The notes beneath the pieces are model-generated. The model did not search any database, had not been told where the DNA came from, and was given only the letters and a program-made list of their open reading frames with translations. From assembly GCF_017873605.1 (NCBI RefSeq), contig NZ_JAGGKI010000001.1, positions 248,001 to 312,000 on the forward strand: a DNA stretch of 64,000 nt. The letters are read 5' to 3'. This stretch comes from Paenibacillus lactis (lineage in GTDB: Bacteria > Bacillota > Bacilli > Paenibacillales > Paenibacillaceae). A program made the translations under genes and the position numbers. Shown here piece after piece: positions 1 to 64,000 of the stretch (the first letter of the stretch is position 1; every line of letters starts with the position of its first letter).

Positions 1-3
1 CAG

Positions 4-342
4 ATGCTTGCCTATAACAGCGGCGGCGTGCTGCTAAGCCTGCCCCTGCTGCTCTTGATCGGGTTTCTGATCTTTGAAGGCCTCGTGCACCCGATCATGA
101 TTACCCTGCTGCGCCTATGGCTGCGGCGGGACGCTTCCGTATACGTCAAGCAGACCGTCACCGTGATCACCGATTCGATCCTGATTTACGCACTCGCGTC
201 GGTGATCCCTGCCGTTCCGGTCGGCAGCTGGCTCCATGCGCTCATCATCGCCGTATTCTATCATCTCATAGAATGGGTCCTGATCGGCATTCAGGCTTGG
301 ATCCAGCAGCGTAAACGGGCCAAAGCCGCGGCCCCTGGCTAA
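4..342 (+). CDS. small integral membrane protein, possibly 5'-truncated
   Basis: A 112-residue hydrophobic protein with about three predicted membrane segments (roughly residues 8-30, 55-70 and 78-100) and a basic tail (QQRKRAKAA). Only three bases lie upstream in the window, so I cannot tell whether the first ATG is the true start or whether the gene begins before the window. I recognise no family. It converges with the AarF-type kinase gene, leaving about 20 bases between the two stops. It is probably a real gene, because hydrophobicity and composition are coherent over the whole length, but no function can be assigned. Confidence 0.5.
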   Translation: MLAYNSGGVLLSLPLLLLIGFLIFEGLVHPIMITLLRLWLRRDASVYVKQTVTVITDSILIYALASVIPAVPVGSWLHALIIAVFYHLIEWVLIGIQAWIQQRKRAKAAAPG

Positions 343-363
343 ACAGCCTTGATAAGCCCACGG

Positions 364-2034
364 CTAGAAACGGCCCGATTTAAAGATCGAATACAGCAGC
401 CATGCCACCATGAGCAGCGCCACGATGAACCCGACCTCGATCACCGGGAAATTCCATAGCATCATGGGCTCCCGGCTCAAGGAGGAACCGATGATAAGTC
501 CAACCATAATGATGCTGAAGGCCAGCAAAACGATGCTGAATGAGAGCCGGTTGCTGATCTGGTCCAGCTTCCGCATCAGCTGCTGCAGCTCCGGCACGCT
601 GATTTCCACCCGGAGCTTTCCTTTGCTGATCAAGGCCGACAGCTGCCTGGCCTGTCCGGGCAAATCCAGCAGACTTTCTGCAAGCCCCGCCAACCCGTCC
701 AGCACCTTCCTTCCAATCCTGCGCGAATTATAGCGCTCCTTCAGCAGCTTCCGTCCGAAAGGCTCCGCCATGTCGATGATGCTGATTTCCGGATCCAGCA
801 TTTCGATGACTCCTTCCAGCGTCAGCAGCGATTTGCCGAGCAGCGTCAAATCCGGCGGGAGCATAATCCGGTGCCGCTGGGCAACGGTGAACAGGTCGGT
901 AAGCGCCTTCCCCAAGCGCACTTGAGAGAACGGCACGTCATAATATTCGCTCCGCAGCCGATCCATATCCGACCGCAAGGCGTCCATATCGCAATCATCG
1001 GGTATGAGTCCCATCTTGGAGATCGCGCGGATCATCCCTTCCGAATTTCGGCGCATCAAAGCAATGATCAGCCCCGAAAGATGATCCCTCATGTCCTCGC
1101 TCAACTGCCCGACAAGTCCAAAGTCCAGGAAGACGAGCTTTCCATCCTCTGCGACAAGCAAATTGCCCGGATGGGGATCGGCATGGAAAAAGCCTTCGAT
1201 AAAAATCTGTTGAAGCATGCCGTCTATAAGATGCTCCGCAATCTCCTTCAGGTCATAGTCCTTCGCGGCCAGCTCCTGCCGGCGGCTAAGCGTAATGCCC
1301 TCCGCGAACTCCATCATCAGCACTTTCGAGGATGTATATTCCCAATATATCCGGGGAATACGGATATACTCATGGTCATCCAGCCGGGATGAAATCTTCT
1401 CAGCGTTACGTGCCTCGTGACTGTAATCCAGCTCCGCCATCATCGCTCTGGCAAATTCATCCACAATCCGGTCGACCCGGTACTGCTTCACCCAATCCCA
1501 GTGGCGCTCGGCGATCGAGATCATGTCCCGCAGGATTTCCAGATCGCGGCCGATCATCCTGGCCACACCCGGCCGCTGTACCTTGATCGCTACACGCTCA
1601 CCGCTCTTCAGCAGGCCGGCATGCACCTGTCCGATTGAAGCGGCGGCAAGCGGCTTCTCTTCAAATTCCTGCAGTACATCATGTATCGGCATGCCCCATT
1701 CCTGCTCGATCAGCTCCCGCGCGCTGGCGGAAGAGAACGGAGGAACCCGCTCCTGCAGCTTGACCAATTCCTGGATAATATGGTCAGGCAGCAGATCCGA
1801 TCTTGTGCTCGCTAATTGGCCCAGCTTCACGAATGCCGGTCCAAGATCCTCCAGCACCCTCCGAATCCGTTCCCCGAGCGTAACGGTCTCCGGCTGCTCC
1901 CTGGAGCTCCAGCGGACGGGCATCGACAGGACATGGAACAGTCCCATCTCCTCCACCATATAGCCAAAGCCATGGCGCATTAGCGCCATGGCGATTTCCC
2001 GGTAGCGTCCGGCATGCCTCATTCGGACCGCCAT
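364..2034 (-). CDS. AarF/ABC1/UbiB-type atypical protein kinase
   Basis: A 556-residue protein of the ABC1 (AarF/UbiB) family of atypical kinase-like proteins. Seen: the family's KxGQ-type motif (FVKLGQLASTRSDLLP, about residue 69), an A-rich nucleotide loop (AAASIGQVH), the lysine of VAIKVQRPG, the catalytic loop HADPHPGNLL and the metal-binding DFG (FLDFGLVG). Two hydrophobic segments near the C terminus (LSFSIVLLAFSIIMVGLIIGSS and VIEVGFIVALLMVAWLLY) anchor it in the membrane. Family members support isoprenoid-lipid and quinone metabolism; the specific role here is unknown. It starts directly after the stop of the phasin-like gene (TAG|ATG), so the two are very probably co-transcribed. Confidence 0.88.
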   Translation of the reverse strand: MAVRMRHAGRYREIAMALMRHGFGYMVEEMGLFHVLSMPVRWSSREQPETVTLGERIRRVLEDLGPAFVKLGQLASTRSDLLPDHIIQELVKLQERVPPFSSASARELIEQEWGMPIHDVLQEFEEKPLAAASIGQVHAGLLKSGERVAIKVQRPGVARMIGRDLEILRDMISIAERHWDWVKQYRVDRIVDEFARAMMAELDYSHEARNAEKISSRLDDHEYIRIPRIYWEYTSSKVLMMEFAEGITLSRRQELAAKDYDLKEIAEHLIDGMLQQIFIEGFFHADPHPGNLLVAEDGKLVFLDFGLVGQLSEDMRDHLSGLIIALMRRNSEGMIRAISKMGLIPDDCDMDALRSDMDRLRSEYYDVPFSQVRLGKALTDLFTVAQRHRIMLPPDLTLLGKSLLTLEGVIEMLDPEISIIDMAEPFGRKLLKERYNSRRIGRKVLDGLAGLAESLLDLPGQARQLSALISKGKLRVEISVPELQQLMRKLDQISNRLSFSIVLLAFSIIMVGLIIGSSLSREPMMLWNFPVIEVGFIVALLMVAWLLYSIFKSGRF

Positions 2035-2352
2035 CTAATCCTGCTGCGGCCCTTCCAATTCCACGATTTTCCTCTCAAGGACAGCGATGCGCTGTTCCAG
2101 GCTCGCGACATCGGTTCCTTTCGGCACGTCCAGTTCGGACAGTACGCGCTGCACCTGTTCATAAATATACGTCTTGATCTGGGACTGCTCTTCCTCGCCG
2201 CGTTCAATGAGGCGATTCACCAGCGCTTTGGATTCTGTGGGCGCCAGCTCCCCGCGCTTAACCAGATCGTCCACGATTTTCTCGACTTTTTCTTTGCTGA
2301 CAACGGTAAGGCCCAATCCTAACGAGATTGCTTTCTTAAAAAGATCACTCAT
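2035..2352 (-). CDS. phasin-like coiled-coil protein
   Basis: A 105-residue protein beginning MSDLFKKAISLGLG. The start was chosen because GGGAGG lies 8 bases upstream of this ATG; a longer reading frame upstream lacks such a site. The N terminus is an amphipathic helix, followed by a charged region (EKVEKIVDDLVKRGEL) and a C-terminal leucine-heptad coiled coil (ASLEQRIAVLERKIVELE). This resembles the short phasin / polyhydroxyalkanoate-regulator-like proteins that Firmicutes often encode beside ABC1 kinases. No PHA synthase is present in the window, so a PHA role is not supported. It probably acts together with the adjoining AarF-type protein at the membrane. Confidence 0.7.
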   Translation of the reverse strand: MSDLFKKAISLGLGLTVVSKEKVEKIVDDLVKRGELAPTESKALVNRLIERGEEEQSQIKTYIYEQVQRVLSELDVPKGTDVASLEQRIAVLERKIVELEGPQQD

Positions 2353-2722
2353 GATTTTATCCCTCCCGATCTTGTCTGGTTCCATTATAACCGTTCGCGC
2401 TGGTAAAAACATCTATCCGCAAAGCTTCAGCACCCATGTCCTGTGAGCGCTCCCGGTTTATAGGCCGGCATTGTGAAAATTTAGATTCCAGCCGCTCCCC
2501 GGGTCAAATCTAGAGACGAACAAAGCCGTTTCGCTCTATAACTGTGCTGATGGGAAGTCGATCTTTGGATGTTGCAAAATCTCATATACTTAGAATTACC
2601 CGGATCCGGCCGTAAATATGAGAGCATGGATACCGATCTGTTAACGCCTAGTCGAGGAAAAGAAAACAGACCGACAGGGCATTGCCCCACGGTCTGCACG
2701 CTTTTCATAAGATCACTCAATC
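2353..2722. other. gene-free spacer of 370 bases
   Basis: I see no convincing gene here. The left part holds the ribosome binding site and presumed promoter region of the phasin/AarF pair. The right part holds the terminator of the PepSY gene. Short open frames exist but lack ribosome binding sites and have coding-unlike composition. Confidence 0.5.
2655..2696 (-). terminator. intrinsic terminator of the acidic PepSY gene
   Basis: Read on the minus strand, CAGACCG pairs with CGGTCTG around an inner GGGC/GCCC stem, and the hairpin is followed by TTTTCTTTT. It lies about 30 bases beyond the stop of the PepSY gene. Confidence 0.75.
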
Positions 2723-3430
2723 TTAATCGTTATAACGATCATCGTCATCGTCGTCATGATCATTATCGTCATGATCATTATCGTAACGGTCGTCTTGATC
2801 ATCGTCATGATCGTCATCATGATCATCATCGTCGTGATCGTACTCGGACTTTACGATTTTCCCGCTCAGGGCGTTGACCTCGACTTCCATGCTGCCTTTG
2901 GAGGTCTTCACTTCAACGTCATAGATCCAGCGGTTATCGTCCTCATCCAGATCGACGTCAGTCACCGTGCCGCCTCCCGCATGCTTCAATGCAGCTGCAG
3001 CGGCCTGTCCTGCGCCGATCAAGCCGCTGGGATAACGATCGCGGTCATCATCAAAATCATCATCTCCATCATAGTGGTGGTGATATTCGAAAGTCCGCTT
3101 CCCGAGCGTTTTGCCGGTTGATGCGTCAATCCATAGCTTGGTGCCCCGATCACTTTGTTGGATGTACACCTTATAAGCGAGCTGTCCTTTATAGTGTACC
3201 AGATCGATATCTTTTACCGTTCCTTTGGCGACAGCCAGTGCAAGCTGCTCCGCCTTCTCGACACTGATCAGCTGCTTGCCCGTTTGCGCTGCAGTCGTCG
3301 TACCGGTGCTTGCACTTCCGTTCGAGCCCGCAGCCTGCACGGCATTATATCCGTATACGCCGCTTGCCGCTATAGCCACGGACAGCGCGCCGGCCCACAG
3401 TATTTTTTTCTTCATCTTGTTCTTTCCCAT
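2723..3430 (-). CDS. secreted double-PepSY protein with Asp/His-rich tail
   Basis: A 235-residue exported protein. It has a basic N terminus, a hydrophobic core (ILWAGALSVAIAASGVYGY) and a likely cleavage or anchor site near residue 33. Two PepSY-type repeats follow: the first around residues 50-110 (ISVEKAEQLAL...LWIDASTGKTLG), the second around 135-195 (GQAAAAALKHAGGG...VEVNALSGKIVKSE). The last 38 or so residues are almost only D, H, N, R and Y. AGGAGG sits 8 bases before the ATG. It lies downstream of a response regulator, kinase and second PepSY gene, an arrangement like ykoGHJ of Bacillus. PepSY domains are thought to modulate extracytoplasmic proteases or sensors; the tail suggests cation binding, which is inference. 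Confidence 0.8.
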   Translation of the reverse strand: MGKNKMKKKILWAGALSVAIAASGVYGYNAVQAAGSNGSASTGTTTAAQTGKQLISVEKAEQLALAVAKGTVKDIDLVHYKGQLAYKVYIQQSDRGTKLWIDASTGKTLGKRTFEYHHHYDGDDDFDDDRDRYPSGLIGAGQAAAAALKHAGGGTVTDVDLDEDDNRWIYDVEVKTSKGSMEVEVNALSGKIVKSEYDHDDDDHDDDHDDDQDDRYDNDHDDNDHDDDDDDRYND

Positions 3431-3540
3431 CGTAATAACCTCCTCATGTCTTATCGATCGTTCTCTTTACAATTTCATTATAACGCTCCAATATGAGAGC
3501 ATTCAGAGAGAAAGATTAGAAAACGATGATAAATGATAAA

Positions 3541-3595
3541 AGAGGTTGTTCAAAAGATCGTCTTTTGATCACGAAGTGAAATCAAGAAGTAACTC
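3541..3595 (+). repeat. interspersed repeat, copy A (partial)
   Basis: Begins AGAGGTTGTTCAAAAGATCG, then TCTTTTGATCACGAAGTGA. The same opening is found in copies near 37.5 kb and, inverted, near 38.8 kb. This copy lies between the two PepSY genes and lacks the distal terminal inverted repeat. Confidence 0.65.
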
Positions 3596-3609
3596 GTCTG
3601 ATCCATTCC

Positions 3610-4287
3610 CTAATCATCCCACGTTACGGTCATAATCTTGCCGGTAATGGCATGAACCTGGATCGTGGCTTCCCGCCCATCGCTCTTCTCAATTTCGACC
3701 AGATAATAACGAACGCCGTCATCCTCGCGGTATTCGATATCCTCGATCGTCCCGGGAACCTTAGCAAGCGATACCTTCTCGGCGTGCTCCCTCGTGATCA
3801 TCCGCATCGGCGGATTCTCTGGTTCGGTGCCTTCGCCATCGTCAGAGTCCTCCGGGGTTCCGCCTGACCCCTCCCCATTCGGCTCCGAAGGTGGTTTACT
3901 CCCCTGGCCTTGTCCCTGACCCTCGCTCTGACCCGTCCCGCGGTTATCCGGATCAGGAGGCTCGGGCTGCTGTCCGGTCGGATCCTGATTGCCAGACCCG
4001 CCCTTTCCCTTCTCCAGCTGTTCGATCGACACAATGCTGCCTTCGCGAGCATCCACAGCCAAATCATATTTGCCTTGATCGGACACCAGCTGAACCCGGT
4101 ACACATCGCCGTCCAGCGCTGTATCCGTTATCGTCCCATTTGGGTAGAGAGTTTCCACTTTACCTATAATTTCATCCTCGCTCATACGCTCGGACGAAAC
4201 ACTGAACGGCTTCCACAGCAGCGTACCGGCCACCACGACGACGACCAGCAGAAGACCGCCCGTCAGCATCCCCATTTGTTTTCGCAT
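3610..4287 (-). CDS. membrane-anchored PepSY-domain protein
   Basis: A 225-residue protein starting MRKQMGMLTGG. The start is set by GAGGTGA 8 bases upstream of the ATG; the frame remains open further upstream but overlaps the kinase gene. An N-terminal membrane segment (LLLVVVVVAGTLLW) is followed by a PepSY domain (about 40-90, ending VDAREGSIVSIEQLEKGKG). Next comes a low-complexity Gly/Pro/Gln/Glu linker (about 90-150) and a second PepSY domain (MITREHAEKVSLAKVPG ... IQVHAITGKIMTVTWDD). It is the third gene of a regulator-kinase-PepSY unit, 82 bases after the kinase stop. It is likely extracytoplasmic and may tune the adjacent sensor kinase or envelope proteases. Confidence 0.8.
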   Translation of the reverse strand: MRKQMGMLTGGLLLVVVVVAGTLLWKPFSVSSERMSEDEIIGKVETLYPNGTITDTALDGDVYRVQLVSDQGKYDLAVDAREGSIVSIEQLEKGKGGSGNQDPTGQQPEPPDPDNRGTGQSEGQGQGQGSKPPSEPNGEGSGGTPEDSDDGEGTEPENPPMRMITREHAEKVSLAKVPGTIEDIEYREDDGVRYYLVEIEKSDGREATIQVHAITGKIMTVTWDD

Positions 4288-4369
4288 CCCAATCACCTCG
4301 GGTAGATTCTGTTCATTAACGCAAGTATACCGCAGCAAGGTTAGAAATCGATGAGAAACAAAAGGGCGT

Positions 4370-5737
4370 TTAACCTTGACCTCGGGTCCCGGAAGGCTGC
4401 AGCCGGATCGTGGCGGTGGTGCCGACTCCCGGCAGGCTTTCGAGCTCCAGTTCTGCCCCGACGGCCTCTGCAATCTCCTTCGCCAGCGACAAGCCGAGGC
4501 CTGCTCCGCCGGTCTTCCTGCCGCGAGCTTCATCGACACGGTAGAAACGGTCAAACACATGCTCCAAATCTTCCTTCGATATGCCGATTCCCCGGTCAAT
4601 GACCCGAATATATACCCCGGGCGGCTTCCTTCCGACTTCGATGACGATCGACTCATCGCTGTACTTGCGGGCATTATCAAGGAGGATGAACAGCAGCTGC
4701 TTCAGCCTGCGGCTGTCCGTCCAGGCGTGCACCTCGCCTTCAGCGCGGACGTCAACCTTCCGACTGTAGGCATCCCGGATCGCACGCGCCGATCCGTTTG
4801 CCAGCTCGGAGAGCTCCACGGATTCCATCTCGATCTTCCATGAATCCTGATTCCTCGCCAGCAGCAGCAGCTGCTCGGTCATCTCCTTCATTCGGATCGC
4901 TTCCGAATGAATCGCTTCCACCGACTCCTGAAACAGCTCCGGCCGCTCAAGTCCTCTGCGCTTCAGCAGACTGGCATAGCTCTCGATAATCGTAAGCGGG
5001 GTCTTCAGCTCGTGCGAGGCGTTGGATACGAACTGCTCCTGCTTCTCATGATTGCTCTCGAGCAGCGTGATCATATCATTGAATGCCGCTCCCATCTCCG
5101 TCAGCTCGTTTTTCGGCTGCTCCTTAAGCTCGATCCGGCGGAACCGTCCGCTCTCGCGGATATCCTTCATCGTGCGGGTGAGCGCCGTTATCGGCTGCAT
5201 AATCAAGCGGCCCAGCACGCGGGTCGACACGACGATCGGAATCAGGCCGATGGCCGTGACGGCCACGAGCACGACACGAAGCGCCTTCAGAATATCCATC
5301 GTTGGAGCAAGCGTGCGTGCAAGCTGAATATTGTTAACCGAGCCGTCCGGCCAAATGACCGGGATCGAGGCGAATGCGTACGTTTCCCCTTGGATCGTGA
5401 TCAGCCGCACCTGCTCCCTTGTATCATACGGCTCATCAAGGCCGTCCAGCTCCACGCCTGGCGCCGTCGTCAACCGCTGGGGGCTGCTGTTATCGGGCAT
5501 GACCACCTTGATCCCTGCGCCAGCCGGAACATAGCTGCGCTGCAAGTCGGCGAGCGGGACGGATTTCGCGGCCTCCACCATATTACCGGCGATCTGCACG
5601 GCTTCGGCCTTCGTCTGCTTAAGCTGGCTATCCACCGTCATCCGGCTGAATACAAAGTAAACCAAAATATTCATGACGATCAGAATGACCGCCATAAGTA
5701 CCGATGAATACAGATGAATTCGGCTGCTCAGCTTCAT
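4370..5737 (-). CDS. sensor histidine kinase, PepSY-linked (YkoH-like)
   Basis: A 455-residue membrane histidine kinase. TM1 is about residues 10-31, an extracytoplasmic sensor spans about 32-150, and TM2 is about 152-172. A HAMP linker (RLIMQPITALTRTMKDIRES), a HisKA domain with phospho-acceptor His242 (SNASHELKTPLT) and a HATPase domain (LLDNARKYS, DRGIGISKEDLEHVF, GGAGLGLSLAKEIAE) follow. Its ATG overlaps the stop of the response regulator gene by four bases (ATGA), so translation is coupled. The signal is unknown. The two PepSY genes downstream suggest it monitors the cell envelope. It is similar in layout to Bacillus YkoH, which I infer from gene order and not from a sequence search. Confidence 0.9.
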   Translation of the reverse strand: MKLSSRIHLYSSVLMAVILIVMNILVYFVFSRMTVDSQLKQTKAEAVQIAGNMVEAAKSVPLADLQRSYVPAGAGIKVVMPDNSSPQRLTTAPGVELDGLDEPYDTREQVRLITIQGETYAFASIPVIWPDGSVNNIQLARTLAPTMDILKALRVVLVAVTAIGLIPIVVSTRVLGRLIMQPITALTRTMKDIRESGRFRRIELKEQPKNELTEMGAAFNDMITLLESNHEKQEQFVSNASHELKTPLTIIESYASLLKRRGLERPELFQESVEAIHSEAIRMKEMTEQLLLLARNQDSWKIEMESVELSELANGSARAIRDAYSRKVDVRAEGEVHAWTDSRRLKQLLFILLDNARKYSDESIVIEVGRKPPGVYIRVIDRGIGISKEDLEHVFDRFYRVDEARGRKTGGAGLGLSLAKEIAEAVGAELELESLPGVGTTATIRLQPSGTRGQG

Positions 5738-6435
5738 GGGCTGTCCTTCAGCACATAGCCGACGCCGCGGACGGTATGAATCAGATCGGGCAGGCCGTCA
5801 AGATCGATTTTCTTCCGCACATAACGTATGTACACATCGACGACATTCGTATCGCCGTAATAATCGTATCCCCATACCGCCGCCAGAATTTGCTCGCGGT
5901 TCAGCACCTGCCGTTGATTTTTGAGCAGGTAAACGAGCAGATCGAATTCTCGGGGCGTCAGCTCGATCTTCGTTCCGGCCCTGACGACCTCGCGCGTTCC
6001 TTCATGGAGCTTAAGGTCACCGGCGGAAAGCCATTCTCCTCCCGGCTCATTGTCGTTCTGGCGCGTCCCCTGAAGGCGAAGCGCTGCCCGGATTCTGGCG
6101 AGGAGCTCCTCGATCTGAAACGGCTTCGTGATATAATCGTTAGCCCCCAGATCAAGACCCGACACCTTATCCTCAACCGAGCTCTTGGCGGTGAGCAGCA
6201 GCACCGCCGTGTGCGTATCCTGGCTCCGGATGCGCCTCAGCAGCTCGATGCCGCTCATGCCCGGCAGCATGACGTCTAACAGAATCAGATCGAAGGACCC
6301 GCTTCGATATACGCTCAGCGCATCCAGTCCGTTATCCGCTTTGGCAACCTCATAGCCCTCGCTCCCCAGCTCAATTTCCAGCAGACGGGATATTTTAGCT
6401 TCATCTTCGACGATTAAAATCTTCCCGTTGTTCAT
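5734..6435 (-). CDS. OmpR/PhoB-family response regulator (YkoG-like)
   Basis: A 233-residue regulator starting MNNGKILIVEDEAK; AGGAGGG precedes this ATG. The receiver domain has acidic pocket E10/D11, phospho-acceptor Asp54 (LILLDVMLPGMSG), the conserved Thr of LLLTAKS and the Lys of ITKPF. The C-terminal winged helix (about 135-230) ends with the typical VDVYIRYVRKKID and TVRGVGYVL motifs. It is the first gene of the regulator-kinase-PepSY-PepSY unit and most likely autoregulates it. The N-terminal frame extends upstream into the ThuA gene, but no ribosome binding site supports that longer form. Confidence 0.93.
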   Translation of the reverse strand: MNNGKILIVEDEAKISRLLEIELGSEGYEVAKADNGLDALSVYRSGSFDLILLDVMLPGMSGIELLRRIRSQDTHTAVLLLTAKSSVEDKVSGLDLGANDYITKPFQIEELLARIRAALRLQGTRQNDNEPGGEWLSAGDLKLHEGTREVVRAGTKIELTPREFDLLVYLLKNQRQVLNREQILAAVWGYDYYGDTNVVDVYIRYVRKKIDLDGLPDLIHTVRGVGYVLKDSP

Positions 6436-6467
6436 CCAATCCCTCCTACAGGCATGCTCCGTATGAT

Positions 6468-7106
6468 TTAGCCCGGAACGCGCGCCGCCCATTTGGCGGC
6501 CTGCGTGATGAGCCTCCGAAGCTGCGGCTGAAGGAAGCTCGGCTCATGATGGCCCGGCATGACAAAGACCACCCGGCCGATTCCGTACGTATGGCACCAA
6601 GCGGCCGGCCACTGCTGACCTTCATACTCGTAGTGCAGCAGCACCGTTTTTTCCGTAAACGGGCTAAAGGTGAAGCGATACGGTTCCTCATCCAATACAA
6701 ACGGCTCCACGCCTTCCGTAATATCAAGATCGTTCTCGGCGGGAACGAAATACAGCTTATCCATCGGCGGATGGCCGTCAAACCGCGCTCCGATGAGCTG
6801 GGCCAACTCATACCGGTTAGCCAGCGTAATGCCGTTATGAATGACAAGCAGGCCGCCGCCGCCGCTGACATAGGACAGCAGGCCCGCCGTCTGCCGGGGA
6901 GATACGCGTTCATCCCACAAGTCGCTGTAGGCAATGCACAGCTCATAGGGATACAGATTGCTCTCGTGGAGCATTTTATGATTTTCGGTGCATTGCACCG
7001 TGAACATGTCGTTTAAAAGATGTGTTACTTGTTTATCGATCCCTTGGAGCGGGTGAAACTTGGGGTGGGTATAGCTGCCTAGCAGCAGTGCTTTTCTTTT
7101 ATCCAT
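6468..7106 (-). CDS. ThuA-like (trehalose utilisation type) protein
   Basis: A 212-residue soluble protein of the ThuA / class I glutamine-amidotransferase-like fold. Supporting stretches are the GSYTHPKFHPL start, LLSYVSGGGGLLVIHNG, a conserved histidine-rich loop (DGHPP), AAWCHTYGIGRVVFVMPGHH and the terminal LRRLITQAAKWAA. ThuA proteins are linked to disaccharide catabolism in rhizobia, but most Firmicute members have no proven substrate. The gene ends 32 bases before the response regulator start on the same strand. No sugar genes are adjacent, so the pathway remains open. Confidence 0.75.
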   Translation of the reverse strand: MDKRKALLLGSYTHPKFHPLQGIDKQVTHLLNDMFTVQCTENHKMLHESNLYPYELCIAYSDLWDERVSPRQTAGLLSYVSGGGGLLVIHNGITLANRYELAQLIGARFDGHPPMDKLYFVPAENDLDITEGVEPFVLDEEPYRFTFSPFTEKTVLLHYEYEGQQWPAAWCHTYGIGRVVFVMPGHHEPSFLQPQLRRLITQAAKWAARVPG

Positions 7107-7216
7107 GGGGCATCCTCCTATTTACTACTTACAATATTACACGCGATGGTCCATTACATGCACGAGCCTAAGAATCAATCCGGAAGACACGCCCGTCTCC
7201 CTCCCCTATCATGCCA

Positions 7217-8035
7217 TTAATTCGCTGATTGGGCAAAATATCGACCGAGCTCGACCATCATGCTGCCCATGCGCTCATCTTCGGGGACAAGCAGGCGCGT
7301 GATCCCTTCCTCGCGCAGCCCCTGCGCCGTTACCTTGCCGACGGCAACGGCGATCACTGGCCCGCGGAATGCCTCCAGCACCGCTTCGAGCTTGCCGTGA
7401 TCCTTGGCGAAATCAGCCAGAAACCGGAATTGCGGCGCACTGGTGAACGCAACGGCATCCACCTTGCCCTGGATAATTTCGTCCACCAGCAACGAGATGT
7501 CTTCCTCCCGCGGCGGTATATGCTTATACGGCAAGATCGGCTCCACCTGAGCGCCCCGGCTCTCCAGCCATTCCACAAGCTTAGGCGCGGATTCGCCATG
7601 CAGCTGGAGGATGACGCGCTGGCCTGCCAGATCAAACGGCGCAAGCGCCCGAATGAGGCCGGATGTGCTGCCGTCATCATCTCTTACGATGGGCGTAAGC
7701 CCTCTTTTTTTCAACGCGTTCACCGTTTTGTAACCGCGCGCGGCAATGGTTGTTTGCGTAAGCGTTGCATTCAACCGGTCCAAAGCGCCCATCTGCTCCG
7801 CCATATCATAGATGGCCTCAAGGCCAATGCCCGTCGTAAATATCGCCCATGGCGGTGCGGGCTCTTTAAGCCAATCCTCAATCGATTCACGCAGTACCTC
7901 ATCATCCAAAAAAACCGTTCCCTGTGCCGGACGAATCAGCGGGGTTCCCCCCATCTTCTCCACCAGCTTTGCCATTTCCTCCGCTTTGCGGGGGCCGGCC
8001 AGGGCCACAACCCGATCTTTCATATGCTGTGCCAT
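7217..8035 (-). CDS. hemD: uroporphyrinogen-III synthase family protein
   Basis: A 272-residue protein with the two-domain HemD fold. It shows VALAGPRKAEEMAKLVEKMGG at the N terminus, a hinge around IFTTGIGLEAIYDM, LTQTTIAARGYKTVNALKKRG, and the second-domain signature DAVAFTSAPQFRFLADFA followed by VIAVAVGKVTAQGL. HemD closes hydroxymethylbilane to uroporphyrinogen III in tetrapyrrole synthesis. HemD is poorly conserved in sequence, so the call rests on these spaced motifs. No other hem gene is adjacent. It may therefore be a second or orphan synthase apart from the main hem operon, possibly supplying haem for the catalases and cytochrome bd encoded nearby. GAGG lies 7 bases upstream of the ATG. 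Confidence 0.8.
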   Translation of the reverse strand: MAQHMKDRVVALAGPRKAEEMAKLVEKMGGTPLIRPAQGTVFLDDEVLRESIEDWLKEPAPPWAIFTTGIGLEAIYDMAEQMGALDRLNATLTQTTIAARGYKTVNALKKRGLTPIVRDDDGSTSGLIRALAPFDLAGQRVILQLHGESAPKLVEWLESRGAQVEPILPYKHIPPREEDISLLVDEIIQGKVDAVAFTSAPQFRFLADFAKDHGKLEAVLEAFRGPVIAVAVGKVTAQGLREEGITRLLVPEDERMGSMMVELGRYFAQSAN

Positions 8036-8151
8036 TATTTTGCCTCGCTCTCCTAGAGTGTGCAGGTTCTGCCATTTGACTCCAGTATACTGGCCCGATC
8101 CGCAGAGCGAAAGTCACTTTGGTCTTAAACTTCGGCAGCAAGCCTTATAAA

Positions 8152-8187
8152 AAAGCAGCGAAGGGAATGCATCCCCTTCGCTGCTTG
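8152..8187 (-). terminator. intrinsic terminator of the chemotaxis receptor gene
   Basis: On the minus strand AAGCAGCGAAGGG pairs with CCCTTCGCTGCTT and runs into TTTTTT. It is about 50 bases beyond the receptor stop and upstream of hemD, so it separates the two transcripts. Confidence 0.85.
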
Positions 8188-8235
8188 AACGTTCAGCTCG
8201 AAGCGCTGCAAGACGCCCCGCTCCTCCTATAGCTG

Positions 8236-10221
8236 CTAAACCTTGAAACGCCGGACCAGCTCCTGAAGCTCCTCCGCCTGCCGGCTCAAATCCGTCGCCG
8301 ACGCGCTTACCTCTTCCATCGAGGCAAGCTGCTCCTCGGAAGCGGCTGATATGGATTGCGTCCGTCCCGACGTCTGCTCCGAGATATTCCGAATCGCATC
8401 AATAGCCGTTCTCGCTTGATTCGCATCGCCCGCCAGCTGACGCGCAGCCTCGGCGGTTTCGCTTACTTGCCCGGTCACCTTGTGAACCGCCTTCTTAATG
8501 CGGGAGAAGGAGCGTCCGGTCAGGTCAGCCGCGCCGACGCCTTCGGAAACGTTCTCCTGAGCCGATGCCATTACCGCATTCGTCCGCTTCACCTCTTGCA
8601 AAATGGCGGCGATGAGCTCGGCGATATGCTGTGCCGATGCCTCGGAGCGATGCGCCAGACTGCGAATTTCCGCAGCCACGACAGCAAAGCCTCTGCCGTG
8701 TTCTCCCGCTCTCGATGCTTCAATCGAGGCATTAAGCGCAAGCAGGCTTGTCTGCTTGGCAATCTCTCCAATCGTCCCGACGATGCCTCGAATCTGCTCC
8801 GACCGCTCGGACAGCTGGCTGATGACGCCGCCGAGCTCTTCCATCGAATGGTTGATGTCCTGCATCGTAGCCGCGGCCGTGATCACGGCCGTATTCCCTT
8901 CCTGGGCCAGCTCTTCCGTCTGATTCATGGCCCCTCTCATAACCTCGAGGAGAGAGGCAATGGAATCGGCATGCTGCGATACTTGATTCATCCGCTTTAC
9001 GATTTCCTCGACGGCGAAGAGCTGGCTCTCGCTGCCTGCCGCCACCTCCTGAATCGAGGAGGTCACATGCTGGACGGCCGCTGTGTTTTGCATCGCATTA
9101 GCCGACAGCTCCTCCGACGAGGCGGACACATTCTCCGACATCCCCATAACGCCATGCACCATTTCACGCAGATTATCCACCATAACCTGGAAGTGATCGG
9201 CCAATTCCCCGATTTCGTCCCGCTTGAATCCGCTCATACGATAAGTCAAATCTCCGTCGCTGATCACTTCGGTCGCCTTGCTCAGCTTGCGGATCGGCTT
9301 CAGCACCGAGCGGATATTCCATAAGGCCAGCGCAAACGCGCCAAGAAGAGACACCGCCATCACCAATACCATCGTATTCCGGATGCCGCGGACGGAATCT
9401 TCCACCTCCGAGAAATACATCGTACCGGCAATCTTCCATCCGGTCCGTTCATTGGTAATGTAATTCAATTGCTTGTCCTCGCCGTTATGCTCATAATGGA
9501 AGTGCCCTTCCGGCTCCTCATACAAGCGGGAGATCCAAGCCTCTTGCGCCAATGCATCCGTCCCTGCCGCGTATTCCGGGTGAAATAAATAGTGCTGCTC
9601 CTGATCCAGCACCATGGTATAGCCTTCGCGTGCAACCTTGACTTCAACCAGATCACGGATCTGGGTAAGGTTCAAATCAATGCCGACCACGCCGGATCCG
9701 TCTGGAAGCATCTGCGCAATCGTCACAACGATCATCGATCCGGCCTGTGATGCATACGGCGTCGTAATAATCGGTTCGCCCTTGGCGGTGATGGCCAGCT
9801 TGTACCACTCGCTCTGTCTCGGGTCAAATCCTTCAGGAAGCTCCTCTGTAGAGGCTCTCAAAATGCCGCCCCGGGCTGTCCCGGCAAAAATATCGACCGT
9901 TTCGGGGTGCAGCCCCAAATATTGCCGCAGCACCGCAGCGAGTCCTGTTTCGCTGCCCGATGCCAGCTCCTGATCGACCGCGGCCCCTTTGATCTTCCCG
10001 CTGAAATAGCTCAGGTCATGAATCTTATTTTCGATCGTCTGGTTGATGACATCATTCGCCGTCTCCACGCTGCGCGATGCGCTGCGCAAAATTTCCTCCT
10101 CCACGGTATGACTTGCATCGCGATAAGTAATATAACCGATCGCAAAGCTTGGAACGAGCAGCACCACAAGAAACGTGATGATCATGTTTCGCCGCAGCCG
10201 GTTGGTTCTCTTTGTCTTCAT
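8236..10221 (-). CDS. methyl-accepting chemotaxis protein with dCache-type sensor
   Basis: A 661-residue receptor. TM1 is about residues 14-34 ([20 protein letters not shown]). A large periplasmic-side ligand domain of dCache type (about 38-280) includes [18 protein letters not shown] and [14 protein letters not shown]2 is about 287-306, followed by HAMP ([20 protein letters not shown]) and the signalling domain. The highly conserved hairpin tip reads [20 protein letters not shown]. The cytoplasmic part ends [12 protein letters not shown] without a CheR-tethering pentapeptide. dCache domains commonly bind amino acids or small organics; the ligand cannot be told. The gene is monocistronic, with its own terminator and no chemotaxis genes around it. 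Confidence 0.95.
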
Positions 10222-10560
10222 ATGGTTCCTGTCCTTTCAATCCGCAGGGAGAACGCTCCCTCGTAACTAAAATCTTCCCTTCAACTTATCGGCATCCGGT
10301 AAAGGAATCGTTACATCCTACATGTGGTAATTATTTACAATTAAGATTGGGAGACTTGAGTTGGACCATGGTCCTCCGTGCGAGCGGCGGGTTACGGACA
10401 AGCGAAGCGGTCCTTGAAACACCCTGTTTGAAGCGGCTCACGGTTGACCTCAAGAAATTGGGATAACGGCAAGATGAGAAACGATTCATGCTAGAGCGTT
10501 CTCCTCCCAAGGAAGGAGCCATCCTCCCGGCAAGATCCGAAACGATACGCTAGCGCCCCT
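10222..10560. other. gene-free spacer upstream of the chemotaxis receptor
   Basis: About 340 bases with no gene I can support. The only structure I see is a perfect 11-bp inverted repeat: GGAGAACGCTC at 10248-10258 and GAGCGTTCTCC at 10494-10504, enclosing 235 bases. A 63-codon open frame on the minus strand inside it has no ribosome binding site and no recognisable product. Confidence 0.4.
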
Positions 10561-10564
10561 TAAC

Positions 10565-10612
10565 TAAAAAAGAGGCGCCCCAAAGATCTCATGATCTTAT
10601 CGGCACCTCTTT
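10565..10612 (-). terminator. intrinsic terminator of katA
   Basis: On the minus strand AAGAGGTGCC and GGCGCCTCTT pair (one mismatch), with an inner AGATC/GATCT stem, followed by TTTTTT. It lies about 120 bases beyond the catalase stop. Confidence 0.8.
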
Positions 10613-10730
10613 ATATATGATGGCTTCACGGCCTGCACAGCGGAAGAAGCAGACCGTTAGGCTCTGGCTCTTTGGCGGACAATCGACCAAGAAGTTATTC
10701 CGTAATGCCTTCCTTCGTTAAAGACGCGGT

Positions 10731-12200
10731 TTATACAGACTCCGGCTTATTTGCTGCCGGAATGAAGCCGCTCAGATCTACGCCGAGTCCCTCGGCCAGT
10801 CTGGCTCCGTATTCGGCATCCGCCCGGTAGAAGTTGCATACGGCCCGCAGTTGGATGTCCTGCTTCACCTGGCTCAGATCGGCAATCAGGTTGCGGAGCA
10901 GATTGTCTTTCTGCTGCTCGGTGAAGGAGCGGTACAGCTCTCCGGCTTGGGTGAAATCGTCCGTCTTCTCGATACGCTGGCGAACGACATGACCGCTAAG
11001 CGGCGCTTCGCTCTCCTGAACGGATGGATCCTCGACCGGTCCGGTCGTATAGCTGTTCGGCTCGTAGTTGACCGGAGACGGATCCTGCTTGACGTTCATC
11101 AGGCCGTCGCGCTGATGGTTGCGCACCGGTGCATACGGACAGTTGATCGGAATTTGCAAGTAGTTGGCGCCCAGCCGGTGACGCTGCGTATCCGGATAGG
11201 AGAACAGACGTCCTTGAAGGAGCTTATCCTCCGACGGCTCAATGCCGGGAACCAGCGCGCTTGGCGAGAAAGCGGCCTGTTCAACTTCCGCGAAGAAATT
11301 TTGCGGATTGCGGTTCAAGGTCATGGTGCCTACCGTAATGAACGGGAAGCGGTCCTCCGGCCATACCTTCGTTGGATCCAGGGGATCAAAAGGCAAATCG
11401 TCCATCTCCTCCGGCGACATCAATTGCACCACCAGACGCCATTTCGGAAAGTCGCCTTGCTCGATATGCTCGCGCAGATCCCGCGTAGCATGGTTGAAAT
11501 CCTTGCCCTGCACTTCAACCAGCTCATCCGCATCCAGGGTTCGTACCCCTTGCTGCGATTCCCACTTATATTTCACATAAGTCACTTTGCCTTCGCTGTT
11601 GACCCATTTGAATGCATGCACGCTGAATCCGTCCAGCTCACGGTAGTTGGCCGGCGTTCCATGATCGGAGAACACCCAGGTCATCATATGCGTGGATTCC
11701 GGGGACAGCGTCATGAAATCCCAATACCGTCCGGGCTCTTGAATGTTGCTGTCCGGAGCCGGCTTCAAGGAATGGACCATATCAGGGAATTTGATGGCAT
11801 CCCGGATAAAGAAGACAGGGATATGATTACCAACGATATCGTAGTTGCCTTCCTCCGTATAGAACTTCACGGCAAAGCCGCGCGGGTCTCGTGCCGTTTC
11901 CGGGGAACCTGTTCCATGAATGACGGTAGAGAATCGAACGAAGACCGGCGTCTCCTGCCCGATCTCCTGCAGGAAGGCCGCTTTGGTGTACGGCTTCATG
12001 TCATTCTCCACGACGAAGATGCCATGCGCCCCGGCTCCGCGGGCGTGAACGACGCGCTCCGGAATCCGTTCACGGTCAAAATGCGCGATCTTTTCAATCA
12101 GATGATAATCCTCCAGCAGCGTAGGACCGCGGCGGCCTGCGGTCTTCGAATTCTGATTGTCTCCTACGGGAGCTCCTTGGTTCGTTGTCAATCTATCCAT
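10731..12200 (-). CDS. katA: vegetative-type monofunctional haem catalase
   Basis: A 489-residue clade-3-size catalase that dismutates hydrogen peroxide in the cytoplasm. Seen: distal His in [38 protein letters not shown], the Asn of NHIPVFFIRDAIKFPD, and the proximal haem-ligand Tyr in RLFSYPDTQRHRLG. The start MDRLTTNQGAP is preceded by GGAGG at a suitable distance; an alternative in-frame ATG five codons upstream is less well placed. A perfect TTTAGA-n5-TCTAAA palindrome lies 32 bases upstream of the start, near the transcription start. A PerR-like repressor gene is the second gene upstream, so peroxide-inducible derepression is likely. Confidence 0.95.
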   Translation of the reverse strand: MDRLTTNQGAPVGDNQNSKTAGRRGPTLLEDYHLIEKIAHFDRERIPERVVHARGAGAHGIFVVENDMKPYTKAAFLQEIGQETPVFVRFSTVIHGTGSPETARDPRGFAVKFYTEEGNYDIVGNHIPVFFIRDAIKFPDMVHSLKPAPDSNIQEPGRYWDFMTLSPESTHMMTWVFSDHGTPANYRELDGFSVHAFKWVNSEGKVTYVKYKWESQQGVRTLDADELVEVQGKDFNHATRDLREHIEQGDFPKWRLVVQLMSPEEMDDLPFDPLDPTKVWPEDRFPFITVGTMTLNRNPQNFFAEVEQAAFSPSALVPGIEPSEDKLLQGRLFSYPDTQRHRLGANYLQIPINCPYAPVRNHQRDGLMNVKQDPSPVNYEPNSYTTGPVEDPSVQESEAPLSGHVVRQRIEKTDDFTQAGELYRSFTEQQKDNLLRNLIADLSQVKQDIQLRAVCNFYRADAEYGARLAEGLGVDLSGFIPAANKPESV

Positions 12201-12231
12201 GCGGAAAACCTCCATCATTTCTATAATTGAT

Positions 12232-12248
12232 TTTAGACTGAATCTAAA
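12232..12248. promoter_or_regulatory. PerR/Fur-type operator in front of katA
   Basis: TTTAGACTGAATCTAAA is a perfect 6-bp inverted repeat with a 5-base spacer. It sits just downstream of a possible -10 element (TACAAT, minus strand, 12265-12260), so a bound repressor would block katA. It resembles PerR boxes in being AT-rich with TTAGA/TCTAA arms, though it departs from the Bacillus consensus. Confidence 0.6.
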
Positions 12249-12397
12249 TCTATGAAATGATTGTATCATCCCGGAATTTGTCCGGTCATGAGTGTCGCAT
12301 GAACCTTCGATGAGCGTTGCGTGATTGACCAATGAGCATTCATGTTCATTCGATGAAGTTCTTATGAATGATCCGTGAGCAGAAAAAAAGGAGGAGG

Positions 12398-13213
12398 TTA
12401 GTCCGCCAAGCGGTAACCTACTCCACGTACCGTCGCGATATAGCGTGGTGCTCCCGCATTATCGCTCAGCTTCTTGCGCAAGCTCTTGATATGCACGTCA
12501 ACTACATTGCTGCCGCCCATAAAATCCGTGTCCCAAATCTTGCTCATCAGCTCCTCGCGGGTGCAGACGGCCCCCTTGCTATCCATTAGCAGCAGAAGCA
12601 GCATGTACTCCGTCTTGGTGAGATGAATCGGAGCTTGCCCGCGATGTACCGTCATTTTATCCCGATCAATGGTCAGATCCTTAAATACGAGACCTTTAGC
12701 TTCCTCATCACCGGCAGGAGCGGAGACGGGGGCGAACAGGCGGATCGTCCGCTGCACTTGGTACATCATCGTATCCTTGGAGCGAGCCGGCCAGACCATC
12801 AGCTCCTCGTTCATCAGACTAGCGCCGGCATTGCTCATAAGCTCCTCGCCAACAAGATAGAGGACCGGGATCGAAGGATGCTCCGGCAGCAGCAGCTCCC
12901 GTTCTTTGCTGAAGGCAGCCATGTCCCTGCAGCCGGTCATGTCCGCAATGATCAATCCGGTGTTCAGAGCCGTCTGGAGACGCGGCTCCCACTTCCGGAA
13001 CATCATCACCTCGAAGCAGTTCTCCGTCAGCGTCATGAACATTTCATGAACCCGTCCAGGTGACCGGCTTAACAGCGCCGCGCGCATCGTCGTAGGACAA
13101 GCATCGCCGATCGCCATACCCGCTCCCGGATGCTGGTACAGGCTGGTCGTCTTCCAGTCCGGAAACGAATATACGGTCGCCATCTCCATTATTTCTTCCG
13201 TTTGGTTTGACAT
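12398..13213 (-). CDS. OmpR-type winged-helix regulator with a pseudo-receiver
   Basis: A 271-residue protein from the chosen start MSNQTEEIMEMA. The C-terminal 95 residues are a clear Trans_reg_C winged helix (LTKTEYMLLLLLMDSKGA, VVDVHIKSLRKKLSDN, IATVRGVGYRLAD). The N-terminal part has receiver-like strand order (GLIIADMTGC, IPVLYLVGEE, ELMVWPARSKD). It lacks the acidic pair, the conserved Thr/Ser and the KP loop, so phosphorylation seems unlikely. No kinase gene is adjacent. The start overlaps the end of the PerR-like gene by 25 bases, indicating co-transcription and translational coupling. Its job may be redox or stress control of katA or itself. The start is moderately secure; a later ATG (MEMATVYSF) is possible. 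Confidence 0.75.
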   Translation of the reverse strand: MSNQTEEIMEMATVYSFPDWKTTSLYQHPGAGMAIGDACPTTMRAALLSRSPGRVHEMFMTLTENCFEVMMFRKWEPRLQTALNTGLIIADMTGCRDMAAFSKERELLLPEHPSIPVLYLVGEELMSNAGASLMNEELMVWPARSKDTMMYQVQRTIRLFAPVSAPAGDEEAKGLVFKDLTIDRDKMTVHRGQAPIHLTKTEYMLLLLLMDSKGAVCTREELMSKIWDTDFMGGSNVVDVHIKSLRKKLSDNAGAPRYIATVRGVGYRLAD

Positions 13214-13593
13214 TCTGGACACACCCCCCCGAATACAACGTGAGCATGATGGATGACGTAGCTGGTTTCGCTTGCTACGGTGTCCGCCCAATCCTTAGGC
13301 ACCTCCGTCATGACCTCGTCGACTTTGCCGCACACTTCGCAAATGATATGCTGATGCTCATCCGTCCGGGCATCGTACCGGCTTGCGCTTTCGCCAAGCT
13401 TCAGCTCCCGGATCAGCTGCTTATCCGTCAAATAGCGCAAGGAGTTATAGACCGTCCCATACGCAAGATTATATCCTTTCTCCACCAGGCGGTTCATGAT
13501 CTCCGCAGCCGTCGGATGGTCATGCGACTCCCGCAGCACATCATATACCGCTTGGCGCTGTGTGGTTAGATTTAATGATTTCAAGGTATTCAC
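13189..13593 (-). CDS. perR: Fur-family peroxide-type repressor (PerR-like)
   Basis: A 134-residue Fur-family metalloregulator. The winged helix is TTQRQAVYDVLRESHDHPTAAEI, followed by YGTVYNSLRYLTDKQLI. Residues matching the Bacillus PerR regulatory metal site are visible: the His of DHPTA, the Asp of SRYDARTDEHQH and the His pair HQH. Two CxxC pairs (CEVCGK and CPECQ) form the structural zinc site. The Asp, where Fur usually has Glu, favours PerR over Fur or Zur. It precedes a pseudo-receiver regulator and katA on the same strand, which fits a peroxide-response locus. A TTTAGA...TAAATCT element upstream may mediate autoregulation. Confidence 0.8.
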   Translation of the reverse strand: MNTLKSLNLTTQRQAVYDVLRESHDHPTAAEIMNRLVEKGYNLAYGTVYNSLRYLTDKQLIRELKLGESASRYDARTDEHQHIICEVCGKVDEVMTEVPKDWADTVASETSYVIHHAHVVFGGVCPECQTKRKK

Positions 13594-13607
13594 CCTTTTA
13601 ATTTATT

Positions 13608-13627
13608 TTTAGATCAAGTATAAATCT
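13608..13627. promoter_or_regulatory. possible PerR-like operator upstream of perR
   Basis: TTTAGATCAAGTATAAATCT shares the TTTAGA...AAATCT layout with the katA operator but is an imperfect palindrome. It lies 15 bases upstream of the perR start, in the divergent interval shared with the carboxypeptidase gene. Confidence 0.35.
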
Positions 13628-13783
13628 TATTTTGGTCAGGGTCAACCTTATCGAGATACTCAATTGCTGGTAATCTTTATGTTTTCTTAAGAATCCATTT
13701 ACAATTCCTTTAGCTCGCGCGGTTACACTGGTTTATATCAATTTTCGGTACATATCCGCTAAAAAGGAGACGATCCATCCGTC

Positions 13784-14794
13784 ATGGCAACGGTATCCAA
13801 GTCGCGTTTCTCTTCTTCAAGGCAGAGCGCTGATAACTCTTTGCCGTATCGTTCCCCGCGTCGGTCGAAGCCGGCGGAAAGACGTAAGGGACAAGCCGGC
13901 ATGGCTCTGTGGTTCCTGGGTCTTTGCGTCAGCCTGCTCTTCTTTTACATTGTAAAAGTCTTCATTCCGCCTGCGATCGAGGCCCGTTCGGCCATTCTCA
14001 TCCATGCCGAGACCGGAAGGGTGCTGTATGCCCAGCGGGCCGATCTTCCGCTTCCACCTGCAAGCATGGCCAAGATGATGACCGAGCTCATGGTCATGGA
14101 TGCCGTCTCTTCAGGACGGCATGATTGGAACGAGACGGTAGCCGTCAGCCGTTATGCCGAAAAAGCTCCCGGCCCCCAAGTCGGCATGAAGTCCGGGGAG
14201 ACCTATACGCTTAGAGAAATGTTCGAAGCGCTGATTATTCATTCGGCTAATGATGCCGCCATCGCCATCGCCGAGCATCTAGCCGGAAGCGAGCGCGAAT
14301 TCGTCGATAGCATGAACCGCCGCGCTAGGGAGATCGGCCTGTCAGGACGGACGGTATTTGCCAATGCATCCGGTCTTACCGCCAAAGATTTGAGCGGCTT
14401 TCCCGAAGCGGCCTCCGAAGGCGAGACGGTCATGACGGCAAGGGATGCAGCCATGCTCGCCAGGTGGCTGCTTCAGAACTATCCCGATGTGGTGGAGGTG
14501 ACGAGCAAGCGCGACCTTTCGATCCCGCAGAAGGGAATCTCGCTGCACACGACCAATCTGATGCTTCCCGGCGAGCCGTATGCCTATGACGGCAGCGACG
14601 GCTTTAAGACCGGATACACCCGCTCCGCCGGCTATTGCTTCACCGGAACAGCGGCCCGGAACGGGGTCCGGCTTATCTCCGTCGTTCTTGGAACCGGCCA
14701 TGCCGAACAGAGATTTACGGAGACTCAGAAGCTGATGGATTACGGATTCAGACGGCAAAACGCAATATTAGGCCTTTTTTCCATCCATATTTAG
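13784..14794 (+). CDS. membrane-anchored D-alanyl-D-alanine carboxypeptidase
   Basis: A 336-residue low-molecular-mass penicillin-binding protein (peptidase S11) that trims the terminal D-Ala from peptidoglycan stem peptides. Active-site motifs: S94-M-A-K97 (PASMAKMMTEL), S154-A-N156 (HSANDAAIA) and K275-T-G277 (FKTGYTRSAGYC). A basic Ser/Arg-rich cytoplasmic stretch (1-38) and one membrane segment (41-60) place the catalytic domain outside. The C-terminal PBP5_C domain and membrane helix of DacA/DacF types are absent, so it is short for the family. The first ATG is 14 bases from a GGAG; an internal ATG at codon 40 is a possible alternative. The next genes on the strand are a VanRS-like two-component pair. 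Confidence 0.88.
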   Translation: MATVSKSRFSSSRQSADNSLPYRSPRRSKPAERRKGQAGMALWFLGLCVSLLFFYIVKVFIPPAIEARSAILIHAETGRVLYAQRADLPLPPASMAKMMTELMVMDAVSSGRHDWNETVAVSRYAEKAPGPQVGMKSGETYTLREMFEALIIHSANDAAIAIAEHLAGSEREFVDSMNRRAREIGLSGRTVFANASGLTAKDLSGFPEAASEGETVMTARDAAMLARWLLQNYPDVVEVTSKRDLSIPQKGISLHTTNLMLPGEPYAYDGSDGFKTGYTRSAGYCFTGTAARNGVRLISVVLGTGHAEQRFTETQKLMDYGFRRQNAILGLFSIHI

Positions 14795-14923
14795 GGTAAA
14801 CTGTTGCTAGGAGATACGACGCCGACCGAATACCTGCCTTAGGGGCAGCGACTCCATCGACGGAATGGTACATATATAGGATGAGCTGCCGTATCTAATG
14901 TGGATTTACTGGAGGATTCAAAC

Positions 14924-15619
14924 GTGAGAAGCGTATTAATCGTTGACGATGACAAGGAAATATCGGGATTGATCTCGATCTACCTGGAGAATGAAGGATA
15001 CCGGGTGATTCAAGCGCATGACGGGGAAGAAGCGCTGCTTGAGCTGAAGCTGCATCAGGGATCGGTGGATCTCGTCATCTTGGATGTTATGATGCCAAAA
15101 CTGAACGGGATCGACACATGCCGCAAAATCAGGGAGACCTCGTCCATCCCGATTCTGATGCTGAGCGCCAAGAGCGAGGATATGGACAAAATATTAGGCC
15201 TGATGACCGGCGCCGACGACTATATGATCAAGCCTTTCAATCCGCTGGAGCTGACCACGCGCGTGAAAAGCTTGATCCGCCGCTCCACCCAATACAACAC
15301 GGGGCTCGCCCAGATGGACAGCGACCGCCTGCAAATCGACGGCCTGGATATCAACCGCACGACCCATGAGGTCAAAGCGAACGGCCGACCGGTCACCTTG
15401 ACCGCCAGGGAGTTCGACATTCTGTACCTGCTCGCCCGTCAGCCGGGAAGAATCTTCAGCGCCGAAGACATCTTTCAGCAGGTGTGGAAGGAGAAATATT
15501 ATGTCTCCAACAATACCGTCATGGTCCATATCAGCAACCTGCGGGACAAGCTGGAGAAGGAGCTCGGCTACAAGCTCATCCAGACCGTGTGGGGCGTAGG
15601 GTACAAAATCCATGCATAA
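14924..15619 (+). CDS. OmpR-family response regulator, VanR-like
   Basis: A 231-residue regulator. The GTG start was chosen because GGAGG lies 8 bases upstream; the open frame begins eight codons earlier without such a site. The receiver has D8-D9-D10, phospho-acceptor Asp54 (LVILDVMMPKLNG), LMLSAKSED and the MIKPFNPLE Lys. The winged helix includes LTAREFDILYLLARQPGRIF and ends TVWGVGYKIHA. The end overlaps the kinase start by eight bases. The family relationship to VanR-type regulators (glycopeptide or envelope control) is inferred from motif spacing and from the adjoining D,D-carboxypeptidase; no van ligase or VanH/X genes are present. Confidence 0.92.
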   Translation: MRSVLIVDDDKEISGLISIYLENEGYRVIQAHDGEEALLELKLHQGSVDLVILDVMMPKLNGIDTCRKIRETSSIPILMLSAKSEDMDKILGLMTGADDYMIKPFNPLELTTRVKSLIRRSTQYNTGLAQMDSDRLQIDGLDINRTTHEVKANGRPVTLTAREFDILYLLARQPGRIFSAEDIFQQVWKEKYYVSNNTVMVHISNLRDKLEKELGYKLIQTVWGVGYKIHA

Positions 15620-16709
15620 GCTGCAGTGGAAGATCATCACCCTGTTCTTTGTGAGCGGGGCTTTGACGTTGTCCATCCTGTTCGGCTTCCAAAAAATCAT
15701 GCAGGTGATCGGCCGGGAATACTGGCGGGAGCCTTGGGTAACCTCGCTGTTCAACATCAGCCGCAGGCTGGAAAATATGTTCGGCTTTCCCGTCGCTGCC
15801 ACCATCATCGGGATCATCATCTTCATTTTTGTCGTGCTGCTCATGAGCCAGAGCACCATACGGCAGATCAATCAATTGATGCAGGGCACGGAGCGGCTGG
15901 CGCGCGGAGAGCTCGATCAGGAGATTAAGGTAAGCTCCGGGGACGAACTCGGCCAGATGGCCCTCCAAATCAACCAGATGGCCAAGCAGCTCAAGCTGTC
16001 CCTGGAGGAAGAACGGATGGCCGTCCAGTCCAAGAACGAGCTGATCAGCAATGTGTCCCACGACCTCCGCACGCCGCTGACCTCAATCATCGGCTATTTG
16101 CGATTAGTCAACGAAGACCGCTACAAGGACGAGGTCGAGCTCCGCTACTATACCGATATCGCCTATAGTAAGTCTTTGCGGCTCGGCAGGCTGGTCAACG
16201 ATCTGTTCGAATATACCCGGATCGGTTATTCGCCTGTGAATCGTACCGATATTAACCTGGTTGAGCTGCTGGGCCAGCTGGCAGTCGACTTTTCATTAAC
16301 CGGGCAAACCGTGAGGGGAGACGTGCAGGTACAGTTTACGCCTTCCGAGGAGAAGATCAGCCTCTCCGCCGACGGCGACAAGCTGATGCGAATCTTCGAG
16401 AACCTGCTGTCGAACGCGGTACGCCACGGCAAAGATGCCGGGAGGGTCGACCTGAAAGCGTTCCGGGACGGAAAGAGTGCCGTCGTTCAGGTGATCAATT
16501 ACGGACCCCCTATTCCGCAGCATGCCCTCTCCCACCTGTTTGAACGGTTTTATCGGGCGGATGAATCCCGTACGGACCAGACCGGAGGCTCCGGTCTGGG
16601 GCTTGCCATCGTGAAATCGATCGTGGAGGCCCATGAGGGAAGCATCGAGGTGACCAGCAATACGGATCAGACCATGTTCGAAGTGCGCCTCCCTCTAAAC
16701 GGTAGCTGA
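15612..16709 (+). CDS. sensor histidine kinase, VanS-like
   Basis: A 365-residue kinase. TM1 is about residues 8-30, a short external loop spans about 31-60, and TM2 is about 61-79. HAMP follows (STIRQINQLMQGTERLARGELDQEI), then phospho-acceptor His150 (NVSHDLRTPLTSIIGYL) and a HATPase domain (FENLLSNAVRHG, FERFYRADESRTD, GGSGLGLAIVKSIVEAHEG). The very short extracytoplasmic loop suggests the signal is sensed within the membrane. It overlaps the response-regulator gene, so the two form one pair. Proximity to a D,D-carboxypeptidase gene hints at control of peptidoglycan modification, but the carboxypeptidase has its own upstream interval, so that is inference. Confidence 0.92.
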   Translation: MHKLQWKIITLFFVSGALTLSILFGFQKIMQVIGREYWREPWVTSLFNISRRLENMFGFPVAATIIGIIIFIFVVLLMSQSTIRQINQLMQGTERLARGELDQEIKVSSGDELGQMALQINQMAKQLKLSLEEERMAVQSKNELISNVSHDLRTPLTSIIGYLRLVNEDRYKDEVELRYYTDIAYSKSLRLGRLVNDLFEYTRIGYSPVNRTDINLVELLGQLAVDFSLTGQTVRGDVQVQFTPSEEKISLSADGDKLMRIFENLLSNAVRHGKDAGRVDLKAFRDGKSAVVQVINYGPPIPQHALSHLFERFYRADESRTDQTGGSGLGLAIVKSIVEAHEGSIEVTSNTDQTMFEVRLPLNGS

Positions 16710-16745
16710 AAGCCACAAAATTTGGATTTTGTTCGACAGAATAAT

Positions 16746-16764
16746 CTATTTTCCGATAAAATAG
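16746..16764. promoter_or_regulatory. AT-rich palindrome upstream of the diguanylate cyclase
   Basis: CTATTTT and AAAATAG form a perfect 7-bp inverted repeat around CCGAT. It lies 37 bases after the kinase stop and 66 bases before the cyclase start. The low GC content and lack of a U-run argue against a terminator; an operator is more likely. Confidence 0.35.
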
Positions 16765-16830
16765 GGATGACTGTCCTTATCGCTCTGGGCGCATTTGTTC
16801 AGGGTTACGTGAAAGGAATGACTCCCTTAC

Positions 16831-17943
16831 ATGATCAACATCCTGTTTACCAACTTCTGTATTCTCGTAACTTTTCTATACGTATCGGGCCTGCTGTCCA
16901 GGCAATACGTAACGGGCTTCGATTCGCCCTCCCGCTCCGTTAAACTCTGCGGCGGGGTGCTCTTTGGAATCTACGGGATCATTCTGATGTATTACTCATT
17001 TCCGATCGATCCGAGATTTTTCGCCGATTTACGACATCTCGCCATCATTGTGATCGCCAGCTATCTCGGGTGGCTCCCGTCCCTGATTGCCGGATTGTTA
17101 ATGGCCGTCGGGCGTGTGCTGCTCTTTGGCATGACCGGTTACTCCGCTGTAGCAGGCGCCGGAATGCTGGTGATTGGTATGATCTGCGGGCTTATCTCGT
17201 TAGCCCGATGGGACCGCCTGACTAAAATGATGACCATGTCCATCGCGAGCATGCTCGTGCTGTTCTTTGTGATTGCGTCGAACATTCCGGATCGCGATAA
17301 AGTGTTCAGCGTATTTACCCAACACCTGATTATCTCCCTGCTGGCCACGCTGGTCATCTACATGCTGACCGAGTATATCCATACATCCAATAAGCTGTTT
17401 CTTCAATTGAAAAAATACGCCGAAACCGATTATTTGACCAGCCTGAACAATCTCCGTCAATTTGAGCAGCTGCTGTCCGAGCGCTTTCTGGAAGCCCAGC
17501 ATTTCAGCGAACGTCTGGGGGTGCTCATGATCGATATTGACCATTTCAAAAAAATAAACGACACCTACGGCCATGCGGCCGGAGATGCCGTTCTGCAGCA
17601 GCTGAGCAAGGTGCTGAAGGATAACGCCCGCTCGTTCGACGAGGTTTCCCGCAACGGCGGGGAGGAGTTCTCGGTCCTCGTCCCGGAAGCCACCATCGCC
17701 GAGACGACGGCCCTAGCCGAACGGATCCGGGCCGCGGTGGAGCGTCACGCCTTCACGCTCGATGATGGCACGAAGCTGCATATCACGATATCGATCGGCG
17801 TTGCGGTCCATCCGGACACGATACGCTCCAGGGAAGCCCGCCAGCTGATGGAGCAGGCCGACCAAGAGCTGTACCGGGCCAAAAACAACGGGCGGAACCG
17901 CGTGTGTTCCGCCCCCGAAATCCATGACTATATGCTGAGTTAA
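16831..17943 (+). CDS. membrane diguanylate cyclase (GGDEF) with 5TMR-LYT-type sensor
   Basis: A 370-residue enzyme predicted to make cyclic di-GMP from two GTP. Six or so hydrophobic segments fill residues 4-182, with a pattern like the 5TM-5TMR_LYT sensor module. The GGDEF domain follows (200-365): DYLTSLNNLRQF, DIDHFKKINDTYGHAAGD, active-site GGEEF at 276-280, and SIGVAVHP. An RxxD inhibitory site (R267-S-F-D270) stands exactly five residues before GGEEF, so product feedback inhibition is expected. The stop codon overlaps that of the convergent aldo/keto reductase within a shared TTAA. Confidence 0.92.
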   Translation: MINILFTNFCILVTFLYVSGLLSRQYVTGFDSPSRSVKLCGGVLFGIYGIILMYYSFPIDPRFFADLRHLAIIVIASYLGWLPSLIAGLLMAVGRVLLFGMTGYSAVAGAGMLVIGMICGLISLARWDRLTKMMTMSIASMLVLFFVIASNIPDRDKVFSVFTQHLIISLLATLVIYMLTEYIHTSNKLFLQLKKYAETDYLTSLNNLRQFEQLLSERFLEAQHFSERLGVLMIDIDHFKKINDTYGHAAGDAVLQQLSKVLKDNARSFDEVSRNGGEEFSVLVPEATIAETTALAERIRAAVERHAFTLDDGTKLHITISIGVAVHPDTIRSREARQLMEQADQELYRAKNNGRNRVCSAPEIHDYMLS

Positions 17944-18884
17944 GCGTTACTAAGGATGTCCTCGATCGCGGACAGCGTATCCGGCGTCAGCTTGATGCCG
18001 GATGCTTTGACGTTCTCCTCCACCTGCTCGGGACGGCTTGCGCCGACGAGCGCGCTGGATACGTTGTCCTGGCGCAAAATCCACGCCAAAGCCAGCTGAC
18101 CGACGGTGATGCCGAGCTCGTCCGCGATGCGCCCAAGCGATTGCACCTTCCGAATGCGGTCCTCGCTGATCTTGAGGCGATCCGCTCCCAGCTTGGACGC
18201 CCGGCTCTCTTCAGGCACATCCTGCTTGGCGTTGTACTTGCCCGTGAGCACCCCTTGAGCGAGCGGGGAATATACGACCTGGCCGATGCCTTTCTTCTCG
18301 CCGAGCGGAATGATTTCTTCCTCGATCTTGCGCTCGAACATGTTATACAGCGGCTGGTTCACCACAATCCGGTCCAGCAGGTAACGGTCGGCGATCGCCA
18401 GAGCGGCTTCCATCTGGGCGGCCGTCCACATGCTGACCCCGACATAGAGCACCTTCCCTTGCCGAACGAGGTCGTCGAGCGCCCGCAGCGTTTCTTCAAG
18501 CGGCGTCTCCTCGTGAAACCGGTGGCAGTAGTAAATATCAACGTAATCGGTGCCAAGACGCTTCAGGCTTGCATGGCACTGCTCCATAATGTGCTTGCGG
18601 GATAACCCCTGATCGTTGGGCCCGTCGCCCATTTTGCCGAATACCTTCGTTGCCAGCACGTAGGATTCACGCGGGAATGCTCGCAATGTCTCGCCTACGA
18701 CGACTTCGGCCGCTCCCTGCGCGTACACATTTGCCGTATCAAAAAAGTTCACGCCGAGGCCGTAGGCGGTCTGAATCGACTTCACCGCATTATCACGCTC
18801 TACATACCCGCCGTACGTGAGCCAGCTTCCAAGACTGATTTCGCTTACCTTCAGTCCGCTTCCGCCCAATCTTCGAAATTCCAT
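17940..18884 (-). CDS. aldo/keto reductase, Kv-beta-like subfamily
   Basis: A 314-residue NADPH-dependent oxidoreductase with a TIM-barrel fold. The catalytic tetrad is visible: Asp and Tyr in FFDTANVYAQG, Lys in YVLATKVFG and His in DIYYCHRF. Cofactor-binding VVYSPLAQGVLTGKY and LVGASRPEQVEENV are present. The Kv-beta/YhdN-like features are a short N terminus (MEFRRLGGSGLKVSEI) and LSRKHIMEQCHASLKRLG. The ATG was chosen over a TTG two codons upstream because AGGAGG is 7 bases before it. The substrate is probably an aldehyde or ketone detoxified in the cytosol. The gene stands alone. Confidence 0.9.
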   Translation of the reverse strand: MEFRRLGGSGLKVSEISLGSWLTYGGYVERDNAVKSIQTAYGLGVNFFDTANVYAQGAAEVVVGETLRAFPRESYVLATKVFGKMGDGPNDQGLSRKHIMEQCHASLKRLGTDYVDIYYCHRFHEETPLEETLRALDDLVRQGKVLYVGVSMWTAAQMEAALAIADRYLLDRIVVNQPLYNMFERKIEEEIIPLGEKKGIGQVVYSPLAQGVLTGKYNAKQDVPEESRASKLGADRLKISEDRIRKVQSLGRIADELGITVGQLALAWILRQDNVSSALVGASRPEQVEENVKASGIKLTPDTLSAIEDILSNA

Positions 18885-18968
18885 ATCCAAGCCTCCTCTT
18901 CTACAGAGATTGATGCCTACATCCGTATTGTACCATTTTCCGGTACGCTAGAGGGAGGGAATCCCTGC

Positions 18969-20078
18969 TTACCGTTTGTAGCCGGTGGACTTGATTGTCA
19001 TTTTGACATGAACATTGAACTTGGCCCTCGGGTAAATTTCAGCCCACTTCTCCATTTCGGTATCGTTATTCCAGTGGGTACCCCCGTATCGCAGCCCGAA
19101 GCCCAAGGGATCCAGTCCCGTCTTCTGGATCTTCTCCAGCAGCTTGGTAATCGACTCGGTCAGGTCCTTGTTGAACTCCTTCTCAATTTTGCGGAGTCCT
19201 GCAGGGGTCATCGGCGCCTTATCCTCTTTCTCCTCCAGGATGGCCGTGATGCTGACCTTATAATCGATGGTCTCCGCTCCCTCTTTGGATTCGTTGATTT
19301 TATAGCGGCTTCGGGTCCGGTCCGTGTTCACCTCGAACAATTCCCCTTCGATTTTAATACCGAAGTTGGTGCTTAAGTGCCGTTGGTCCAGCAAGTTATA
19401 CAGCCTTGTCTCATCCCGCGTCAAGATCGTCTTCACCCGGCTCTTGTCCAATAAGGCAACCTTGTCAATGTTCAAAATCTCCTTCCCGGTCGCTTCAATG
19501 ACCGGCATGACGGGATCCTCCCCGGTTTCCGTCATCCGCCTGCTTAAATCGAAGGAGTACGTCTTTGCAATGAAAGGCGATTCTGTCCCATCCTCGCTAA
19601 GCGCCAGAAAAATAGCGTTCCCGGCGATCCGCTCCGTCGCGGGCTGCACCTTCAGGACCGCCTCGGCCGTCGGAATGGCAACGGCCGGATACATCAGGAG
19701 CTGCATATCCCGCCTTCGGACGGTCCAGTCCTGAATTTTGCCGATATCCTGCCGGGCATACGCCTCCCCGTACAAGACCCCTTTGCAATGACCGAAGTCC
19801 AGCTCCTTGTCCACTTTGGACTTCGCCTCCCGGATCGCCTCCGCGATGCTGGTGGATTCCTGCGTAATCAGCACGGTTTTGACGTCCCCCGATTTCGGAT
19901 CGCCTGTAGGGATCGCGATTTTAAAGCTGAACCGGTTCATGTCCGGATTCGTCTCCGAGACGTCGATGCCGATCGCTACGACGAAGAGCCGAAGATCGAT
20001 ATCCCGAAATTCGCACCCGCCGAGCATCATAATCGAACCGCAGATAAGGAGCGTATACCACGTTTTCAAGGATTTCAC
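18969..20078 (-). CDS. Ger(x)C-family spore germination lipoprotein
   Basis: A 369-residue GerC-type subunit of a nutrient germinant receptor. A lipoprotein signal (SIMMLGGC, lipobox LGGC with Cys22) directs it to the outer face of the spore inner membrane. Family features are RDIDLRLFVVAIGIDVSE, the LDFGHCKGVLYGE block and a C-terminal domain (LLEKIQKTGLDPLGFGLRYGG). It overlaps the preceding gerB-type gene by four bases and is the last gene of the operon. The nutrient sensed is not predictable from sequence. Confidence 0.93.
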   Translation of the reverse strand: MKSLKTWYTLLICGSIMMLGGCEFRDIDLRLFVVAIGIDVSETNPDMNRFSFKIAIPTGDPKSGDVKTVLITQESTSIAEAIREAKSKVDKELDFGHCKGVLYGEAYARQDIGKIQDWTVRRRDMQLLMYPAVAIPTAEAVLKVQPATERIAGNAIFLALSEDGTESPFIAKTYSFDLSRRMTETGEDPVMPVIEATGKEILNIDKVALLDKSRVKTILTRDETRLYNLLDQRHLSTNFGIKIEGELFEVNTDRTRSRYKINESKEGAETIDYKVSITAILEEKEDKAPMTPAGLRKIEKEFNKDLTESITKLLEKIQKTGLDPLGFGLRYGGTHWNNDTEMEKWAEIYPRAKFNVHVKMTIKSTGYKR

Positions 20079-21187
20079 GCCCTCCTCCTCCTTCCTCTTC
20101 TTATTGCGGCGTAGATCAAAAGAATGACGAGCAGGATTTCACCCGCAAACCGGACGTCCAGGAACACAATCGCCATATCATTGAGCGTATACTGATTGAT
20201 AACCGTGGCCAGCACGAAAATAACGACGGCGAAAAGGGCCAGAACCCACCACTCCGCCTTCCGTTTCTTAGGCAGCAGCGAGGGCTTCTCGCCTTCCAGC
20301 TTAAATCCTCCCAGAACCAGCTCTTTCCCCACATGCCAGTGGATAATCGAGTTCATCAGAGACAGGATCATATAGACGACAAAGAACACATAGATCATCC
20401 GCTCAATAATAAAATACCGGATTCGGAGCGCATCGACCGTCGAGAAAGCGGGATAGACATGCTCGCCTGCTCCATTGGCTCCCAGAATCCCGATCGGCCC
20501 AAAGAGCGATATGAACAGAGATACGATGCTTACCAGGATGATCGAGAACATGTACCTGACTTTGAATCGGCGGAAGATCCGGTTGAAGACCACCATGTTG
20601 ATGTAGCCGGTATAAATATAAGTCGCTGCGGCTACAGTGCGGTAATTCGGCATATTCCAGGCGTAAGTCATAATTTGCCTTACGGAATCCCAGCTGAAAT
20701 ACGGATTACTGTAGACTCTCCAAGCCATATAGGCAATCAGCGGCATCGTTATGTACAGCACCATTTCCAGCGCGTAGAGCAGCGATTCCGAATCCAGCCT
20801 TGCGCTTAGACCGACAACGACGAGAAATCCGGTCAGAACGATATAAGGCGATACGTCCGGGCTGATGTAGCGGGACGTGATATCCATGAAACTAATCAGC
20901 GTAATTGCGCTGGAAAAGTACCATCCCAGTCCATACAATACCAACAGCAAACCCGAAATCCAAACCGGAAACACCGAATGGAAGATTTCCGGCAGCCCTT
21001 CTCCCGGAAATCGCTGCAGCATCTTGGCGAAGACATACATCAGGATCGCCCCCGCCGGGATCGCAATCAGTACGGACATCAACACTCCGCTGAACCGGTC
21101 CTGGATCAGGATACGGGGCACATAGTTGATCAGGTTGATCGAAGCATTGAGCAGAAAGAGATAGTAAAAGTATTTGTTCCTAACCAC
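20075..21187 (-). CDS. GerB-family spore germination permease-like subunit
   Basis: A protein of about 370 residues with ten or so membrane segments, belonging to the amino-acid-permease-like GerAB family. It probably forms the germinant-binding membrane subunit. A GTG start (VVRNKYFYYLFLLN) is preferred because GGGAG lies 9 bases upstream and it overlaps the gerA stop within GTGGTTAG. A TTG ten codons earlier is an alternative that would lengthen the overlap to 38 bases. Family-like stretches include FPVWISGLLLVLYGLGWY and MIYVFFVVYMILSLMNSIIHW. The end overlaps gerC by four bases. Confidence 0.92.
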   Translation of the reverse strand: MVRNKYFYYLFLLNASINLINYVPRILIQDRFSGVLMSVLIAIPAGAILMYVFAKMLQRFPGEGLPEIFHSVFPVWISGLLLVLYGLGWYFSSAITLISFMDITSRYISPDVSPYIVLTGFLVVVGLSARLDSESLLYALEMVLYITMPLIAYMAWRVYSNPYFSWDSVRQIMTYAWNMPNYRTVAAATYIYTGYINMVVFNRIFRRFKVRYMFSIILVSIVSLFISLFGPIGILGANGAGEHVYPAFSTVDALRIRYFIIERMIYVFFVVYMILSLMNSIIHWHVGKELVLGGFKLEGEKPSLLPKKRKAEWWVLALFAVVIFVLATVINQYTLNDMAIVFLDVRFAGEILLVILLIYAAIRRGRRRRA

Positions 21188-22541
21188 TCTGCGGATCTCC
21201 CTTCCTTCTCCACTCAATCGCGAACATCTTTAAATACGGCTTACCGAAGGAACGCAGACTCGTCAGGTACATAATCAAGGAGACGATCCCAAGGACGATC
21301 CCGACCAGGCCGAAGAAGGTGGATAGGACAATGAATAAGTATTTTGTGACGCGTATCCCCATGCTCATCATCGTGATCGGGATGACGAAGTTGGTAATGG
21401 CTACTGCCGCAACGAGAATTACCATGACGTTGCTGACCAGGCCGGCTTCCGTAGCGGCCGTGCCCAAGATAAGACCGCCTACCGTCGTTGCCGACTGGCT
21501 GACCGCTTTCGGGAGGCGGACGCTCGCCTCGACGAGAAACTCCATCGCCAGCAGCATGAAGAGAACCTCGAAAGAGGACGGATAGGGTACCGTTGCCCGG
21601 CTTCCCGCAATCAGCAGCGTAATCTGCATCTTCAGAATTTCCGGATTGTACGATGTAAAAGCTACGTACAAACTCGGCATCATGACCGTAATGAACAGGG
21701 CTATATACCGGATAGCCTTCAGGAACCAGCCAATGAGCGGCAGCTGGATCTTGTCGTCCATTGCCGTGAAGAAGTCATTAAAGATGGCCGGGAGCACTAG
21801 GACGTACCCGGTAGAGTCCATGAGCACGCATATCTTCCCCTGCGATATGTTCAGCACGGCCCGGTCCGGACGCTCGGTGAGCATCAATGTCGGAAACAGC
21901 CGCAATTTCGGATGCATCGTATGCCGCTCAATCTCAGAAGCAGACTGAATGATATCCGTCTTGAGCTCGGATAGCCGCTTCTTCAGCTCCTTCAGCACCG
22001 AGTGATCTACTTTCATCTCGTCATACATAATAATGAGCCGGGTTTGGGAGATCCGGCCGACCGTCATGAACTCCGTCTTCAAGTCCGTCGTCTGATAACG
22101 GTGACGGATCAAGTTGAGATTCACCTCGATATTTTCCGTAAACGAATCGTCCGGTCCCTGCATTACATTCTCGGTGCTTGCCGGTTGGACGGATCCGGCA
22201 TTGACCAGCACGGCATCGAGCAGCAGCACCCGGTCGCGGATGAAGATCGCAACGCAGCCTCTAAGCATATTGCGCAGCAGCTCCTGCTTATCCTTAGGCT
22301 CCAGGCTTGACGGGAACGACCGGATAAATCGCTCGAACAGCTCCATGGAGTTCAGCTCGTAGAATCGGTTAATCAAATTGTCGTTAACTAGGATGGGGTC
22401 GCACATACTTTTGAGATAGATGAGATGCGCATGCCCTTCCTCATTCTTCAGCTCACGCTGCTCAACGTCCCCGATATTCTTCAACTGCTCCTGCAGGCAT
22501 TTCCTTGCTTCTTCGGCTTGCAGCTTTTGGTCGGTGGCCAT
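21180..22541 (-). CDS. GerA-family spore germination protein
   Basis: A 453-residue A-subunit of a nutrient germinant receptor, first gene of a gerA-gerB-gerC operon. The start MATDQKLQAEEARK has GGAGGG 7 bases upstream. A large hydrophilic N-terminal domain (about 1-235) ends in the family motif FPTLMLTERPDRAVLNISQGKICVL as split blocks. About five membrane segments follow, including IRYIALFITVMMPSLYVAFT and a conserved FEVLFMLLAMEFLVEASVRLP region. It acts in the spore inner membrane with the two downstream products. Expression is presumably late forespore-specific (sigma-G type), but I could not identify the promoter with confidence. Confidence 0.95.
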   Translation of the reverse strand: MATDQKLQAEEARKCLQEQLKNIGDVEQRELKNEEGHAHLIYLKSMCDPILVNDNLINRFYELNSMELFERFIRSFPSSLEPKDKQELLRNMLRGCVAIFIRDRVLLLDAVLVNAGSVQPASTENVMQGPDDSFTENIEVNLNLIRHRYQTTDLKTEFMTVGRISQTRLIIMYDEMKVDHSVLKELKKRLSELKTDIIQSASEIERHTMHPKLRLFPTLMLTERPDRAVLNISQGKICVLMDSTGYVLVLPAIFNDFFTAMDDKIQLPLIGWFLKAIRYIALFITVMMPSLYVAFTSYNPEILKMQITLLIAGSRATVPYPSSFEVLFMLLAMEFLVEASVRLPKAVSQSATTVGGLILGTAATEAGLVSNVMVILVAAVAITNFVIPITMMSMGIRVTKYLFIVLSTFFGLVGIVLGIVSLIMYLTSLRSFGKPYLKMFAIEWRRKGDPQSG

Positions 22542-22782
22542 GATCGATCCCTCCTTTATCATTGACAAGCAAACCGCTCAAGTCCTTCTATTTTCTGTAC
22601 AAATGTCCCAAATTATTAACAATCAACCAGAAAAGTTTGCCGGGATTCGCAAGCTTCGGGAAAGCACCCTATTTTTCACGCCGGTCTTCTCGTTTCTAAT
22701 TGGTCTATTGTGGTAATAATGGGGACAAGCGTATTGGAGAAACAGCAGCTGAAATTATAGAGAGACTAAAGGAGGAATCCAG

Positions 22783-24336
22783 ATGAACCCATCGGGCACA
22801 TCTTATCATCAATTGCCCCGGTATCCGGAATCGCTGTGGAGAGCAACGACCGATCTCCCTTCCTTTCCGCGGCTCGCGGAGGATATTGAAACGGACGTCG
22901 CTGTAGTCGGCGCAGGCATAACGGGCATTACGACCGCCTATTTGCTGGCAAAGGCCGGGAAGGATGTCGTACTTCTTGAGGCGGGGAAAATCTTCAACGG
23001 AACGACCGGTTATACGACCGCGAAGGTTACGGCTCAGCACGGACAGATCTACCATGAGCTGATCCAGCATTTTGGAGAGGAACAGGCGCGCCTCTATTAT
23101 GAAGCGAACCGGGAAGCCATTGAGTTTATAAGAGATATCGTAGGCGGAGAGGAAGACAAGTTCGGACTGAAGCTGGAGGATGCCTACATCTATACAGAGC
23201 AGGATGGCAAAACGCTCGAGAAGCTGGAGCAGGAATACCGGGCATACGAGAAGCTGGACATTCCAGGCGAATGGACGGATCGGCTTCCATTGCCGATTCC
23301 GGTAACAGGGGCTGTGAAAATGCCGGGACAATACCGGTTCCATCCCCTGCACTATGTGAAGCATCTGACCGAGAAGTTTCTGGAGCTTGGCGGGCGCATT
23401 TATGAAAATACGACCATTGGAGGAAAGATTGAGACCGATGGTCCGCTGTCGCTGCAGACCAAACGGGGCAATCATCGCATCACGTGCAAATACGCGGTGT
23501 CCGCCTCGCATTTCCCTTTTCATGACGGCAAGGGCCTCTATTTCTCCAGGCTGCACGTCGAACGTTCCTATGCCATTGCGGTTAAGCCGGAGACCGCGTA
23601 TCCGGGCGGCATGTATTTGAGCGTGGACAATCCGACCCGTTCCCTTCGGTCCGCATCGTACCAGGGCGAAGAGCTCGTCATTGTCGGCGGGGAGAATCAT
23701 GCGACAGGCCGCAGCATCTGTACCCATCAGCATTATGAGAACCTGGAGGTGTTCGCAGGAAATCTGCTGGGGGCAATCTCCATCCCTTACCGCTGGTCCG
23801 CACAGGATTTGATCACGCTGGATAATGTCCCGTATATCGGACCGATCACAGCGGACGAGGACCGAATCCTGGTAGCAACGGGATACCGGAAGTGGGGCAT
23901 GACGACAAGCACGCTAGCGGCCCACATCATCAGCGATCACATCCTTGAAGCCGACAACCGGTACGCCGAATTATTCAGCCCGTCCCGGTTTAAGGCGGAT
24001 CCGTCCATTAAAACCTTTATCGTTCAAAATGCGGCCGTTGCGAAGGATCTGGTGTCCGGCAAAGTGGATATGTCCGATGCGGATATGTCCACGCTTCAGA
24101 ACGGAGAAGGCGCCGTGGTCCGCCATAACGGGCAGCGCGCAGGCGCTTATAAGGATGAAGAGGGCAAACTGTTTCTGGTGGACACCACCTGCACGCATAT
24201 GGGCTGCGAAGTAGAGTGGAACGAGGGCGAGCGTTCCTGGGACTGTCCTTGTCACGGTTCCAGATACGGCTATAACGGCGAAGTGCTGGAGGGACCGGCG
24301 ACTGAGCCGCTCAAGCAGCTGGACCCGGAGAGCTGA
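22783..24336 (+). CDS. FAD-dependent oxidoreductase with C-terminal Rieske [2Fe-2S] domain (YhfW-like)
   Basis: A 517-residue two-domain redox protein. The N-terminal DAO-type FAD domain has the Rossmann motif VAVVGAGITGITTAYLLAKAG and the ribose-binding E of VVLLEAGK. The C-terminal Rieske cluster ligands are C470-x-H472 (TCTHMGC) and C488-x-x-H491 (CPCHGS). The combination is that of Bacillus YhfW-like proteins, whose substrate is not established. AGGAGG lies 8 bases before the ATG. It is divergent from the ger operon and stands alone. The two cofactors suggest electron transfer from an amine or other substrate through the Rieske centre. Confidence 0.9.
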   Translation: MNPSGTSYHQLPRYPESLWRATTDLPSFPRLAEDIETDVAVVGAGITGITTAYLLAKAGKDVVLLEAGKIFNGTTGYTTAKVTAQHGQIYHELIQHFGEEQARLYYEANREAIEFIRDIVGGEEDKFGLKLEDAYIYTEQDGKTLEKLEQEYRAYEKLDIPGEWTDRLPLPIPVTGAVKMPGQYRFHPLHYVKHLTEKFLELGGRIYENTTIGGKIETDGPLSLQTKRGNHRITCKYAVSASHFPFHDGKGLYFSRLHVERSYAIAVKPETAYPGGMYLSVDNPTRSLRSASYQGEELVIVGGENHATGRSICTHQHYENLEVFAGNLLGAISIPYRWSAQDLITLDNVPYIGPITADEDRILVATGYRKWGMTTSTLAAHIISDHILEADNRYAELFSPSRFKADPSIKTFIVQNAAVAKDLVSGKVDMSDADMSTLQNGEGAVVRHNGQRAGAYKDEEGKLFLVDTTCTHMGCEVEWNEGERSWDCPCHGSRYGYNGEVLEGPATEPLKQLDPES

Positions 24337-24455
24337 TCCATAACGCAGAACCAGATGGATAAGCAGGTTCAACGCTGGCTAGGTCATTTGCAGTTGATGG
24401 GGCAAATGGCTGTCTGTCCACGTGTTGAGTTCTGTTTTTCTCATTCAAAAGCATG

Positions 24456-24483
24456 CAAAAAAGGCACCCCTTACGGGTGCCTT
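24456..24483 (-). terminator. intrinsic terminator of the HELGH protein gene
   Basis: GGCACCC/GGGTGCC stem with a 5-base loop; on the minus strand it runs into TTTTTT. It may also help end the convergent FAD/Rieske transcript, although the plus-strand U-run is poor. Confidence 0.8.
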
Positions 24484-24539
24484 CATGTATTTGTAAGACG
24501 TCCAGCATGGAATTTCGGCCGACGACAGTTCAGCATGAA

Positions 24540-24992
24540 TTAGGCGCTAACGGTTGCCGGTTCTTCCCGGTATGCCTCGAGCGATTGATCCACGATGACC
24601 TTCACCAGGGAAGGATCCACATCGCTTATCCAAGGCATCGCAAGATTCCAGGCATTCTCCTCAATTTGCCGCAGGATCCGCATGTCTTCCCATTCATCAA
24701 CCGATGAATCCAGCAGATCGCACAGCTCGGATAATTGGCCGTCCATCGAATGACCCAGTTCATGCGCGAAGACGACGGCATAATAAGCGTACACCTGTTC
24801 AAGCGATCCGAACAATTGCAGGCACTGCTGGCGAATGACCTCCGTATACATGGTCACGCTGTGATCGCCTATGGCATATTTCCCTCCGACTAACCGACCC
24901 CCCGGGAAATAGCCGTCCAGCTGTACGGTAACGCTGCTGCCCGACCGACGTAGAAGCTCTTGCGTAATGCGGTTCAGTTCAGACTTATTCAA
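24540..24992 (-). CDS. small HExxH zincin-like protein of unknown function
   Basis: A 150-residue soluble protein with a metallopeptidase-like H77-E-L-G-H81 motif (VVFAHELGHSMDGQLSEL) and downstream acidic residues (RQIEENAWNLAMPW) that could supply a third zinc ligand. There is no signal peptide, so it is probably cytoplasmic. The first half (VQLDGYFPGGRLVGGKYAIGD as separate blocks) gives no family I recognise. The arrangement of HExxH followed by ENxAW is reminiscent of ImmA/IrrE-type zincins, but no partner repressor is adjacent. Monocistronic, with its own terminator. Function not assigned. Confidence 0.6.
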   Translation of the reverse strand: MNKSELNRITQELLRRSGSSVTVQLDGYFPGGRLVGGKYAIGDHSVTMYTEVIRQQCLQLFGSLEQVYAYYAVVFAHELGHSMDGQLSELCDLLDSSVDEWEDMRILRQIEENAWNLAMPWISDVDPSLVKVIVDQSLEAYREEPATVSA

Positions 24993-25118
24993 TAATGATC
25001 ATGGCTCCCTTAAAAAGTATAAACAACATTATAGTAGAACCCTAAGAAATTGCAACAAGAAATATGCTGTTCAGCTTGCTGTTACGGGCTTTTTCGCTGG
25101 CTTCCATGCCTATAAAAA

Positions 25119-26993
25119 TCATCCCGCTTCGGGCTGATCGCTGAACTGGCTGTTGTACAGATCCGCATAAAATCCGCCTTGCGACAGAAGCTCATCATGC
25201 GTCCCTTGTTCGATAATGCTGCCCTTGTTCATCACCAGAATGAGGTCCGCATCCCGAATCGTCGACAGCCGGTGTGCGATAACGAAGCTGGTCCGATTCT
25301 TCATCAGCTCCTTCATCGCCTTCTGGATATACAGCTCCGTCCGCGTATCGACACTGCTTGTCGCCTCATCCAGAATCAGAATGGCCGGATTGGCCAGAAT
25401 CGCCCGCGCAATCGTCAGAAGCTGCTTCTGCCCTTGCGAGATGTTGGATGCCTCCTCGTTCAGCACCGTGTCATACCCGTCCGGCAGCGTCCGGATAAAG
25501 TGGTCCGCATGCGCGGCCTCCGCCGCCCGTATGATCTCTTCTTCGGTTGCGCCTTCGCGGCCGTATCCGATATTATCCCGGATCGTGCCGTTAAAGAGCC
25601 ATGTGTCCTGAAGCACCATTCCGAACAAGCTTCTCAAGTCGCTTCGCTTCATGGAGGCAATATCCTTGCCGTCGATCGTAATGCGGCCGCCGTTAACCTC
25701 ATAGAAGCGCATCAGCAGATTGATGAGCGTTGTCTTCCCGGCGCCCGTCGGGCCGACAATCGCGAGTGTCTGGCCCTGTCGGACATTCACGTTCATATTC
25801 TCGATAAGAAGCTGATCCTCCTTATACCCGAAGCTGACATGCTCGAAGGACACGTCGCCGCGAGGATGCCGGAGCACGGCCGGCGCGGATGATTCGGCCA
25901 CTTCCTCCTCTTCATCCAGCACCTCGAACACCCGCTCTGCGGAAGCAATCGTCGATTGAATGACGTTCGCAATATTCGCCAGCTGTGTAATCGGCTGCGT
26001 AAACTGGCGCGAATATTGAATGAACGCCTGAATGTCCCCGATCTTGATCGCCTGTCGGGTAACGAGCACCCCGCCGACAACGCTCACGATCACGTAGCCG
26101 ATGTTCCCGATAAACCCCATCAGCGGCATAATCGTGCCTGATATGAACTGCGCGCGCCATCCGGCCTCATACAGCTTGTCGTTGACCTCATCAAACCGCT
26201 CCACCGACTGGCGCTCCCGGCCGAATGCCTTCACGACCTTGTGGCCGGTGTACATCTCCTCGACATGGCCGTTCAGCTGCCCCAGATGCTTCTGCTGGGC
26301 TACAAAATGCTTCTGTGACTGCTTGGCTACCATCATCGTCACGATCACGCTGAGCGGCAGCGTCAGAATGACGACGAGCGTCAGCAGCGGACTGATGGTC
26401 AGCATCATCACGATCACCCCGAGCAGCGTGACGGCCGATGTAATCATCTGCGTCAAGCTCTGCTGCAGCGTGCCGGCGATGTTGTCCATGTCGTTGGTTA
26501 CCCGGCTGAGCGTCTCCCCGTGGGTACGGGCATCAAAATATTTCAGCGGCAAACGGCCGAGCTTATCGTATACCGCCTTCCTCAGATCGTATACCGTTCT
26601 CTGTGCTACGCCAGCCATTACATACTGCTGGACGTAGGCGAACAAAGAGCTGAGGAGGTACAGCCCGGCCAGCCACAGCAGGATGCGCTGGATCGCAGCG
26701 AAGTCAATGCCCGCTCCCGGTTCGCCTTTCATTTTCGCCAGGAAGCCTTCAAACAGGATCGTGGTCGCATCGCCCAGAATCTTCGGGCTTACGATGCCAA
26801 AGATCGTGCTCAGCATCGCCGCAGCCAGAACGATCAGCAGCTTGCCGGTGTGCGGCTTCAGATAGGTCGTCAGTCTCCGGAAGGTTCCCTTGAAGTCCTT
26901 GGCTTTCTCCGCAGGCATGCCCGGGCCGTGCGGGCCGCCGAAGGGACCGCCGCCATGACCTCTTGGATGTCCTCCGCGCTTCTTCTCGCTCAT
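25119..26993 (-). CDS. ABC exporter half-transporter, catalytically complete subunit
   Basis: A 624-residue TMD-NBD fusion. A Gly/His/Pro-rich cytoplasmic extension (1-30, e.g. GHGGGPFGGPHGPG) precedes six membrane helices (about 50-340). The NBD has Walker A GPTGAGKTT, a Q-loop near GMVLQDTWLF, signature NISQGQKQLL, Walker B ILILDEATSSVD with the catalytic Glu, and the switch His in VIAHRLSTI. The signature is ISQGQ, not LSGGQ, as in one member of heterodimeric exporters such as BmrCD-like pairs. It overlaps the upstream subunit by four bases and is probably a multidrug or lipid exporter. Regulation by the MarR protein encoded first in the operon is likely. Confidence 0.92.
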   Translation of the reverse strand: MSEKKRGGHPRGHGGGPFGGPHGPGMPAEKAKDFKGTFRRLTTYLKPHTGKLLIVLAAAMLSTIFGIVSPKILGDATTILFEGFLAKMKGEPGAGIDFAAIQRILLWLAGLYLLSSLFAYVQQYVMAGVAQRTVYDLRKAVYDKLGRLPLKYFDARTHGETLSRVTNDMDNIAGTLQQSLTQMITSAVTLLGVIVMMLTISPLLTLVVILTLPLSVIVTMMVAKQSQKHFVAQQKHLGQLNGHVEEMYTGHKVVKAFGRERQSVERFDEVNDKLYEAGWRAQFISGTIMPLMGFIGNIGYVIVSVVGGVLVTRQAIKIGDIQAFIQYSRQFTQPITQLANIANVIQSTIASAERVFEVLDEEEEVAESSAPAVLRHPRGDVSFEHVSFGYKEDQLLIENMNVNVRQGQTLAIVGPTGAGKTTLINLLMRFYEVNGGRITIDGKDIASMKRSDLRSLFGMVLQDTWLFNGTIRDNIGYGREGATEEEIIRAAEAAHADHFIRTLPDGYDTVLNEEASNISQGQKQLLTIARAILANPAILILDEATSSVDTRTELYIQKAMKELMKNRTSFVIAHRLSTIRDADLILVMNKGSIIEQGTHDELLSQGGFYADLYNSQFSDQPEAG

Positions 26994-28717
26994 GCGATCT
27001 CCTCCTCCGAAAGCTGGGAAATGACAATCTCGCGGTACACTTCGCTCGTATTCATGAGCTCCTCATGGGTGCCCATGCCCGCGATCCGCCCCTCATCCAG
27101 CACAATAATCCGATCGGCATCCATCACCGTGCTGACCCGCTGAGCGACGATCAGGACGGTGGCGTCACCGGTCTCCTCCCTTAATGCTGCACGTAGCTTC
27201 GCGTCCGTCTTGAAGTCCAGCGCCGAGAAGCTGTCGTCGAAAATATAGATTTCCGGCCGGCGCACGAGTGCCCGGGCAATCGAAAGACGCTGCTTCTGTC
27301 CGCCTGACACATTGCTGCCTCCCTGCGAAATCTCGGCATCATAAGCGCCTTCCATCGCTTCGATGAAGTCGGCGGCCTGGGCAACCTTCGCCGCGTGCCG
27401 GATCTCCTCGTCCGTCGCGTCCTCTTTACCGTAGCGGATGTTATCCGCGATGCTGCCCGTGAACAGGAGCGCCTTCTGCGGAACGAATCCGATCCGCTGC
27501 CGGAGCTCTTCCTGCCGCATCTCCCGGATATCGGTTCCATTGACGAGAATACGCCCTGAAGTTACGTCATAGAAACGCGGGATCAGGCTGATCAAGGTCG
27601 ATTTGCCGGATCCGGTTCCGCCGATAATGGCCGTTACTTCACCCGGTCCCGTACGGAAGGAGAGATTCGATACCGCCGGCTCCTCCGCTCCGGGATAGAA
27701 GAACGTAACATCCTGGAACTCGACAGCGGCCTTCTGAAGCCCCGGCTTTCCAGGCTCTTTCGGATCATGAATGTCCGGCTGCATATGGAGCACTTCGTTG
27801 ATCCGGACGGCGGACGCTTGCGCGCGCGGAATCATGACGAACATGACCGACAGCATAATGAGCGAGAACATGATCATCATGGCATATTGAAGAAACGCCA
27901 TCAGATCGCCGACCTTCATATGGGCATCGTTGATGCGATGCGCCCCGAACCAGACGATCGCAATCGTCGCAAAGTTCATGACCAGCATCATGACCGGCAT
28001 CATCGCCCCCATGATTTTGTTCACCTTGATCGAGGTCGCCGTCAAATCCTCATTCGCATCGTTGAAGCGCACGGTTTCATGCGCGGCACGGTTGAAGGAA
28101 CGGATGACCCGGATCCCCGTCAGATTCTCCCGCACCACGCGGCTCAGCGTATCGATCTTGACCTGAATCGCTTTAAAGAGCGGAATTCCCTGCTTCGCAA
28201 TAAGGAAGATCGCCAGTGCGAGAATCGGCAGCACGGCGAGGAGAACGGTGGTCAGGCCCGGATCCCTCGAAATGGCCATGACGATGCCCCCGATGCACAT
28301 CATCGGCGCAATCGCCATCATGCGCAGGATCATGATCGTTACCTGCTGAACTTGCGTAATGTCATTCGTCGTACGGGTAATAAGCGATGCGGTTCCGATC
28401 TTGTCAAACTCCTGGAGCGTAAAATTCTCAACATGAGAGAACACGCGGCCCCGCACAATACGTCCGAACCCTGAAGCCGCTTTGGACGCCAAATAACTGG
28501 CTGCGATCGCGCAGACCATTCCTCCGGAGGCGACCAGAAGCATAACGCCTCCCACCCGCCAAATATATGGCACATTGCCAAGCGTGATGCCTTTATCTAC
28601 AATGTCCGCCATCAAGGTCGGCAGATACAAATCCGATAAGCATTGAAAGAATGTAAACAATAGGACCAGCAGCACCGCAGTCCGGTACGGTCTCATATAA
28701 CGAAACAGCTTAAGCAA
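26990..28717 (-). CDS. ABC exporter half-transporter, degenerate-site subunit
   Basis: A 575-residue TMD-NBD fusion with six membrane helices (about 15-300). The NBD has Walker A GGTGSGKST, signature NVSGGQKQRL and Walker B IYIFDDSFSALD. The catalytic Glu after Walker B is replaced by Asp, and the switch position is Gln (IVAQRVSTV) instead of His. Such degeneracy in one half is typical of heterodimeric exporters with one hydrolytic site. It overlaps the partner gene by four bases (ATGA) and follows the MarR gene by 24 bases, forming a three-gene operon. Confidence 0.92.
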   Translation of the reverse strand: MLKLFRYMRPYRTAVLLVLLFTFFQCLSDLYLPTLMADIVDKGITLGNVPYIWRVGGVMLLVASGGMVCAIAASYLASKAASGFGRIVRGRVFSHVENFTLQEFDKIGTASLITRTTNDITQVQQVTIMILRMMAIAPMMCIGGIVMAISRDPGLTTVLLAVLPILALAIFLIAKQGIPLFKAIQVKIDTLSRVVRENLTGIRVIRSFNRAAHETVRFNDANEDLTATSIKVNKIMGAMMPVMMLVMNFATIAIVWFGAHRINDAHMKVGDLMAFLQYAMMIMFSLIMLSVMFVMIPRAQASAVRINEVLHMQPDIHDPKEPGKPGLQKAAVEFQDVTFFYPGAEEPAVSNLSFRTGPGEVTAIIGGTGSGKSTLISLIPRFYDVTSGRILVNGTDIREMRQEELRQRIGFVPQKALLFTGSIADNIRYGKEDATDEEIRHAAKVAQAADFIEAMEGAYDAEISQGGSNVSGGQKQRLSIARALVRRPEIYIFDDSFSALDFKTDAKLRAALREETGDATVLIVAQRVSTVMDADRIIVLDEGRIAGMGTHEELMNTSEVYREIVISQLSEEEIA

Positions 28718-28741
28718 AGCGAACCACCCCCTGATCGTGAC

Positions 28742-29284
28742 TTATGTTTCCTGCGATCGTTGTTGCTCCTGATAATGGTATACCTTCATGAGGAGGTCCG
28801 CGAGTTTAACGCTGTCCTCTTCGCCAAGATATTCGACCAGGCCGTTAAAACGGCTTGCGACGTCTTGATACACCTGCTGAACGACCTGGACCCCCTCCGC
28901 AGTTAGCTTCACGCGGACAGCCCGGCGATCGTTCTCATCCATCACCCGCTCGACGAGTCCTTTCCCCTCCAGACCGTTGATGAACTGCGTGATGGTTGGA
29001 GAGGTGACATTCATCATGCTGCTGATCTCCGACACCTTCATGCCGGGCCCGCCAAGCCTGTTAAAATGCATAAGACCCATCAGCACACGGACTTCACCCG
29101 GTGTGTAGCCCGAAATCATGTGCCGATCCCACTCCTGCTTGTGAAACATACGAATGCTGTGCAGAAGCCTTCCGGCAATACTGTCGTCAGGCAGTCTCCC
29201 TGGGTGATGACAGCCTTCCGGCGAGTCCGGGTCTCTCCCGGCTTGATGACGCTTATGTAAATCTGGATGAAATTCCTGTGACAT
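28742..29284 (-). CDS. MarR-family transcriptional regulator of the ABC exporter
   Basis: A 180-residue regulator starting MSQEFHPDLHKRHQ; GGAGGT lies just upstream. The winged-helix core is MKVSEISSMMNVTSPTITQF, followed by the wing with ENDRRAVRVKLTAEG, the MarR family signature. The first 35 residues are unusually charged and His-rich for the family. It is the first gene of an operon with a heterodimeric ABC exporter. A 29-bp near-perfect palindrome 80 bases upstream is the likely operator, so ligand-responsive autorepression is expected. Confidence 0.9.
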   Translation of the reverse strand: MSQEFHPDLHKRHQAGRDPDSPEGCHHPGRLPDDSIAGRLLHSIRMFHKQEWDRHMISGYTPGEVRVLMGLMHFNRLGGPGMKVSEISSMMNVTSPTITQFINGLEGKGLVERVMDENDRRAVRVKLTAEGVQVVQQVYQDVASRFNGLVEYLGEEDSVKLADLLMKVYHYQEQQRSQET

Positions 29285-29364
29285 CGTCCACCTCCTGCGC
29301 ATAAAACCGTAACCATCCGGCCGGGATGGCCGGGCGGTTACAATCCAAGCATGCAACGAATTAG

Positions 29365-29393
29365 TTAGCCTGCCTATTAATTAGGCAACCTAA
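29365..29393. promoter_or_regulatory. palindromic operator candidate for the MarR regulator
   Basis: TGCCTA-TTAAT-TAGGCA is a perfect inverted repeat, flanked symmetrically by TTAG and CTAA two bases further out. That gives ten matched pairs over 29 bp. It stands in the upstream region of the MarR-ABC operon. Confidence 0.7.
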
Positions 29394-29458
29394 ATATAAT
29401 CCCTGGCGAAGATCGATGTCAAGTTCAGTTCAACCCGCAGCTCCCATGAAGGCCCGAG

Positions 29459-30586
29459 TTACTCATCCATCAGCTCGAAATACGATCCGGCATGCGCGTT
29501 ACGGCTCCTGGCCGCATGCTTTCCGCCAGGCTTCTTGCCTTGCTTCTTCTGGCGCCGCGTGTTGGCCTGTTCCTTGCGGGCCTGATGGGCCAGCTCTCTC
29601 TCGGTTTTTCTATAATTCGCGTACCGATCGGCATCCAGCGTCCCAGCCTGGAGTGCCTCCTGGACCGCGCATCCATCCTCCTTCTCATGCCGGCAGTCGT
29701 GAAATCTGCACTGCGCCGCGAGCGAGGAGATGTCTGCGAATGCCGCCTCCCAGCCATCCTCCGATTCCCACAGCTGAAGCTCCCGCATGCCCGGCGTATC
29801 AACCATGATCGCCCCGCCCGGCAGCACAAACAGTTCGCGGTGCGTCGTCGTATGGCGTCCTCTGGCGTCCTCTTCGCGGATGCTCTGAACCCGCTGAACG
29901 TCTTGGCCGGACAGCCAGTTCAGCAAGGTCGATTTTCCGGCGCCCGACGAGCCCGTTACGGCCACCGTCGTGCCAGGGGTCAAATAGCCCTGCAGCTGCT
30001 CCTTTCCCTGATCCAGCAGCGAGCTGACGGCGTGAACCGGCACCCCCGGAGCCGCAGCTTCGACGAGGGCGGCATGCGATTCCGGAGAATCGCATAAATC
30101 CGCCTTGGTCAGCAGCACGACCGGCTGGGCTCCGCTCTCCCACACGGCGATCAAGTAACGCTCGATTTTGCGGATATTAAAATCCTTATTAAGCGCATTG
30201 ACGATAAATACGGTGTCGATGTTGGCGGCAATGACCTGTTCGTCCGGCACGCTCCCGGCCTCCCTGCGGGAAAACGCCGACTTGCGCGGCAGCAGCTGGT
30301 GAATCACCGCCCTCGGTTCGCCCTGCAAGGGCTCCACCATAACCCAATCGCCGACAGCCGGGAAATCGCTCTTGCTGGCTGCCTCATATTCATATTTTCC
30401 CGTTACGGCGGCCGTCATCTCTCCATCTGGCGTGACGATCCGGTATTGCTTCGAAAATTGGGCGACGATGCGCGCAGGCACCAGGCGTTTGTCCCGCTGG
30501 ATCGATTGGAGCGCTTCCTTCGCCGCCCGGTCCCAATCTTCATTCCATCCATAGTCGTTTAATGGCTTCATGTTTTGATTTGTCAA
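29459..30586 (-). CDS. rsgA: ribosome small subunit-dependent GTPase A
   Basis: A protein of about 375 residues of the circularly permuted RsgA/YjeQ family, which checks late 30S maturation. The order is an OB-fold N-terminal part, then G4 (VVLLTKADL), G1 (VTGSSGAGKSTLLN), G3 (VDTPGMREL) and a C-terminal zinc knuckle (CRFHDCRHEKEDGC). I place the start at a TTG (MTNQNMKPLNDYG) because AAGGAG lies 12 bases before it; the ATG five codons later has no site at a normal distance. Two terminator-like hairpins stand upstream. The C terminus is a basic tail (RRQKKQGKKPGG). It is monocistronic. Confidence 0.9.
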   Translation of the reverse strand: MTNQNMKPLNDYGWNEDWDRAAKEALQSIQRDKRLVPARIVAQFSKQYRIVTPDGEMTAAVTGKYEYEAASKSDFPAVGDWVMVEPLQGEPRAVIHQLLPRKSAFSRREAGSVPDEQVIAANIDTVFIVNALNKDFNIRKIERYLIAVWESGAQPVVLLTKADLCDSPESHAALVEAAAPGVPVHAVSSLLDQGKEQLQGYLTPGTTVAVTGSSGAGKSTLLNWLSGQDVQRVQSIREEDARGRHTTTHRELFVLPGGAIMVDTPGMRELQLWESEDGWEAAFADISSLAAQCRFHDCRHEKEDGCAVQEALQAGTLDADRYANYRKTERELAHQARKEQANTRRQKKQGKKPGGKHAARSRNAHAGSYFELMDE

Positions 30587-30635
30587 AATGGTTGTTTTCT
30601 CCTTATCTTGTTTAGGTTTAGGTGTTTCTGAACAA

Positions 30636-30664
30636 CAAAAAAACCGCAGAATCATATTCTGCGG
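30636..30664 (-). terminator. hairpin with U-run upstream of rsgA
   Basis: CCGCAGAAT and ATTCTGCGG form a perfect 9-bp stem with a 3-base loop, followed on the minus strand by TTTTTTT. It lies about 50 bases in front of the rsgA start, so it either closes the upstream small-gene transcript or attenuates rsgA. Confidence 0.8.
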
Positions 30665-30759
30665 TCCATCTTGAATACAGCCTAAGAAAGACGCCCTCCC
30701 GGCCAAACGGGCTAAAAAATCCCCGTTTATGCCGGTGACGTTAAACCTATGCATATACC

Positions 30760-30802
30760 AAAAAGACCCGCAGAATACCAATCACGGTCTCCTGCGGGTC
30801 TT
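30760..30802 (-). terminator. intrinsic terminator after the 31-codon gene
   Basis: AAGACCCGCAG and CTGCGGGTCTT form a long perfect stem around an 18-base loop; the minus strand continues TTTTT. It begins about 30 bases beyond the stop of the small gene. Confidence 0.75.
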
Positions 30803-30832
30803 GATCTTAGCGAATCATGCAAGGAGCAGTCC

Positions 30833-30928
30833 TTAAACCTTTAGCGCCCCATGCCTATTCAACTTATCGATAACCCGTTCGAGGAGACCTAGCGCCGACA
30901 ATTTGTCATCATTCATATACATCATCAT
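30833..30928 (-). CDS. 31-residue small protein with own promoter and terminator
   Basis: A short frame beginning MMMYMNDDKLSALGLLERV and ending NRHGALKV. AAGGAGG lies 9 bases upstream of the chosen ATG; an ATG two codons earlier is too close to the site. The middle forms an amphipathic helix (LSALGLLERVIDKL) with no membrane segment. A consensus sigma-A promoter (TTGACA, 17 bases, TATAAT) starts the transcript about 30 bases before the start codon and a strong terminator ends it. The complete promoter-RBS-frame-terminator set argues that it is a real small gene. Alternatively the unit is a small RNA. I recognise no family. Confidence 0.6.
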   Translation of the reverse strand: MMMYMNDDKLSALGLLERVIDKLNRHGALKV

Positions 30929-30964
30929 GGTCATCAGCCTCCTTGTGCTCATAAATATATCCGT

Positions 30965-30993
30965 ATTATAGATTCCGCCGCAGCGGCTGTCAA
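30965..30993 (-). promoter_or_regulatory. consensus sigma-A promoter of the small gene
   Basis: Minus strand TTGACA (30993-30988), exactly 17 bases, then TATAAT (30970-30965). Both hexamers match the consensus perfectly, so strong constitutive transcription is expected. Confidence 0.8.
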
Positions 30994-31023
30994 CTTTTTC
31001 CTGACGCTTGTACCGCGCTCGGG

Positions 31024-33312
31024 CTAAATCCGCTTATAATGCCGCCATTCCTCTGGCAAGAGCATGCTGTACTGCCGGTTAAGAAACCGGTCATCAACCA
31101 GCGTCAGCGTGCCGGTGTCATGCTCGGAGCGGATCAAGCGGCCTCCGGCCTGCAGCACCTTGTTCATGCCGGGGTATACATAAGCATAGTCATAGCCCCT
31201 TTTGCCGGTACGGTCGAAGTAATCCTTGATAATATCATTCTCGAAGGACAGCTGCGGCAGCCCTACGCCTACAACCACAACGCTGGAAAGCCGCTCTCCC
31301 TTCAGATCAATGCCTTCCGAGAAAATGCCGCCCATCACCGCGAAGCCGATCAGCGGCTCCGCAGCATCGGCCTGAAAGGCCCCGAGGAAGTTCTCCCGCT
31401 CCTCCTCACTCATGCCATGGCCCTGAAGCAGCGTCCGCCATCCGGGATTACTCTCGGTAAACGCCTTGTGAATATCCTGCATATAGGGATAGGACGGCAG
31501 AAAGATCAGCGTATTGACCGGCTTCTCCCGAACCAGCTCGCTCAGCATGCGCACGATCGCATCCTTGCTCTGCTCGCGGTCCTTGTATCGGGTCGAAAGC
31601 GGCAAGATCCTCACATCCAGCTGCTCCCGGGAAAAAGGCGACGGAATGGACAGGCTGTAATCCTCCTCTTCCGCCCCCAGCATATCCCGGTAATAACCGA
31701 GGGGCATCAGGGTCGCGGAGAAAAAGACGGCCGACCGGTAGTTCTTGCCCGCCTTCTGCAGCAAATCGGACGGATCCAGACAGAACAGCTTCAAATACAC
31801 CTCGCTTTGACTGATCTCGGCGTACGTGACGAAGCGGTCGTCATAAAGCTTGGAGATCCGCAAATATCCCTGCGCGGCAAAATAGCACTCCAAGAGCGCA
31901 TCCGCCTCTTCGCCACTCTTCCCGGTCATCAGCTCGGCCTCGGCCTGCAGAACGAAATCCTCCAGCAGCTCGTCCATCATTTCCGGCTGCTGCGAGCCGA
32001 CGAACCGCTCCTCCTCCCCGCTGACCTTGCGAATGACGATAAACCGGTTATTGACCCGCTTCGCGGCATGGTACAGTCCCGGATTACTTTCTTTATACGC
32101 CCGCTGAATGTCGAGGAAAGCCGATTTGTACAGCTCCGCCGAGAACATCCCGCGCGCCCGGTCCACCAGATTATGCGCTTCGTCGATCAGGAGAACGCTG
32201 CGCTTCTTCACTTCCTCGGGCATCCGTTTAAAGGATACTCTCGGATCAAAAACATAGTTATAGTCGCAGATCACGACATCGGCCGCATACGAGGCATCCA
32301 GGGAAAATTCGAACGGGCAGACCTGATGCTTCCGCGCATACGTCTCAATGACCGACCGGGTGATCAGCGTTTCGTTGCCCAGCAGGTCCAGAAGCGCGGC
32401 ATTGATCCGGTCGTAGTAGCCTTCCGAGAAGATACAGCCCTCCTGACCGCAGCCTTCGGCCTCGCTGAAGCAGATCTTATCCTTAGCGGTCAGCGTGACG
32501 GCATGCGTATGCAGTCCCTGGCGTTCCATCAGAGCCATGGCCTCCTCCGCTGCCGTACGGGTAATCGTCTTCGCCGTCAAATAAAAGATGCGCGACAGCA
32601 GGCCCTCGCCGATCGCCTTTACCGACGGGAACAAGGTAGATATCGTTTTGCCGATGCCGGTCGGCGCTTTGGCGAACAGCCGCCGGCCCTCTTCAATGGT
32701 TTTATAGACCGAGCCCGCCAGCTTGCGCTGTCCCTCCCGGTAAGCCGGAAACGGAAACGCCAGGCTCTTGATGCTTCGGTCCCGCCGCTCCGCATGATCC
32801 CGGAGCAGACGGGCATAAGGGGCGTAAGCGGCTATGACTTCTTCGACGAAGGTCACCAGCTCATCGATGCTGAAGCTGCGTTCAAACTGCTTTCGCTCGC
32901 CGCTCGGCACCTGGAAGTACGTCAGTCTGACCTCCATCGTTTCAATACCATGCTGCTTCGCATACATATAGGCGTACATCTTCGCTTGCGCCCAGTGTAC
33001 GGGATAGCTGTCCTCCTCGATTTGGGAAAGGTCTCCCGAGGTCGACTTGATCTCATCAATCATGATCCGATCATCCTTCCGGATCAATCCGTCGCATCGT
33101 CCCTCTACGACAAACAGCAGCTCCTCATATGCAATTTCGGCCTCCAGCTGGACCTCTTTCTGGTCGTTCTCTCCGTATTCGCGCTGAACCTGCTGATGCG
33201 CCCTTGTCCCTTCCGTGAGGGAAGCAGCGCTGCGGAACCCCGAAACGATGCTGCCGCTGCGAAATACATACTCCACCAGCGGCCTAACGGATATTTGTAT
33301 CGTATGCGGCAT
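31024..33312 (-). CDS. RecB-like nuclease fused to XPD/DinG-type DNA helicase
   Basis: A 762-residue protein starting MPHTIQISVRPLVEYV, with AAGGAG 9 bases upstream of the ATG. The N-terminal ~150 residues carry PD-(D/E)xK nuclease residues: D74 (GRCDG), E87 and K89 (IDEIKS), and the Q109-xxx-Y113 motif of RecB/Cas4-like nucleases. A superfamily 2 helicase follows: Walker A APTGIGKT (K222), four cysteines spaced like an XPD Fe-S cluster (C-F-S...GCGQEGC...VCPFEF), the DEAH box (LIDEAHNLVD), and C-terminal motifs including SEGIDLKGERLSSVVVVG and QAGGRLIRSEHD. It probably unwinds and nicks damaged or stalled DNA. A LexA-like box overlaps its promoter. DinG proteins of many Firmicutes carry a different exonuclease fusion. 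Confidence 0.85.
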   Translation of the reverse strand: MPHTIQISVRPLVEYVFRSGSIVSGFRSAASLTEGTRAHQQVQREYGENDQKEVQLEAEIAYEELLFVVEGRCDGLIRKDDRIMIDEIKSTSGDLSQIEEDSYPVHWAQAKMYAYMYAKQHGIETMEVRLTYFQVPSGERKQFERSFSIDELVTFVEEVIAAYAPYARLLRDHAERRDRSIKSLAFPFPAYREGQRKLAGSVYKTIEEGRRLFAKAPTGIGKTISTLFPSVKAIGEGLLSRIFYLTAKTITRTAAEEAMALMERQGLHTHAVTLTAKDKICFSEAEGCGQEGCIFSEGYYDRINAALLDLLGNETLITRSVIETYARKHQVCPFEFSLDASYAADVVICDYNYVFDPRVSFKRMPEEVKKRSVLLIDEAHNLVDRARGMFSAELYKSAFLDIQRAYKESNPGLYHAAKRVNNRFIVIRKVSGEEERFVGSQQPEMMDELLEDFVLQAEAELMTGKSGEEADALLECYFAAQGYLRISKLYDDRFVTYAEISQSEVYLKLFCLDPSDLLQKAGKNYRSAVFFSATLMPLGYYRDMLGAEEEDYSLSIPSPFSREQLDVRILPLSTRYKDREQSKDAIVRMLSELVREKPVNTLIFLPSYPYMQDIHKAFTESNPGWRTLLQGHGMSEEERENFLGAFQADAAEPLIGFAVMGGIFSEGIDLKGERLSSVVVVGVGLPQLSFENDIIKDYFDRTGKRGYDYAYVYPGMNKVLQAGGRLIRSEHDTGTLTLVDDRFLNRQYSMLLPEEWRHYKRI

Positions 33313-33349
33313 GTCGGTCTCCTTCGCTCCCATAGTGTTTGGTGCTGTA

Positions 33350-33370
33350 ATTATACCAAACATCCGTTCC
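33350..33370 (-). promoter_or_regulatory. LexA-like SOS box overlapping a -10 element
   Basis: Minus strand GGAACGGATGTTTG (33370-33357) agrees with the Bacillus-type SOS consensus CGAACRNRYGTTYG at all specified positions but the first. TATAAT follows at 33355-33350, 37 bases before the helicase start. No good -35 was seen. Confidence 0.55.
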
Positions 33371-33548
33371 TCACGGGTAGCGAGATGCACCGATTTAAGG
33401 TTGGCCAACCGAATGGAAACCGATGTGTGACGGAAGTGACGGATACGCTGTAAAATCCTCTTTTCCGGAACTCGTCTAAGCTCCCAGCGTGCGGTGATCG
33501 CGTCACAATGACGGCAGCCGACCCTATGCCGGACACTTGCGCTCATGC

Positions 33549-33585
33549 CAAAAAGCGCAGTCCCTCCAAGCGGAAAGGACTGCGC
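33549..33585 (-). terminator. intrinsic terminator of pdaA
   Basis: GCGCAGTCC and GGACTGCGC form a perfect 9-bp stem; the minus strand continues TTTTT. It lies about 45 bases beyond the deacetylase stop. Confidence 0.82.
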
Positions 33586-33630
33586 GCAATATGCAGCCGG
33601 ATCGAAAATGCCAGCCAATTTTTTCTTGAG

Positions 33631-34434
33631 TTACGGCGCTTTCTTCTGCATTTGGTCCAGGCTCTTAAACTCGTACCCGCGGCTGCGGGCCTCATCGATA
33701 ATCCGGCCGAGCGCCTCCGTGTTATCTTTGGAGATCGAGTGCAGCAGAATGACGGCCCCCGGATGCAGCTGTGCCGTTACCTTATCAAAGGCGTATTGGG
33801 CGCCCCGCTGGGATTTCACATCCCAATCCATATACGCGAGCGACCAGAATACGTTGGTATATCCGAGCTGCTTGCTTACCGCAAGGGAACGCTCGTCAAA
33901 AATGCCGCGCGGCGTGCGCAAATACTTCATCTCCTGCTGTCCGGTAACGCGGGCCACTTCCTTCTTCACCCGCTCCAGCTCCTCCGTCAGCTTCTCCGCG
34001 GAAATCGTGGTTACGTCCGGATGATTCCAGGAGTGGTTGCCGATAATATGCCCTTCCGTCGCCATCCGCTTGAGCAAATCCTCCTGCGTTTTCACATAAT
34101 GCCCTGTAACAAAAAAGGTAGCCGGTACCTTCTTCTCCTTGAGCGTATCCAAAATACGAGCGGTATACCCGTTCTCGTACCCGTTATCGAACGTAAGGTA
34201 CAATTCTTTCTGGCTGGCATCGCCCATAAAGATGGCATCGTATTTTTGCAGCAGCTCCTTAAAGCCTTCTTGATCGATCGAAGGTAGCTGACCGTTGACG
34301 CTTCTCTTAAAACCGAAATGAAATGGACCGCTGCCGGCCGCAGCTGCTGCCGGAACTGCCAGGGCCGCTGACAGAAGCACGGCAAGGGCAATTCCAAGCA
34401 GCCATGCCGGCCGAAGAGCATTGCGCTTCTTCAT
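33631..34434 (-). CDS. pdaA: polysaccharide deacetylase, delta-lactam-biosynthetic PdaA type
   Basis: A 267-residue exported carbohydrate-esterase-4 enzyme. Signal peptide about residues 1-37 (LLGIALAVLLSAALAVPAAAAA). Catalytic features are TFDNGYENG (PdaA-type Asn replacing the second Asp of TFDDG), the metal-binding pair in GNHSWNHPD, RTPRGIFDE and the late histidine of VILLHSIS. PdaA removes the acetyl group from muramic acid on the way to the muramic delta-lactam of the spore cortex, which germination lytic enzymes need. The N-terminal GPFHFGFKRSVNGQLPSI matches the PdaA pattern. Monocistronic with its own terminator. Mother-cell or forespore control is likely but no promoter was identified. 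Confidence 0.88.
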   Translation of the reverse strand: MKKRNALRPAWLLGIALAVLLSAALAVPAAAAAGSGPFHFGFKRSVNGQLPSIDQEGFKELLQKYDAIFMGDASQKELYLTFDNGYENGYTARILDTLKEKKVPATFFVTGHYVKTQEDLLKRMATEGHIIGNHSWNHPDVTTISAEKLTEELERVKKEVARVTGQQEMKYLRTPRGIFDERSLAVSKQLGYTNVFWSLAYMDWDVKSQRGAQYAFDKVTAQLHPGAVILLHSISKDNTEALGRIIDEARSRGYEFKSLDQMQKKAP

Positions 34435-34601
34435 TCCTGTTCTCTCCTTCTTGAATGTGGTGTTGGGATCCTAATCCCCCATGGCAAGGCATGCTAAGGG
34501 GTCATACACCCTACTATCCCACAAACCGGAGCAAACTATGTGCCGTGGCATGCCAGCCAGGCTGCCACATACCGTCACCCTCGCCGGACGGCTCTCGAAA
34601 A

Positions 34602-35645
34602 TTAGATGACCTCCACCGTGCAGCCTTTACGATGGCTCTCCGCGGCATATTCGATCATCCGGATCACATCCCGCGCCTCTTCCGGCCGAACAGGCAAAGG
34701 ACCGCCCTCGAGAATCGCTTCCGCCAAGCCCTGATAGAATGCCTGGTACCGCCCGGGCAGCGTCTCGATCTCGCCTTGAACCGCGAGGCCGCTCAGCTCC
34801 GTTGACAGCTCGCCGTACATATCCGGCTGATCCTCTCCCCAGCCGGCATCCCCCGGCCGCATGCCTTGCTTCAATTGACCTTCCTGGGGATCCATGCCGT
34901 ATTTCAAGAAGCTTCCCTTGTCGCCATGAAGCTCGAATTTCGGCCCGGCTTGCCGGACCAGGGAACCGGCGTGCAGGATGACGCGATGGGATGGATAGCC
35001 CAGCACCAGATGGAAGTAATCATGCGCCTGGGAGCCCTCGCGCTCCTGCCGTAGATCCGCCCACAGGGTCCGGGGCTTGCCGAACAGGAAGAGCGCCTGA
35101 TCAATCAGATGAGAGCCTAGATCATACAGGATCCCGGAGCCGGGCAGCGCCTGCTCTCTCCAGCGTTCCAGCTGCGGATCGGGGCGGTAGCGGCTGAACT
35201 GCGATTGATAGATAGTCAGCTTGCCGAGCGCGCCGGTCTCAAGGAGATTGCGGACGGTTAAGAAGTCATTGTCCCAGCGGCGGTTATGGTATACCGTCAG
35301 CAGCACGCCTCTCTCGGCAGCCAGCGCAATCAGCCGGTCCGCTTCCTCCGAGGTTACGGTAAACGGCTTTTCCACCACAACATGCTTCCCCGCCTCAATC
35401 GCAAGCTTGGCGTATTCATAATGCGTTGTATTCGGACTCGTGATGATGACGAGCTGAACTTCCGGATCCGCCAGCAGCTCATCCACGCTGTCGACCACTT
35501 CGGTATCCGGCAAGTCCCGATGCACCTTGTCAGGATCCGACGACACGACGGTCCGTACATTAAAATCCGGCACGCTTCGAAGAATCGGTGCATGAAACAC
35601 CGAGCCGGATAACCCATAACCGATGATTCCCGTCTGTATTGCCAT
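34602..35645 (-). CDS. Gfo/Idh/MocA-family NAD(P)-dependent oxidoreductase
   Basis: A 347-residue dehydrogenase. The N-terminal Rossmann domain has GIIGYGLSGSVFHAPIL and the catalytic Lys of VVVEKPFTVT. The C-terminal alpha/beta domain includes YHNRRWDNDFLTVRNLL and the Asp/His pair region DLGSHLIDQALFLFG. The sequence style is that of the YvaA/IolW-like group (scyllo-inositol dehydrogenase), but substrate choice cannot be fixed without comparison. No inositol genes are near. The gene is apparently monocistronic. An ATTAG-n9-CTAAT inverted repeat occurs about 30 bases upstream of the start. Confidence 0.88.
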   Translation of the reverse strand: MAIQTGIIGYGLSGSVFHAPILRSVPDFNVRTVVSSDPDKVHRDLPDTEVVDSVDELLADPEVQLVIITSPNTTHYEYAKLAIEAGKHVVVEKPFTVTSEEADRLIALAAERGVLLTVYHNRRWDNDFLTVRNLLETGALGKLTIYQSQFSRYRPDPQLERWREQALPGSGILYDLGSHLIDQALFLFGKPRTLWADLRQEREGSQAHDYFHLVLGYPSHRVILHAGSLVRQAGPKFELHGDKGSFLKYGMDPQEGQLKQGMRPGDAGWGEDQPDMYGELSTELSGLAVQGEIETLPGRYQAFYQGLAEAILEGGPLPVRPEEARDVIRMIEYAAESHRKGCTVEVI

Positions 35646-35754
35646 AACGCATATGCCCCCTTTTCATTAGTACTAGGTTCTAATTCGAGATTTGCCGGGT
35701 CGATTCCTTGCGCACCTCCTAAATTCCATGAAAAACCAGGGAACGCATCACGCC

Positions 35755-35794
35755 AAAAGCCGCCCTCCACGATTCCTCGTGCGAAGACGGCTTC
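35755..35794 (-). terminator. probable terminator of the second catalase gene
   Basis: On the minus strand AAGCCG pairs with CGGCTT, with an inner CACGA/TCGTG stem, followed by TTTT. It lies about 60 bases past the catalase stop. Confidence 0.6.
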
Positions 35795-35852
35795 TTGTGC
35801 TTATTCGCTTTCGCGTAATAAAACCAAATCGTTACGATAGGTTGCTGTCCGC

Positions 35853-37478
35853 TTAGTAAGGATCCGCCTCGTGGCCCATGCGCTCGGCATCCTCCACCGC
35901 TTGATCCCGCGCGCTTTCTGCGGCGCCTGCCTTCTTCTTGGCGTCCAATCCTTCCCTCACCCGACGGCCGTAATCCTCGTCGGCGTTCGTAAAGTATTCC
36001 ACCATTTTATCCTGAATGCGGACGTCGCACTGAATCAGCGCATTAACCAAGTTGTTGATCAGATCGTCGCGCTCCCAATCCTCGAACGCTCTGTACGTAT
36101 CGCCCGCCTGCTTGAAGTCGAGCGTCCGGTCCAGCTTCTCGCGGACCAGGCTGGCATCGTAATGCGGCTGATGCGGCTTTGCGGTCTGCGACGCCTCCTT
36201 CAGGCCGTCCGTCATCGACGGTTCATAGTCGACATGCGTGCTTTGCCCTGGGGCCTTATCGACGAAGTAAGACATTTGCCCGCCGCGCTGGTTCGTCGCC
36301 ACCCGCTTCTTCGGCGCGTTAATCGGCAGCTGGAGGTAGTTCGTTCCTACCCGATACCGCTGCGTGTCGGAATACGAAAAGGTCCGTCCTTGAAGAAGCT
36401 TGTCGTCGGAGAAGTCGAGGCCGTCCACGAGCACGCCCGTCCCGAATGCCGCTTGCTCCACCTCGTTATAGTAATTTTCCGGATTGCGGTTCAGCACCAT
36501 TTTGCCGACCTTCAGGAACGGGAACTGGTCCTGCGGCCACAGCTTGGTCGGGTCAAGCGGATCGAACTCCAGCTCCGGATGCTCATCGTCGGTCATGATC
36601 TGGACGCACAGCTCCCACTCCGGATAGTCCCCGCGCTCAATCGCTTCATACAGATCCTGCGTCGCATGGCTGTCGTTCACGGCCTGGATTTTGTTCGCTT
36701 CCTCTTGCGTTAAGTTTTTGATCCCCTGCTTGAGCGGCTCCCAGTGATATTTCACCAGCACGGCTTGGCCCTCGGCGTTCACCCATTTATATGTATTGAC
36801 GCCGGAGCCCTGCATTTGCCGGTAGTTGGCGGGGATTCCCCATGGAGAATAGACGAAGGTAATCATGTGCGTGGCTTCCGGTGAGCGGGATACGAAATCG
36901 AACATCCCCACCGGTCCCGGAACGTTGGATACCGGATCCGGTCTGAACGCGTGCACCATGTCCGGAAACTTGAGCGGGTCGCGAATGAAAAATATTTTCA
37001 AATTGTTGCCGACCAGATCCCAGTTGCCCTCCTCCGTGTAAAACTTGACGGCAAAGCCGCGCGGATCTCGAAGCGTCTCCGGGGAACCGGCGCCGTGAAT
37101 GACGGTCGAGAATCGGACGAACACAGGCGTACGCTTTCCCTCCACCTGGAAGAGCTTCGCGCGCGTATACTTGGATACCGGCTCGTCACCCACCTTGCCA
37201 TAAGCCTCGAAATACCCGTGCGCCCCTGCCCCTCGGGCGTGGACGACCCGCTCGGGAATTTTCTCCCGGTCGAAATGCGTGATTTTCTCCAAAAAATGAT
37301 AGTTCTCCAGCGTCATCGGTCCACGGTTGCCGACGGTTCTTACGTTCTGGTTATCCGAGATCGGATGCCCCTGCCGGTTCGTAAGCGTGTCCTCGCGCTC
37401 GGTTTCCCCGCGGTTCTGGTCATAGCTCCGGCGTCCGTCTTCAACCTGCTTTCCTGCTTCAAACTCCTGATCGCTCAC
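35853..37478 (-). CDS. second monofunctional haem catalase (KatX-like length)
   Basis: A 541-residue catalase with an extended N terminus (about 30 residues, rich in D/E/Q/R). Distal His in [35 protein letters not shown], the Asn of [18 protein letters not shown] and the haem-ligand Tyr in [14 protein letters not shown] are all present. A GTG start is chosen because AAGGAGG lies 10 bases upstream; an ATG three codons earlier is only one base from that site. Length and C-terminal tail resemble the spore catalase KatX, and no PerR-type palindrome is evident upstream. A dedicated spore or stationary role is therefore possible but unproven. Copy B of the interspersed repeat stands 50 bases in front of the start. 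Confidence 0.92.
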
Positions 37479-37527
37479 GGATTTCATTCCTCCTTGGATA
37501 TATCGCTTGCTAATGGCTTTCCTTACT

Positions 37528-37595
37528 AGAGGTTGTTCAAAAAGCCGTCTTTTGATCACGAAGCGAATCAAGAGGGAAAAACCGGCTTTTTGAAC
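37528..37595 (+). repeat. interspersed repeat, copy B (short form, hairpin)
   Basis: Starts AGAGGTTGTTCAAAAAGCCG and ends CGGCTTTTTGAAC. The outer TTCAAAAAGCCG/CGGCTTTTTGAA arms form a 12-bp stem. The A-run and T-run on each side make it look like a bidirectional terminator. Confidence 0.75.
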
Positions 37596-37736
37596 TCACA
37601 CTAATATGGATATTATGTCCAAGGCCTGAAAATGTATGAAAGGATCGAAAGGTTTGATAGGGCGGCCCACACCGGCGCTACCGGCCCTCTTCCAATCCAT
37701 GGAAATATGCTGAGCGCTCCGGCAAATCACCGAATG

Positions 37737-38627
37737 CTACTCCTTCTCCCCTAGCAGCCCGCGCGTAAATGCAATCCACTCCCGCACCGCAAAGGACAAG
37801 TAACGGTCCTTCCGCCAGATCATCCCGAGCTGCCACGGAATCGAAGGATTGTCCAGCGGAATAATGGAGACGCGCGAGGAATCGATCTCCTTGCAGATCG
37901 TTTCAGGCAGAAGCGCGATCCCCAAATTTGCCGCCACCATCCCGCTGATCAGGTCCCACTGCGAGCTTTCATATACGACACGCGGCTCGAACCCGGCCTC
38001 CACGCATTCGCGGATAATCCGGTCATGCAGCGTGAAATCCTCCCGGAACAAAACGAACGGTTCCTCTGCAAGCTCCTTCAAATTCACGCTGTCCCTGCCG
38101 GCGAGCCGATGGGACGGATGCACGAGCAAATTCAGCTTCTCCTTAACAAAGGAATAATAGTGAAACACCTCTTCATTTACCGGAAGCACCGCCACGCCGA
38201 TATCCGTCTGGCCGCTCTCCACGTCGGCCTCCACCTTCTTCGCCCCGTCTTCGATCAGCTGAATCGTGATTTTCGGGTAGCTCTTATGGAACTGACCGAT
38301 CACTTCGGGGAAAAAGCTTGACCCGACCATCGGCGGCAGACCGATCCGCAGATGCCCGCGCCGAAGATTCATCAGATCCTCCAGCTCCGCGGACACGCGC
38401 TGAAAGGCCTCTACCATCTGCTGCGCCTGCTGGTACATGATATGCCCGGCATCCGTCAGCTCAATCCGCTTGCCTGCCCGGTGGAATAGCGTGACCCCCC
38501 ACTCGTCCTCCATATTCCGGATCGTCTTGCTGATGGTCGGCTGCGTGATATAAAGCTTCTCCGCCGCCTTCGTAAAGCTCTGATTTCTCGCAACCTCAAG
38601 AAAATACTGCAGCTGCCGTATATCCAT
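37737..38627 (-). CDS. LysR-family regulator, CidR/YwbI-like
   Basis: A 296-residue LysR-type regulator. Helix-turn-helix: MDIRQLQYFLEVARNQSFTK as the canonical start, then LYITQPTISKTIRNMEDEWG. The effector domain (about 90-290) includes LRIGLPPMVGSSFFPEVIGQ and VAANLGIALLPETIC. GGAGG lies 9 bases before the ATG. It is divergent from a cidA-cidB pair, the arrangement of ywbI-ywbHG in Bacillus. It therefore probably activates that pair in response to acidic overflow metabolites such as acetate or pyruvate, which is known for CidR in other Firmicutes and inferred here. Confidence 0.9.
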   Translation of the reverse strand: MDIRQLQYFLEVARNQSFTKAAEKLYITQPTISKTIRNMEDEWGVTLFHRAGKRIELTDAGHIMYQQAQQMVEAFQRVSAELEDLMNLRRGHLRIGLPPMVGSSFFPEVIGQFHKSYPKITIQLIEDGAKKVEADVESGQTDIGVAVLPVNEEVFHYYSFVKEKLNLLVHPSHRLAGRDSVNLKELAEEPFVLFREDFTLHDRIIRECVEAGFEPRVVYESSQWDLISGMVAANLGIALLPETICKEIDSSRVSIIPLDNPSIPWQLGMIWRKDRYLSFAVREWIAFTRGLLGEKE

Positions 38628-38754
38628 TCGCGCATTACCTCCATGCTCGTATGTATAGATATATTTTGTGTGTATAGATAAATGGAATAGTTGGCATTCG
38701 ATATATGCATTTTACCTATGAAAGCAATCGCTGTAAAATTTCATTAAAATGAAA

Positions 38755-38927
38755 GTGCAAAAAGTCGGTTTTTCAGCACCGAGAAGGTTGGATGAAGTTA
38801 GGGACTGAGGAGCGGAGCGTACGTTTTGGGTACGTGAGCCCCGGGAGCCCGGCTGAATTCAAGATTCGATGCCGAGCTACTTCGTGACTCACTTCGTGAT
38901 CAAAAAACGACTTTTTGAACAACCTCT
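38755..38927 (-). repeat. interspersed repeat, copy C (173 bp, full length)
   Basis: Read on the minus strand it opens AGAGGTTGTTCAAAAAGTCG and closes CGACTTTTTGCAC. The ends are a 13-bp inverted repeat with one mismatch (GTTCAAAAAGTCG versus GTGCAAAAAGTCG). The inner part contains TTTTTTGATCACGAAGTGA, shared with copies A and B. It has no open frame and looks like a MITE or other non-autonomous repeat. It fills most of the cidR-cidA interval. Confidence 0.75.
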
Positions 38928-38960
38928 TAAAACATGAAAACAAGGAGGCGGAGGCCGGTC

Positions 38961-39332
38961 ATGAAAAACATCATCAAGGGAAGCCTGCAAGTGGCCGGTT
39001 TCATGCTGCTGTCGATTCTGATGAGTCAGCTTGCCAAACTGGCCCATATTCCGATACCCGGAAGCATCCTCGGCATCGCCGTGGTCTTCATTCTCCTCGA
39101 AACGGGCGTCCTGAAGCTGGAGTGGATTGAACTCGGCGCCAATTGGCTCCTTGCCGAGCTCCTGCTCTTCTTCATTCCCGCCGCAGTCGGGGTCATGAAT
39201 TATTTCACCGTACTTGAAGCCGACGGATTCCGGATTCTGGCCGTCGTCCTGCTCAGCACCGTTCTCGTCATGGCGGGCTCGGGATTGACGGCAACCTTAA
39301 TTTCTTCAAGAAAGGAGCGTAAATCATCATGA
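38961..39332 (+). CDS. cidA: CidA/LrgA-family holin-like protein
   Basis: A 123-residue membrane protein starting MKNIIKGSLQ; GGAGG lies 6 bases upstream. Four membrane segments are apparent, with the family's HIPIPGSILGIAVVFILL core and LLFFIPAAVGVMNYF. CidA/LrgA proteins are holin-like and influence autolysis and export of small metabolites together with CidB/LrgB. The last bases overlap the cidB start (ATGA). A divergent LysR gene supports the Cid over the Lrg assignment. The interspersed repeat ends only 33 bases before the start codon, so the promoter must lie in or beyond the repeat. Confidence 0.88.
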   Translation: MKNIIKGSLQVAGFMLLSILMSQLAKLAHIPIPGSILGIAVVFILLETGVLKLEWIELGANWLLAELLLFFIPAAVGVMNYFTVLEADGFRILAVVLLSTVLVMAGSGLTATLISSRKERKSS

Positions 39333-40018
39333 CAACTTTGCTATCCGTCCTGACGGGTTTGCTGCTGACCATCGGCATCTATGCCGGAGCCAAGCGATTA
39401 TACCGCCGTGTGCCGAAGGTCTATCTGTCCCCGCTCCTTATTACTCCGCTGCTTATTATTGTGATCTTGACCCAGTCGGGCATATCCTATGATGCATATA
39501 ATGAAGGTGCGAAGTGGATCAGTAAACTGCTGGAGCCGGCAACCGTCGCATTTGCCGTCCCGCTGTACAAAAACTTTCAAACCCTTAAGCGCCATGCGGC
39601 TGAAATTATATGCGGCGTCGCAGCCGGTTCCGTGCTTGCCATGGTGTCCTCCGGCATGCTGGCCAAATGGATGCATCTGAGCAGCCCGCTTGCCACAAGC
39701 CTGATTCCGCGCTCGATCACGACACCCATAGCCATGAATGTGTCCGAGGTCATCGGCGGCTTGCCCAGCATGACCGCCGTATTCGTCATCATGACCGGCA
39801 TTCTCGGCTCCATGGTCGGGCCCTCGATTATGCGGATCTTCCGGATTCGGGGAGATATCGCACGCGGAATTTTGTTCGGGACCGCGGCACATGGGACCGG
39901 GACTTCAAAGGCGTTCGAATTCAGCTCGCTGTCCGGAACCATTTCCAGCATCTCCATGATCATGGCGGCGCTGTTTACCCTCGGTGCCGCGCCGATGATG
40001 ATGGCATTTTTACACTAG
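39329..40018 (+). CDS. cidB: CidB/LrgB-family membrane protein
   Basis: A 229-residue protein with about six membrane helices. Family signatures are VPKVYLSPLLITPLLIIV, LEPATVAFAVPLYKN, RSITTPIAMNVSEVIGG and a C-terminal GTAAHGTGTSKAFE block. LrgB/CidB proteins work with CidA-type partners in membrane processes linked to murein hydrolase control and metabolite export. It is translationally coupled to cidA by a four-base overlap and followed by an intrinsic terminator, so the two genes form a complete operon. Confidence 0.92.
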   Translation: MTTLLSVLTGLLLTIGIYAGAKRLYRRVPKVYLSPLLITPLLIIVILTQSGISYDAYNEGAKWISKLLEPATVAFAVPLYKNFQTLKRHAAEIICGVAAGSVLAMVSSGMLAKWMHLSSPLATSLIPRSITTPIAMNVSEVIGGLPSMTAVFVIMTGILGSMVGPSIMRIFRIRGDIARGILFGTAAHGTGTSKAFEFSSLSGTISSISMIMAALFTLGAAPMMMAFLH

Positions 40019-40037
40019 AAGAGCTTTACTTCGATAA

Positions 40038-40061
40038 AATCGGCCTCGGGCCGGTTTTTTC
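40038..40061 (+). terminator. intrinsic terminator of cidAB
   Basis: CGGCC-TCG-GGCCG stem followed by GTTTTTT, about 20 bases after the cidB stop. Confidence 0.85.
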
Positions 40062-40111
40062 ATTGTTTAATTTCGGTTGTTATGCGAAGAATATGGACTT
40101 ACTTTAACTCT

Positions 40112-40140
40112 TTGACAACCTCCTTCGAAGAGGTCATAAT
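40112..40140 (+). promoter_or_regulatory. sigma-A promoter with palindromic spacer, upstream of the LTA synthase gene
   Basis: TTGACA (40112-40117), 17 bases, CATAAT (40135-40140). The spacer contains ACCTC-n7-GAGGT with a TTCGAA centre, an inverted repeat placed where a repressor would block polymerase. The leader to the gene is about 190 bases and holds a 7-bp hairpin (TAAACGC/GCGTTTA, 40186-40214). Confidence 0.6.
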
Positions 40141-40340
40141 AAATTCTGTTCATAACTTTTGTAAAATTTATGGGTTAATTAGTTGTAAACGCAGCTGTCG
40201 GCAAGCCGCGTTTAACTCTGCTCTTAGCCGCTAAGGTATCGTATAGGCGGTACGAAGAACGCGCTTTGCACCGGACTGATCAGAGAGCATCATCAACATC
40301 GTAAAATCTGCATGTGCGACATGAAAGGAAGGCGATACAG

Positions 40341-42197
40341 GTGTTTTCCATCTCACGGTTTCGTTTAACCATTACGAAGCCATTTATATTTTTCTCCGTC
40401 ATTATGCTGCTTAAGAGCTACTTGGCCTGGGTCGTCATATTTGACGATGTGCTTCCGTGGAGGCCGCTGATTACGGAGATCCCCTTTATCTGGCTCGTGT
40501 TCAGCTTGATTGAGTGGTTTGCCTCCAAGCGCAAGCTGGCTGTCTACATGGGCGTCAACCTGTTGTTGACCGCCATTTTCTTCGCGGCCATCATGTATTA
40601 TAAATATTACGGCGTTATCGTCACTTATCATGCACTAGAGCAGGTGAACCAAGTCACTGCGGTGAGCAACAGCGTATTTTCGCTCATGGATCCGTACTAC
40701 CTGCTGATCTTCACCGACATTATCGTATTGTTCGTGCTCCTTTGGCGCAGCGACCGCGTCAAGAACTGGAAGAACCGGCACACCAAGAAGGAGAAGCGGA
40801 AGTTTGCGCCGATTATGTTCGTGCTCTCCCTGATGCTCTGCCTCTTCCAGATTATGCCGAACCGGGCAAGCATGAACGAAATCGTGAAGGCACAGGAAAT
40901 GGGCATCCTGAATTATGAAGCGTACACCATTTTCCAGCAGGAGAATAAAAAGCTCGAGGATGCCAAGGCGATTACACAGGCTCGAATCAACGAACTAAAG
41001 GGCCTTCAGCCCGCCGAGAAGCCTGTGTTATCCGGCGCAGCCAAGGGCAAGAACCTGATCATCATTCAAATGGAATCCTTTCAGAATTTCCTGATCGATT
41101 TGAAGATTGACGGCAAGGAAATTACGCCGAACATGAATAAGCTCGCCCGTGAGAGCCTGTACTTCCCGAACTTCTTCCAGAACGTTGGACAGGGCAACAC
41201 CTCGGATGCCGAGTTTGTTGTCAACACGTCCTTCTACATTCCTCCGCGGGGGGCGGCGACGCAGCATTATGCGGACCGGGTTCTTCCGAGCCTGCCGAGA
41301 CTGATGCAAAGCCAAGGCTACGATACGGCAACCTTCCATACGAATGTGGTGGAATTCTGGAACCGCGGCGAGCTGTACAAGGCGCTTGGGTTCAACCGTT
41401 ATTACGATAAAGCCTTCTTCGGGGAGGATGATAAGCTGTTCTTCGGCGCATCGGATGACGCGCTGTATACCAAAACGGCGGCCGAGCTGGAGAAGATGCA
41501 CGAGACGGGCAAGCCGTTCTATACGCAGATCATATCGATGTCGGCCCACCATCCGTTTACCATTCCGGAAGAGAAATACCGGATGACGCTGCCGGAGCGG
41601 TATGAAGGCACCTTCGTCGGCGACTATATCCGTGCGCAAAACTATGCGGATGACGCCCTCGGCAAATTCATCGAGCAGCTGAAGAAGGACGGCATATGGG
41701 ACGACAGCCTGATTGTCGTCTACGGCGACCATCTCGGTCTGCCGATTTATTCCTTGGACAACAAGGATAAAGAGCTGATGCAGGAGATTTACGGCCGGGA
41801 GTACACATCAGCCGATATGATCAACATCCCGCTCATGATTCACGGCAATGGTCTGGAGCCGGCCGTGAAGGAGCAAGTCGGCGGGCAGATCGATCTGCTG
41901 CCGACCATTGCGAACCTGCTTGGCGCTCCGCTCGATGACCAGCTTCACTTCGGTCAGGACCTGCTGAACCATGCGGACAGCAATCTGCTGCCGGAGCGGT
42001 ACTATCTGCCGTCCGGGACGTTCATCAACAATACGACCATGTACATCCCGGGGATCGGCTTCGAGGATGGCACCAAGCATCCGCTGCCTCATCAAGATAA
42101 GGCGTCCACCCAAGCTTCGCGGGAAGAGTTCGAACGCGCCCTGCAGCTCCTCCATCTGTCCGACAGTTATGTCAGACAGCTCCCGCTCCATAAATAA
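40341..42197 (+). CDS. ltaS: lipoteichoic acid synthase-family sulfatase-fold enzyme
   Basis: A 618-residue membrane enzyme. The GTG start is supported by GGAAGG 8 bases upstream; the frame begins nine codons earlier without a site. About five membrane helices (1-165) precede an extracytoplasmic sulfatase-fold domain. The catalytic Thr287 is in GQGNTSDAEFVVN. Metal-site residues are visible in IIQMES, VYGDHLG and MSAHHPF. The enzyme transfers glycerol-phosphate from phosphatidylglycerol onto the growing LTA chain on the outer membrane face. It could also be a paralogue of the YfnI/YqgS/YvgJ kind, since several usually coexist. It has its own promoter and terminator. Confidence 0.88.
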   Translation: MFSISRFRLTITKPFIFFSVIMLLKSYLAWVVIFDDVLPWRPLITEIPFIWLVFSLIEWFASKRKLAVYMGVNLLLTAIFFAAIMYYKYYGVIVTYHALEQVNQVTAVSNSVFSLMDPYYLLIFTDIIVLFVLLWRSDRVKNWKNRHTKKEKRKFAPIMFVLSLMLCLFQIMPNRASMNEIVKAQEMGILNYEAYTIFQQENKKLEDAKAITQARINELKGLQPAEKPVLSGAAKGKNLIIIQMESFQNFLIDLKIDGKEITPNMNKLARESLYFPNFFQNVGQGNTSDAEFVVNTSFYIPPRGAATQHYADRVLPSLPRLMQSQGYDTATFHTNVVEFWNRGELYKALGFNRYYDKAFFGEDDKLFFGASDDALYTKTAAELEKMHETGKPFYTQIISMSAHHPFTIPEEKYRMTLPERYEGTFVGDYIRAQNYADDALGKFIEQLKKDGIWDDSLIVVYGDHLGLPIYSLDNKDKELMQEIYGREYTSADMINIPLMIHGNGLEPAVKEQVGGQIDLLPTIANLLGAPLDDQLHFGQDLLNHADSNLLPERYYLPSGTFINNTTMYIPGIGFEDGTKHPLPHQDKASTQASREEFERALQLLHLSDSYVRQLPLHK

Positions 42198-42210
42198 TAA
42201 CAAGGCATGC

Positions 42211-42249
42211 AAGGACCTCACCCGTCTGTTTGGGTGAGGTCCTTTTTTC
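42211..42249 (+). terminator. intrinsic terminator of the LTA synthase gene
   Basis: Perfect 11-bp stem GGACCTCACCC/GGGTGAGGTCC with TTTTTT directly after it. Confidence 0.92.
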
Positions 42250-42310
42250 TTCGACAGATGCCGCCAAGGCAATCCTGAAGCGGACTTTCATCGGCTTAAC
42301 CAACTGACAT

Positions 42311-42340
42311 TTGACATAGTGGCACACTTTTTCTTATGAT
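42311..42340 (+). promoter_or_regulatory. sigma-A-like promoter for the small secreted protein gene
   Basis: TTGACA, 18 bases, TATGAT. It lies about 145 bases before the TTG start of the secreted protein and after the LTA synthase terminator. Confidence 0.5.
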
Positions 42341-42483
42341 GTATAACAATATACCTTGTTTTAAATATGATGATCGTGGTGAAATTAGGTACAACAACGA
42401 GATTCATTGAATCATATGAACGCATTTCAGCCATATATTTGTTAGAGCAAATCGATTACGAATTCTAGGAGTGACGATCCGAC

Positions 42484-42816
42484 TTGGACCCCATACGAAG
42501 GATAAACAGAATTATATGTTCCGCTCTTGGCTTCATGCTGCTCTCTTACGTTACGCCCGCGCTCGGCGAGGATCTGTCAGATTCCGTTATTGCCCAGCAA
42601 GGGATGGAGGCGCCCGAAGGAGCATATCCAGCCCCGGCCCCCGTGCCCAAAAGCCCGGATCCCGTCCGGCTAATGCTGGAGCTGCCTCGCCATGAGTCTC
42701 TGCTTTCCTTGAATGACGTTACATGCTCCACTGAAACCGATATGTTCCTGATCCTCAAGCACATGATGCTCGAACCTTTGAAGTTCCGGTCGAATTATGT
42801 TGACAGCCATGTATAG
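42484..42816 (+). CDS. small putative secreted protein of unknown function
   Basis: A 110-residue protein starting at a TTG preceded by AGGAGTGA. The N terminus looks like a signal peptide (RRINRIICSALGFMLLSYVT, cleavage perhaps after PALG). The remaining 80 residues include a proline-rich patch (YPAPAPVPKSPDPV) and one cysteine. No family recognised. It lies 57 bases before the CNNM-type gene on the same strand with no terminator between, so co-transcription is possible. Moderate confidence, because the evidence is a ribosome binding site plus a plausible signal sequence only. Confidence 0.5.
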   Translation: MDPIRRINRIICSALGFMLLSYVTPALGEDLSDSVIAQQGMEAPEGAYPAPAPVPKSPDPVRLMLELPRHESLLSLNDVTCSTETDMFLILKHMMLEPLKFRSNYVDSHV

Positions 42817-42873
42817 TTGACACTGGTTATTTAAAAACTAATTCAGATCAGAAAGAAAAAGGATGTGTTTTGT

Positions 42874-44223
42874 TTGGATGACAATATTGGCCTAAATATA
42901 TTTCTTGTTGTATTATTAATCGCCGCTACAGCTTTCTTCGTTATGACGGAATTTGCCATCATCAGGCTTCGTCCCAGCCGGGTCGACCAATTGGTCATGG
43001 AAGGGCGTAAAGGCGCGCTCGCGGTTAAAAAGGTGACGTCCAACCTCGACGGCTACCTGTCGGCGTGTCAGCTCGGGATTACGATCACCGCGCTCGGCCT
43101 CGGTTGGCTCGGGGAACCGACCATCGAGAAGATTCTGCATCCGGTATTCGATAATTTCGCGATTCCGGCCGCCATATCTTCGTTGATCTCGTTCCTGCTC
43201 GCGTTCATCATCATGACATATATTCACGTCGTGATCGGCGAGCTTGCGCCGAAGACCATCGCGATCAATAAAGCCGAAGCCGTTACGTTCTTGTGCGCGA
43301 CACCGATTATCTGGTTTAACCGCATCATGTATCCGTTCATCTGGCTTCTGAACGGCTCGGCGAATAAAATCGTCCGCCTGTTCGGCATGCACCCTGCAAG
43401 CGAGCATGAAGAGGCTCACTCCGAGGAAGAGCTGCGCATGATTCTAAGCGACAGCTATGAGAGCGGCAAGATCAACCAGGCCGAATACGGCTACGTTAGC
43501 CGGATCTTCGCCTTCGACGATATGCTCGCCAAGGAAATCATGGTGCCCCGCACCGATATGATCTGCCTCTATGTCGATAAGCCGCTGGCTGCGAACCTGC
43601 AGATCATCAAGCGTGAGCAGTATACCCGTTTCCCGGTCGTCCGGGGAGATAAGGACCAGATTGTCGGTACGATTAACACCAAGCAGTTCTTCCTGGAGTT
43701 CGACGACAATTCGAACATGGACCTGACCAAGCTGATTCATCCGGCGATGACGGTATCCGAAGCGATTCCGATCAAGAAGCTGCTGCGGAAGATGCAGCTG
43801 GAAGGCACGCATATGGCTATCCTGATCGATGAATACGGCGGCACGTCCGGGATGATCACCATCGAGGACATTCTGGAAGAGATCGTCGGTGAAATCCGCG
43901 ACGAATTCGACGAGGATGAAGAACGCGAGCTCATCCAGCCCGAGCCGAACCGCATTATCGCGGACGGCAAGGTGCCGATCAACCGGATCAATGATCTGCT
44001 GCACACCGACCTGTCCACGGACGATCTGGACACGATCGGCGGCTGGCTGTACGGACACAACTCGGAGCTGTCCAAGGGCGACATCTGGACATACGAGAAC
44101 TTGACCTTCACCGTGTTGGAGAAGAAGACGCATCGCTATACGAAGCTTCAAATCGTCAAAGAGGTTGCCGAGGAATCGATGCAGGAAGCATCGGCGGCTT
44201 TAGCCGGAGAACGTGATTCCTAA
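42874..44223 (+). CDS. CNNM/CBS-domain membrane protein (hemolysin-C/CorC type, MpfA/YhdP-like)
   Basis: A 449-residue protein. A TTG start (MDDNIGLNIF) fits AAAGGA at 10 bases; a GTG three codons earlier is too close to that site. The DUF21/CNNM membrane domain (about 1-190, LDGYLSACQLGITITALGLGWLGE, HVVIGELAPKTIAI) has four helices. A CBS pair follows (about 205-330, EIMVPRTDMICLYVDKPL and LIDEYGGTSGMITIEDILEEIVGEI in parts), then a CorC_HlyC domain (about 350-430). CNNM proteins handle Mg2+ or related cations; Bacillus MpfA/YhdP promotes Mg2+ export. It is not a haemolysin despite the old family name. A strong terminator follows. Confidence 0.9.
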   Translation: MDDNIGLNIFLVVLLIAATAFFVMTEFAIIRLRPSRVDQLVMEGRKGALAVKKVTSNLDGYLSACQLGITITALGLGWLGEPTIEKILHPVFDNFAIPAAISSLISFLLAFIIMTYIHVVIGELAPKTIAINKAEAVTFLCATPIIWFNRIMYPFIWLLNGSANKIVRLFGMHPASEHEEAHSEEELRMILSDSYESGKINQAEYGYVSRIFAFDDMLAKEIMVPRTDMICLYVDKPLAANLQIIKREQYTRFPVVRGDKDQIVGTINTKQFFLEFDDNSNMDLTKLIHPAMTVSEAIPIKKLLRKMQLEGTHMAILIDEYGGTSGMITIEDILEEIVGEIRDEFDEDEERELIQPEPNRIIADGKVPINRINDLLHTDLSTDDLDTIGGWLYGHNSELSKGDIWTYENLTFTVLEKKTHRYTKLQIVKEVAEESMQEASAALAGERDS

Positions 44224-44255
44224 TCGTGAGTCCTTAGGCATAGATGATAGATACA

Positions 44256-44296
44256 ACCGCCGTACAGGCCCCAGTGGGCCGGTACGGCGGTTTTTA
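44256..44296 (+). terminator. intrinsic terminator of the CNNM gene
   Basis: Perfect 9-bp outer stem CCGCCGTAC/GTACGGCGG with an inner GGCC pairing, followed by TTTTT. Confidence 0.9.
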
Positions 44297-44440
44297 TCTG
44301 TGCACGCAACAAGAGAGCCTAACGGGTATCGCTGATATGCATCACATAGGATGACGATTGTCCATTTTACTGCTTTAATAAGTTACTCCAACGCTGTAAT
44401 ATAGAAAATAACATTTCTCACTTACGGGAGGCGGCATATT

Positions 44441-46033
44441 ATGAATCGTCAAATTGCCATCATCGGGAGCAGCGGCGGCAATCTGTATAATTTGGGCGGC
44501 AAGGAGCCCCGCAAACTGCTGGACGAAATCCTGGTGCAGATGGAGAGCGCGGGGCTGTCGTGCGGGGCGCTGCAGTTCATTGCTGCGGGGGTTTCCATGG
44601 ATGCTGCCAAGGAGACCACACCTGCGGCGCTCTACAGCTGGAGCTCTTCGCAGGGAGCACCTGTCATAATCGCTGAGGGCACTCTGCAGCAGGTCAATCA
44701 AGCCGCAGAGCGGCTGGATCGGGAAATTGCCGAGCAGATTGAGCTCGGAGAGATAGACGGAGTCATCGTCATGAGCGCTGACCCGGAGGGCAGCAACCGC
44801 CATGCGGTGGAGGCCTGCGCCAAATACAAGCTGCCGGTGACCGGAACCGGCGGCACCTCGATGGCGATGATTCAGGCGAAAGGCGTGCATGTGATTGCCG
44901 CTTCCGGCACGACGGGAACGACGAACCGGACCCGTGCCGTTACGTTCGTCACTTCGCTCAGCAAGCATTGGCGGATTCCGTATCGCCCGGTGATCGGCAC
45001 AGCCCAGGCATCTTCCTCTTCCGGTTCGGGAAGCAGCGCATCGCCCTGGCGCAGAATTAATATTCGCGGCATGATGATGGCATCGCTCCCCGGCTTTATC
45101 GGGATGGCATTGGTGCTGGCTGTGAGTAAAATCCCCGGCTTGTCGGCATTATCCGAGGTATTCGACCTGATGATCAAAGCGCTGCCGGTCATCCTTGCCG
45201 CTATCGCAGCCAAGCAGGTGTCCGAGCTGGACGAGGTATCAATCGTGGCCGGTATCGTGGCCGGCATCCTGTCCGTAGAGGGAGGCATCATCGGGGGCAT
45301 CCTCGGGGGGATCGGCGCCGGGATCATCGTCCATTACCTGTTCCGTAAATGCGTGGAATGGCGCTTCCCCGCCACAACGGTCAATATCGTCGCCGGAGGC
45401 ATTTCCGGTCTTATTGCCGGGCTGATCGTCTACTTCCTTATTGCGCCGATTGCGCTCAGCGCGGGTGAAGGCATCCGCACGCTGATCGAAACGCTCGTCT
45501 CCTGGAGCCCGGTCATGGCGGGGCTGATTGCCGGCCTGCTCATCTGGCCTGCCATCATCGGCGGCGTATACCATGCCGCCATCCTCCCTATTGTTCTGCT
45601 GGAAATGGAGACGACGAGCAACAGCTTCCTGGGTGCCGTCGACATGGTGGGCCTGGTGATGGTATCGGCAGGAATCACGCTGGCCAACATGATCGCCCCC
45701 CGCGACAAGGGAGAAGCGGCGGTTGCTGCACCGGGATTCGCCATGAATATGGGCTTCGGCACATTCGTTGAAGCCGCGTATCCCTTCATGTTCTCGAACA
45801 AGCTGGTTTTTGCAGGCGCGATTGCTTCAGCCGGTCTCGGCGGCATGCTGGTCGGACTGTTCGGCGTTCGGGGAACGGCCTACGTGCCTTCCTTTGTCGG
45901 TCCGATCACATCCAACAACACGTTCGGCTTCCTGATCTCAATGCTGGCGAGCCTGCTCTGCTCTTTCTTGATCACCTTCTTCGTTAACAAAATGTACGTC
46001 TACCGGAGCGCCAAGAGCACAATCGGCATGTAA
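44441..46033 (+). CDS. EIIC-like multi-pass membrane protein with novel N-terminal domain
   Basis: A 530-residue protein; GGGAGG lies 9 bases before the ATG. Residues 1-185 form a soluble alpha/beta domain opening with a nucleotide-like loop (QIAIIGSSGGNLYNLGG), then FIAAGVSMDAAKE, GVIVMSADPEGSN and TGTGGTSMAMIQAKGVHVIAASGTTGTTNR. A Ser-rich linker (about 188-202) joins a C-terminal domain of about ten helices. That domain has the internal repeat style of PTS EIIC permeases (GGVYHAAILPIVLLEMET, FGTFVEAAYPFMFSNKL, RGTAYVPSFVGPITSNNTFG). No EIIA, EIIB, HPr or sugar-metabolism gene is adjacent, and no EIIB-like Cys is visible. It is probably a transporter of an unknown solute that is gated or energised by the N-terminal domain. 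The EIIC likeness is pattern-based. Confidence 0.6.
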   Translation: MNRQIAIIGSSGGNLYNLGGKEPRKLLDEILVQMESAGLSCGALQFIAAGVSMDAAKETTPAALYSWSSSQGAPVIIAEGTLQQVNQAAERLDREIAEQIELGEIDGVIVMSADPEGSNRHAVEACAKYKLPVTGTGGTSMAMIQAKGVHVIAASGTTGTTNRTRAVTFVTSLSKHWRIPYRPVIGTAQASSSSGSGSSASPWRRINIRGMMMASLPGFIGMALVLAVSKIPGLSALSEVFDLMIKALPVILAAIAAKQVSELDEVSIVAGIVAGILSVEGGIIGGILGGIGAGIIVHYLFRKCVEWRFPATTVNIVAGGISGLIAGLIVYFLIAPIALSAGEGIRTLIETLVSWSPVMAGLIAGLLIWPAIIGGVYHAAILPIVLLEMETTSNSFLGAVDMVGLVMVSAGITLANMIAPRDKGEAAVAAPGFAMNMGFGTFVEAAYPFMFSNKLVFAGAIASAGLGGMLVGLFGVRGTAYVPSFVGPITSNNTFGFLISMLASLLCSFLITFFVNKMYVYRSAKSTIGM

Positions 46034-46087
46034 TAGGCAAACGAGGCGTTACGGCGATTCGGGCTTAGAATTACGGTAACACTCCAT

Positions 46088-46122
46088 AAAACGGCCTGGG
46101 GCATCCTCGAGGCCGTTCTTTA
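46088..46122 (+). terminator. intrinsic terminator of the EIIC-like gene
   Basis: Perfect 8-bp stem AACGGCCT/AGGCCGTT with a 12-base loop and a CTTTATT tail. Confidence 0.75.
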
Positions 46123-46319
46123 TTCGACAGAGAGAGCTTTTTCTGTGCAGACTCGTGTCGCATCTTGGAATCACTCTACCAACACTGGTAAAATAGGAGA
46201 TACGGCCTTCAACATTTAAACGGCTTTATCTAGCCATGGGGCAACTCTAAGCGCCTGCAACAGTTCCTTAACCGGTTCCGTGCAGACGCTCGGATTAGAA
46301 AGAGGGGATAATTGACACA

Positions 46320-48023
46320 ATGACGATGATCGGTATTGATCTTGGGACGACAAACAGCCTTGCGGCTTATTGGGCCGAGGACCGTGCGGCAATCATCCCG
46401 AATGTGCTCGGGGAGCACCTTACGCCTTCGGTTATAAGCGTTGACGACAACGGGGAGATTTTGGTCGGCCGGGTTGCGCAGGAGCGGCTTATCACGCATC
46501 CGCAATCGACGGCAGCGACGTTCAAGCGGTTTATGGGGACAGAAAAAACCTACGCGCTCGGCCCTCACACCTTCACGCCGGAAGAGCTCTCATCCTTTAT
46601 CATCAAAGCGCTGAAGGCCGATGCCGAAGCTTATTTGGGCGAGACGGTGACGGAAGCCGTCATCAGCGTTCCCGCCTACTTCAACGATACCCAGCGCAAG
46701 GCAACGAAGACGGCCGCGGAATTGGCCGGTCTCAAGGTGGAGCGGCTCATCAGCGAGCCGACGGCTGCGGCGGTTGCCTATGGATTGCACCAGGAGAGCC
46801 CCGAAACGAAATTTCTCGTATTCGACCTGGGCGGCGGCACATTCGATGTATCCATACTGGAATTGTTCGAAGGCATCATGGATGTGAAATCCATTGCCGG
46901 CGATAACTTTCTGGGGGGCGAGGATTTTACGGAGCTCCTCTTTACGCACTTTTTACATACGCATGACTTGAATGCCGAAGATCTCAGTGCCAAAACGAGA
47001 TCGCTGATCTATAAGCAGGCCGAAATGTGCAAGCTGGCCCTCGGCCAGGATAACGAAGCCAAGATGACCGTCCCTGCCGAGACCGGCAGCTTGGAGCTGC
47101 GCATAAGCCGGACGGAATTTGAAAAGCTTGCCCAGCCGCTTCTGCTCCGTCTGCGCCAGCCGATCGAGCGTGCGCTGCGGGACGCTTCCCTTACACCTTC
47201 CGAATTGGACGCCATTATTCTCATCGGCGGAGCTACGCGCATGCCGCTGATTCGCAGCGTCATTGGCAGGATGTTCGGCCGGATGCCTTACAGCAACATC
47301 CATCCCGATGAGACGGTTGCGATCGGTGCGGCGATCCAAACGGCGCTGAAGCAGCGCAACCAAGCGCTCGAAGAGATGATTTTAACGGATGTGTGCCCGT
47401 ATACCCTCGGTACCAGCGTTGTGCGGGAGATGGGAGGCGGCCAATATTCAACAGGGCATTTCCTCCCGATTATCGAACGGAACACGCCGATACCGGTCAG
47501 CCGGGTCGAGCGCCTCTACACGATTTCCGATAATCAGCGGCAAATGACCGTCGATGTGTATCAAGGGGAGAGCCGGCGCGTGGAGAACAACATTAAGCTC
47601 GGTGAGCTCCGGATCAAAATTCCGCCGGCCCCGGCGGGGGAGCAGAGCATTGACGTGCGCTATACGTATGATATCAACGGCATTTTGGAGGTCGAGGTCA
47701 TCAGCGTGGCAACCGGCGAGAAAAAAAGAGCGGTCATCGAAAGCAACGTCGGCTCCATGACCAAGGAGCAGATCGAGGCCCGGCTTGCCGAGCTGAAGGA
47801 TATCAAGATCCATCCCCGGGATCGTACCGAGAACAGGCTGCTGATCGCAAGAGGCGAGCGGCTGTACGAGGAATCGCTGGGCGACCGCCGAGAGATGATT
47901 GCCCGGCTGATTCAGCAGTTCGAGATGCAGCTGCAGACGCAAAATGAGCAAGTGGTTAAACAGGCTGCCGAAGCGCTCAAGGAGCAGCTGGATCAGCTCG
48001 AAAGGTGGATGGATTTGACATGA
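46320..48023 (+). CDS. hscC: HscC-type Hsp70 chaperone
   Basis: A 567-residue Hsp70 with the short HscC architecture. The ATPase domain has phosphate-1 GIDLGTTNSLAAYW, connector and phosphate-2 FLVFDLGGGTFDVSIL, adenosine motif ILIGGATRMPLI and hydrolysis-related SVPAYFNDTQRKATK. The substrate domain is near-complete (LGTSVVREMGGGQYSTGHFLPIIERNTPIP as parts), while the helical lid is short (about 60 residues) and lacks the EEVD-like end. At 567 residues it is clearly smaller than DnaK (about 610-640). It is the first gene of a three-gene operon with a J-domain protein and a DUF1266 protein. The start is an ATG, with a weak upstream AGAGGGG at 14 bases. Confidence 0.9.
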   Translation: MTMIGIDLGTTNSLAAYWAEDRAAIIPNVLGEHLTPSVISVDDNGEILVGRVAQERLITHPQSTAATFKRFMGTEKTYALGPHTFTPEELSSFIIKALKADAEAYLGETVTEAVISVPAYFNDTQRKATKTAAELAGLKVERLISEPTAAAVAYGLHQESPETKFLVFDLGGGTFDVSILELFEGIMDVKSIAGDNFLGGEDFTELLFTHFLHTHDLNAEDLSAKTRSLIYKQAEMCKLALGQDNEAKMTVPAETGSLELRISRTEFEKLAQPLLLRLRQPIERALRDASLTPSELDAIILIGGATRMPLIRSVIGRMFGRMPYSNIHPDETVAIGAAIQTALKQRNQALEEMILTDVCPYTLGTSVVREMGGGQYSTGHFLPIIERNTPIPVSRVERLYTISDNQRQMTVDVYQGESRRVENNIKLGELRIKIPPAPAGEQSIDVRYTYDINGILEVEVISVATGEKKRAVIESNVGSMTKEQIEARLAELKDIKIHPRDRTENRLLIARGERLYEESLGDRREMIARLIQQFEMQLQTQNEQVVKQAAEALKEQLDQLERWMDLT

Positions 48024-49405
48024 GTGTATGGGACATTTTGGGGATCGAAGCAACCGGAGATACATCAGCCATCAAAAGAGCCTATGCGAAAAAGCTGAGA
48101 CTCCACCACCCGGAGGATGACCCTGAGGGCTATCAGCGCCTTCGCGAGGCTTATGATTCCGCGCTTACGATGGCGCCTTACGTTGAGCCGGAGAAGGATG
48201 AGCGCCTGGATTTCGATGAGCCATCCGCTTACGATCGCGGCCAGACGGCGTTCTCTGGCGGCGAGCTTTGGACGGGTGAAGAAAAAGACGATTACCCCGC
48301 ATCCGGACAATCTCCGGCTGCTTCCGATTATTACAGAGAACCGCTTCACCACGCCCGCGAGCCGATTCCGCAAGACCCGATTGAGCAGTTCATCGATGAG
48401 ATCGACGAAATTTATGAGAATTTCCAGGCGCGCATCGATCCCGAGGCCTGGGAGGACGCGCTTAACCGGGACATCGTATGGGATGTCGAGCGGAGCGGGG
48501 AACTGCAGTACGAACTGATGGACTTTCTGGAGGATCATCGCCATCTCCCCCGCCCGGTATGGCAGCGGCTTGACGACATGCTCCACTTCACGGAGAACAA
48601 GGAAGACCTGCTGGGGGAATACCCCGATTCGCTCATCGAATATATCATGAGCCAAATTAACGGTACCTCCGAGCTGCGGTACGAGTGCTTTAAGGAGCAT
48701 CCTGCTAAGGATATCGATATCGAGCAGTATCTCGATCTGAGGGAACAGGGACAGTACATGTTGAAGGAAGGCGAGCTGGAAGAAGCCCTCGACGATTTGA
48801 CCCGCGCCAACGAGATATATCCTCATGATCCCGACCTTCAGCTTATGCTCGGTAAATGCCATGCGCGGACCGGCAACCTGACCGCCGCGGACGAATGCTT
48901 CGGTCAAGCCATCCGGCTGGCGCCGGAGGAGCTTGATGGATATTGGCACCGTGCCCAGATCCGGTTCGAGCAGGCGGATTACTCGTCCGCATTGAGCGAC
49001 CTTGAGAAGGTGCTGGGCCAAGAGCCGGAAAATACCGATGCGCTCTGCCTGAAAGGACGATGTTATATAGGACTTGAGGAGATAGATCAGGCACGGGATA
49101 TCTTGAAACAGTCCAATCAGCTCGAGAATCCCCATATTCACTCGTATATCTACCTGTGCATGGCGTCCAACAAGCATAAATACGGCCGGAGACACATCAC
49201 AGCCGCTGACCGGTGGCGGTCATGGAGAAGCAATCTGTTATTCGATACGCTCATGGTGCTCCGCTTAAGCTGGCTCTACATTCTGGTTTATCTGGCTCTG
49301 CAAATATTCTTCGACCTGCACCCGGTATATACGTGGCTATTGATTGCCGTCATCCTGTGGAACACCTGGAAGGCCATCAAAGTGCATTGGGTGCTTGCAA
49401 CCTAG
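48020..49405 (+). CDS. J-domain/TPR membrane co-chaperone, DjlB/DjlC-like
   Basis: A 461-residue protein starting MSVWDILGIEATGDTSAIKR; its ATG overlaps the hscC stop (ATGA). The J-like domain (1-50) ends with H30-P31-E32 instead of the canonical HPD (LRLHHPEDDPEGYQRLREAY). An acidic linker follows. The centre (about 235-365) carries three TPR-like repeats (YMLKEGELEEALDDLTRANE, CHARTGNLTAADECFGQAI, RFEQADYSSALSDLEKVLG). Two membrane segments close the protein (about 410-455, LSWLYILVYLALQIFF and VYTWLLIAVILWN). It is the probable HscC partner, tethered to the membrane by its C terminus with the J-domain facing the cytoplasm. The family match to E. coli DjlB/DjlC is inferred from the J-domain sequence style and gene order. 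Confidence 0.8.
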   Translation: MSVWDILGIEATGDTSAIKRAYAKKLRLHHPEDDPEGYQRLREAYDSALTMAPYVEPEKDERLDFDEPSAYDRGQTAFSGGELWTGEEKDDYPASGQSPAASDYYREPLHHAREPIPQDPIEQFIDEIDEIYENFQARIDPEAWEDALNRDIVWDVERSGELQYELMDFLEDHRHLPRPVWQRLDDMLHFTENKEDLLGEYPDSLIEYIMSQINGTSELRYECFKEHPAKDIDIEQYLDLREQGQYMLKEGELEEALDDLTRANEIYPHDPDLQLMLGKCHARTGNLTAADECFGQAIRLAPEELDGYWHRAQIRFEQADYSSALSDLEKVLGQEPENTDALCLKGRCYIGLEEIDQARDILKQSNQLENPHIHSYIYLCMASNKHKYGRRHITAADRWRSWRSNLLFDTLMVLRLSWLYILVYLALQIFFDLHPVYTWLLIAVILWNTWKAIKVHWVLAT

Positions 49406-49423
49406 AAAGGAGGCATTCGCATC

Positions 49424-50128
49424 ATGGAAGGATTCAGCCGCAAGCACAAGAAAAGAATCGAGCTCTACCTCCGCTGCTTGTCCAGCGTTTGTATCGATAG
49501 CATGCTGGGCTATTATTATATTCCTTATGAATTTCATCCCTCGGAGCGCTGGCTGCGAAAAGGCGTGATGAAAAAAGCGCTGGCCGACTGGAAGATCACG
49601 GACGCGGCCTCCCTCAAGGAGCGTATCGATTTTTTGCTAAACGACGGCCACTGCCAGGAATACCTGGACATTCATAACCGTTTGTCCGCCCTAACCCTCA
49701 AGGCACGCGAGCGTTATCTCGAGGACGCCAAAGACGATCCCGATTACAAAAAAATGATCGTTGTCGGCAAATGGATGGGGATGCTGCCTTCGGCCGATAT
49801 CGCCGCATTAGGCGGGGGCTGGGCCATCCTTCTTAGCCGGATCGGACGGATCTATCGCTTCCTGAGCGAAGAGGAGGCCTGGGAGATCAAACAAAAGGCA
49901 GCGGCCCTCCTACAGCAGCATTACCGCAGCTGGGACGAATATCTTACCGCCTTTGCGGCCGGCACGCATTTTATCAAAGAGGATATCGCAATGAAGTACT
50001 CCCACCATGTTATAAGCAGAGCCAGCAACATCCTCGGGGGCAGCAAGCTTGCCTACAATAAGGTGCCTTGGGATCTAAGCCTGCTACCGGACAAGCACGC
50101 TTCGGCCAGCATGTCGGCCTCAGTCTGA
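49424..50128 (+). CDS. DUF1266-domain protein, third gene of the HscC operon
   Basis: A 234-residue soluble protein; AGGAGG lies just upstream. It shows the DUF1266 pattern: a W in KKALADWKITDAASLKERIDFLL, the conserved G-H (LNDGHCQEYLD), a central helix pair, and LLQQHYRSWDEYLTAFAAG near the end. The function of DUF1266 is unknown. In E. coli, DUF1266 proteins YbeR and YbeU lie beside djlB, djlC and hscC. The occurrence here directly behind an hscC and J-protein pair suggests it is a client, adaptor or scaffold of that chaperone system. A terminator ends the operon. Confidence 0.75.
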   Translation: MEGFSRKHKKRIELYLRCLSSVCIDSMLGYYYIPYEFHPSERWLRKGVMKKALADWKITDAASLKERIDFLLNDGHCQEYLDIHNRLSALTLKARERYLEDAKDDPDYKKMIVVGKWMGMLPSADIAALGGGWAILLSRIGRIYRFLSEEEAWEIKQKAAALLQQHYRSWDEYLTAFAAGTHFIKEDIAMKYSHHVISRASNILGGSKLAYNKVPWDLSLLPDKHASASMSASV

Positions 50129-50197
50129 CTGAACCTGGGTAACTGACGCTTGCGCTTGCGCGAACAAAGGCGGGAAACTCCCCTATCACGAAATAAA

Positions 50198-50241
50198 CAA
50201 AAGCCAGGACAGACCGAATAAAGGCTCTGCCTGGCTTTTTC
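50198..50241. terminator. bidirectional terminator between the HscC operon and the next gene
   Basis: AAAAGCCAGG and CCTGGCTTTT pair with an inner stem-loop; A-run and T-run flank it on both sides. It therefore serves the plus-strand hscC operon and the convergent minus-strand gene. Confidence 0.8.
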
Positions 50242-50245
50242 AATT

Positions 50246-51283
50246 CTACAATTTACGGAGCTCGATGTCCGAAGTGCCCGTGATCCGCGAAATGTCGAAC
50301 TCCCTGAACTGATACGTCGGCGTCGCATCTTGCAAGGCGCCACTCCCCTTCTCCAGCTTCGCTGCATTGGCGGGCGTGTTCAGTTTTGCCGGATAATACT
50401 CGATCTGAAGATCGGTCTTGCCCGGAACCGTAACTCCGGGCAGCTGCTTGACCAGCTCCAGAATGCGCTCCTTCTCTTGGTCCAGGCTGCCCTCCGCAAC
50501 ATCGGCAAACACAACGATGTCTACATTCTGGCTAACCGGCTCGCCGCTGCAGGAATCCAGCTTGTCGTACTCCCGCACCACCTGCTTCATATTGCAGCTC
50601 ACCCAGGCCTGAACGAAAGCGCCGTCCGGATACAGCCGGTCGATGACCGGCTCCGCCTTGTCACGAAGCTGCGCCCCCCATACACGATTGAGGTAGGTTT
50701 CACCGGATGGGACCGGCGGGCTGCCGTCGGTGCTGTCCAGCGTGAATTCCAGCTCAGGAGCTCCTTCGGGAATCGCCGTAAGATTGTATGATCCGACAGC
50801 CCATGTATAGTCCATCTTGGTGACCTTGAACGGCTCGCCGTATTTTTGCTCCAAATAATGTTCGGCGGCTTCCCGAACAACCTGCTTCTCCGCAGCCGAC
50901 TTGGTAAACGGGGCGGTTCCCTCCGTGTAACCGACATACACGGATCCGGCAAGCAAGAGGAGGCCGATCACCGTGCGCGCGGCGATGGCACCTGGTGAAG
51001 ACAGCTGCCGCTGCCGTTTCTGCTCCAGCCACGTTTTTTTCGGCGACCGGTAGTTAAAATAAATAATCGTAATCACGATGCCCGCAATATGCAGCGCAAG
51101 TGCGGCCGGCAGCGCCAAAAAGCCGAGAAAGCCGAGCGTCAGCAGCAGAAAATAAAGCACAGCTCCCTGCAGCGCCATAAGCAGCGCCCCGGTAATGATC
51201 AGCATCGGGGTCCCGATGTAGAATAGGCCGAGGCCTGTAAAGATCACGGAAAGCACCACCGCGGTCAGCTGATGTTTCTTCAC
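50246..51283 (-). CDS. membrane protein with extracytoplasmic C-terminal domain, unknown function
   Basis: A 345-residue protein starting at a GTG with AGGAGGG 7 bases upstream. Three hydrophobic segments fill residues 5-80 (LTAVVLSVIFTGLGLFYIG, LMALQGAVLYFLLLTLGFLGF, LALHIAGIVITIIYF). A fourth lies at about 103-120 (TVIGLLLLAGSVYVGY). The remaining 220 residues form a mixed domain with LEQKYGEPFKVTKMDYTWAVG and DIVVFADVAEGSLDQEKERILEL. It resembles stand-alone Bacillus-type membrane proteins with a YfjR/YdeH-like external domain only in general layout; I do not recognise a family. It converges with the HscC operon. Confidence 0.65.
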   Translation of the reverse strand: MKKHQLTAVVLSVIFTGLGLFYIGTPMLIITGALLMALQGAVLYFLLLTLGFLGFLALPAALALHIAGIVITIIYFNYRSPKKTWLEQKRQRQLSSPGAIAARTVIGLLLLAGSVYVGYTEGTAPFTKSAAEKQVVREAAEHYLEQKYGEPFKVTKMDYTWAVGSYNLTAIPEGAPELEFTLDSTDGSPPVPSGETYLNRVWGAQLRDKAEPVIDRLYPDGAFVQAWVSCNMKQVVREYDKLDSCSGEPVSQNVDIVVFADVAEGSLDQEKERILELVKQLPGVTVPGKTDLQIEYYPAKLNTPANAAKLEKGSGALQDATPTYQFREFDISRITGTSDIELRKL

Positions 51284-51366
51284 TGGTCATCCCTCCTTTT
51301 TTAAAAAAATTCCGCCCCATCCATCCGTCGAAGCTTTATTATAACAGCCGCTCCCCCGTTAGAGAA

Positions 51367-51401
51367 ACAAAAACCCATCCACCTCGCGGGTGCATGGGTT
51401 G
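51367..51401 (-). terminator. intrinsic terminator of fumC
   Basis: AACCCATGCACC and GGTGGATGGGTT pair over 12 positions with one mismatch; the minus strand continues TTTTG. It lies 23 bases beyond the fumarase stop. Confidence 0.85.
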
Positions 51402-51423
51402 ATTGGCCTTCACAGCATCCTGC

Positions 51424-52812
51424 TTATTCCTTCGGATGAATCATCTCTTCCGGCCGCACGATCCGGTCAAATTCCTCTGCCGTCAGCAGACCGCTCGCCA
51501 GCGCAGCTTCCCGAAGGGTCGTGCCCTCTTGATGCGCGCGTTTAGCGATCGCGGCCGCATTCTCGTATCCGATATGCGGATTGAGCGCCGTCACCAGCAT
51601 CAGCGACCGCTCCATATTGCCGCGAATGACTTCGAGATTCGCTTCGATGCCGACCGCGCAGTTCCGGTCAAACGAATCCATCGCATTCGACAGCAGGCGT
51701 GCCGATTGCAGGAAGTTATAGATGATCACCGGCTTGAATACGTTCAGCTCGAAATTGCCCTGGCTTGCCGCGAACCCGATCGTTGCATCGTTCCCCATCA
51801 CCTGGCATACCACCATCGTAAGCGCCTCGCTCTGGGTCGGATTTACTTTGCCCGGCATAATCGAGCTTCCCGGCTCGTTGGCCGGTATGGTCAGCTCCCC
51901 GATGCCGGAGCGGGGCCCGCTCGCCAGCCAGCGCACGTCATTGGCGATCTTCATCAGATCGGCAGCCAGCGCCTTGAGCGCTCCGTGCGCAAAGACCACT
52001 TCGTCATGGCTTGTCAGCGAGTGGAATTTATTGCTGGCAGAGGTGTAGCTTTTGCCGATCTGCAGGCTGATTTCCGCCGCGGTCATCTCGCCGAATTTCG
52101 GATGGGCGTTGATGCCCGTACCGACGGCCGTTCCGCCGATCGCCAGCTCCCGCAGCGGCTCGATCGAAGAAGCGACCATAAGCTCGCATTTCTCAAGCAT
52201 ACGGTGCCAGCCGCTGATTTCCTGCCCCAGCGTAAGCGGCGTGGCATCCTGAAGATGCGTGCGGCCGATTTTAATGAGATCCTTGTACTCCTCGCTCTTC
52301 TCTTTCAGCGTCTTCTTGAGCCGTTGAAGCGACGGCAGCACGCTGTCCTCCAAGGCGATAACGGCCGCCATATGCATCGCCGTCGGGAAGGTGTCGTTGG
52401 AGCTTTGGGATTTATTCACGTCATCGTTGGGGTGAATGCGCTGGTCGCTGCCTTTTTCCTGAAGCAGCTGGTTCCCCCGGTTCGCGATAACCTCGTTCAC
52501 GTTCATATTGGACTGCGTGCCGCTGCCTGTCTGCCAAACGACAAGGGGAAAATGCTCATCATGCTTGCCTTCAATGATTTCATCGGCCGCGACGGTAATG
52601 GCCCAGACCTTATCTTCATTCAGCTTGCCGAGCTTGCCGTTAACAATCGCGGCGCTCTTCTTCAACACGGCGAACGCCCGGATAATCTCCTTCGGCATCG
52701 TTTCCGTGCCGATCCGGAAATTCTCGGAGCTGCGCTGCGTTTGGGCGGCCCAGAGCTTATCGGCAGGCACCTTCACCTCACCTAACGTATCCTTCTCAAT
52801 ACGGTACTCCAT
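51424..52812 (-). CDS. fumC: class II fumarate hydratase
   Basis: A 462-residue homotetrameric, iron-independent fumarase that interconverts fumarate and malate in the TCA cycle. The start [15 protein letters not shown] has AAGGAGG 8 bases upstream. Signatures are the substrate-binding [34 protein letters not shown] in parts, the catalytic pair in [14 protein letters not shown], and the superfamily motif [13 protein letters not shown] with its mobile Ser. The C-terminal small domain ends [13 protein letters not shown]. Monocistronic with its own terminator. Length is typical for the family. Confidence 0.97.
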
Positions 52813-53022
52813 CTTGTCTTCCTCCTTTGGCATCCTTGATTTCAGCATTAAACGCTTTATATTCCATCTCCCCTATTATGGCACAGTCTGGCGCTGGAGA
52901 AAAATGCCGCGGCATGGAGAAGCGTAATGAGAGCACGGGTGAGGATTGCAGACGGCGGGGCGAAGAGAGATGAAGCACGAAGGAGGATTGCAAACGACGT
53001 GGAAAAAAGGCGGACTAGCGAT

Positions 53023-54022
53023 TCATGCCAGCCATTCAAACCAGCGCCCATGACCGTCGGCTCTAAGGATGGTCTGTTCGCTCGATATGCCGCCGACAAT
53101 AAAGTCGGCATGGAGATCGCCATCCCACATGTTGTTGTACACATGGACGATGTCGCGTTGTTTACCGATCGTGCTCAGATGATGGAGCAGCCGATGTTTG
53201 TTATCCTCGGGAATCTGGTTGGCTACATGCGTATGAAAGACGCATACGACGGCCTCTCCGGGAATGTCCCTCACAAGATCGGGCAGCAGCTCCGTCCCGT
53301 CCCCTTCTATAAACCGAATATCAGACCGGCTCTTAAGAAGAGCTGCGGCCTGCTCGAGCATCGATACCCGGCGGGGGTTGCCCGGCCAGATGAGCGCCCG
53401 CAGCCATAATACATCCTCCGCGCTGTGCACATCGTTCACGTGAAGATCGATCCCCATCCGGTAGACGACCGGGGGACTAGAAGAGAGCAGAAACGGGGCC
53501 TTCCCGCCCCTGATCTCGGAATCGATGCGAACGGCGGACTCCTTCTTGCCGTATGCCTCCTGGCCGCCGTAAGCATAGCTGTACTGATCCCACAGCAGCT
53601 GCAGTCCGGCGCTGCACCCCAGCTCTACAAGGGCGAGCGGCTTTTGCACCTTGGCGTACACGGAGCAGAACACCGGAAAAAGATACGCGCAGCGCCGGAC
53701 CTCGTTCGTCTGCACCCGCTTGCTTCGGAGGATCCCTATAATCTCCTCCCTATGCTCCAGCACAAATGTCCGAAAATGCGGATAGCTTGCCTCCATTTCC
53801 TTCGGCTCCTCCGCGAGCCCCGGATAGTAGGCGCTAAGCGCCGCCCCCTTGCCCTTCAGCAGCAAGTACTGAACCGCGCCGAACAGCAGATTGGGCAGCT
53901 ATCGCCAAAACCTCCGCATCGCCGGCGATCTGCCGCGCCAAATGCGCGTACAAATCGCTGGATCCCGGAAATTCCTTATCGGCAAAATGCTGAAACACCC
54001 TCACCAGCCGCTCCTGATCCAT
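53023..54022 (-). pseudogene. frameshifted DUF2332 gene
   Basis: Two reading frames together make one DUF2332 protein. The first, from an ATG with AGGAG 8 bases upstream, reads MDQERLVRVFQHFADKEF ... LYAHLARQIAGDAEVLAIAA and then runs out of frame. The second frame takes over near 53890-53905 with LPNLLFGAVQYLLLKGKG and continues to the stop with the conserved VELGCSAGLQLLWDQYSY, FIEGDGTELLPD and VCVFHTHVANQIP. The junction also lacks several residues that usually separate these blocks, so a small deletion rather than a single-base error is likely. The function of DUF2332 is unknown; the glycine-rich ELGCSAG suggests a methyltransferase-like fold. A sequencing error remains possible. Confidence 0.75.
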
Positions 54023-54048
54023 ATGTCACTCTCCTAACTAAAAAGTTA

Positions 54049-54060
54049 TAGACCGGTCTA
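54049..54060. promoter_or_regulatory. TetR-type palindrome upstream of the DUF2332 gene
   Basis: TAGACCGGTCTA is a perfect 12-bp palindrome of the type bound by several TetR-family repressors. It lies 27 bases upstream of the start codon. No TetR gene is in the window. Confidence 0.45.
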
Positions 54061-54152
54061 AGACCATGTTACATCTTTCCAGCCGCGCTTTGGATTGCGA
54101 TCTTTTATCGGTCCGATAAGAGAAACAATGGAATGGTTCAGGACCTATTCAA

Positions 54153-56120
54153 TTATGCGCCGGGGCGGTCCAGCCGATACAGCCCGCGATACCTTGGGTA
54201 GCGCTCCATCAGCTCGTCGTGCGTACCGCGCATGACGACTTTCCCTTGCTCCAAGAACAGGATCTCATCCATCTGCTCGACGCCGACGAGATGATGGGTC
54301 ACCCAGATCAGCGTCCGGTCCTGAAGGCTGGAGAAAATGGTAGAGAGCAGCTCGCGCTCCGTTCTGGGATCCAGCCCGACCGTCGGTTCGTCAAGGATAA
54401 CGACCGGACTCTTCTGCAGCAGAATGCGGGCAAGGGCCACTCGCTGGCGTTCTCCTCCTGAAAAACGCTGCCCTGCTTCCTGCATGCGGGTATGGAGGCC
54501 GTCCGGAAGGGAATCGACCAGCGTAGTTAGCTGGGCCATCGCAGCGGCCTGCCGGATATCCTCTTCCGTGGCATCCGGTCGTCCGAGCCGGATATTGTTT
54601 GCCAGCGTGGTGTCGAATAGATGAGGGCTCTGATTCAGGACGGAAATCACGGACGAGATATCGTCGCCAAAACGCGCAGCATCCGTGCCGCTGATCGTGA
54701 CCGTGCCCGATGAGGGTGTCAAGACGCCCTGGATAAGCTGCAGCAGGGTCGATTTGCCGGCTCCTGAACGTCCGATGACCGCCACCTTGGCTCCGGCGGG
54801 AACGTCAAGGGAAATGTCCCGGAGCGCGTGTGTACCTTTGTCCAAACAGCCTGATGCTGTCGCGCCTGCCCAACGTGCCGAATGTGCTGCATCTGTCGCT
54901 TCTGGTTGATATGCTGTATCTGCCGCTTCTGGTTGATATGCCGCATCTGCCGGATCTGGTGAGTGTGCTGTTGTTGAATATGCTGCTTCAGCCGCATCTG
55001 GCGAAGGTGCTGCTGGTGAATGTGCTGAGTGTGCTGCATCAGTCCCATTTGCATCGTATTGAAACGAGACGGCCTCCAGCTTTATATGCGCGCCGCTTCG
55101 AATGACGGCATCCACTTCGCCCCGGCTCAATGACAGCTGCTCCGGGTATCCAGTGGTGGCGGAGCCCTCTCCATGCCCGATGGCCTTCAGTCTCTGAACC
55201 GATTGACCGTACAGCGGAATCCGCTCTACCGCCTCGGACACCGGCAGAAAAGCGTCCATCAGTGGAAACACCGCAAGCACCATCGCCGCGATCAGCGTAA
55301 CGTCCAGTGAACCGCCCGCATACTCCTTGCCAGCTACATACACGACCGTGACGACCGTTACCGCAACGACCGTCTGCCCGATGAAGCCGCGCAGCCGCGC
55401 CCACCGCTTGAGCGCCCGGTCGGTCCGGTCCACCTCGGCTTCATCCTCCTCGTATCCCGTCAGAAACTGCTGCTGCCGGCCGCTGACGTACCATTCATGC
55501 ATGCCAAGCACCGCATCGGTCAGCTTCTGGTACAGCCGGTTCCTTGCCTGCTTCATCTCCCGGTTCTTCCGCTTCGTCAGCAGCAGGGAAATGAGCGGCA
55601 GCACGAATACCAGAACGGCCACATACAAGGCCAGCAGAAGAGCAAATCCCGGATCGAATCGTCCAGCGGCCGCAATCACGCCGGCATATAGGACCAGCGC
55701 CACGAACGACGGAAATACCGTGCGGATGTAGACGTCCTGCAAATATTCAATGTCATCGGAGAGCACGCCGAGGAGATCGCCGGTCCGGTAGCGGGAAGTT
55801 AACCGGAGTGCCTGAGGCTCCAGAATCCGGTACAGCCTCAGCCGCATCCGGGACAGGATACGGAGAATCGTATCATGCCCCACAAGGCGCTCCGCATAAT
55901 GCAGGACGGCGCGTCCGATCCCGAATGTACGGACACCTACCGTCGGCACGTACACCATCAGAATGTTCTCCGGTCGGAGCGCGGATTTGGAGATTAAATA
56001 CCCTGACGTAAACATCAGCATGCACGCAAACAGAACGGTAAGCACGCCGAGCATGGCAATCAGCAGAAAGCGCCAGAAATTTGCCGTCACATAAGGCCGA
56101 AACCACGATTCCTGCTTCAT
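54153..56120 (-). CDS. cydC: CydC subunit of the CydDC thiol/haem ABC exporter, with repeat-bearing linker
   Basis: A 655-residue ABC half-transporter, last gene of the cyd operon, needed for assembly of cytochrome bd. Six membrane helices (about 15-310) precede the NBD with Walker A GRSGAGKSTLL, signature FSGGERQRVAL, Walker B VVILDEPTVGLD and switch His VTHHLVG. Between them (about 355-425) is a low-complexity linker with AYQPEAADTAYQPEATDAAH, AAHSA and HSPDP units, absent from ordinary CydC. Ordinary CydC is about 570-580 residues. It overlaps cydD by four bases. The linker probably does not disturb the fold, because it sits at the TMD-NBD junction. Confidence 0.92.
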   Translation of the reverse strand: MKQESWFRPYVTANFWRFLLIAMLGVLTVLFACMLMFTSGYLISKSALRPENILMVYVPTVGVRTFGIGRAVLHYAERLVGHDTILRILSRMRLRLYRILEPQALRLTSRYRTGDLLGVLSDDIEYLQDVYIRTVFPSFVALVLYAGVIAAAGRFDPGFALLLALYVAVLVFVLPLISLLLTKRKNREMKQARNRLYQKLTDAVLGMHEWYVSGRQQQFLTGYEEDEAEVDRTDRALKRWARLRGFIGQTVVAVTVVTVVYVAGKEYAGGSLDVTLIAAMVLAVFPLMDAFLPVSEAVERIPLYGQSVQRLKAIGHGEGSATTGYPEQLSLSRGEVDAVIRSGAHIKLEAVSFQYDANGTDAAHSAHSPAAPSPDAAEAAYSTTAHSPDPADAAYQPEAADTAYQPEATDAAHSARWAGATASGCLDKGTHALRDISLDVPAGAKVAVIGRSGAGKSTLLQLIQGVLTPSSGTVTISGTDAARFGDDISSVISVLNQSPHLFDTTLANNIRLGRPDATEEDIRQAAAMAQLTTLVDSLPDGLHTRMQEAGQRFSGGERQRVALARILLQKSPVVILDEPTVGLDPRTERELLSTIFSSLQDRTLIWVTHHLVGVEQMDEILFLEQGKVVMRGTHDELMERYPRYRGLYRLDRPGA

Positions 56121-57997
56121 CCGACTCCCTCCATCTGCGAAGTAATCAACCCGTAATACACGCCCTTCAATTGCATGAGCTCCTCATGCGTTCCCGTCTC
56201 TGCGACGCGCCCCCGGTGGAGCACGATGATAACATCCATATCCCGCATCCAGTGCAGTCTGTGCGTAGCAAGGAATACCCACTTGTCCCGGAATAGGGAC
56301 AGCATCGTCTCTTTCAGCTCATATTCCGTCTCGATGTCAAGATGGGCCGTCGGCTCATCCAGCAGCAGCACCTGCCGCCCGCCGAGCAGCGCTCTCGCCA
56401 AGGCGACGCGCTGGGCCTGCCCGCCGCTTAAGGCTCGCCCTCCAGCTCCAATCATTTCATGAAGTCCATTCGGCAACTTGCGCACAAGGTCAATCAGTCC
56501 CGCCGCCTCAACAGCGGCCCGTACGTCCGCATCGGAAGCATCCGGCGCATAGAACCGCACATTATCCTCAAGCGTACTGCTGAACAAATACGGATGCTGC
56601 AGCATATACGTCACCCCGCTTCGCCATGCCTTGCGGTTCCCTTCCTCCAGCTTCACGCCGTTCAGCTTGATCTCACCTGCGGTAGGAGCCGCAAAGCCGC
56701 CAAGCAGATCAATCAGCGAGGATTTGCCGGCTCCGCTCTCCCCCACGATCCCGATCCTGCCTTTGCACGGGATCCGGAAGCTAACGTCCTGCAGGGAAGC
56801 CGGCCCGTGCTCTTCATGCCGCAGGCCGACACCGGACAGCTCCAGCATGCTGCAATCATCCCATCGAAATACAGGCCGCGAGCTTTCACGGTAAGTTGAA
56901 TTATCCTTAATTTTAAGTATCGGGGCCGAGAGAGGCGTTCCAACTGTAACCGCCCTATCGGTTGTCGCCGCATGGGCCACAGCGGCTTCGCCGAAGCCAA
57001 CGGCGCCCGCATTCCGAGCAGTCTCCGCCGCTTCCGGCTTGCCGGTCTCCTCGGCCCGCGATGCCCGAATGATCGACTGCATCGCTTCCCCCGCCTGCTT
57101 GCCGTCCAGCGTCGCATGGAAATCGGCGCCGACCATCCGCACCGGAAGGAAGTACTCCGGCGCGAGAATCAGAACCAGCAGCGCCGGCAGCAGCTCGATA
57201 CTTCCGTTTATGAGCCGCAGACCAAGGTTGACCGCAACGGACGCAACGGACAGCATGGTGAAGAAGTCCAGCGCGAAGGAGGACAGAAAGGCCACGCGCA
57301 AGGTGCGCATGGTCGCTTTCCGGTAATCTTCGCTGACCTGCCGAATGCTGCCGCTGTGCTTGCGGCTCTGGCCTAGAAATTTCAGCGTCATAAGCCCCCT
57401 GAGCGAGTCGACGAAATGATTGGACAGCATCCGGTAAGAATCCAGCTGCCGCTCAGTCTGCTTCCTTGCAGCGAGGCCGACAAGAATCAGGAAGGCAATC
57501 AGAATCGGCATGGTCACGAGCAAAATAATGCCCGAAATCCGGTCGGTCATGAATACGTACAGCCATACCAGCGCAGGAGTTATGCCCGCGCCCATCATCC
57601 GGGGGATGGTCAGCTCCGCATATTTGCGGAACTTGCCGATGCCCTCCAGCACAAGCGTAACCACATTGCCCGTTCCTTCCTTCCGGATCAGCGCCGGCCC
57701 TCTCCGGAAGAGCACGCCGAGCAGCTCCTTACGAAGGCTTGTGCCGGTCTGCTCCGCAAAGCGCTGCGCAATCCCTTGCTGGATGGCTCCGACCCCGTGC
57801 CGCAGCAGAAAAGCAAGCAGAAACAGGGCAATGGTTCCCCCCTGCTCCTGCAGCGAGGCCCCCGCGAACAGCGCGGAAACCGTCTCTGCAAGCCATTTGG
57901 CCTGCAGGAGGATGGCCATGCTCTGTGCCAGGGTACATACGGCGACCAGTAGAAACGTCGTCTTGGCGCCACGGTAACCCAGCAGATCTTTTCCCAT
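56117..57997 (-). CDS. cydD: CydD subunit of the CydDC thiol/haem ABC exporter
   Basis: A 626-residue ABC half-transporter. Six membrane helices (about 15-300) and an NBD with Walker A GESGAGKSSL, signature LSGGQAQRVAL, Walker B VLLLDEPTAHLD and switch His LATHRLHWM. A linker of about 75 residues (315-390, rich in A, E, T and V) joins the domains and makes the protein longer than usual. CydDC exports reduced thiols from the cytoplasm and interacts with haem, enabling bd oxidase maturation. Start and cydB stop overlap by one base (TGATG), so translation is coupled. Confidence 0.95.
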   Translation of the reverse strand: MGKDLLGYRGAKTTFLLVAVCTLAQSMAILLQAKWLAETVSALFAGASLQEQGGTIALFLLAFLLRHGVGAIQQGIAQRFAEQTGTSLRKELLGVLFRRGPALIRKEGTGNVVTLVLEGIGKFRKYAELTIPRMMGAGITPALVWLYVFMTDRISGIILLVTMPILIAFLILVGLAARKQTERQLDSYRMLSNHFVDSLRGLMTLKFLGQSRKHSGSIRQVSEDYRKATMRTLRVAFLSSFALDFFTMLSVASVAVNLGLRLINGSIELLPALLVLILAPEYFLPVRMVGADFHATLDGKQAGEAMQSIIRASRAEETGKPEAAETARNAGAVGFGEAAVAHAATTDRAVTVGTPLSAPILKIKDNSTYRESSRPVFRWDDCSMLELSGVGLRHEEHGPASLQDVSFRIPCKGRIGIVGESGAGKSSLIDLLGGFAAPTAGEIKLNGVKLEEGNRKAWRSGVTYMLQHPYLFSSTLEDNVRFYAPDASDADVRAAVEAAGLIDLVRKLPNGLHEMIGAGGRALSGGQAQRVALARALLGGRQVLLLDEPTAHLDIETEYELKETMLSLFRDKWVFLATHRLHWMRDMDVIIVLHRGRVAETGTHEELMQLKGVYYGLITSQMEGVG

Positions 57998-59013
57998 CAG
58001 TATTCCAGATGCTCCTTCTCATGTACCCGTTTGTGGAAAACGAAGTAACTCCAGATTTGATAACCCAAGACGAAAGGCAGCAGCGTGACGGCCACGATGG
58101 TCATCACCTTCAGCGAATACGGGCCGGAAGCCGCATTATAGATCGTCAGATCGAACGCCTGGCTGATAGAGCTGATCATGACCCGCGGGAACAATCCCGC
58201 GAACACGGAGGTTACCGTAAGAGCGATCACGGCGCCGGTCATCCCGAACGCCCAGCCATCCCGCTTCAGGCTCATGAAATATCCGCCGAGCAGGAAGGCC
58301 AGCAGCGCCAGCCCCAGCAAAACGGCGATCAGGCCGCCCCGCCGCTCGAACACGTTCGTCATGAAATACGTCATGACGCCGAATGCCGCGAACAGTCCCG
58401 CAACCGGAAGCAGCAGCTTCCGTGCCATGGAGCGTGCGCGCTCTTGCAAGTCCGAGGTCGTGCGAAGCGTCGTGAACATCAAGCCGTGCAGCAAGCACAG
58501 CAGCGTCATCGTCAGCCCGCCGACCACCGTATAGGCATTGACGATATCGAAGAAACCGGCGTGCATTTCCATTGCTTCGTTGATCGGCAGCCCCTGGATC
58601 AGGCAAGCAAATACGACGCCGAGCAGGAACGGAGGCAGCACGCTGCCTGTGAAAATGGCGCCGTCCCATACCTTTTTCCAGCGGGCATTCCCCACCTTCC
58701 CCCGGAACTCAAAGGCTACGCCGCGGCCGATCAAGGCCAGCAGGAGGAAGACAAGCGGAATGTAGAACCCGCTGAACAAGGTCGCGTACCAGTTCGGGAA
58801 CGCCGCGAACATTGCGCCCCCTGCCGTTAGCAGCCATACCTCGTTCGCGTCCCAGAACGGGCCGATGGAATTGATGAGCACGCGGCGCTCCGTGTCGCTT
58901 TTGGCTAGAAGCTGCGTGGACATCCCAACGCCGAAATCAAAGCCCTCGAGAAAAAAGAACCCGATAAACAATACCGCAACCAGCACAAACCATACTTCAT
59001 TAAGAGACAGCAT
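57997..59013 (-). CDS. cydB: cytochrome bd ubiquinol/menaquinol oxidase subunit II
   Basis: A 338-residue membrane protein starting MLSLNEVWFVLVAVL with AAGGAGG 6 bases upstream. About eight to nine helices are visible, with the family motifs FFLEGFDFGVG, GPFWDANEVWLLTAGGAMFAAFP (in parts) and GYQIWSYFVFHKRV. It is the structural partner of CydA in the oxygen-reducing bd oxidase, which transfers electrons from menaquinol without proton pumping. The start overlaps the end of cydA by 14 bases. Confidence 0.96.
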   Translation of the reverse strand: MLSLNEVWFVLVAVLFIGFFFLEGFDFGVGMSTQLLAKSDTERRVLINSIGPFWDANEVWLLTAGGAMFAAFPNWYATLFSGFYIPLVFLLLALIGRGVAFEFRGKVGNARWKKVWDGAIFTGSVLPPFLLGVVFACLIQGLPINEAMEMHAGFFDIVNAYTVVGGLTMTLLCLLHGLMFTTLRTTSDLQERARSMARKLLLPVAGLFAAFGVMTYFMTNVFERRGGLIAVLLGLALLAFLLGGYFMSLKRDGWAFGMTGAVIALTVTSVFAGLFPRVMISSISQAFDLTIYNAASGPYSLKVMTIVAVTLLPFVLGYQIWSYFVFHKRVHEKEHLEY

Positions 59014-60403
59014 TGTAGCCCTCCTTGTTAAACGGATCGCTTGCGTGGCGGTGGTCCGCCTCCTCCGCATACGGCCCTTTCTTAATCACCTTGACGAACA
59101 GATAGGCCATGACAGCCGCCAGCACCGCGTAAATCGCCGTAAACACGATCAGCGAGAACAGAATCGACCCGGCGCTGACATTCGGCGAAATGCTGTTCTC
59201 CGTCGTAATGAGCCCGAACACCGTCCACGGCTGGCGCCCGATCTCCGTCATAATCCAGCCCGAGCTGTTCGCTATGATCGGCAGGGAGATGCCAATCAGC
59301 ATCATGCTCAGGAACCACTTCCCGGCCTGCTCGACCTTTTTGCGCAGCATCAGCCAAGCACCGTACAGACCAAGCAGAATCATGGCCGTTCCGGCCGCCA
59401 CCATAATCCGGAAGCTCCAGAAGGTCGTGCGCACCGGAGGAATATAATCGCCCGGGCCGTATTCCTGCTCGTACTGGTACTGCAGCTCTTTCATCCCGAT
59501 CACTTCGCCGCTAAATTTGCTGTAAGACAGGAAGCTGAGCAAATACGGGACTTTGAATTCCGCCGAGTTCTCCTGCTTATCCGGATCGATCGACGCAAAG
59601 ACCGTCCACGGCGCCGGGTCCTCGCTCGTTTCCCACAGGCCCTCCGCAGCAGCCATCTTCATCGGCTGAGTCTGCACGAGGTACTGCGCCTGCTGGTGGC
59701 CGAACACCGCAACCAGAATGGAGGTAATCAGGCCAACCACAATCGCGAGGTTGAACGATCTTTTGAAAAAGTCCAAGTCCTGCTTCTTCATCAGCTTATA
59801 CGCGCTCACCCCGGCTACGAGGAAAGCGCCGGTAGCCAGCGCCCCGAAAATCGTATGCGGGAACTCCACCAGCAGCTGACCGTTCGTGATCAGCGCGAAA
59901 AAGTCGTTCATCTCCGCCCGACCGTTGTTGATCTCGAATCCGACCGGACGCTGCATGAACGAGTTGGCGGCCAGAATCCAGAACGCCGACATCAAGGTGC
60001 CGAAGGACACCAGCCAGATGCTCAGCAGATGGACCTTCTTCGAAAGCCGGTCCCAGCCGAAGATCCACAGGCCGATGAACGTCGATTCGAGGAAAAAGGC
60101 CAGCAGTGCCTCGATCGCCAGCGGCGCGCCAAACACGTCCCCGACGAACCGGGAATAATCGGACCAGTTCATACCGAACTGGAATTCCTGCAGAATCCCC
60201 GTCACTACGCCGACCGCAAAGTTAATGAGAAGCAGCTTGCCCCAGAATTTGGCCATCCGTTTATACACGTCCTGGCCTTTGAAAACGTACATCGTCTCCA
60301 TGACGGCGATCAGAAACGCCAACCCGATGGAGATCGGTACGAAAATAAAGTGAAAAATAGTTGTCGATGCGAACTGTATTCGCGCCAGCATCACCGGATC
60401 CAT
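59000..60403 (-). CDS. cydA: cytochrome bd oxidase subunit I
   Basis: A 467-residue haem-bearing subunit. The haem d/b595 ligand corresponds to His18 (TTIFHFIFVPISIG). The b558 region has EFPHTIFGALATGAFL and later GRQPWTVFGLI. The quinol-binding Q-loop is the short Firmicute type, as total length is well below the E. coli protein. It heads the cydABDC operon. Upstream lie two Rex-type palindromes, one perfect, so expression should rise when NADH/NAD+ is high under low oxygen. The ATG follows a weak AAGG site. Confidence 0.97.
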   Translation of the reverse strand: MDPVMLARIQFASTTIFHFIFVPISIGLAFLIAVMETMYVFKGQDVYKRMAKFWGKLLLINFAVGVVTGILQEFQFGMNWSDYSRFVGDVFGAPLAIEALLAFFLESTFIGLWIFGWDRLSKKVHLLSIWLVSFGTLMSAFWILAANSFMQRPVGFEINNGRAEMNDFFALITNGQLLVEFPHTIFGALATGAFLVAGVSAYKLMKKQDLDFFKRSFNLAIVVGLITSILVAVFGHQQAQYLVQTQPMKMAAAEGLWETSEDPAPWTVFASIDPDKQENSAEFKVPYLLSFLSYSKFSGEVIGMKELQYQYEQEYGPGDYIPPVRTTFWSFRIMVAAGTAMILLGLYGAWLMLRKKVEQAGKWFLSMMLIGISLPIIANSSGWIMTEIGRQPWTVFGLITTENSISPNVSAGSILFSLIVFTAIYAVLAAVMAYLFVKVIKKGPYAEEADHRHASDPFNKEGYNAVS

Positions 60404-60481
60404 AACATACCCCTTCCTTTAGCTCACGTCATCATTTTAAATTTGATTCTTTTGGTATTGTCGCAGACTGGAGCAGGCAGG

Positions 60482-60501
60482 ATTGTGATTAACATCACAA
60501 T
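60482..60501. promoter_or_regulatory. Rex operator 1 upstream of cydABDC
   Basis: ATTGTGATTAACATCACAAT: perfect 8-bp arms around TAAC. It matches the Rex consensus TTGTGA-n6-TCACAA exactly in its conserved part. It lies 79 bases before the cydA start. Confidence 0.82.
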
Positions 60502-60534
60502 ATCGGAGTCGAAAACGGATAAAAAGTTATAAAT

Positions 60535-60552
60535 TTGTGACAAAAATCACGA
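60535..60552. promoter_or_regulatory. Rex operator 2 (imperfect)
   Basis: TTGTGACAAAAATCACGA: one mismatch to the TTGTGA-n6-TCACAA arms, centred 52 bases from operator 1 (about five helical turns). Confidence 0.65.
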
Positions 60553-60563
60553 GGTCCCGAACT

Positions 60564-60604
60564 TAAAAGGGACAGGCCCGCCATCCCTGGTGAGCCTGCC
60601 CCTT
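60564..60604 (-). terminator. intrinsic terminator of ade
   Basis: On the minus strand GGGGCAGGC pairs with GCCTGTCCC (one mismatch) and runs into TTTT. It lies about 115 bases past the adenine deaminase stop and before the cyd operators. Confidence 0.7.
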
Positions 60605-60720
60605 GTATACTATACCACGTGCCTCTCCCGGCGCGCGTCGTTCCTCATCACTGCTGCACGACCCTCGTCGTTATTGCTCGTACGATGCGGCATGCAGATC
60701 ATTGCATTAGCTTGTACATT

Positions 60721-62526
60721 TTATTGAACCGGACCCACCTCAGTCTCGATCAGCTTAAACTCTATCACATCCGCAATCCCGCGATTTGTGATGCGGATTT
60801 CCGGAATGACCGGGAGTGCGATGAGGGAGAAGGTCATGAACGGCGCGTTGATGAAGCAGCCAAGCTCCTTCCACGCATCCTCCAGCGCCGCCACTTCCTC
60901 GGCCACGACTTCCACCGGACGGTCAGCCAAAAGGCCGGCGATCGGCATAGCCACCTTCGCCAGCACCTTCCCGTCCCGGACGACGATCATGCCGCCGCCG
61001 CAAGCCGCCAGCTCATTGGCGGCAAATGCCATATCGTCCACATTCGTGCCCATCACCAGCAGGTTGTGGCTGTCATGGGCCACGGTCGAAGCGACCGCAC
61101 CCGACTTCAGACCGAAGCCGCTCGCGAACCCTAGCGAGATTTGGCCGGTTCCGCGGTGACGCTCGATACAGGCAAGCTGCACGACGTCCTGCTCCAGGTC
61201 CGGCCGGATGATACCGCCCTCCACCGGGAGAACCGCCGTCATTTTAGCTGTACGGGCACTGTTCTCAATGACGCGCACGACATTGACTTCCGTTCGCGCT
61301 GCCGAACCCGATTTGCTGCGGAGCAGGAAATCTTCCGGGGTGAGGGCCCGGGCTAGACGCACCGATTGATAAGCCTTCTCCGGGTATTGGTAGGACGGAA
61401 ACTCCACCACAAGGCGGCCGTTCTCCGCAACGACCTCGCCATCGGCAATGACGACCGATGGAACCATGCGCTTCAAATCGTCAATGAGCAGGATGTCCGC
61501 CGATTTTCCCGGGGAGATGCTGCCGAGGTCCAGCTCCATTCCGAAATAGCGAGCAACGTTGATCGTGCCCATTTGAATCGCGGTTACGGGGTCAACCCCT
61601 TCTTCCATCGCCCGCCGCACGATATGGTTCATATGGCCGAGCCGCACCAGCGTCTGCGGGTATACATCGTCGGTAATGAGCGACATGTTGTCCGTGCGCA
61701 CCTTATCCTCGGTCACCACTTTGATGACCTCCTTGATGTCCTGCCATGCCGAACCCTCGCGGATCATCAGATGCATCCCGAGCCTAACCTTCTCCAGCGC
61801 CTGCTCCCGTGTCACCGTCTCGTGGTCGGAGCTAACCCCTGTAGCCAAATAAGCCTGAAGCATTCGGTCATCCTCAGCCGGAAAATGTCCGGTTACCGTC
61901 TTGCCCGCACGCAGCGTTGCTTCAATCTCTCCGAGCATCGTCGGATCGCCGTTCACGACGCCTGGGAAGTTCATTACTTCACCGAGGCCTGCCGTGCCGG
62001 GCCAGGTCAGCCCCTCTTCGATATCGGATACGCCAAGCTGGGCGCCGCCATCCTCCAGATCGAATGTTGCGGGGACGCAGGAAGGAATGGTCGTGAATAC
62101 CTTCAGCGGCAGCTGCTGACCTTCCTCATGCATCCAGCGCACGCCTTCCATACCGAACACGTTGGCAATCTCGTGCGGATCCATATAGATACCGGTCGTT
62201 CCGCTTACGATGGCCGCCTTGGCAAATTCGGTCACCGTCAGCATCGTGGATTCGACGTGCATATGGCCATCAAGCAGTCCCGGCGTAATATACCGCCCTT
62301 TGCCATCAATCACTTTCGTGCCCTCGCCGATGGTATGATCCGCATTGCCGATATAGGCAATGCGCCCGGCTGCAACCGCCACGTCCATATTCGCTTGAAG
62401 CTCGCCCGTAAATACGTTGACCAGCGTGCCGTTCTTGATCACCAGCTCGGCTGGCGACTGCCCCAAAGCAACCTGTCCCAGCTGCCGGCTGACCTCGTAT
62501 CGTTTATGTCTTTTGCTTGAACTCAT
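60721..62526 (-). CDS. ade: adenine deaminase
   Basis: A 601-residue amidohydrolase that deaminates adenine to hypoxanthine for purine salvage. Motifs: VIDGKGRYITPGLLDGHMHVE (in parts) with the metal-binding HxH, FAKAAIVSGTTGIYMDPHEIANV, the Asp/His of SLITDDVYPQTLVRLGHMNHIV, and the C-terminal HDSHNLLVMGTNVDDM block typical of Ade. The ATG has GGGGAG 12 bases upstream. About 480 bases of leader carry a sigma-A promoter, a guanine-type aptamer and an intrinsic terminator, so transcription attenuation by purines is expected. It is the only gene of its transcript. Confidence 0.95.
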   Translation of the reverse strand: MSSSKRHKRYEVSRQLGQVALGQSPAELVIKNGTLVNVFTGELQANMDVAVAAGRIAYIGNADHTIGEGTKVIDGKGRYITPGLLDGHMHVESTMLTVTEFAKAAIVSGTTGIYMDPHEIANVFGMEGVRWMHEEGQQLPLKVFTTIPSCVPATFDLEDGGAQLGVSDIEEGLTWPGTAGLGEVMNFPGVVNGDPTMLGEIEATLRAGKTVTGHFPAEDDRMLQAYLATGVSSDHETVTREQALEKVRLGMHLMIREGSAWQDIKEVIKVVTEDKVRTDNMSLITDDVYPQTLVRLGHMNHIVRRAMEEGVDPVTAIQMGTINVARYFGMELDLGSISPGKSADILLIDDLKRMVPSVVIADGEVVAENGRLVVEFPSYQYPEKAYQSVRLARALTPEDFLLRSKSGSAARTEVNVVRVIENSARTAKMTAVLPVEGGIIRPDLEQDVVQLACIERHRGTGQISLGFASGFGLKSGAVASTVAHDSHNLLVMGTNVDDMAFAANELAACGGGMIVVRDGKVLAKVAMPIAGLLADRPVEVVAEEVAALEDAWKELGCFINAPFMTFSLIALPVIPEIRITNRGIADVIEFKLIETEVGPVQ

Positions 62527-62661
62527 GATGATTGCACGCTCCCCTTTTTTGCTGATTGGATATCTACGCAGTGAGTCTGATGATGCCCTTCATCGCAAAT
62601 TTTTCACGCATGGAGGGAGGGGCCCATGGTTTAGATCAATACGATCCCCCTGAGCTGCGGA

Positions 62662-62695
62662 ACGCAAAACAACCCGGACAGCGTACCTGCCCGGG
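62662..62695 (-). terminator. leader terminator before ade
   Basis: CCCGGGCAG-GTACG-CTGTCCGGG: nine pairs (one G-U) with a 5-base loop, then TTGTTTTG on the minus strand. It is 136 bases ahead of the ade start, where a riboswitch output would be expected. Confidence 0.75.
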
Positions 62696-62717
62696 ATGCC
62701 TAAAGATTGAATTCATC

Positions 62718-62884
62718 AAGATGAGAAAGTCCCTTGCTTATCTGCTGCGCTCGCGTAATATTGCCGCTGATTCCGGATTAGACCTTGCGCCGGTCCCACT
62801 CGGACGAATACGTGAAACGCCACGCGTACCGGGGTACCGCCATGCCTCGCGATTCCCCTTCAAAGCTCGGGCTGTCCTATTCTC
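62718..62884 (-). ncRNA. unexplained structured leader segment between aptamer and terminator
   Basis: The segment is closed by AAGATGAGAA (minus strand 62889-62880) and its perfect complement TTCTCATCTT (62727-62718). The first copy overlaps the 3' strand of the aptamer P1 helix, so the two pairings exclude one another. The interior of about 150 bases is GC-rich with at least one further hairpin (GTACC-CC-GGTAC). It does not match a riboswitch class I can name. A 21-codon frame (62843-62778) is also present. Confidence 0.45.
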
Positions 62885-62962
62885 ATCTTTTATGTAGTCA
62901 AGTCATTTACGGTAACCTGGTAGAGACGCCTGGGCCCTATTCCCCGGCATATACATCAAGAT
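62885..62962 (-). ncRNA. purine riboswitch aptamer, guanine type
   Basis: Minus strand. P1 is ATCTTgATGTA paired with TACATaAAAGAT. P2 is GCCGGG/CCCAGGC with loop GAATAGGG. J2/3 is GTCTCTACC, L3 contains CCGTAAATG, and J3/1 is TTGACTAC. The specificity base in GACTAC is C (62897), where guanine aptamers have C and adenine aptamers have U. It lies in the leader of ade, so guanine or hypoxanthine rather than adenine is the predicted ligand. Confidence 0.85.
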
Positions 62963-63011
62963 TTGCTGCTAAGACCTTTACCCTATTCAATTCTACTCAT
63001 TTGTTGTTAGA

Positions 63012-63039
63012 ATTATAATCCTCCTGTCCAAGAAGTCAA
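63012..63039 (-). promoter_or_regulatory. sigma-A promoter of the ade leader
   Basis: Minus strand TTGACT (63039-63034), 16 bases, TATAAT (63017-63012). Transcription would start near 63005, about 45 bases before the aptamer. Confidence 0.7.
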
Positions 63040-63137
63040 GTGACAGGAAGGAACCGGCCTCTTTAGGAAATACCAGGATGCCGCCAAAATCATGGCCGCA
63101 AGCCAGAAGCCTATGTATCGAATGAAGCACCCCTGTA

Positions 63138-64000
63138 TTACAGGCTGACTTCGGCTGGAGCCTTTGATACCTTTTTGGCGTACAGCATCATCAGCGGAAT
63201 GCTGACGGCAAACGCCCCCGCAACAAGCAGGAACGGAATGCGCGGATCGATGCCATAAGCCCAGCCTCCGATCACGCCGGAAGGCGTAATCACGATCAGG
63301 ATAAGCACCTGGAGCAGCGCGAATATTTTAGCCCGGTTATCGTCATCAATGGCATTCGCAACCGCCGTTTCAAGATACGGATAGGTCATCATCGTTCCAA
63401 CCGCCGCGATGATCGTGCTTACGCTGAGCACGACAAGGTCGCCCTCCGGGGCGATGACGAGAACGACGTTCGCAAGCACCGAAATGATGAATCCCCAGAC
63501 CATCGTCCGGTTCACTTTGGACTCACTGATCCGCGGCATGATCCATCTCATGAACATCAGCATGATGATGGAGGAGAATGCCGGAAAGACGGAAATCAAT
63601 CCGCTGCCGAGATGCAAATATTCCACCATAAAAATAGAGACATAGGTCGTCTTCACGGTCATCTGAAAGTTAAACAGAATATAAACGCCGAAGATGATCA
63701 GCAGGAGCGGGCTTTTCAGCATGCCCTTCATGACGGATATATAGTCGACCATGCCTTCGCGCAGGCTCATGGACTTTGTCTCCTTCATCTTGCGGTAGCC
63801 GATCTCCGTCTCCCGGGTCGCATAATGCCTGCCGATGAATTGAATCGTCATCAGGATACAGGCCAGCACGAACATGATCCGCACTCCAGGCACCAACGAG
63901 AAGTGATACACCAGCAATCCCCCGAGTGGGGCGAACAAGCCCCCTACTACGCTGATCAGCTGCAGCAGCGTAAACACATACGTCCGCTCCTTAGGGGCCG
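63138..64000 (-). CDS. MFS transporter, N-terminal part outside the window
   Basis: The C-terminal 287 or so residues of a major facilitator. The frame stays open through the right edge (reading ...APKERTYVFTLLQLISVV), so the start lies beyond 64000. About eight helices are visible, with a central cytoplasmic loop (RETEIGYRKMKETKSMSLREG) before the second six-helix half. The end YAKKVSKAPAEVSL is cytoplasmic. The substrate is unknown. The gene is upstream of the purine-regulated ade leader, but a separate promoter for ade lies between, so no functional link is implied. Confidence 0.85.
   Translation of the reverse strand, partial: APKERTYVFTLLQLISVVGGLFAPLGGLLVYHFSLVPGVRIMFVLACILMTIQFIGRHYATRETEIGYRKMKETKSMSLREGMVDYISVMKGMLKSPLLLIIFGVYILFNFQMTVKTTYVSIFMVEYLHLGSGLISVFPAFSSIIMLMFMRWIMPRISESKVNRTMVWGFIISVLANVVLVIAPEGDLVVLSVSTIIAAVGTMMTYPYLETAVANAIDDDNRAKIFALLQVLILIVITPSGVIGGWAYGIDPRIPFLLVAGAFAVSIPLMMLYAKKVSKAPAEVSL

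What the first reader, a model, noticed from the sequence alone, without database searches (positions are those of the whole stretch)
46320..50128. HscC - J-protein - DUF1266 operon mirroring the E. coli ybe/hscC cluster
Seen: a short Hsp70 (hscC), a J-domain/TPR membrane protein overlapping it by ATGA, and a DUF1266 protein directly behind, closed by a terminator. Known: in E. coli hscC (ybeW) lies near djlC, djlB and two DUF1266 genes (ybeR, ybeU). The same trio in a Firmicute, in different order and compactly coupled, suggests that DUF1266 is an integral third component of a specialised chaperone machine and not a chance neighbour. Function and client remain undescribed.
Basis: partly seen in the sequence, partly recalled or inferred. 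Interest (0 to 1): 0.75.

Follow-up and report, generated by a model that had tools for sequence, protein, structure and literature searches.

The report
Third subunit of HscC chaperone
This bacterial genome carries a compact gene set for a specialised Hsp70 chaperone (HscC), its J-protein helper and a protein of unknown function (DUF1266); in the related bacteria surveyed, almost every helper gene found of this type has a DUF1266 gene right behind it or fused to it, so DUF1266 is likely a dedicated third part that would steer or control this chaperone.

Summary
hscC (46320-48023), a J-domain/TPR gene overlapping it by ATGA (48020-49405) and a DUF1266 gene 18 bp behind (49424-50128) lie in one orientation before a strong terminator-like hairpin (50199-50239).

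The idea that DUF1266 is no chance neighbour is strongly supported, with a changed centre: DUF1266 is tied to the J gene more than to hscC. In 149 genomes of the window's order, 48 of 50 J genes of this type have DUF1266 as next gene, also where hscC is far away; outside that order 22 of 23 do, two as fused polypeptides. All 27 hscC-bearing genomes have the J gene (2 of 122 others); 26 of 27 have DUF1266 (4 of 122 others). J and DUF1266 diverge as matched pairs (r = 0.92). E. coli has the mirror order (DUF1266-J, twice, 4-bp overlaps) beside one hscC.

Limits: DUF1266 is not next to HscC-J in the Lachnospiraceae, Alpha- and Betaproteobacteria, Pseudomonas, Rahnella and Pantoea loci read, and it also occurs in other settings (secreted-looking proteins, an immunity-gene array). 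Most likely it is a cognate subunit of the J co-chaperone, giving one HscC motor several exchangeable heads; that role is inferred.

The parts
46320..48023 (+). hscC: HscC-type Hsp70, 567 aa
   Evidence: PF00012 468.6 bits; GrpE-signature deletion, L1,2 insertion, lid deletion; 46.8% identity to E. coli HscC against 34.0% to E. coli DnaK and 37.5% to the genome's own DnaK
48020..49405 (+). J-domain/TPR protein with HPE motif and hydrophobic C-terminus (DjlB/DjlC-like co-chaperone), 461 aa; ATGA overlap with hscC
49406..49423 (+). 18-bp spacer between J gene and DUF1266 with AAAGGAGG ribosome-binding-like stretch (49406-49413)
   Evidence: sequence
49424..50128 (+). DUF1266 protein, 234 aa, all-helical model; likely cognate partner of the J protein
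   Evidence: PF06889 93.0 bits; AF2 pLDDT 80.7, pTM 0.80; linkage
50199..50239 (+). intrinsic-terminator-like hairpin with T run, likely end of the operon
   Evidence: -23.3 kcal/mol, z -6.48, 0 of 200 shuffles as stable

Best explanation
The three genes encode an HscC-type Hsp70, a DjlB/DjlC-type J-protein and a DUF1266 protein that is likely a cognate subunit of that J-protein, and together they are predicted to work as one specialised chaperone machine. The predicted cycle: the J-protein, which in this genome is probably anchored in the membrane by its C-terminus, would recruit HscC through its HPE J-domain and trigger ATP hydrolysis. DUF1266 would bind the J-protein (its TPR or C-terminal part) and act as the client-recognising or targeting head. 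One HscC motor could then serve several exchangeable J-DUF1266 heads. Shown here: gene order, domain content, co-occurrence, fusion, matched divergence of J and DUF1266, and more J genes than HscC genes in 11 of 27 plus 6 of 15 genomes. Known from E. coli through a review, not tested here: DjlC stimulates HscC and DjlB/C are tail-anchored. Inferred: physical binding of DUF1266 to J, and its adaptor role.
For: (1) J-side linkage: 48 of 50 J genes found in 149 genomes of the order have DUF1266 as next downstream gene, though only 27 of the 50 lie within 400 bp of hscC; outside the order 22 of 23 in 299 genomes of the class, paired by reading coordinates. (2) Fusion: J-TPR-DUF1266 in one polypeptide beside hscC (L052/L117); P0035, P0037, P0040; G613, one 797-aa frame holding both. 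(3) Co-occurrence: DUF1266 in 26 of 27 hscC genomes and 4 of 122 others, Fisher 9e-24; within-genus shuffling gave mean 8.9, maximum 19, 0 of 200,000 reaching 26. J gene in 27 of 27 and 2 of 122. Outside the order 15 of 16 J-bearing genomes have HscC, and 0 of 6 genomes with only J-less DUF1266 do, two of the six having only a fragment or a stop-ridden copy. (4) Split operons: G029, G035 and G139 have a solo hscC and a J-DUF1266 pair elsewhere. (5) Matched pairs: J (first 340 residues) and DUF1266 distances correlate at 0.92 over 44 pairs (0.78 with the J-domain alone); exchanging partners within a genome gives mean 0.48, maximum 0.85, 0 of 2000 as high. (6) One motor, several heads: up to 4 J genes, 3 of them with DUF1266, beside 1 hscC; 11 of 27 hscC genomes in the order and 6 of 15 outside have more J genes than hscC genes (read); E. 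coli likewise, two pairs and one hscC. (7) Second phylum: DUF1266-J with 4-bp overlaps in E. coli and Erwinia persicina. (8) No other Pfam family recurs beside the operon: best 4 of 110 neighbours scanned.
Against: HscC-J without an adjacent DUF1266 is common elsewhere, so HscC-J can work without it; in the phylum sample outside the own order DUF1266 is found in only 2 of 5 HscC genomes, and 6 of 8 DUF1266 genomes there have no HscC found. Two genomes of the order (G072, G083) and G616 have J-DUF1266 but no HscC found. 11 of 59 DUF1266 genes in the order and 7 of 29 outside it have no such J gene, and DUF1266 occurs in secreted-looking proteins (L051, L053, L054) and in an immunity-gene array of a Bacteroides plasmid. 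No interface could be tested: the fusion model has low confidence in its DUF1266 part (pTM 0.52). Matched divergence and linkage show inheritance as a unit, not binding. 19 of 44 J proteins beside DUF1266 have no predicted membrane segment. G455 has the whole trio, but its J-domain lacks the HPE motif.
Confidence: 0.55

Rival explanations
1. DUF1266 is a dedicated regulator of the J-domain: it would bind the HPE J-domain and block or gate its access to HscC, as CbpM does to CbpA in E. coli.
For: CbpM is encoded directly downstream of cbpA and blocks its J-domain (passage of PMC8215388 seen); the DUF1266 gene has the same position behind its J gene in the Bacilli sampled, and the pairs diverge together.
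Against: In E. coli and Erwinia the DUF1266 gene comes first, and in Bacillus it is fused to the far end of the J protein. The Pfam and NCBIfam scans name no CbpM family, though CbpM itself was not scanned. A regulator alone does not readily explain why whole J-DUF1266 pairs multiply.
Confidence: 0.25
2. DUF1266 is the nucleotide exchange factor that HscC otherwise lacks: HscC has lost the GrpE signature, and DUF1266 would open its nucleotide cleft.
For: The GrpE-signature segment is missing in this HscC but kept in the genome's own DnaK; DUF1266 tracks HscC across genomes.
Against: DUF1266 pairs with J rather than with HscC, occurs in up to three J-linked, diverged copies per single HscC, and is missing beside many HscCs. 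The review argues that HscC may need no exchange factor (PMC8215388 section 12 part 2).
Confidence: 0.08
3. DUF1266 is a general protein-binding or immunity-like domain, picked up by J loci as a passenger with an unrelated role.
For: Two DUF1266 genes lie in an Imm5/PoNe/ankyrin array on a Bacteroides plasmid; secreted-looking DUF1266 proteins exist; J-less DUF1266 branches exist.
Against: 48 of 50 and 22 of 23 J genes found carry it, J first in each case, with matched divergence and fusions. J-linked copies are spread over much of the DUF1266 tree. No PADLOC match for the three window proteins and no PHROG match for three DUF1266 proteins.
Confidence: 0.1
4. Chance neighbourhood or shared inheritance only.
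For: Linked genes are inherited together, and some lineages lack DUF1266.
Against: Within-genus shuffling: 0 of 200,000 reach the observed co-occurrence; far-off J-DUF1266 pairs and split operons; opposite order in a second phylum.
Confidence: 0.02

Closest known systems
E. coli HscC-DjlB/DjlC system (ybe cluster)
   Same: HscC-type Hsp70, HPE J-proteins with hydrophobic C-terminus, DUF1266 genes touching the J genes, at least as many J-DUF1266 pairs as HscC genes
   Different: In the window the order is hscC-J-DUF1266 in one operon with one pair; the J protein has TPR repeats, which the Pfam scan does not find in DjlB/DjlC; the two flanking genes show no Sel1 match
J-TPR-DUF1266 fusion proteins of Bacillus (P0035, P0037, P0040; L117)
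   Same: Same domains in the same order as the window's two genes, beside hscC in L117
   Different: One polypeptide instead of two genes; DUF1266 part of P0035 32% identical over 219 residues to P0001, the window protein's database cluster
CbpA-CbpM of E. coli (J-protein with regulator encoded behind it)
   Same: Small partner protein encoded directly behind a J-protein gene (PMC8215388)
   Different: CbpM works on a DnaK co-chaperone; no profile match links it to DUF1266
HscA-HscB system for iron-sulfur clusters
   Same: Specialised Hsp70 with its own J-protein, GrpE signature lost
   Different: 34.2% identity between E. coli HscA and the window protein; the two genes flanking the window's operon match no iron-sulfur family

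Membership tests
HscC subfamily of Hsp70 | Length 550-580 residues (stated in PMC8215388) | tested here: met
   567 aa
HscC subfamily of Hsp70 | GrpE-signature segment deleted | tested here: met
   Deleted as in E. coli HscC, kept in E. coli DnaK and in the genome's own DnaK
HscC subfamily of Hsp70 | Insertion of 4-8 residues in loop L1,2 and shortened lid helix B | tested here: met
   About 9 extra residues in L1,2, slightly more than the stated 4-8, and a lid deletion aligned with that of E. coli HscC
HscC subfamily of Hsp70 | Deletion in nucleotide-binding lobe I (DnaK 76-101) | tested here: met
   Met, but the genome's own DnaK has it too, so it does not discriminate
HscC subfamily of Hsp70 | ATPase stimulated by its own J-protein and not by DnaJ | not testable with these tools
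   Needs biochemistry
DjlB/DjlC-type J-proteins | N-terminal J-domain with HPE in place of HPD | tested here: met
   HPE present; 23.7 bits to PF00226, under its 27.8 cut-off, as are DjlB (21.1) and DjlC (19.3); HPE as variant of DjlB/C from PMC13254874 (passage)
DjlB/DjlC-type J-proteins | C-terminal membrane anchor | tested here: met
   Hydrophobic segment from residue 411 of 461; by hydropathy only
DjlB/DjlC-type J-proteins | Gene beside hscC | tested here: met
   ATGA overlap
DUF1266 (PF06889) | Profile score above the curated cut-off | tested here: met
   93.0 bits against 27
CbpM | Match to a CbpM-type profile | tested here: inconclusive
   Pfam and NCBIfam scans name no such family at E up to 1, but CbpM itself was not scanned, so under what name it would appear is not known from a call
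GrpE nucleotide exchange factor | Match to a GrpE profile | tested here: not met
   Pfam and NCBIfam scans list no such family at E up to 1

The most novel reading that the evidence does not exclude
DUF1266 defines a class of Hsp70 co-chaperone subunits: J-DUF1266 pairs are interchangeable client-selecting heads for a single HscC motor, a modular chaperone system found in two phyla and, in Bacillus, welded into one polypeptide.
Probability: 0.4. Interest if true: 0.78.

Novelty: new variant of a known kind. Interest (0 to 1): 0.62.

Why it matters
HscC is one of the three E. coli Hsp70s; the review read here gives it no identified client, and Pfam still lists DUF1266 as of unknown function. 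The linkage found here would give DUF1266 a first functional address (partner of DjlB/C-type J-proteins). It makes a clean test possible in E. coli K-12: do the DUF1266 genes ybeR and ybeU act in the hscC-djlB-djlC pathway? If so, bacteria would have an Hsp70 whose specificity is set by pairs of J-protein and adaptor.

Tried and rejected

Counts from genome searches are lower bounds: the tool scored only part of its first-look candidates in many genomes, above all and partly in 30, 36, 100 and 106.
Full report
What is there. The window holds a compact set of three genes in one orientation. hscC (46320-48023) encodes a 567-aa Hsp70 (PF00012, 468.6 bits). Its stop overlaps the start of a 461-aa protein as ATGA (48020). 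That protein has an N-terminal J-domain (PF00226, E 5.1e-5, 23.7 bits, below the 27.8-bit cut-off; DjlB and DjlC of E. coli score 21.1 and 19.3, also below it), several TPR repeats and a hydrophobic C-terminus. Eighteen bases behind it, after an AAAGGAGG stretch, begins a 234-aa DUF1266 protein (PF06889, 93.0 bits, cut-off 27). A strong hairpin with a T run (50199-50239, -23.3 kcal/mol, z -6.5) follows. In the genome (6.74 Mb, 47 contigs) one DUF1266 and two full-length Hsp70s were found. Among the 13 named loci the best HscC relatives are in Paenibacillus lautus (86%) and Brevibacillus panacihumi (79%), so the host is likely a Paenibacillus.

It is an HscC. Aligned with E. coli DnaK, HscA and HscC and with the genome's own DnaK, the protein lacks the GrpE signature, has the insertion in loop L1,2 (about 9 residues) and the shortened lid. 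It is 46.8% identical to E. coli HscC, 34.0% to E. coli DnaK and 37.5% to its own DnaK. The lobe-I deletion is present as well, but also in the genome's own DnaK, so it does not discriminate. These features are those listed for HscC in a review (PMC8215388; passages, section 12 part 2). The J-protein carries HPE instead of HPD, the variant that another review names for DjlB and DjlC (PMC13254874, passage).

Co-occurrence. In 149 genomes of the window's order, HscC (over 700 bits) is cleanly separated from DnaK (under 390 bits). HscC is found in 27 genomes (30 genes) and DUF1266 in 30 genomes (59 genes). 26 of the 27 HscC genomes have DUF1266, against 4 of the 122 others, and 26 of the 30 hscC genes have a DUF1266 gene within 6 kb. 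Both are patchy within genera and come and go together: shuffling DUF1266 within each genus gave a mean of 8.9 and a maximum of 19 shared genomes, and 0 of 200,000 shuffles reached 26.

The tie is to the J gene. A J-domain profile (alignment A5) finds 50 genes in 29 of the 149 genomes. The weakest has E 4.5e-25, with nothing further down to the 1e-10 limit, so they form a distinct set. All 27 HscC genomes have one; of the others only G072 and G083 do. 48 of the 50 have DUF1266 as the next gene downstream, though only 27 lie within 400 bp of hscC. Sixteen J-DUF1266 pairs lie in loci without hscC. In G029, G035 and G139 hscC stands alone and the J-DUF1266 pair sits elsewhere in the genome. In 299 genomes of the class I paired the coordinates by eye: outside the order there are 23 J genes in 16 genomes, 22 of them with DUF1266 directly behind or fused. 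15 of those 16 genomes have HscC, while none of the 6 genomes with only J-less DUF1266 has it found (HscC was not searched in the rest of that sample, and two of the six hold only a fragment or a stop-ridden copy). These counts are lower bounds, because the tool scored only part of its first-look candidates in many genomes.

Fusions and matched pairs. In Bacillus sp. REN10 (P0035) and two relatives (P0037, P0040) the J/TPR part and DUF1266 form one polypeptide; in locus L117 such a 672-aa protein lies directly behind hscC. G613 has a 797-aa frame holding both. J (first 340 residues) and DUF1266 distances over 44 pairs correlate at 0.92, with the J-domain alone at 0.78; exchanging partners between paralogous pairs of the same genome lowers 0.92 to 0.48 on average (maximum 0.85, 0 of 2000; 11 genomes with more than one pair inform this). 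J genes per HscC genome in the order: 1 in 13, 2 in 8, 3 in 5, 4 in 1; 48 J for 30 HscC. Eleven of these 27 genomes, and 6 of 15 outside the order, have more J genes than HscC genes (read). J-linked DUF1266 proteins are spread over much of the unrooted DUF1266 tree, so the link is old or often renewed.

A second phylum, mirrored. E. coli K-12 has ybeR-djlB and ybeU-djlC, DUF1266 first, each pair overlapping by 4 bp, and one hscC beside them. Erwinia persicina has one such pair next to hscC. In plasmid records (some of the E. coli ones are chromosome-sized), 11 of the 12 with a YbeU-like DUF1266 are also among the 35 with an HscC. But of 10 HscC regions read, 10 have a J gene and only 1 (Erwinia) an adjacent DUF1266. 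Of the 13 loci, 6 have DUF1266, 6 do not (among them Lachnospiraceae L014-L017) and 1 is cut. So HscC-J is the core, and DUF1266 is a third element of some lineages. In the phylum sample of 348 genomes, HscC is found in 9, DUF1266 in 12 and both in 6; outside the own order both occur in only 2 of 5 HscC genomes.

What DUF1266 may do. The model of the window's protein is all-helical (pLDDT 80.7, pTM 0.80). In an alignment of 18 representatives (13 J-linked) no set of polar residues is invariant among the J-linked ones, which speaks for a binding rather than an enzymatic role (inference). The fusion model shows two helices (367-405 and 417-442) between TPR and DUF1266, which would fit a membrane hairpin leaving DUF1266 in the cytosol, but this part is of moderate to low confidence. 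I read DUF1266 as a cognate subunit of the J-protein. Multiplication of whole pairs around one HscC favours a client- or site-selecting head over a mere inhibitor or an exchange factor, without proving it. The membrane location of the J-protein is plausible here but not general: 19 of 44 J proteins show no predicted membrane segment.

Contrary facts. DUF1266 also exists without this J gene: 11 of 59 genes in the order and 7 of 29 outside it, secreted-looking proteins, and two copies in an immunity-gene array on a Bacteroides plasmid. Three genomes have J-DUF1266 but no HscC found (G072, G083, G616). G082, and one of the four J genes of G095, have the J gene without DUF1266 behind it, as does G754. 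G455 has the trio but no HPE motif.

Novelty. HscC with DjlB/C is known. I found no paper in the searched library that links DUF1266 to it functionally (listings and passages only); one paper notes ybe genes as a cassette (PMC6935094, passage), and the main survey of bacterial J-proteins is not held. I file the finding as a new variant of a known kind with a clear, testable prediction.

Noticed in passing
L098:9595-11817 (+) and 11841-12527 (+): Directly behind an hscC-J-DUF1266-J-DUF1266 run in one genus lies a heavy-metal P-type ATPase (HMA + E1-E2_ATPase) and a DsbD_2 protein; in E. coli loss of hscC gives cadmium sensitivity (review), so this may hint at clients.
   Followed up: partly
L068:1-8701: On a Pseudomonas oryzihabitans plasmid hscC lies behind a copper-resistance cluster (multicopper oxidase, copB, copC, copD, metal two-component system).
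   Followed up: no
L145:5518-7333: Two DUF1266 genes in tandem within an Imm5/PoNe-immunity/ankyrin gene array on a Bacteroides finegoldii plasmid: another setting for this domain.
   Followed up: partly
L051, L053, L054: DUF1266 domains in longer proteins with signal-peptide-like starts; no J hit in the enlarged loci L123-L125.
   Followed up: no
L068-L075 J genes: J-proteins beside the proteobacterial HscC genes without DUF1266 show RPD or RPE, or no such motif, in place of HPE.
   Followed up: partly
L071 and L076: Rahnella has two tandem J genes behind hscC, a duplication without DUF1266.
   Followed up: no
L144:4678-7337: In Erwinia persicina strain Cp2 the stretch behind DUF1266 is annotated as several short ORFs (one named J domain), so the J gene looks broken; strain B64 (L067) has one 887-aa J gene there.
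   Followed up: no
L119:6769-8046: An hscC-J-DUF1266 run with overlapping genes whose J-domain lacks the HPD/HPE motif.
   Followed up: no
window:44441-46033: 530-aa protein upstream of hscC without a Pfam match; weak similarity to PTS IIC models of NCBIfam.
   Followed up: no
P0011-P0130: The listed J relatives carry the precomputed Pfam label PF27158, which the Pfam copy used did not report; likely a newer family for the part behind the J-domain.
   Followed up: no
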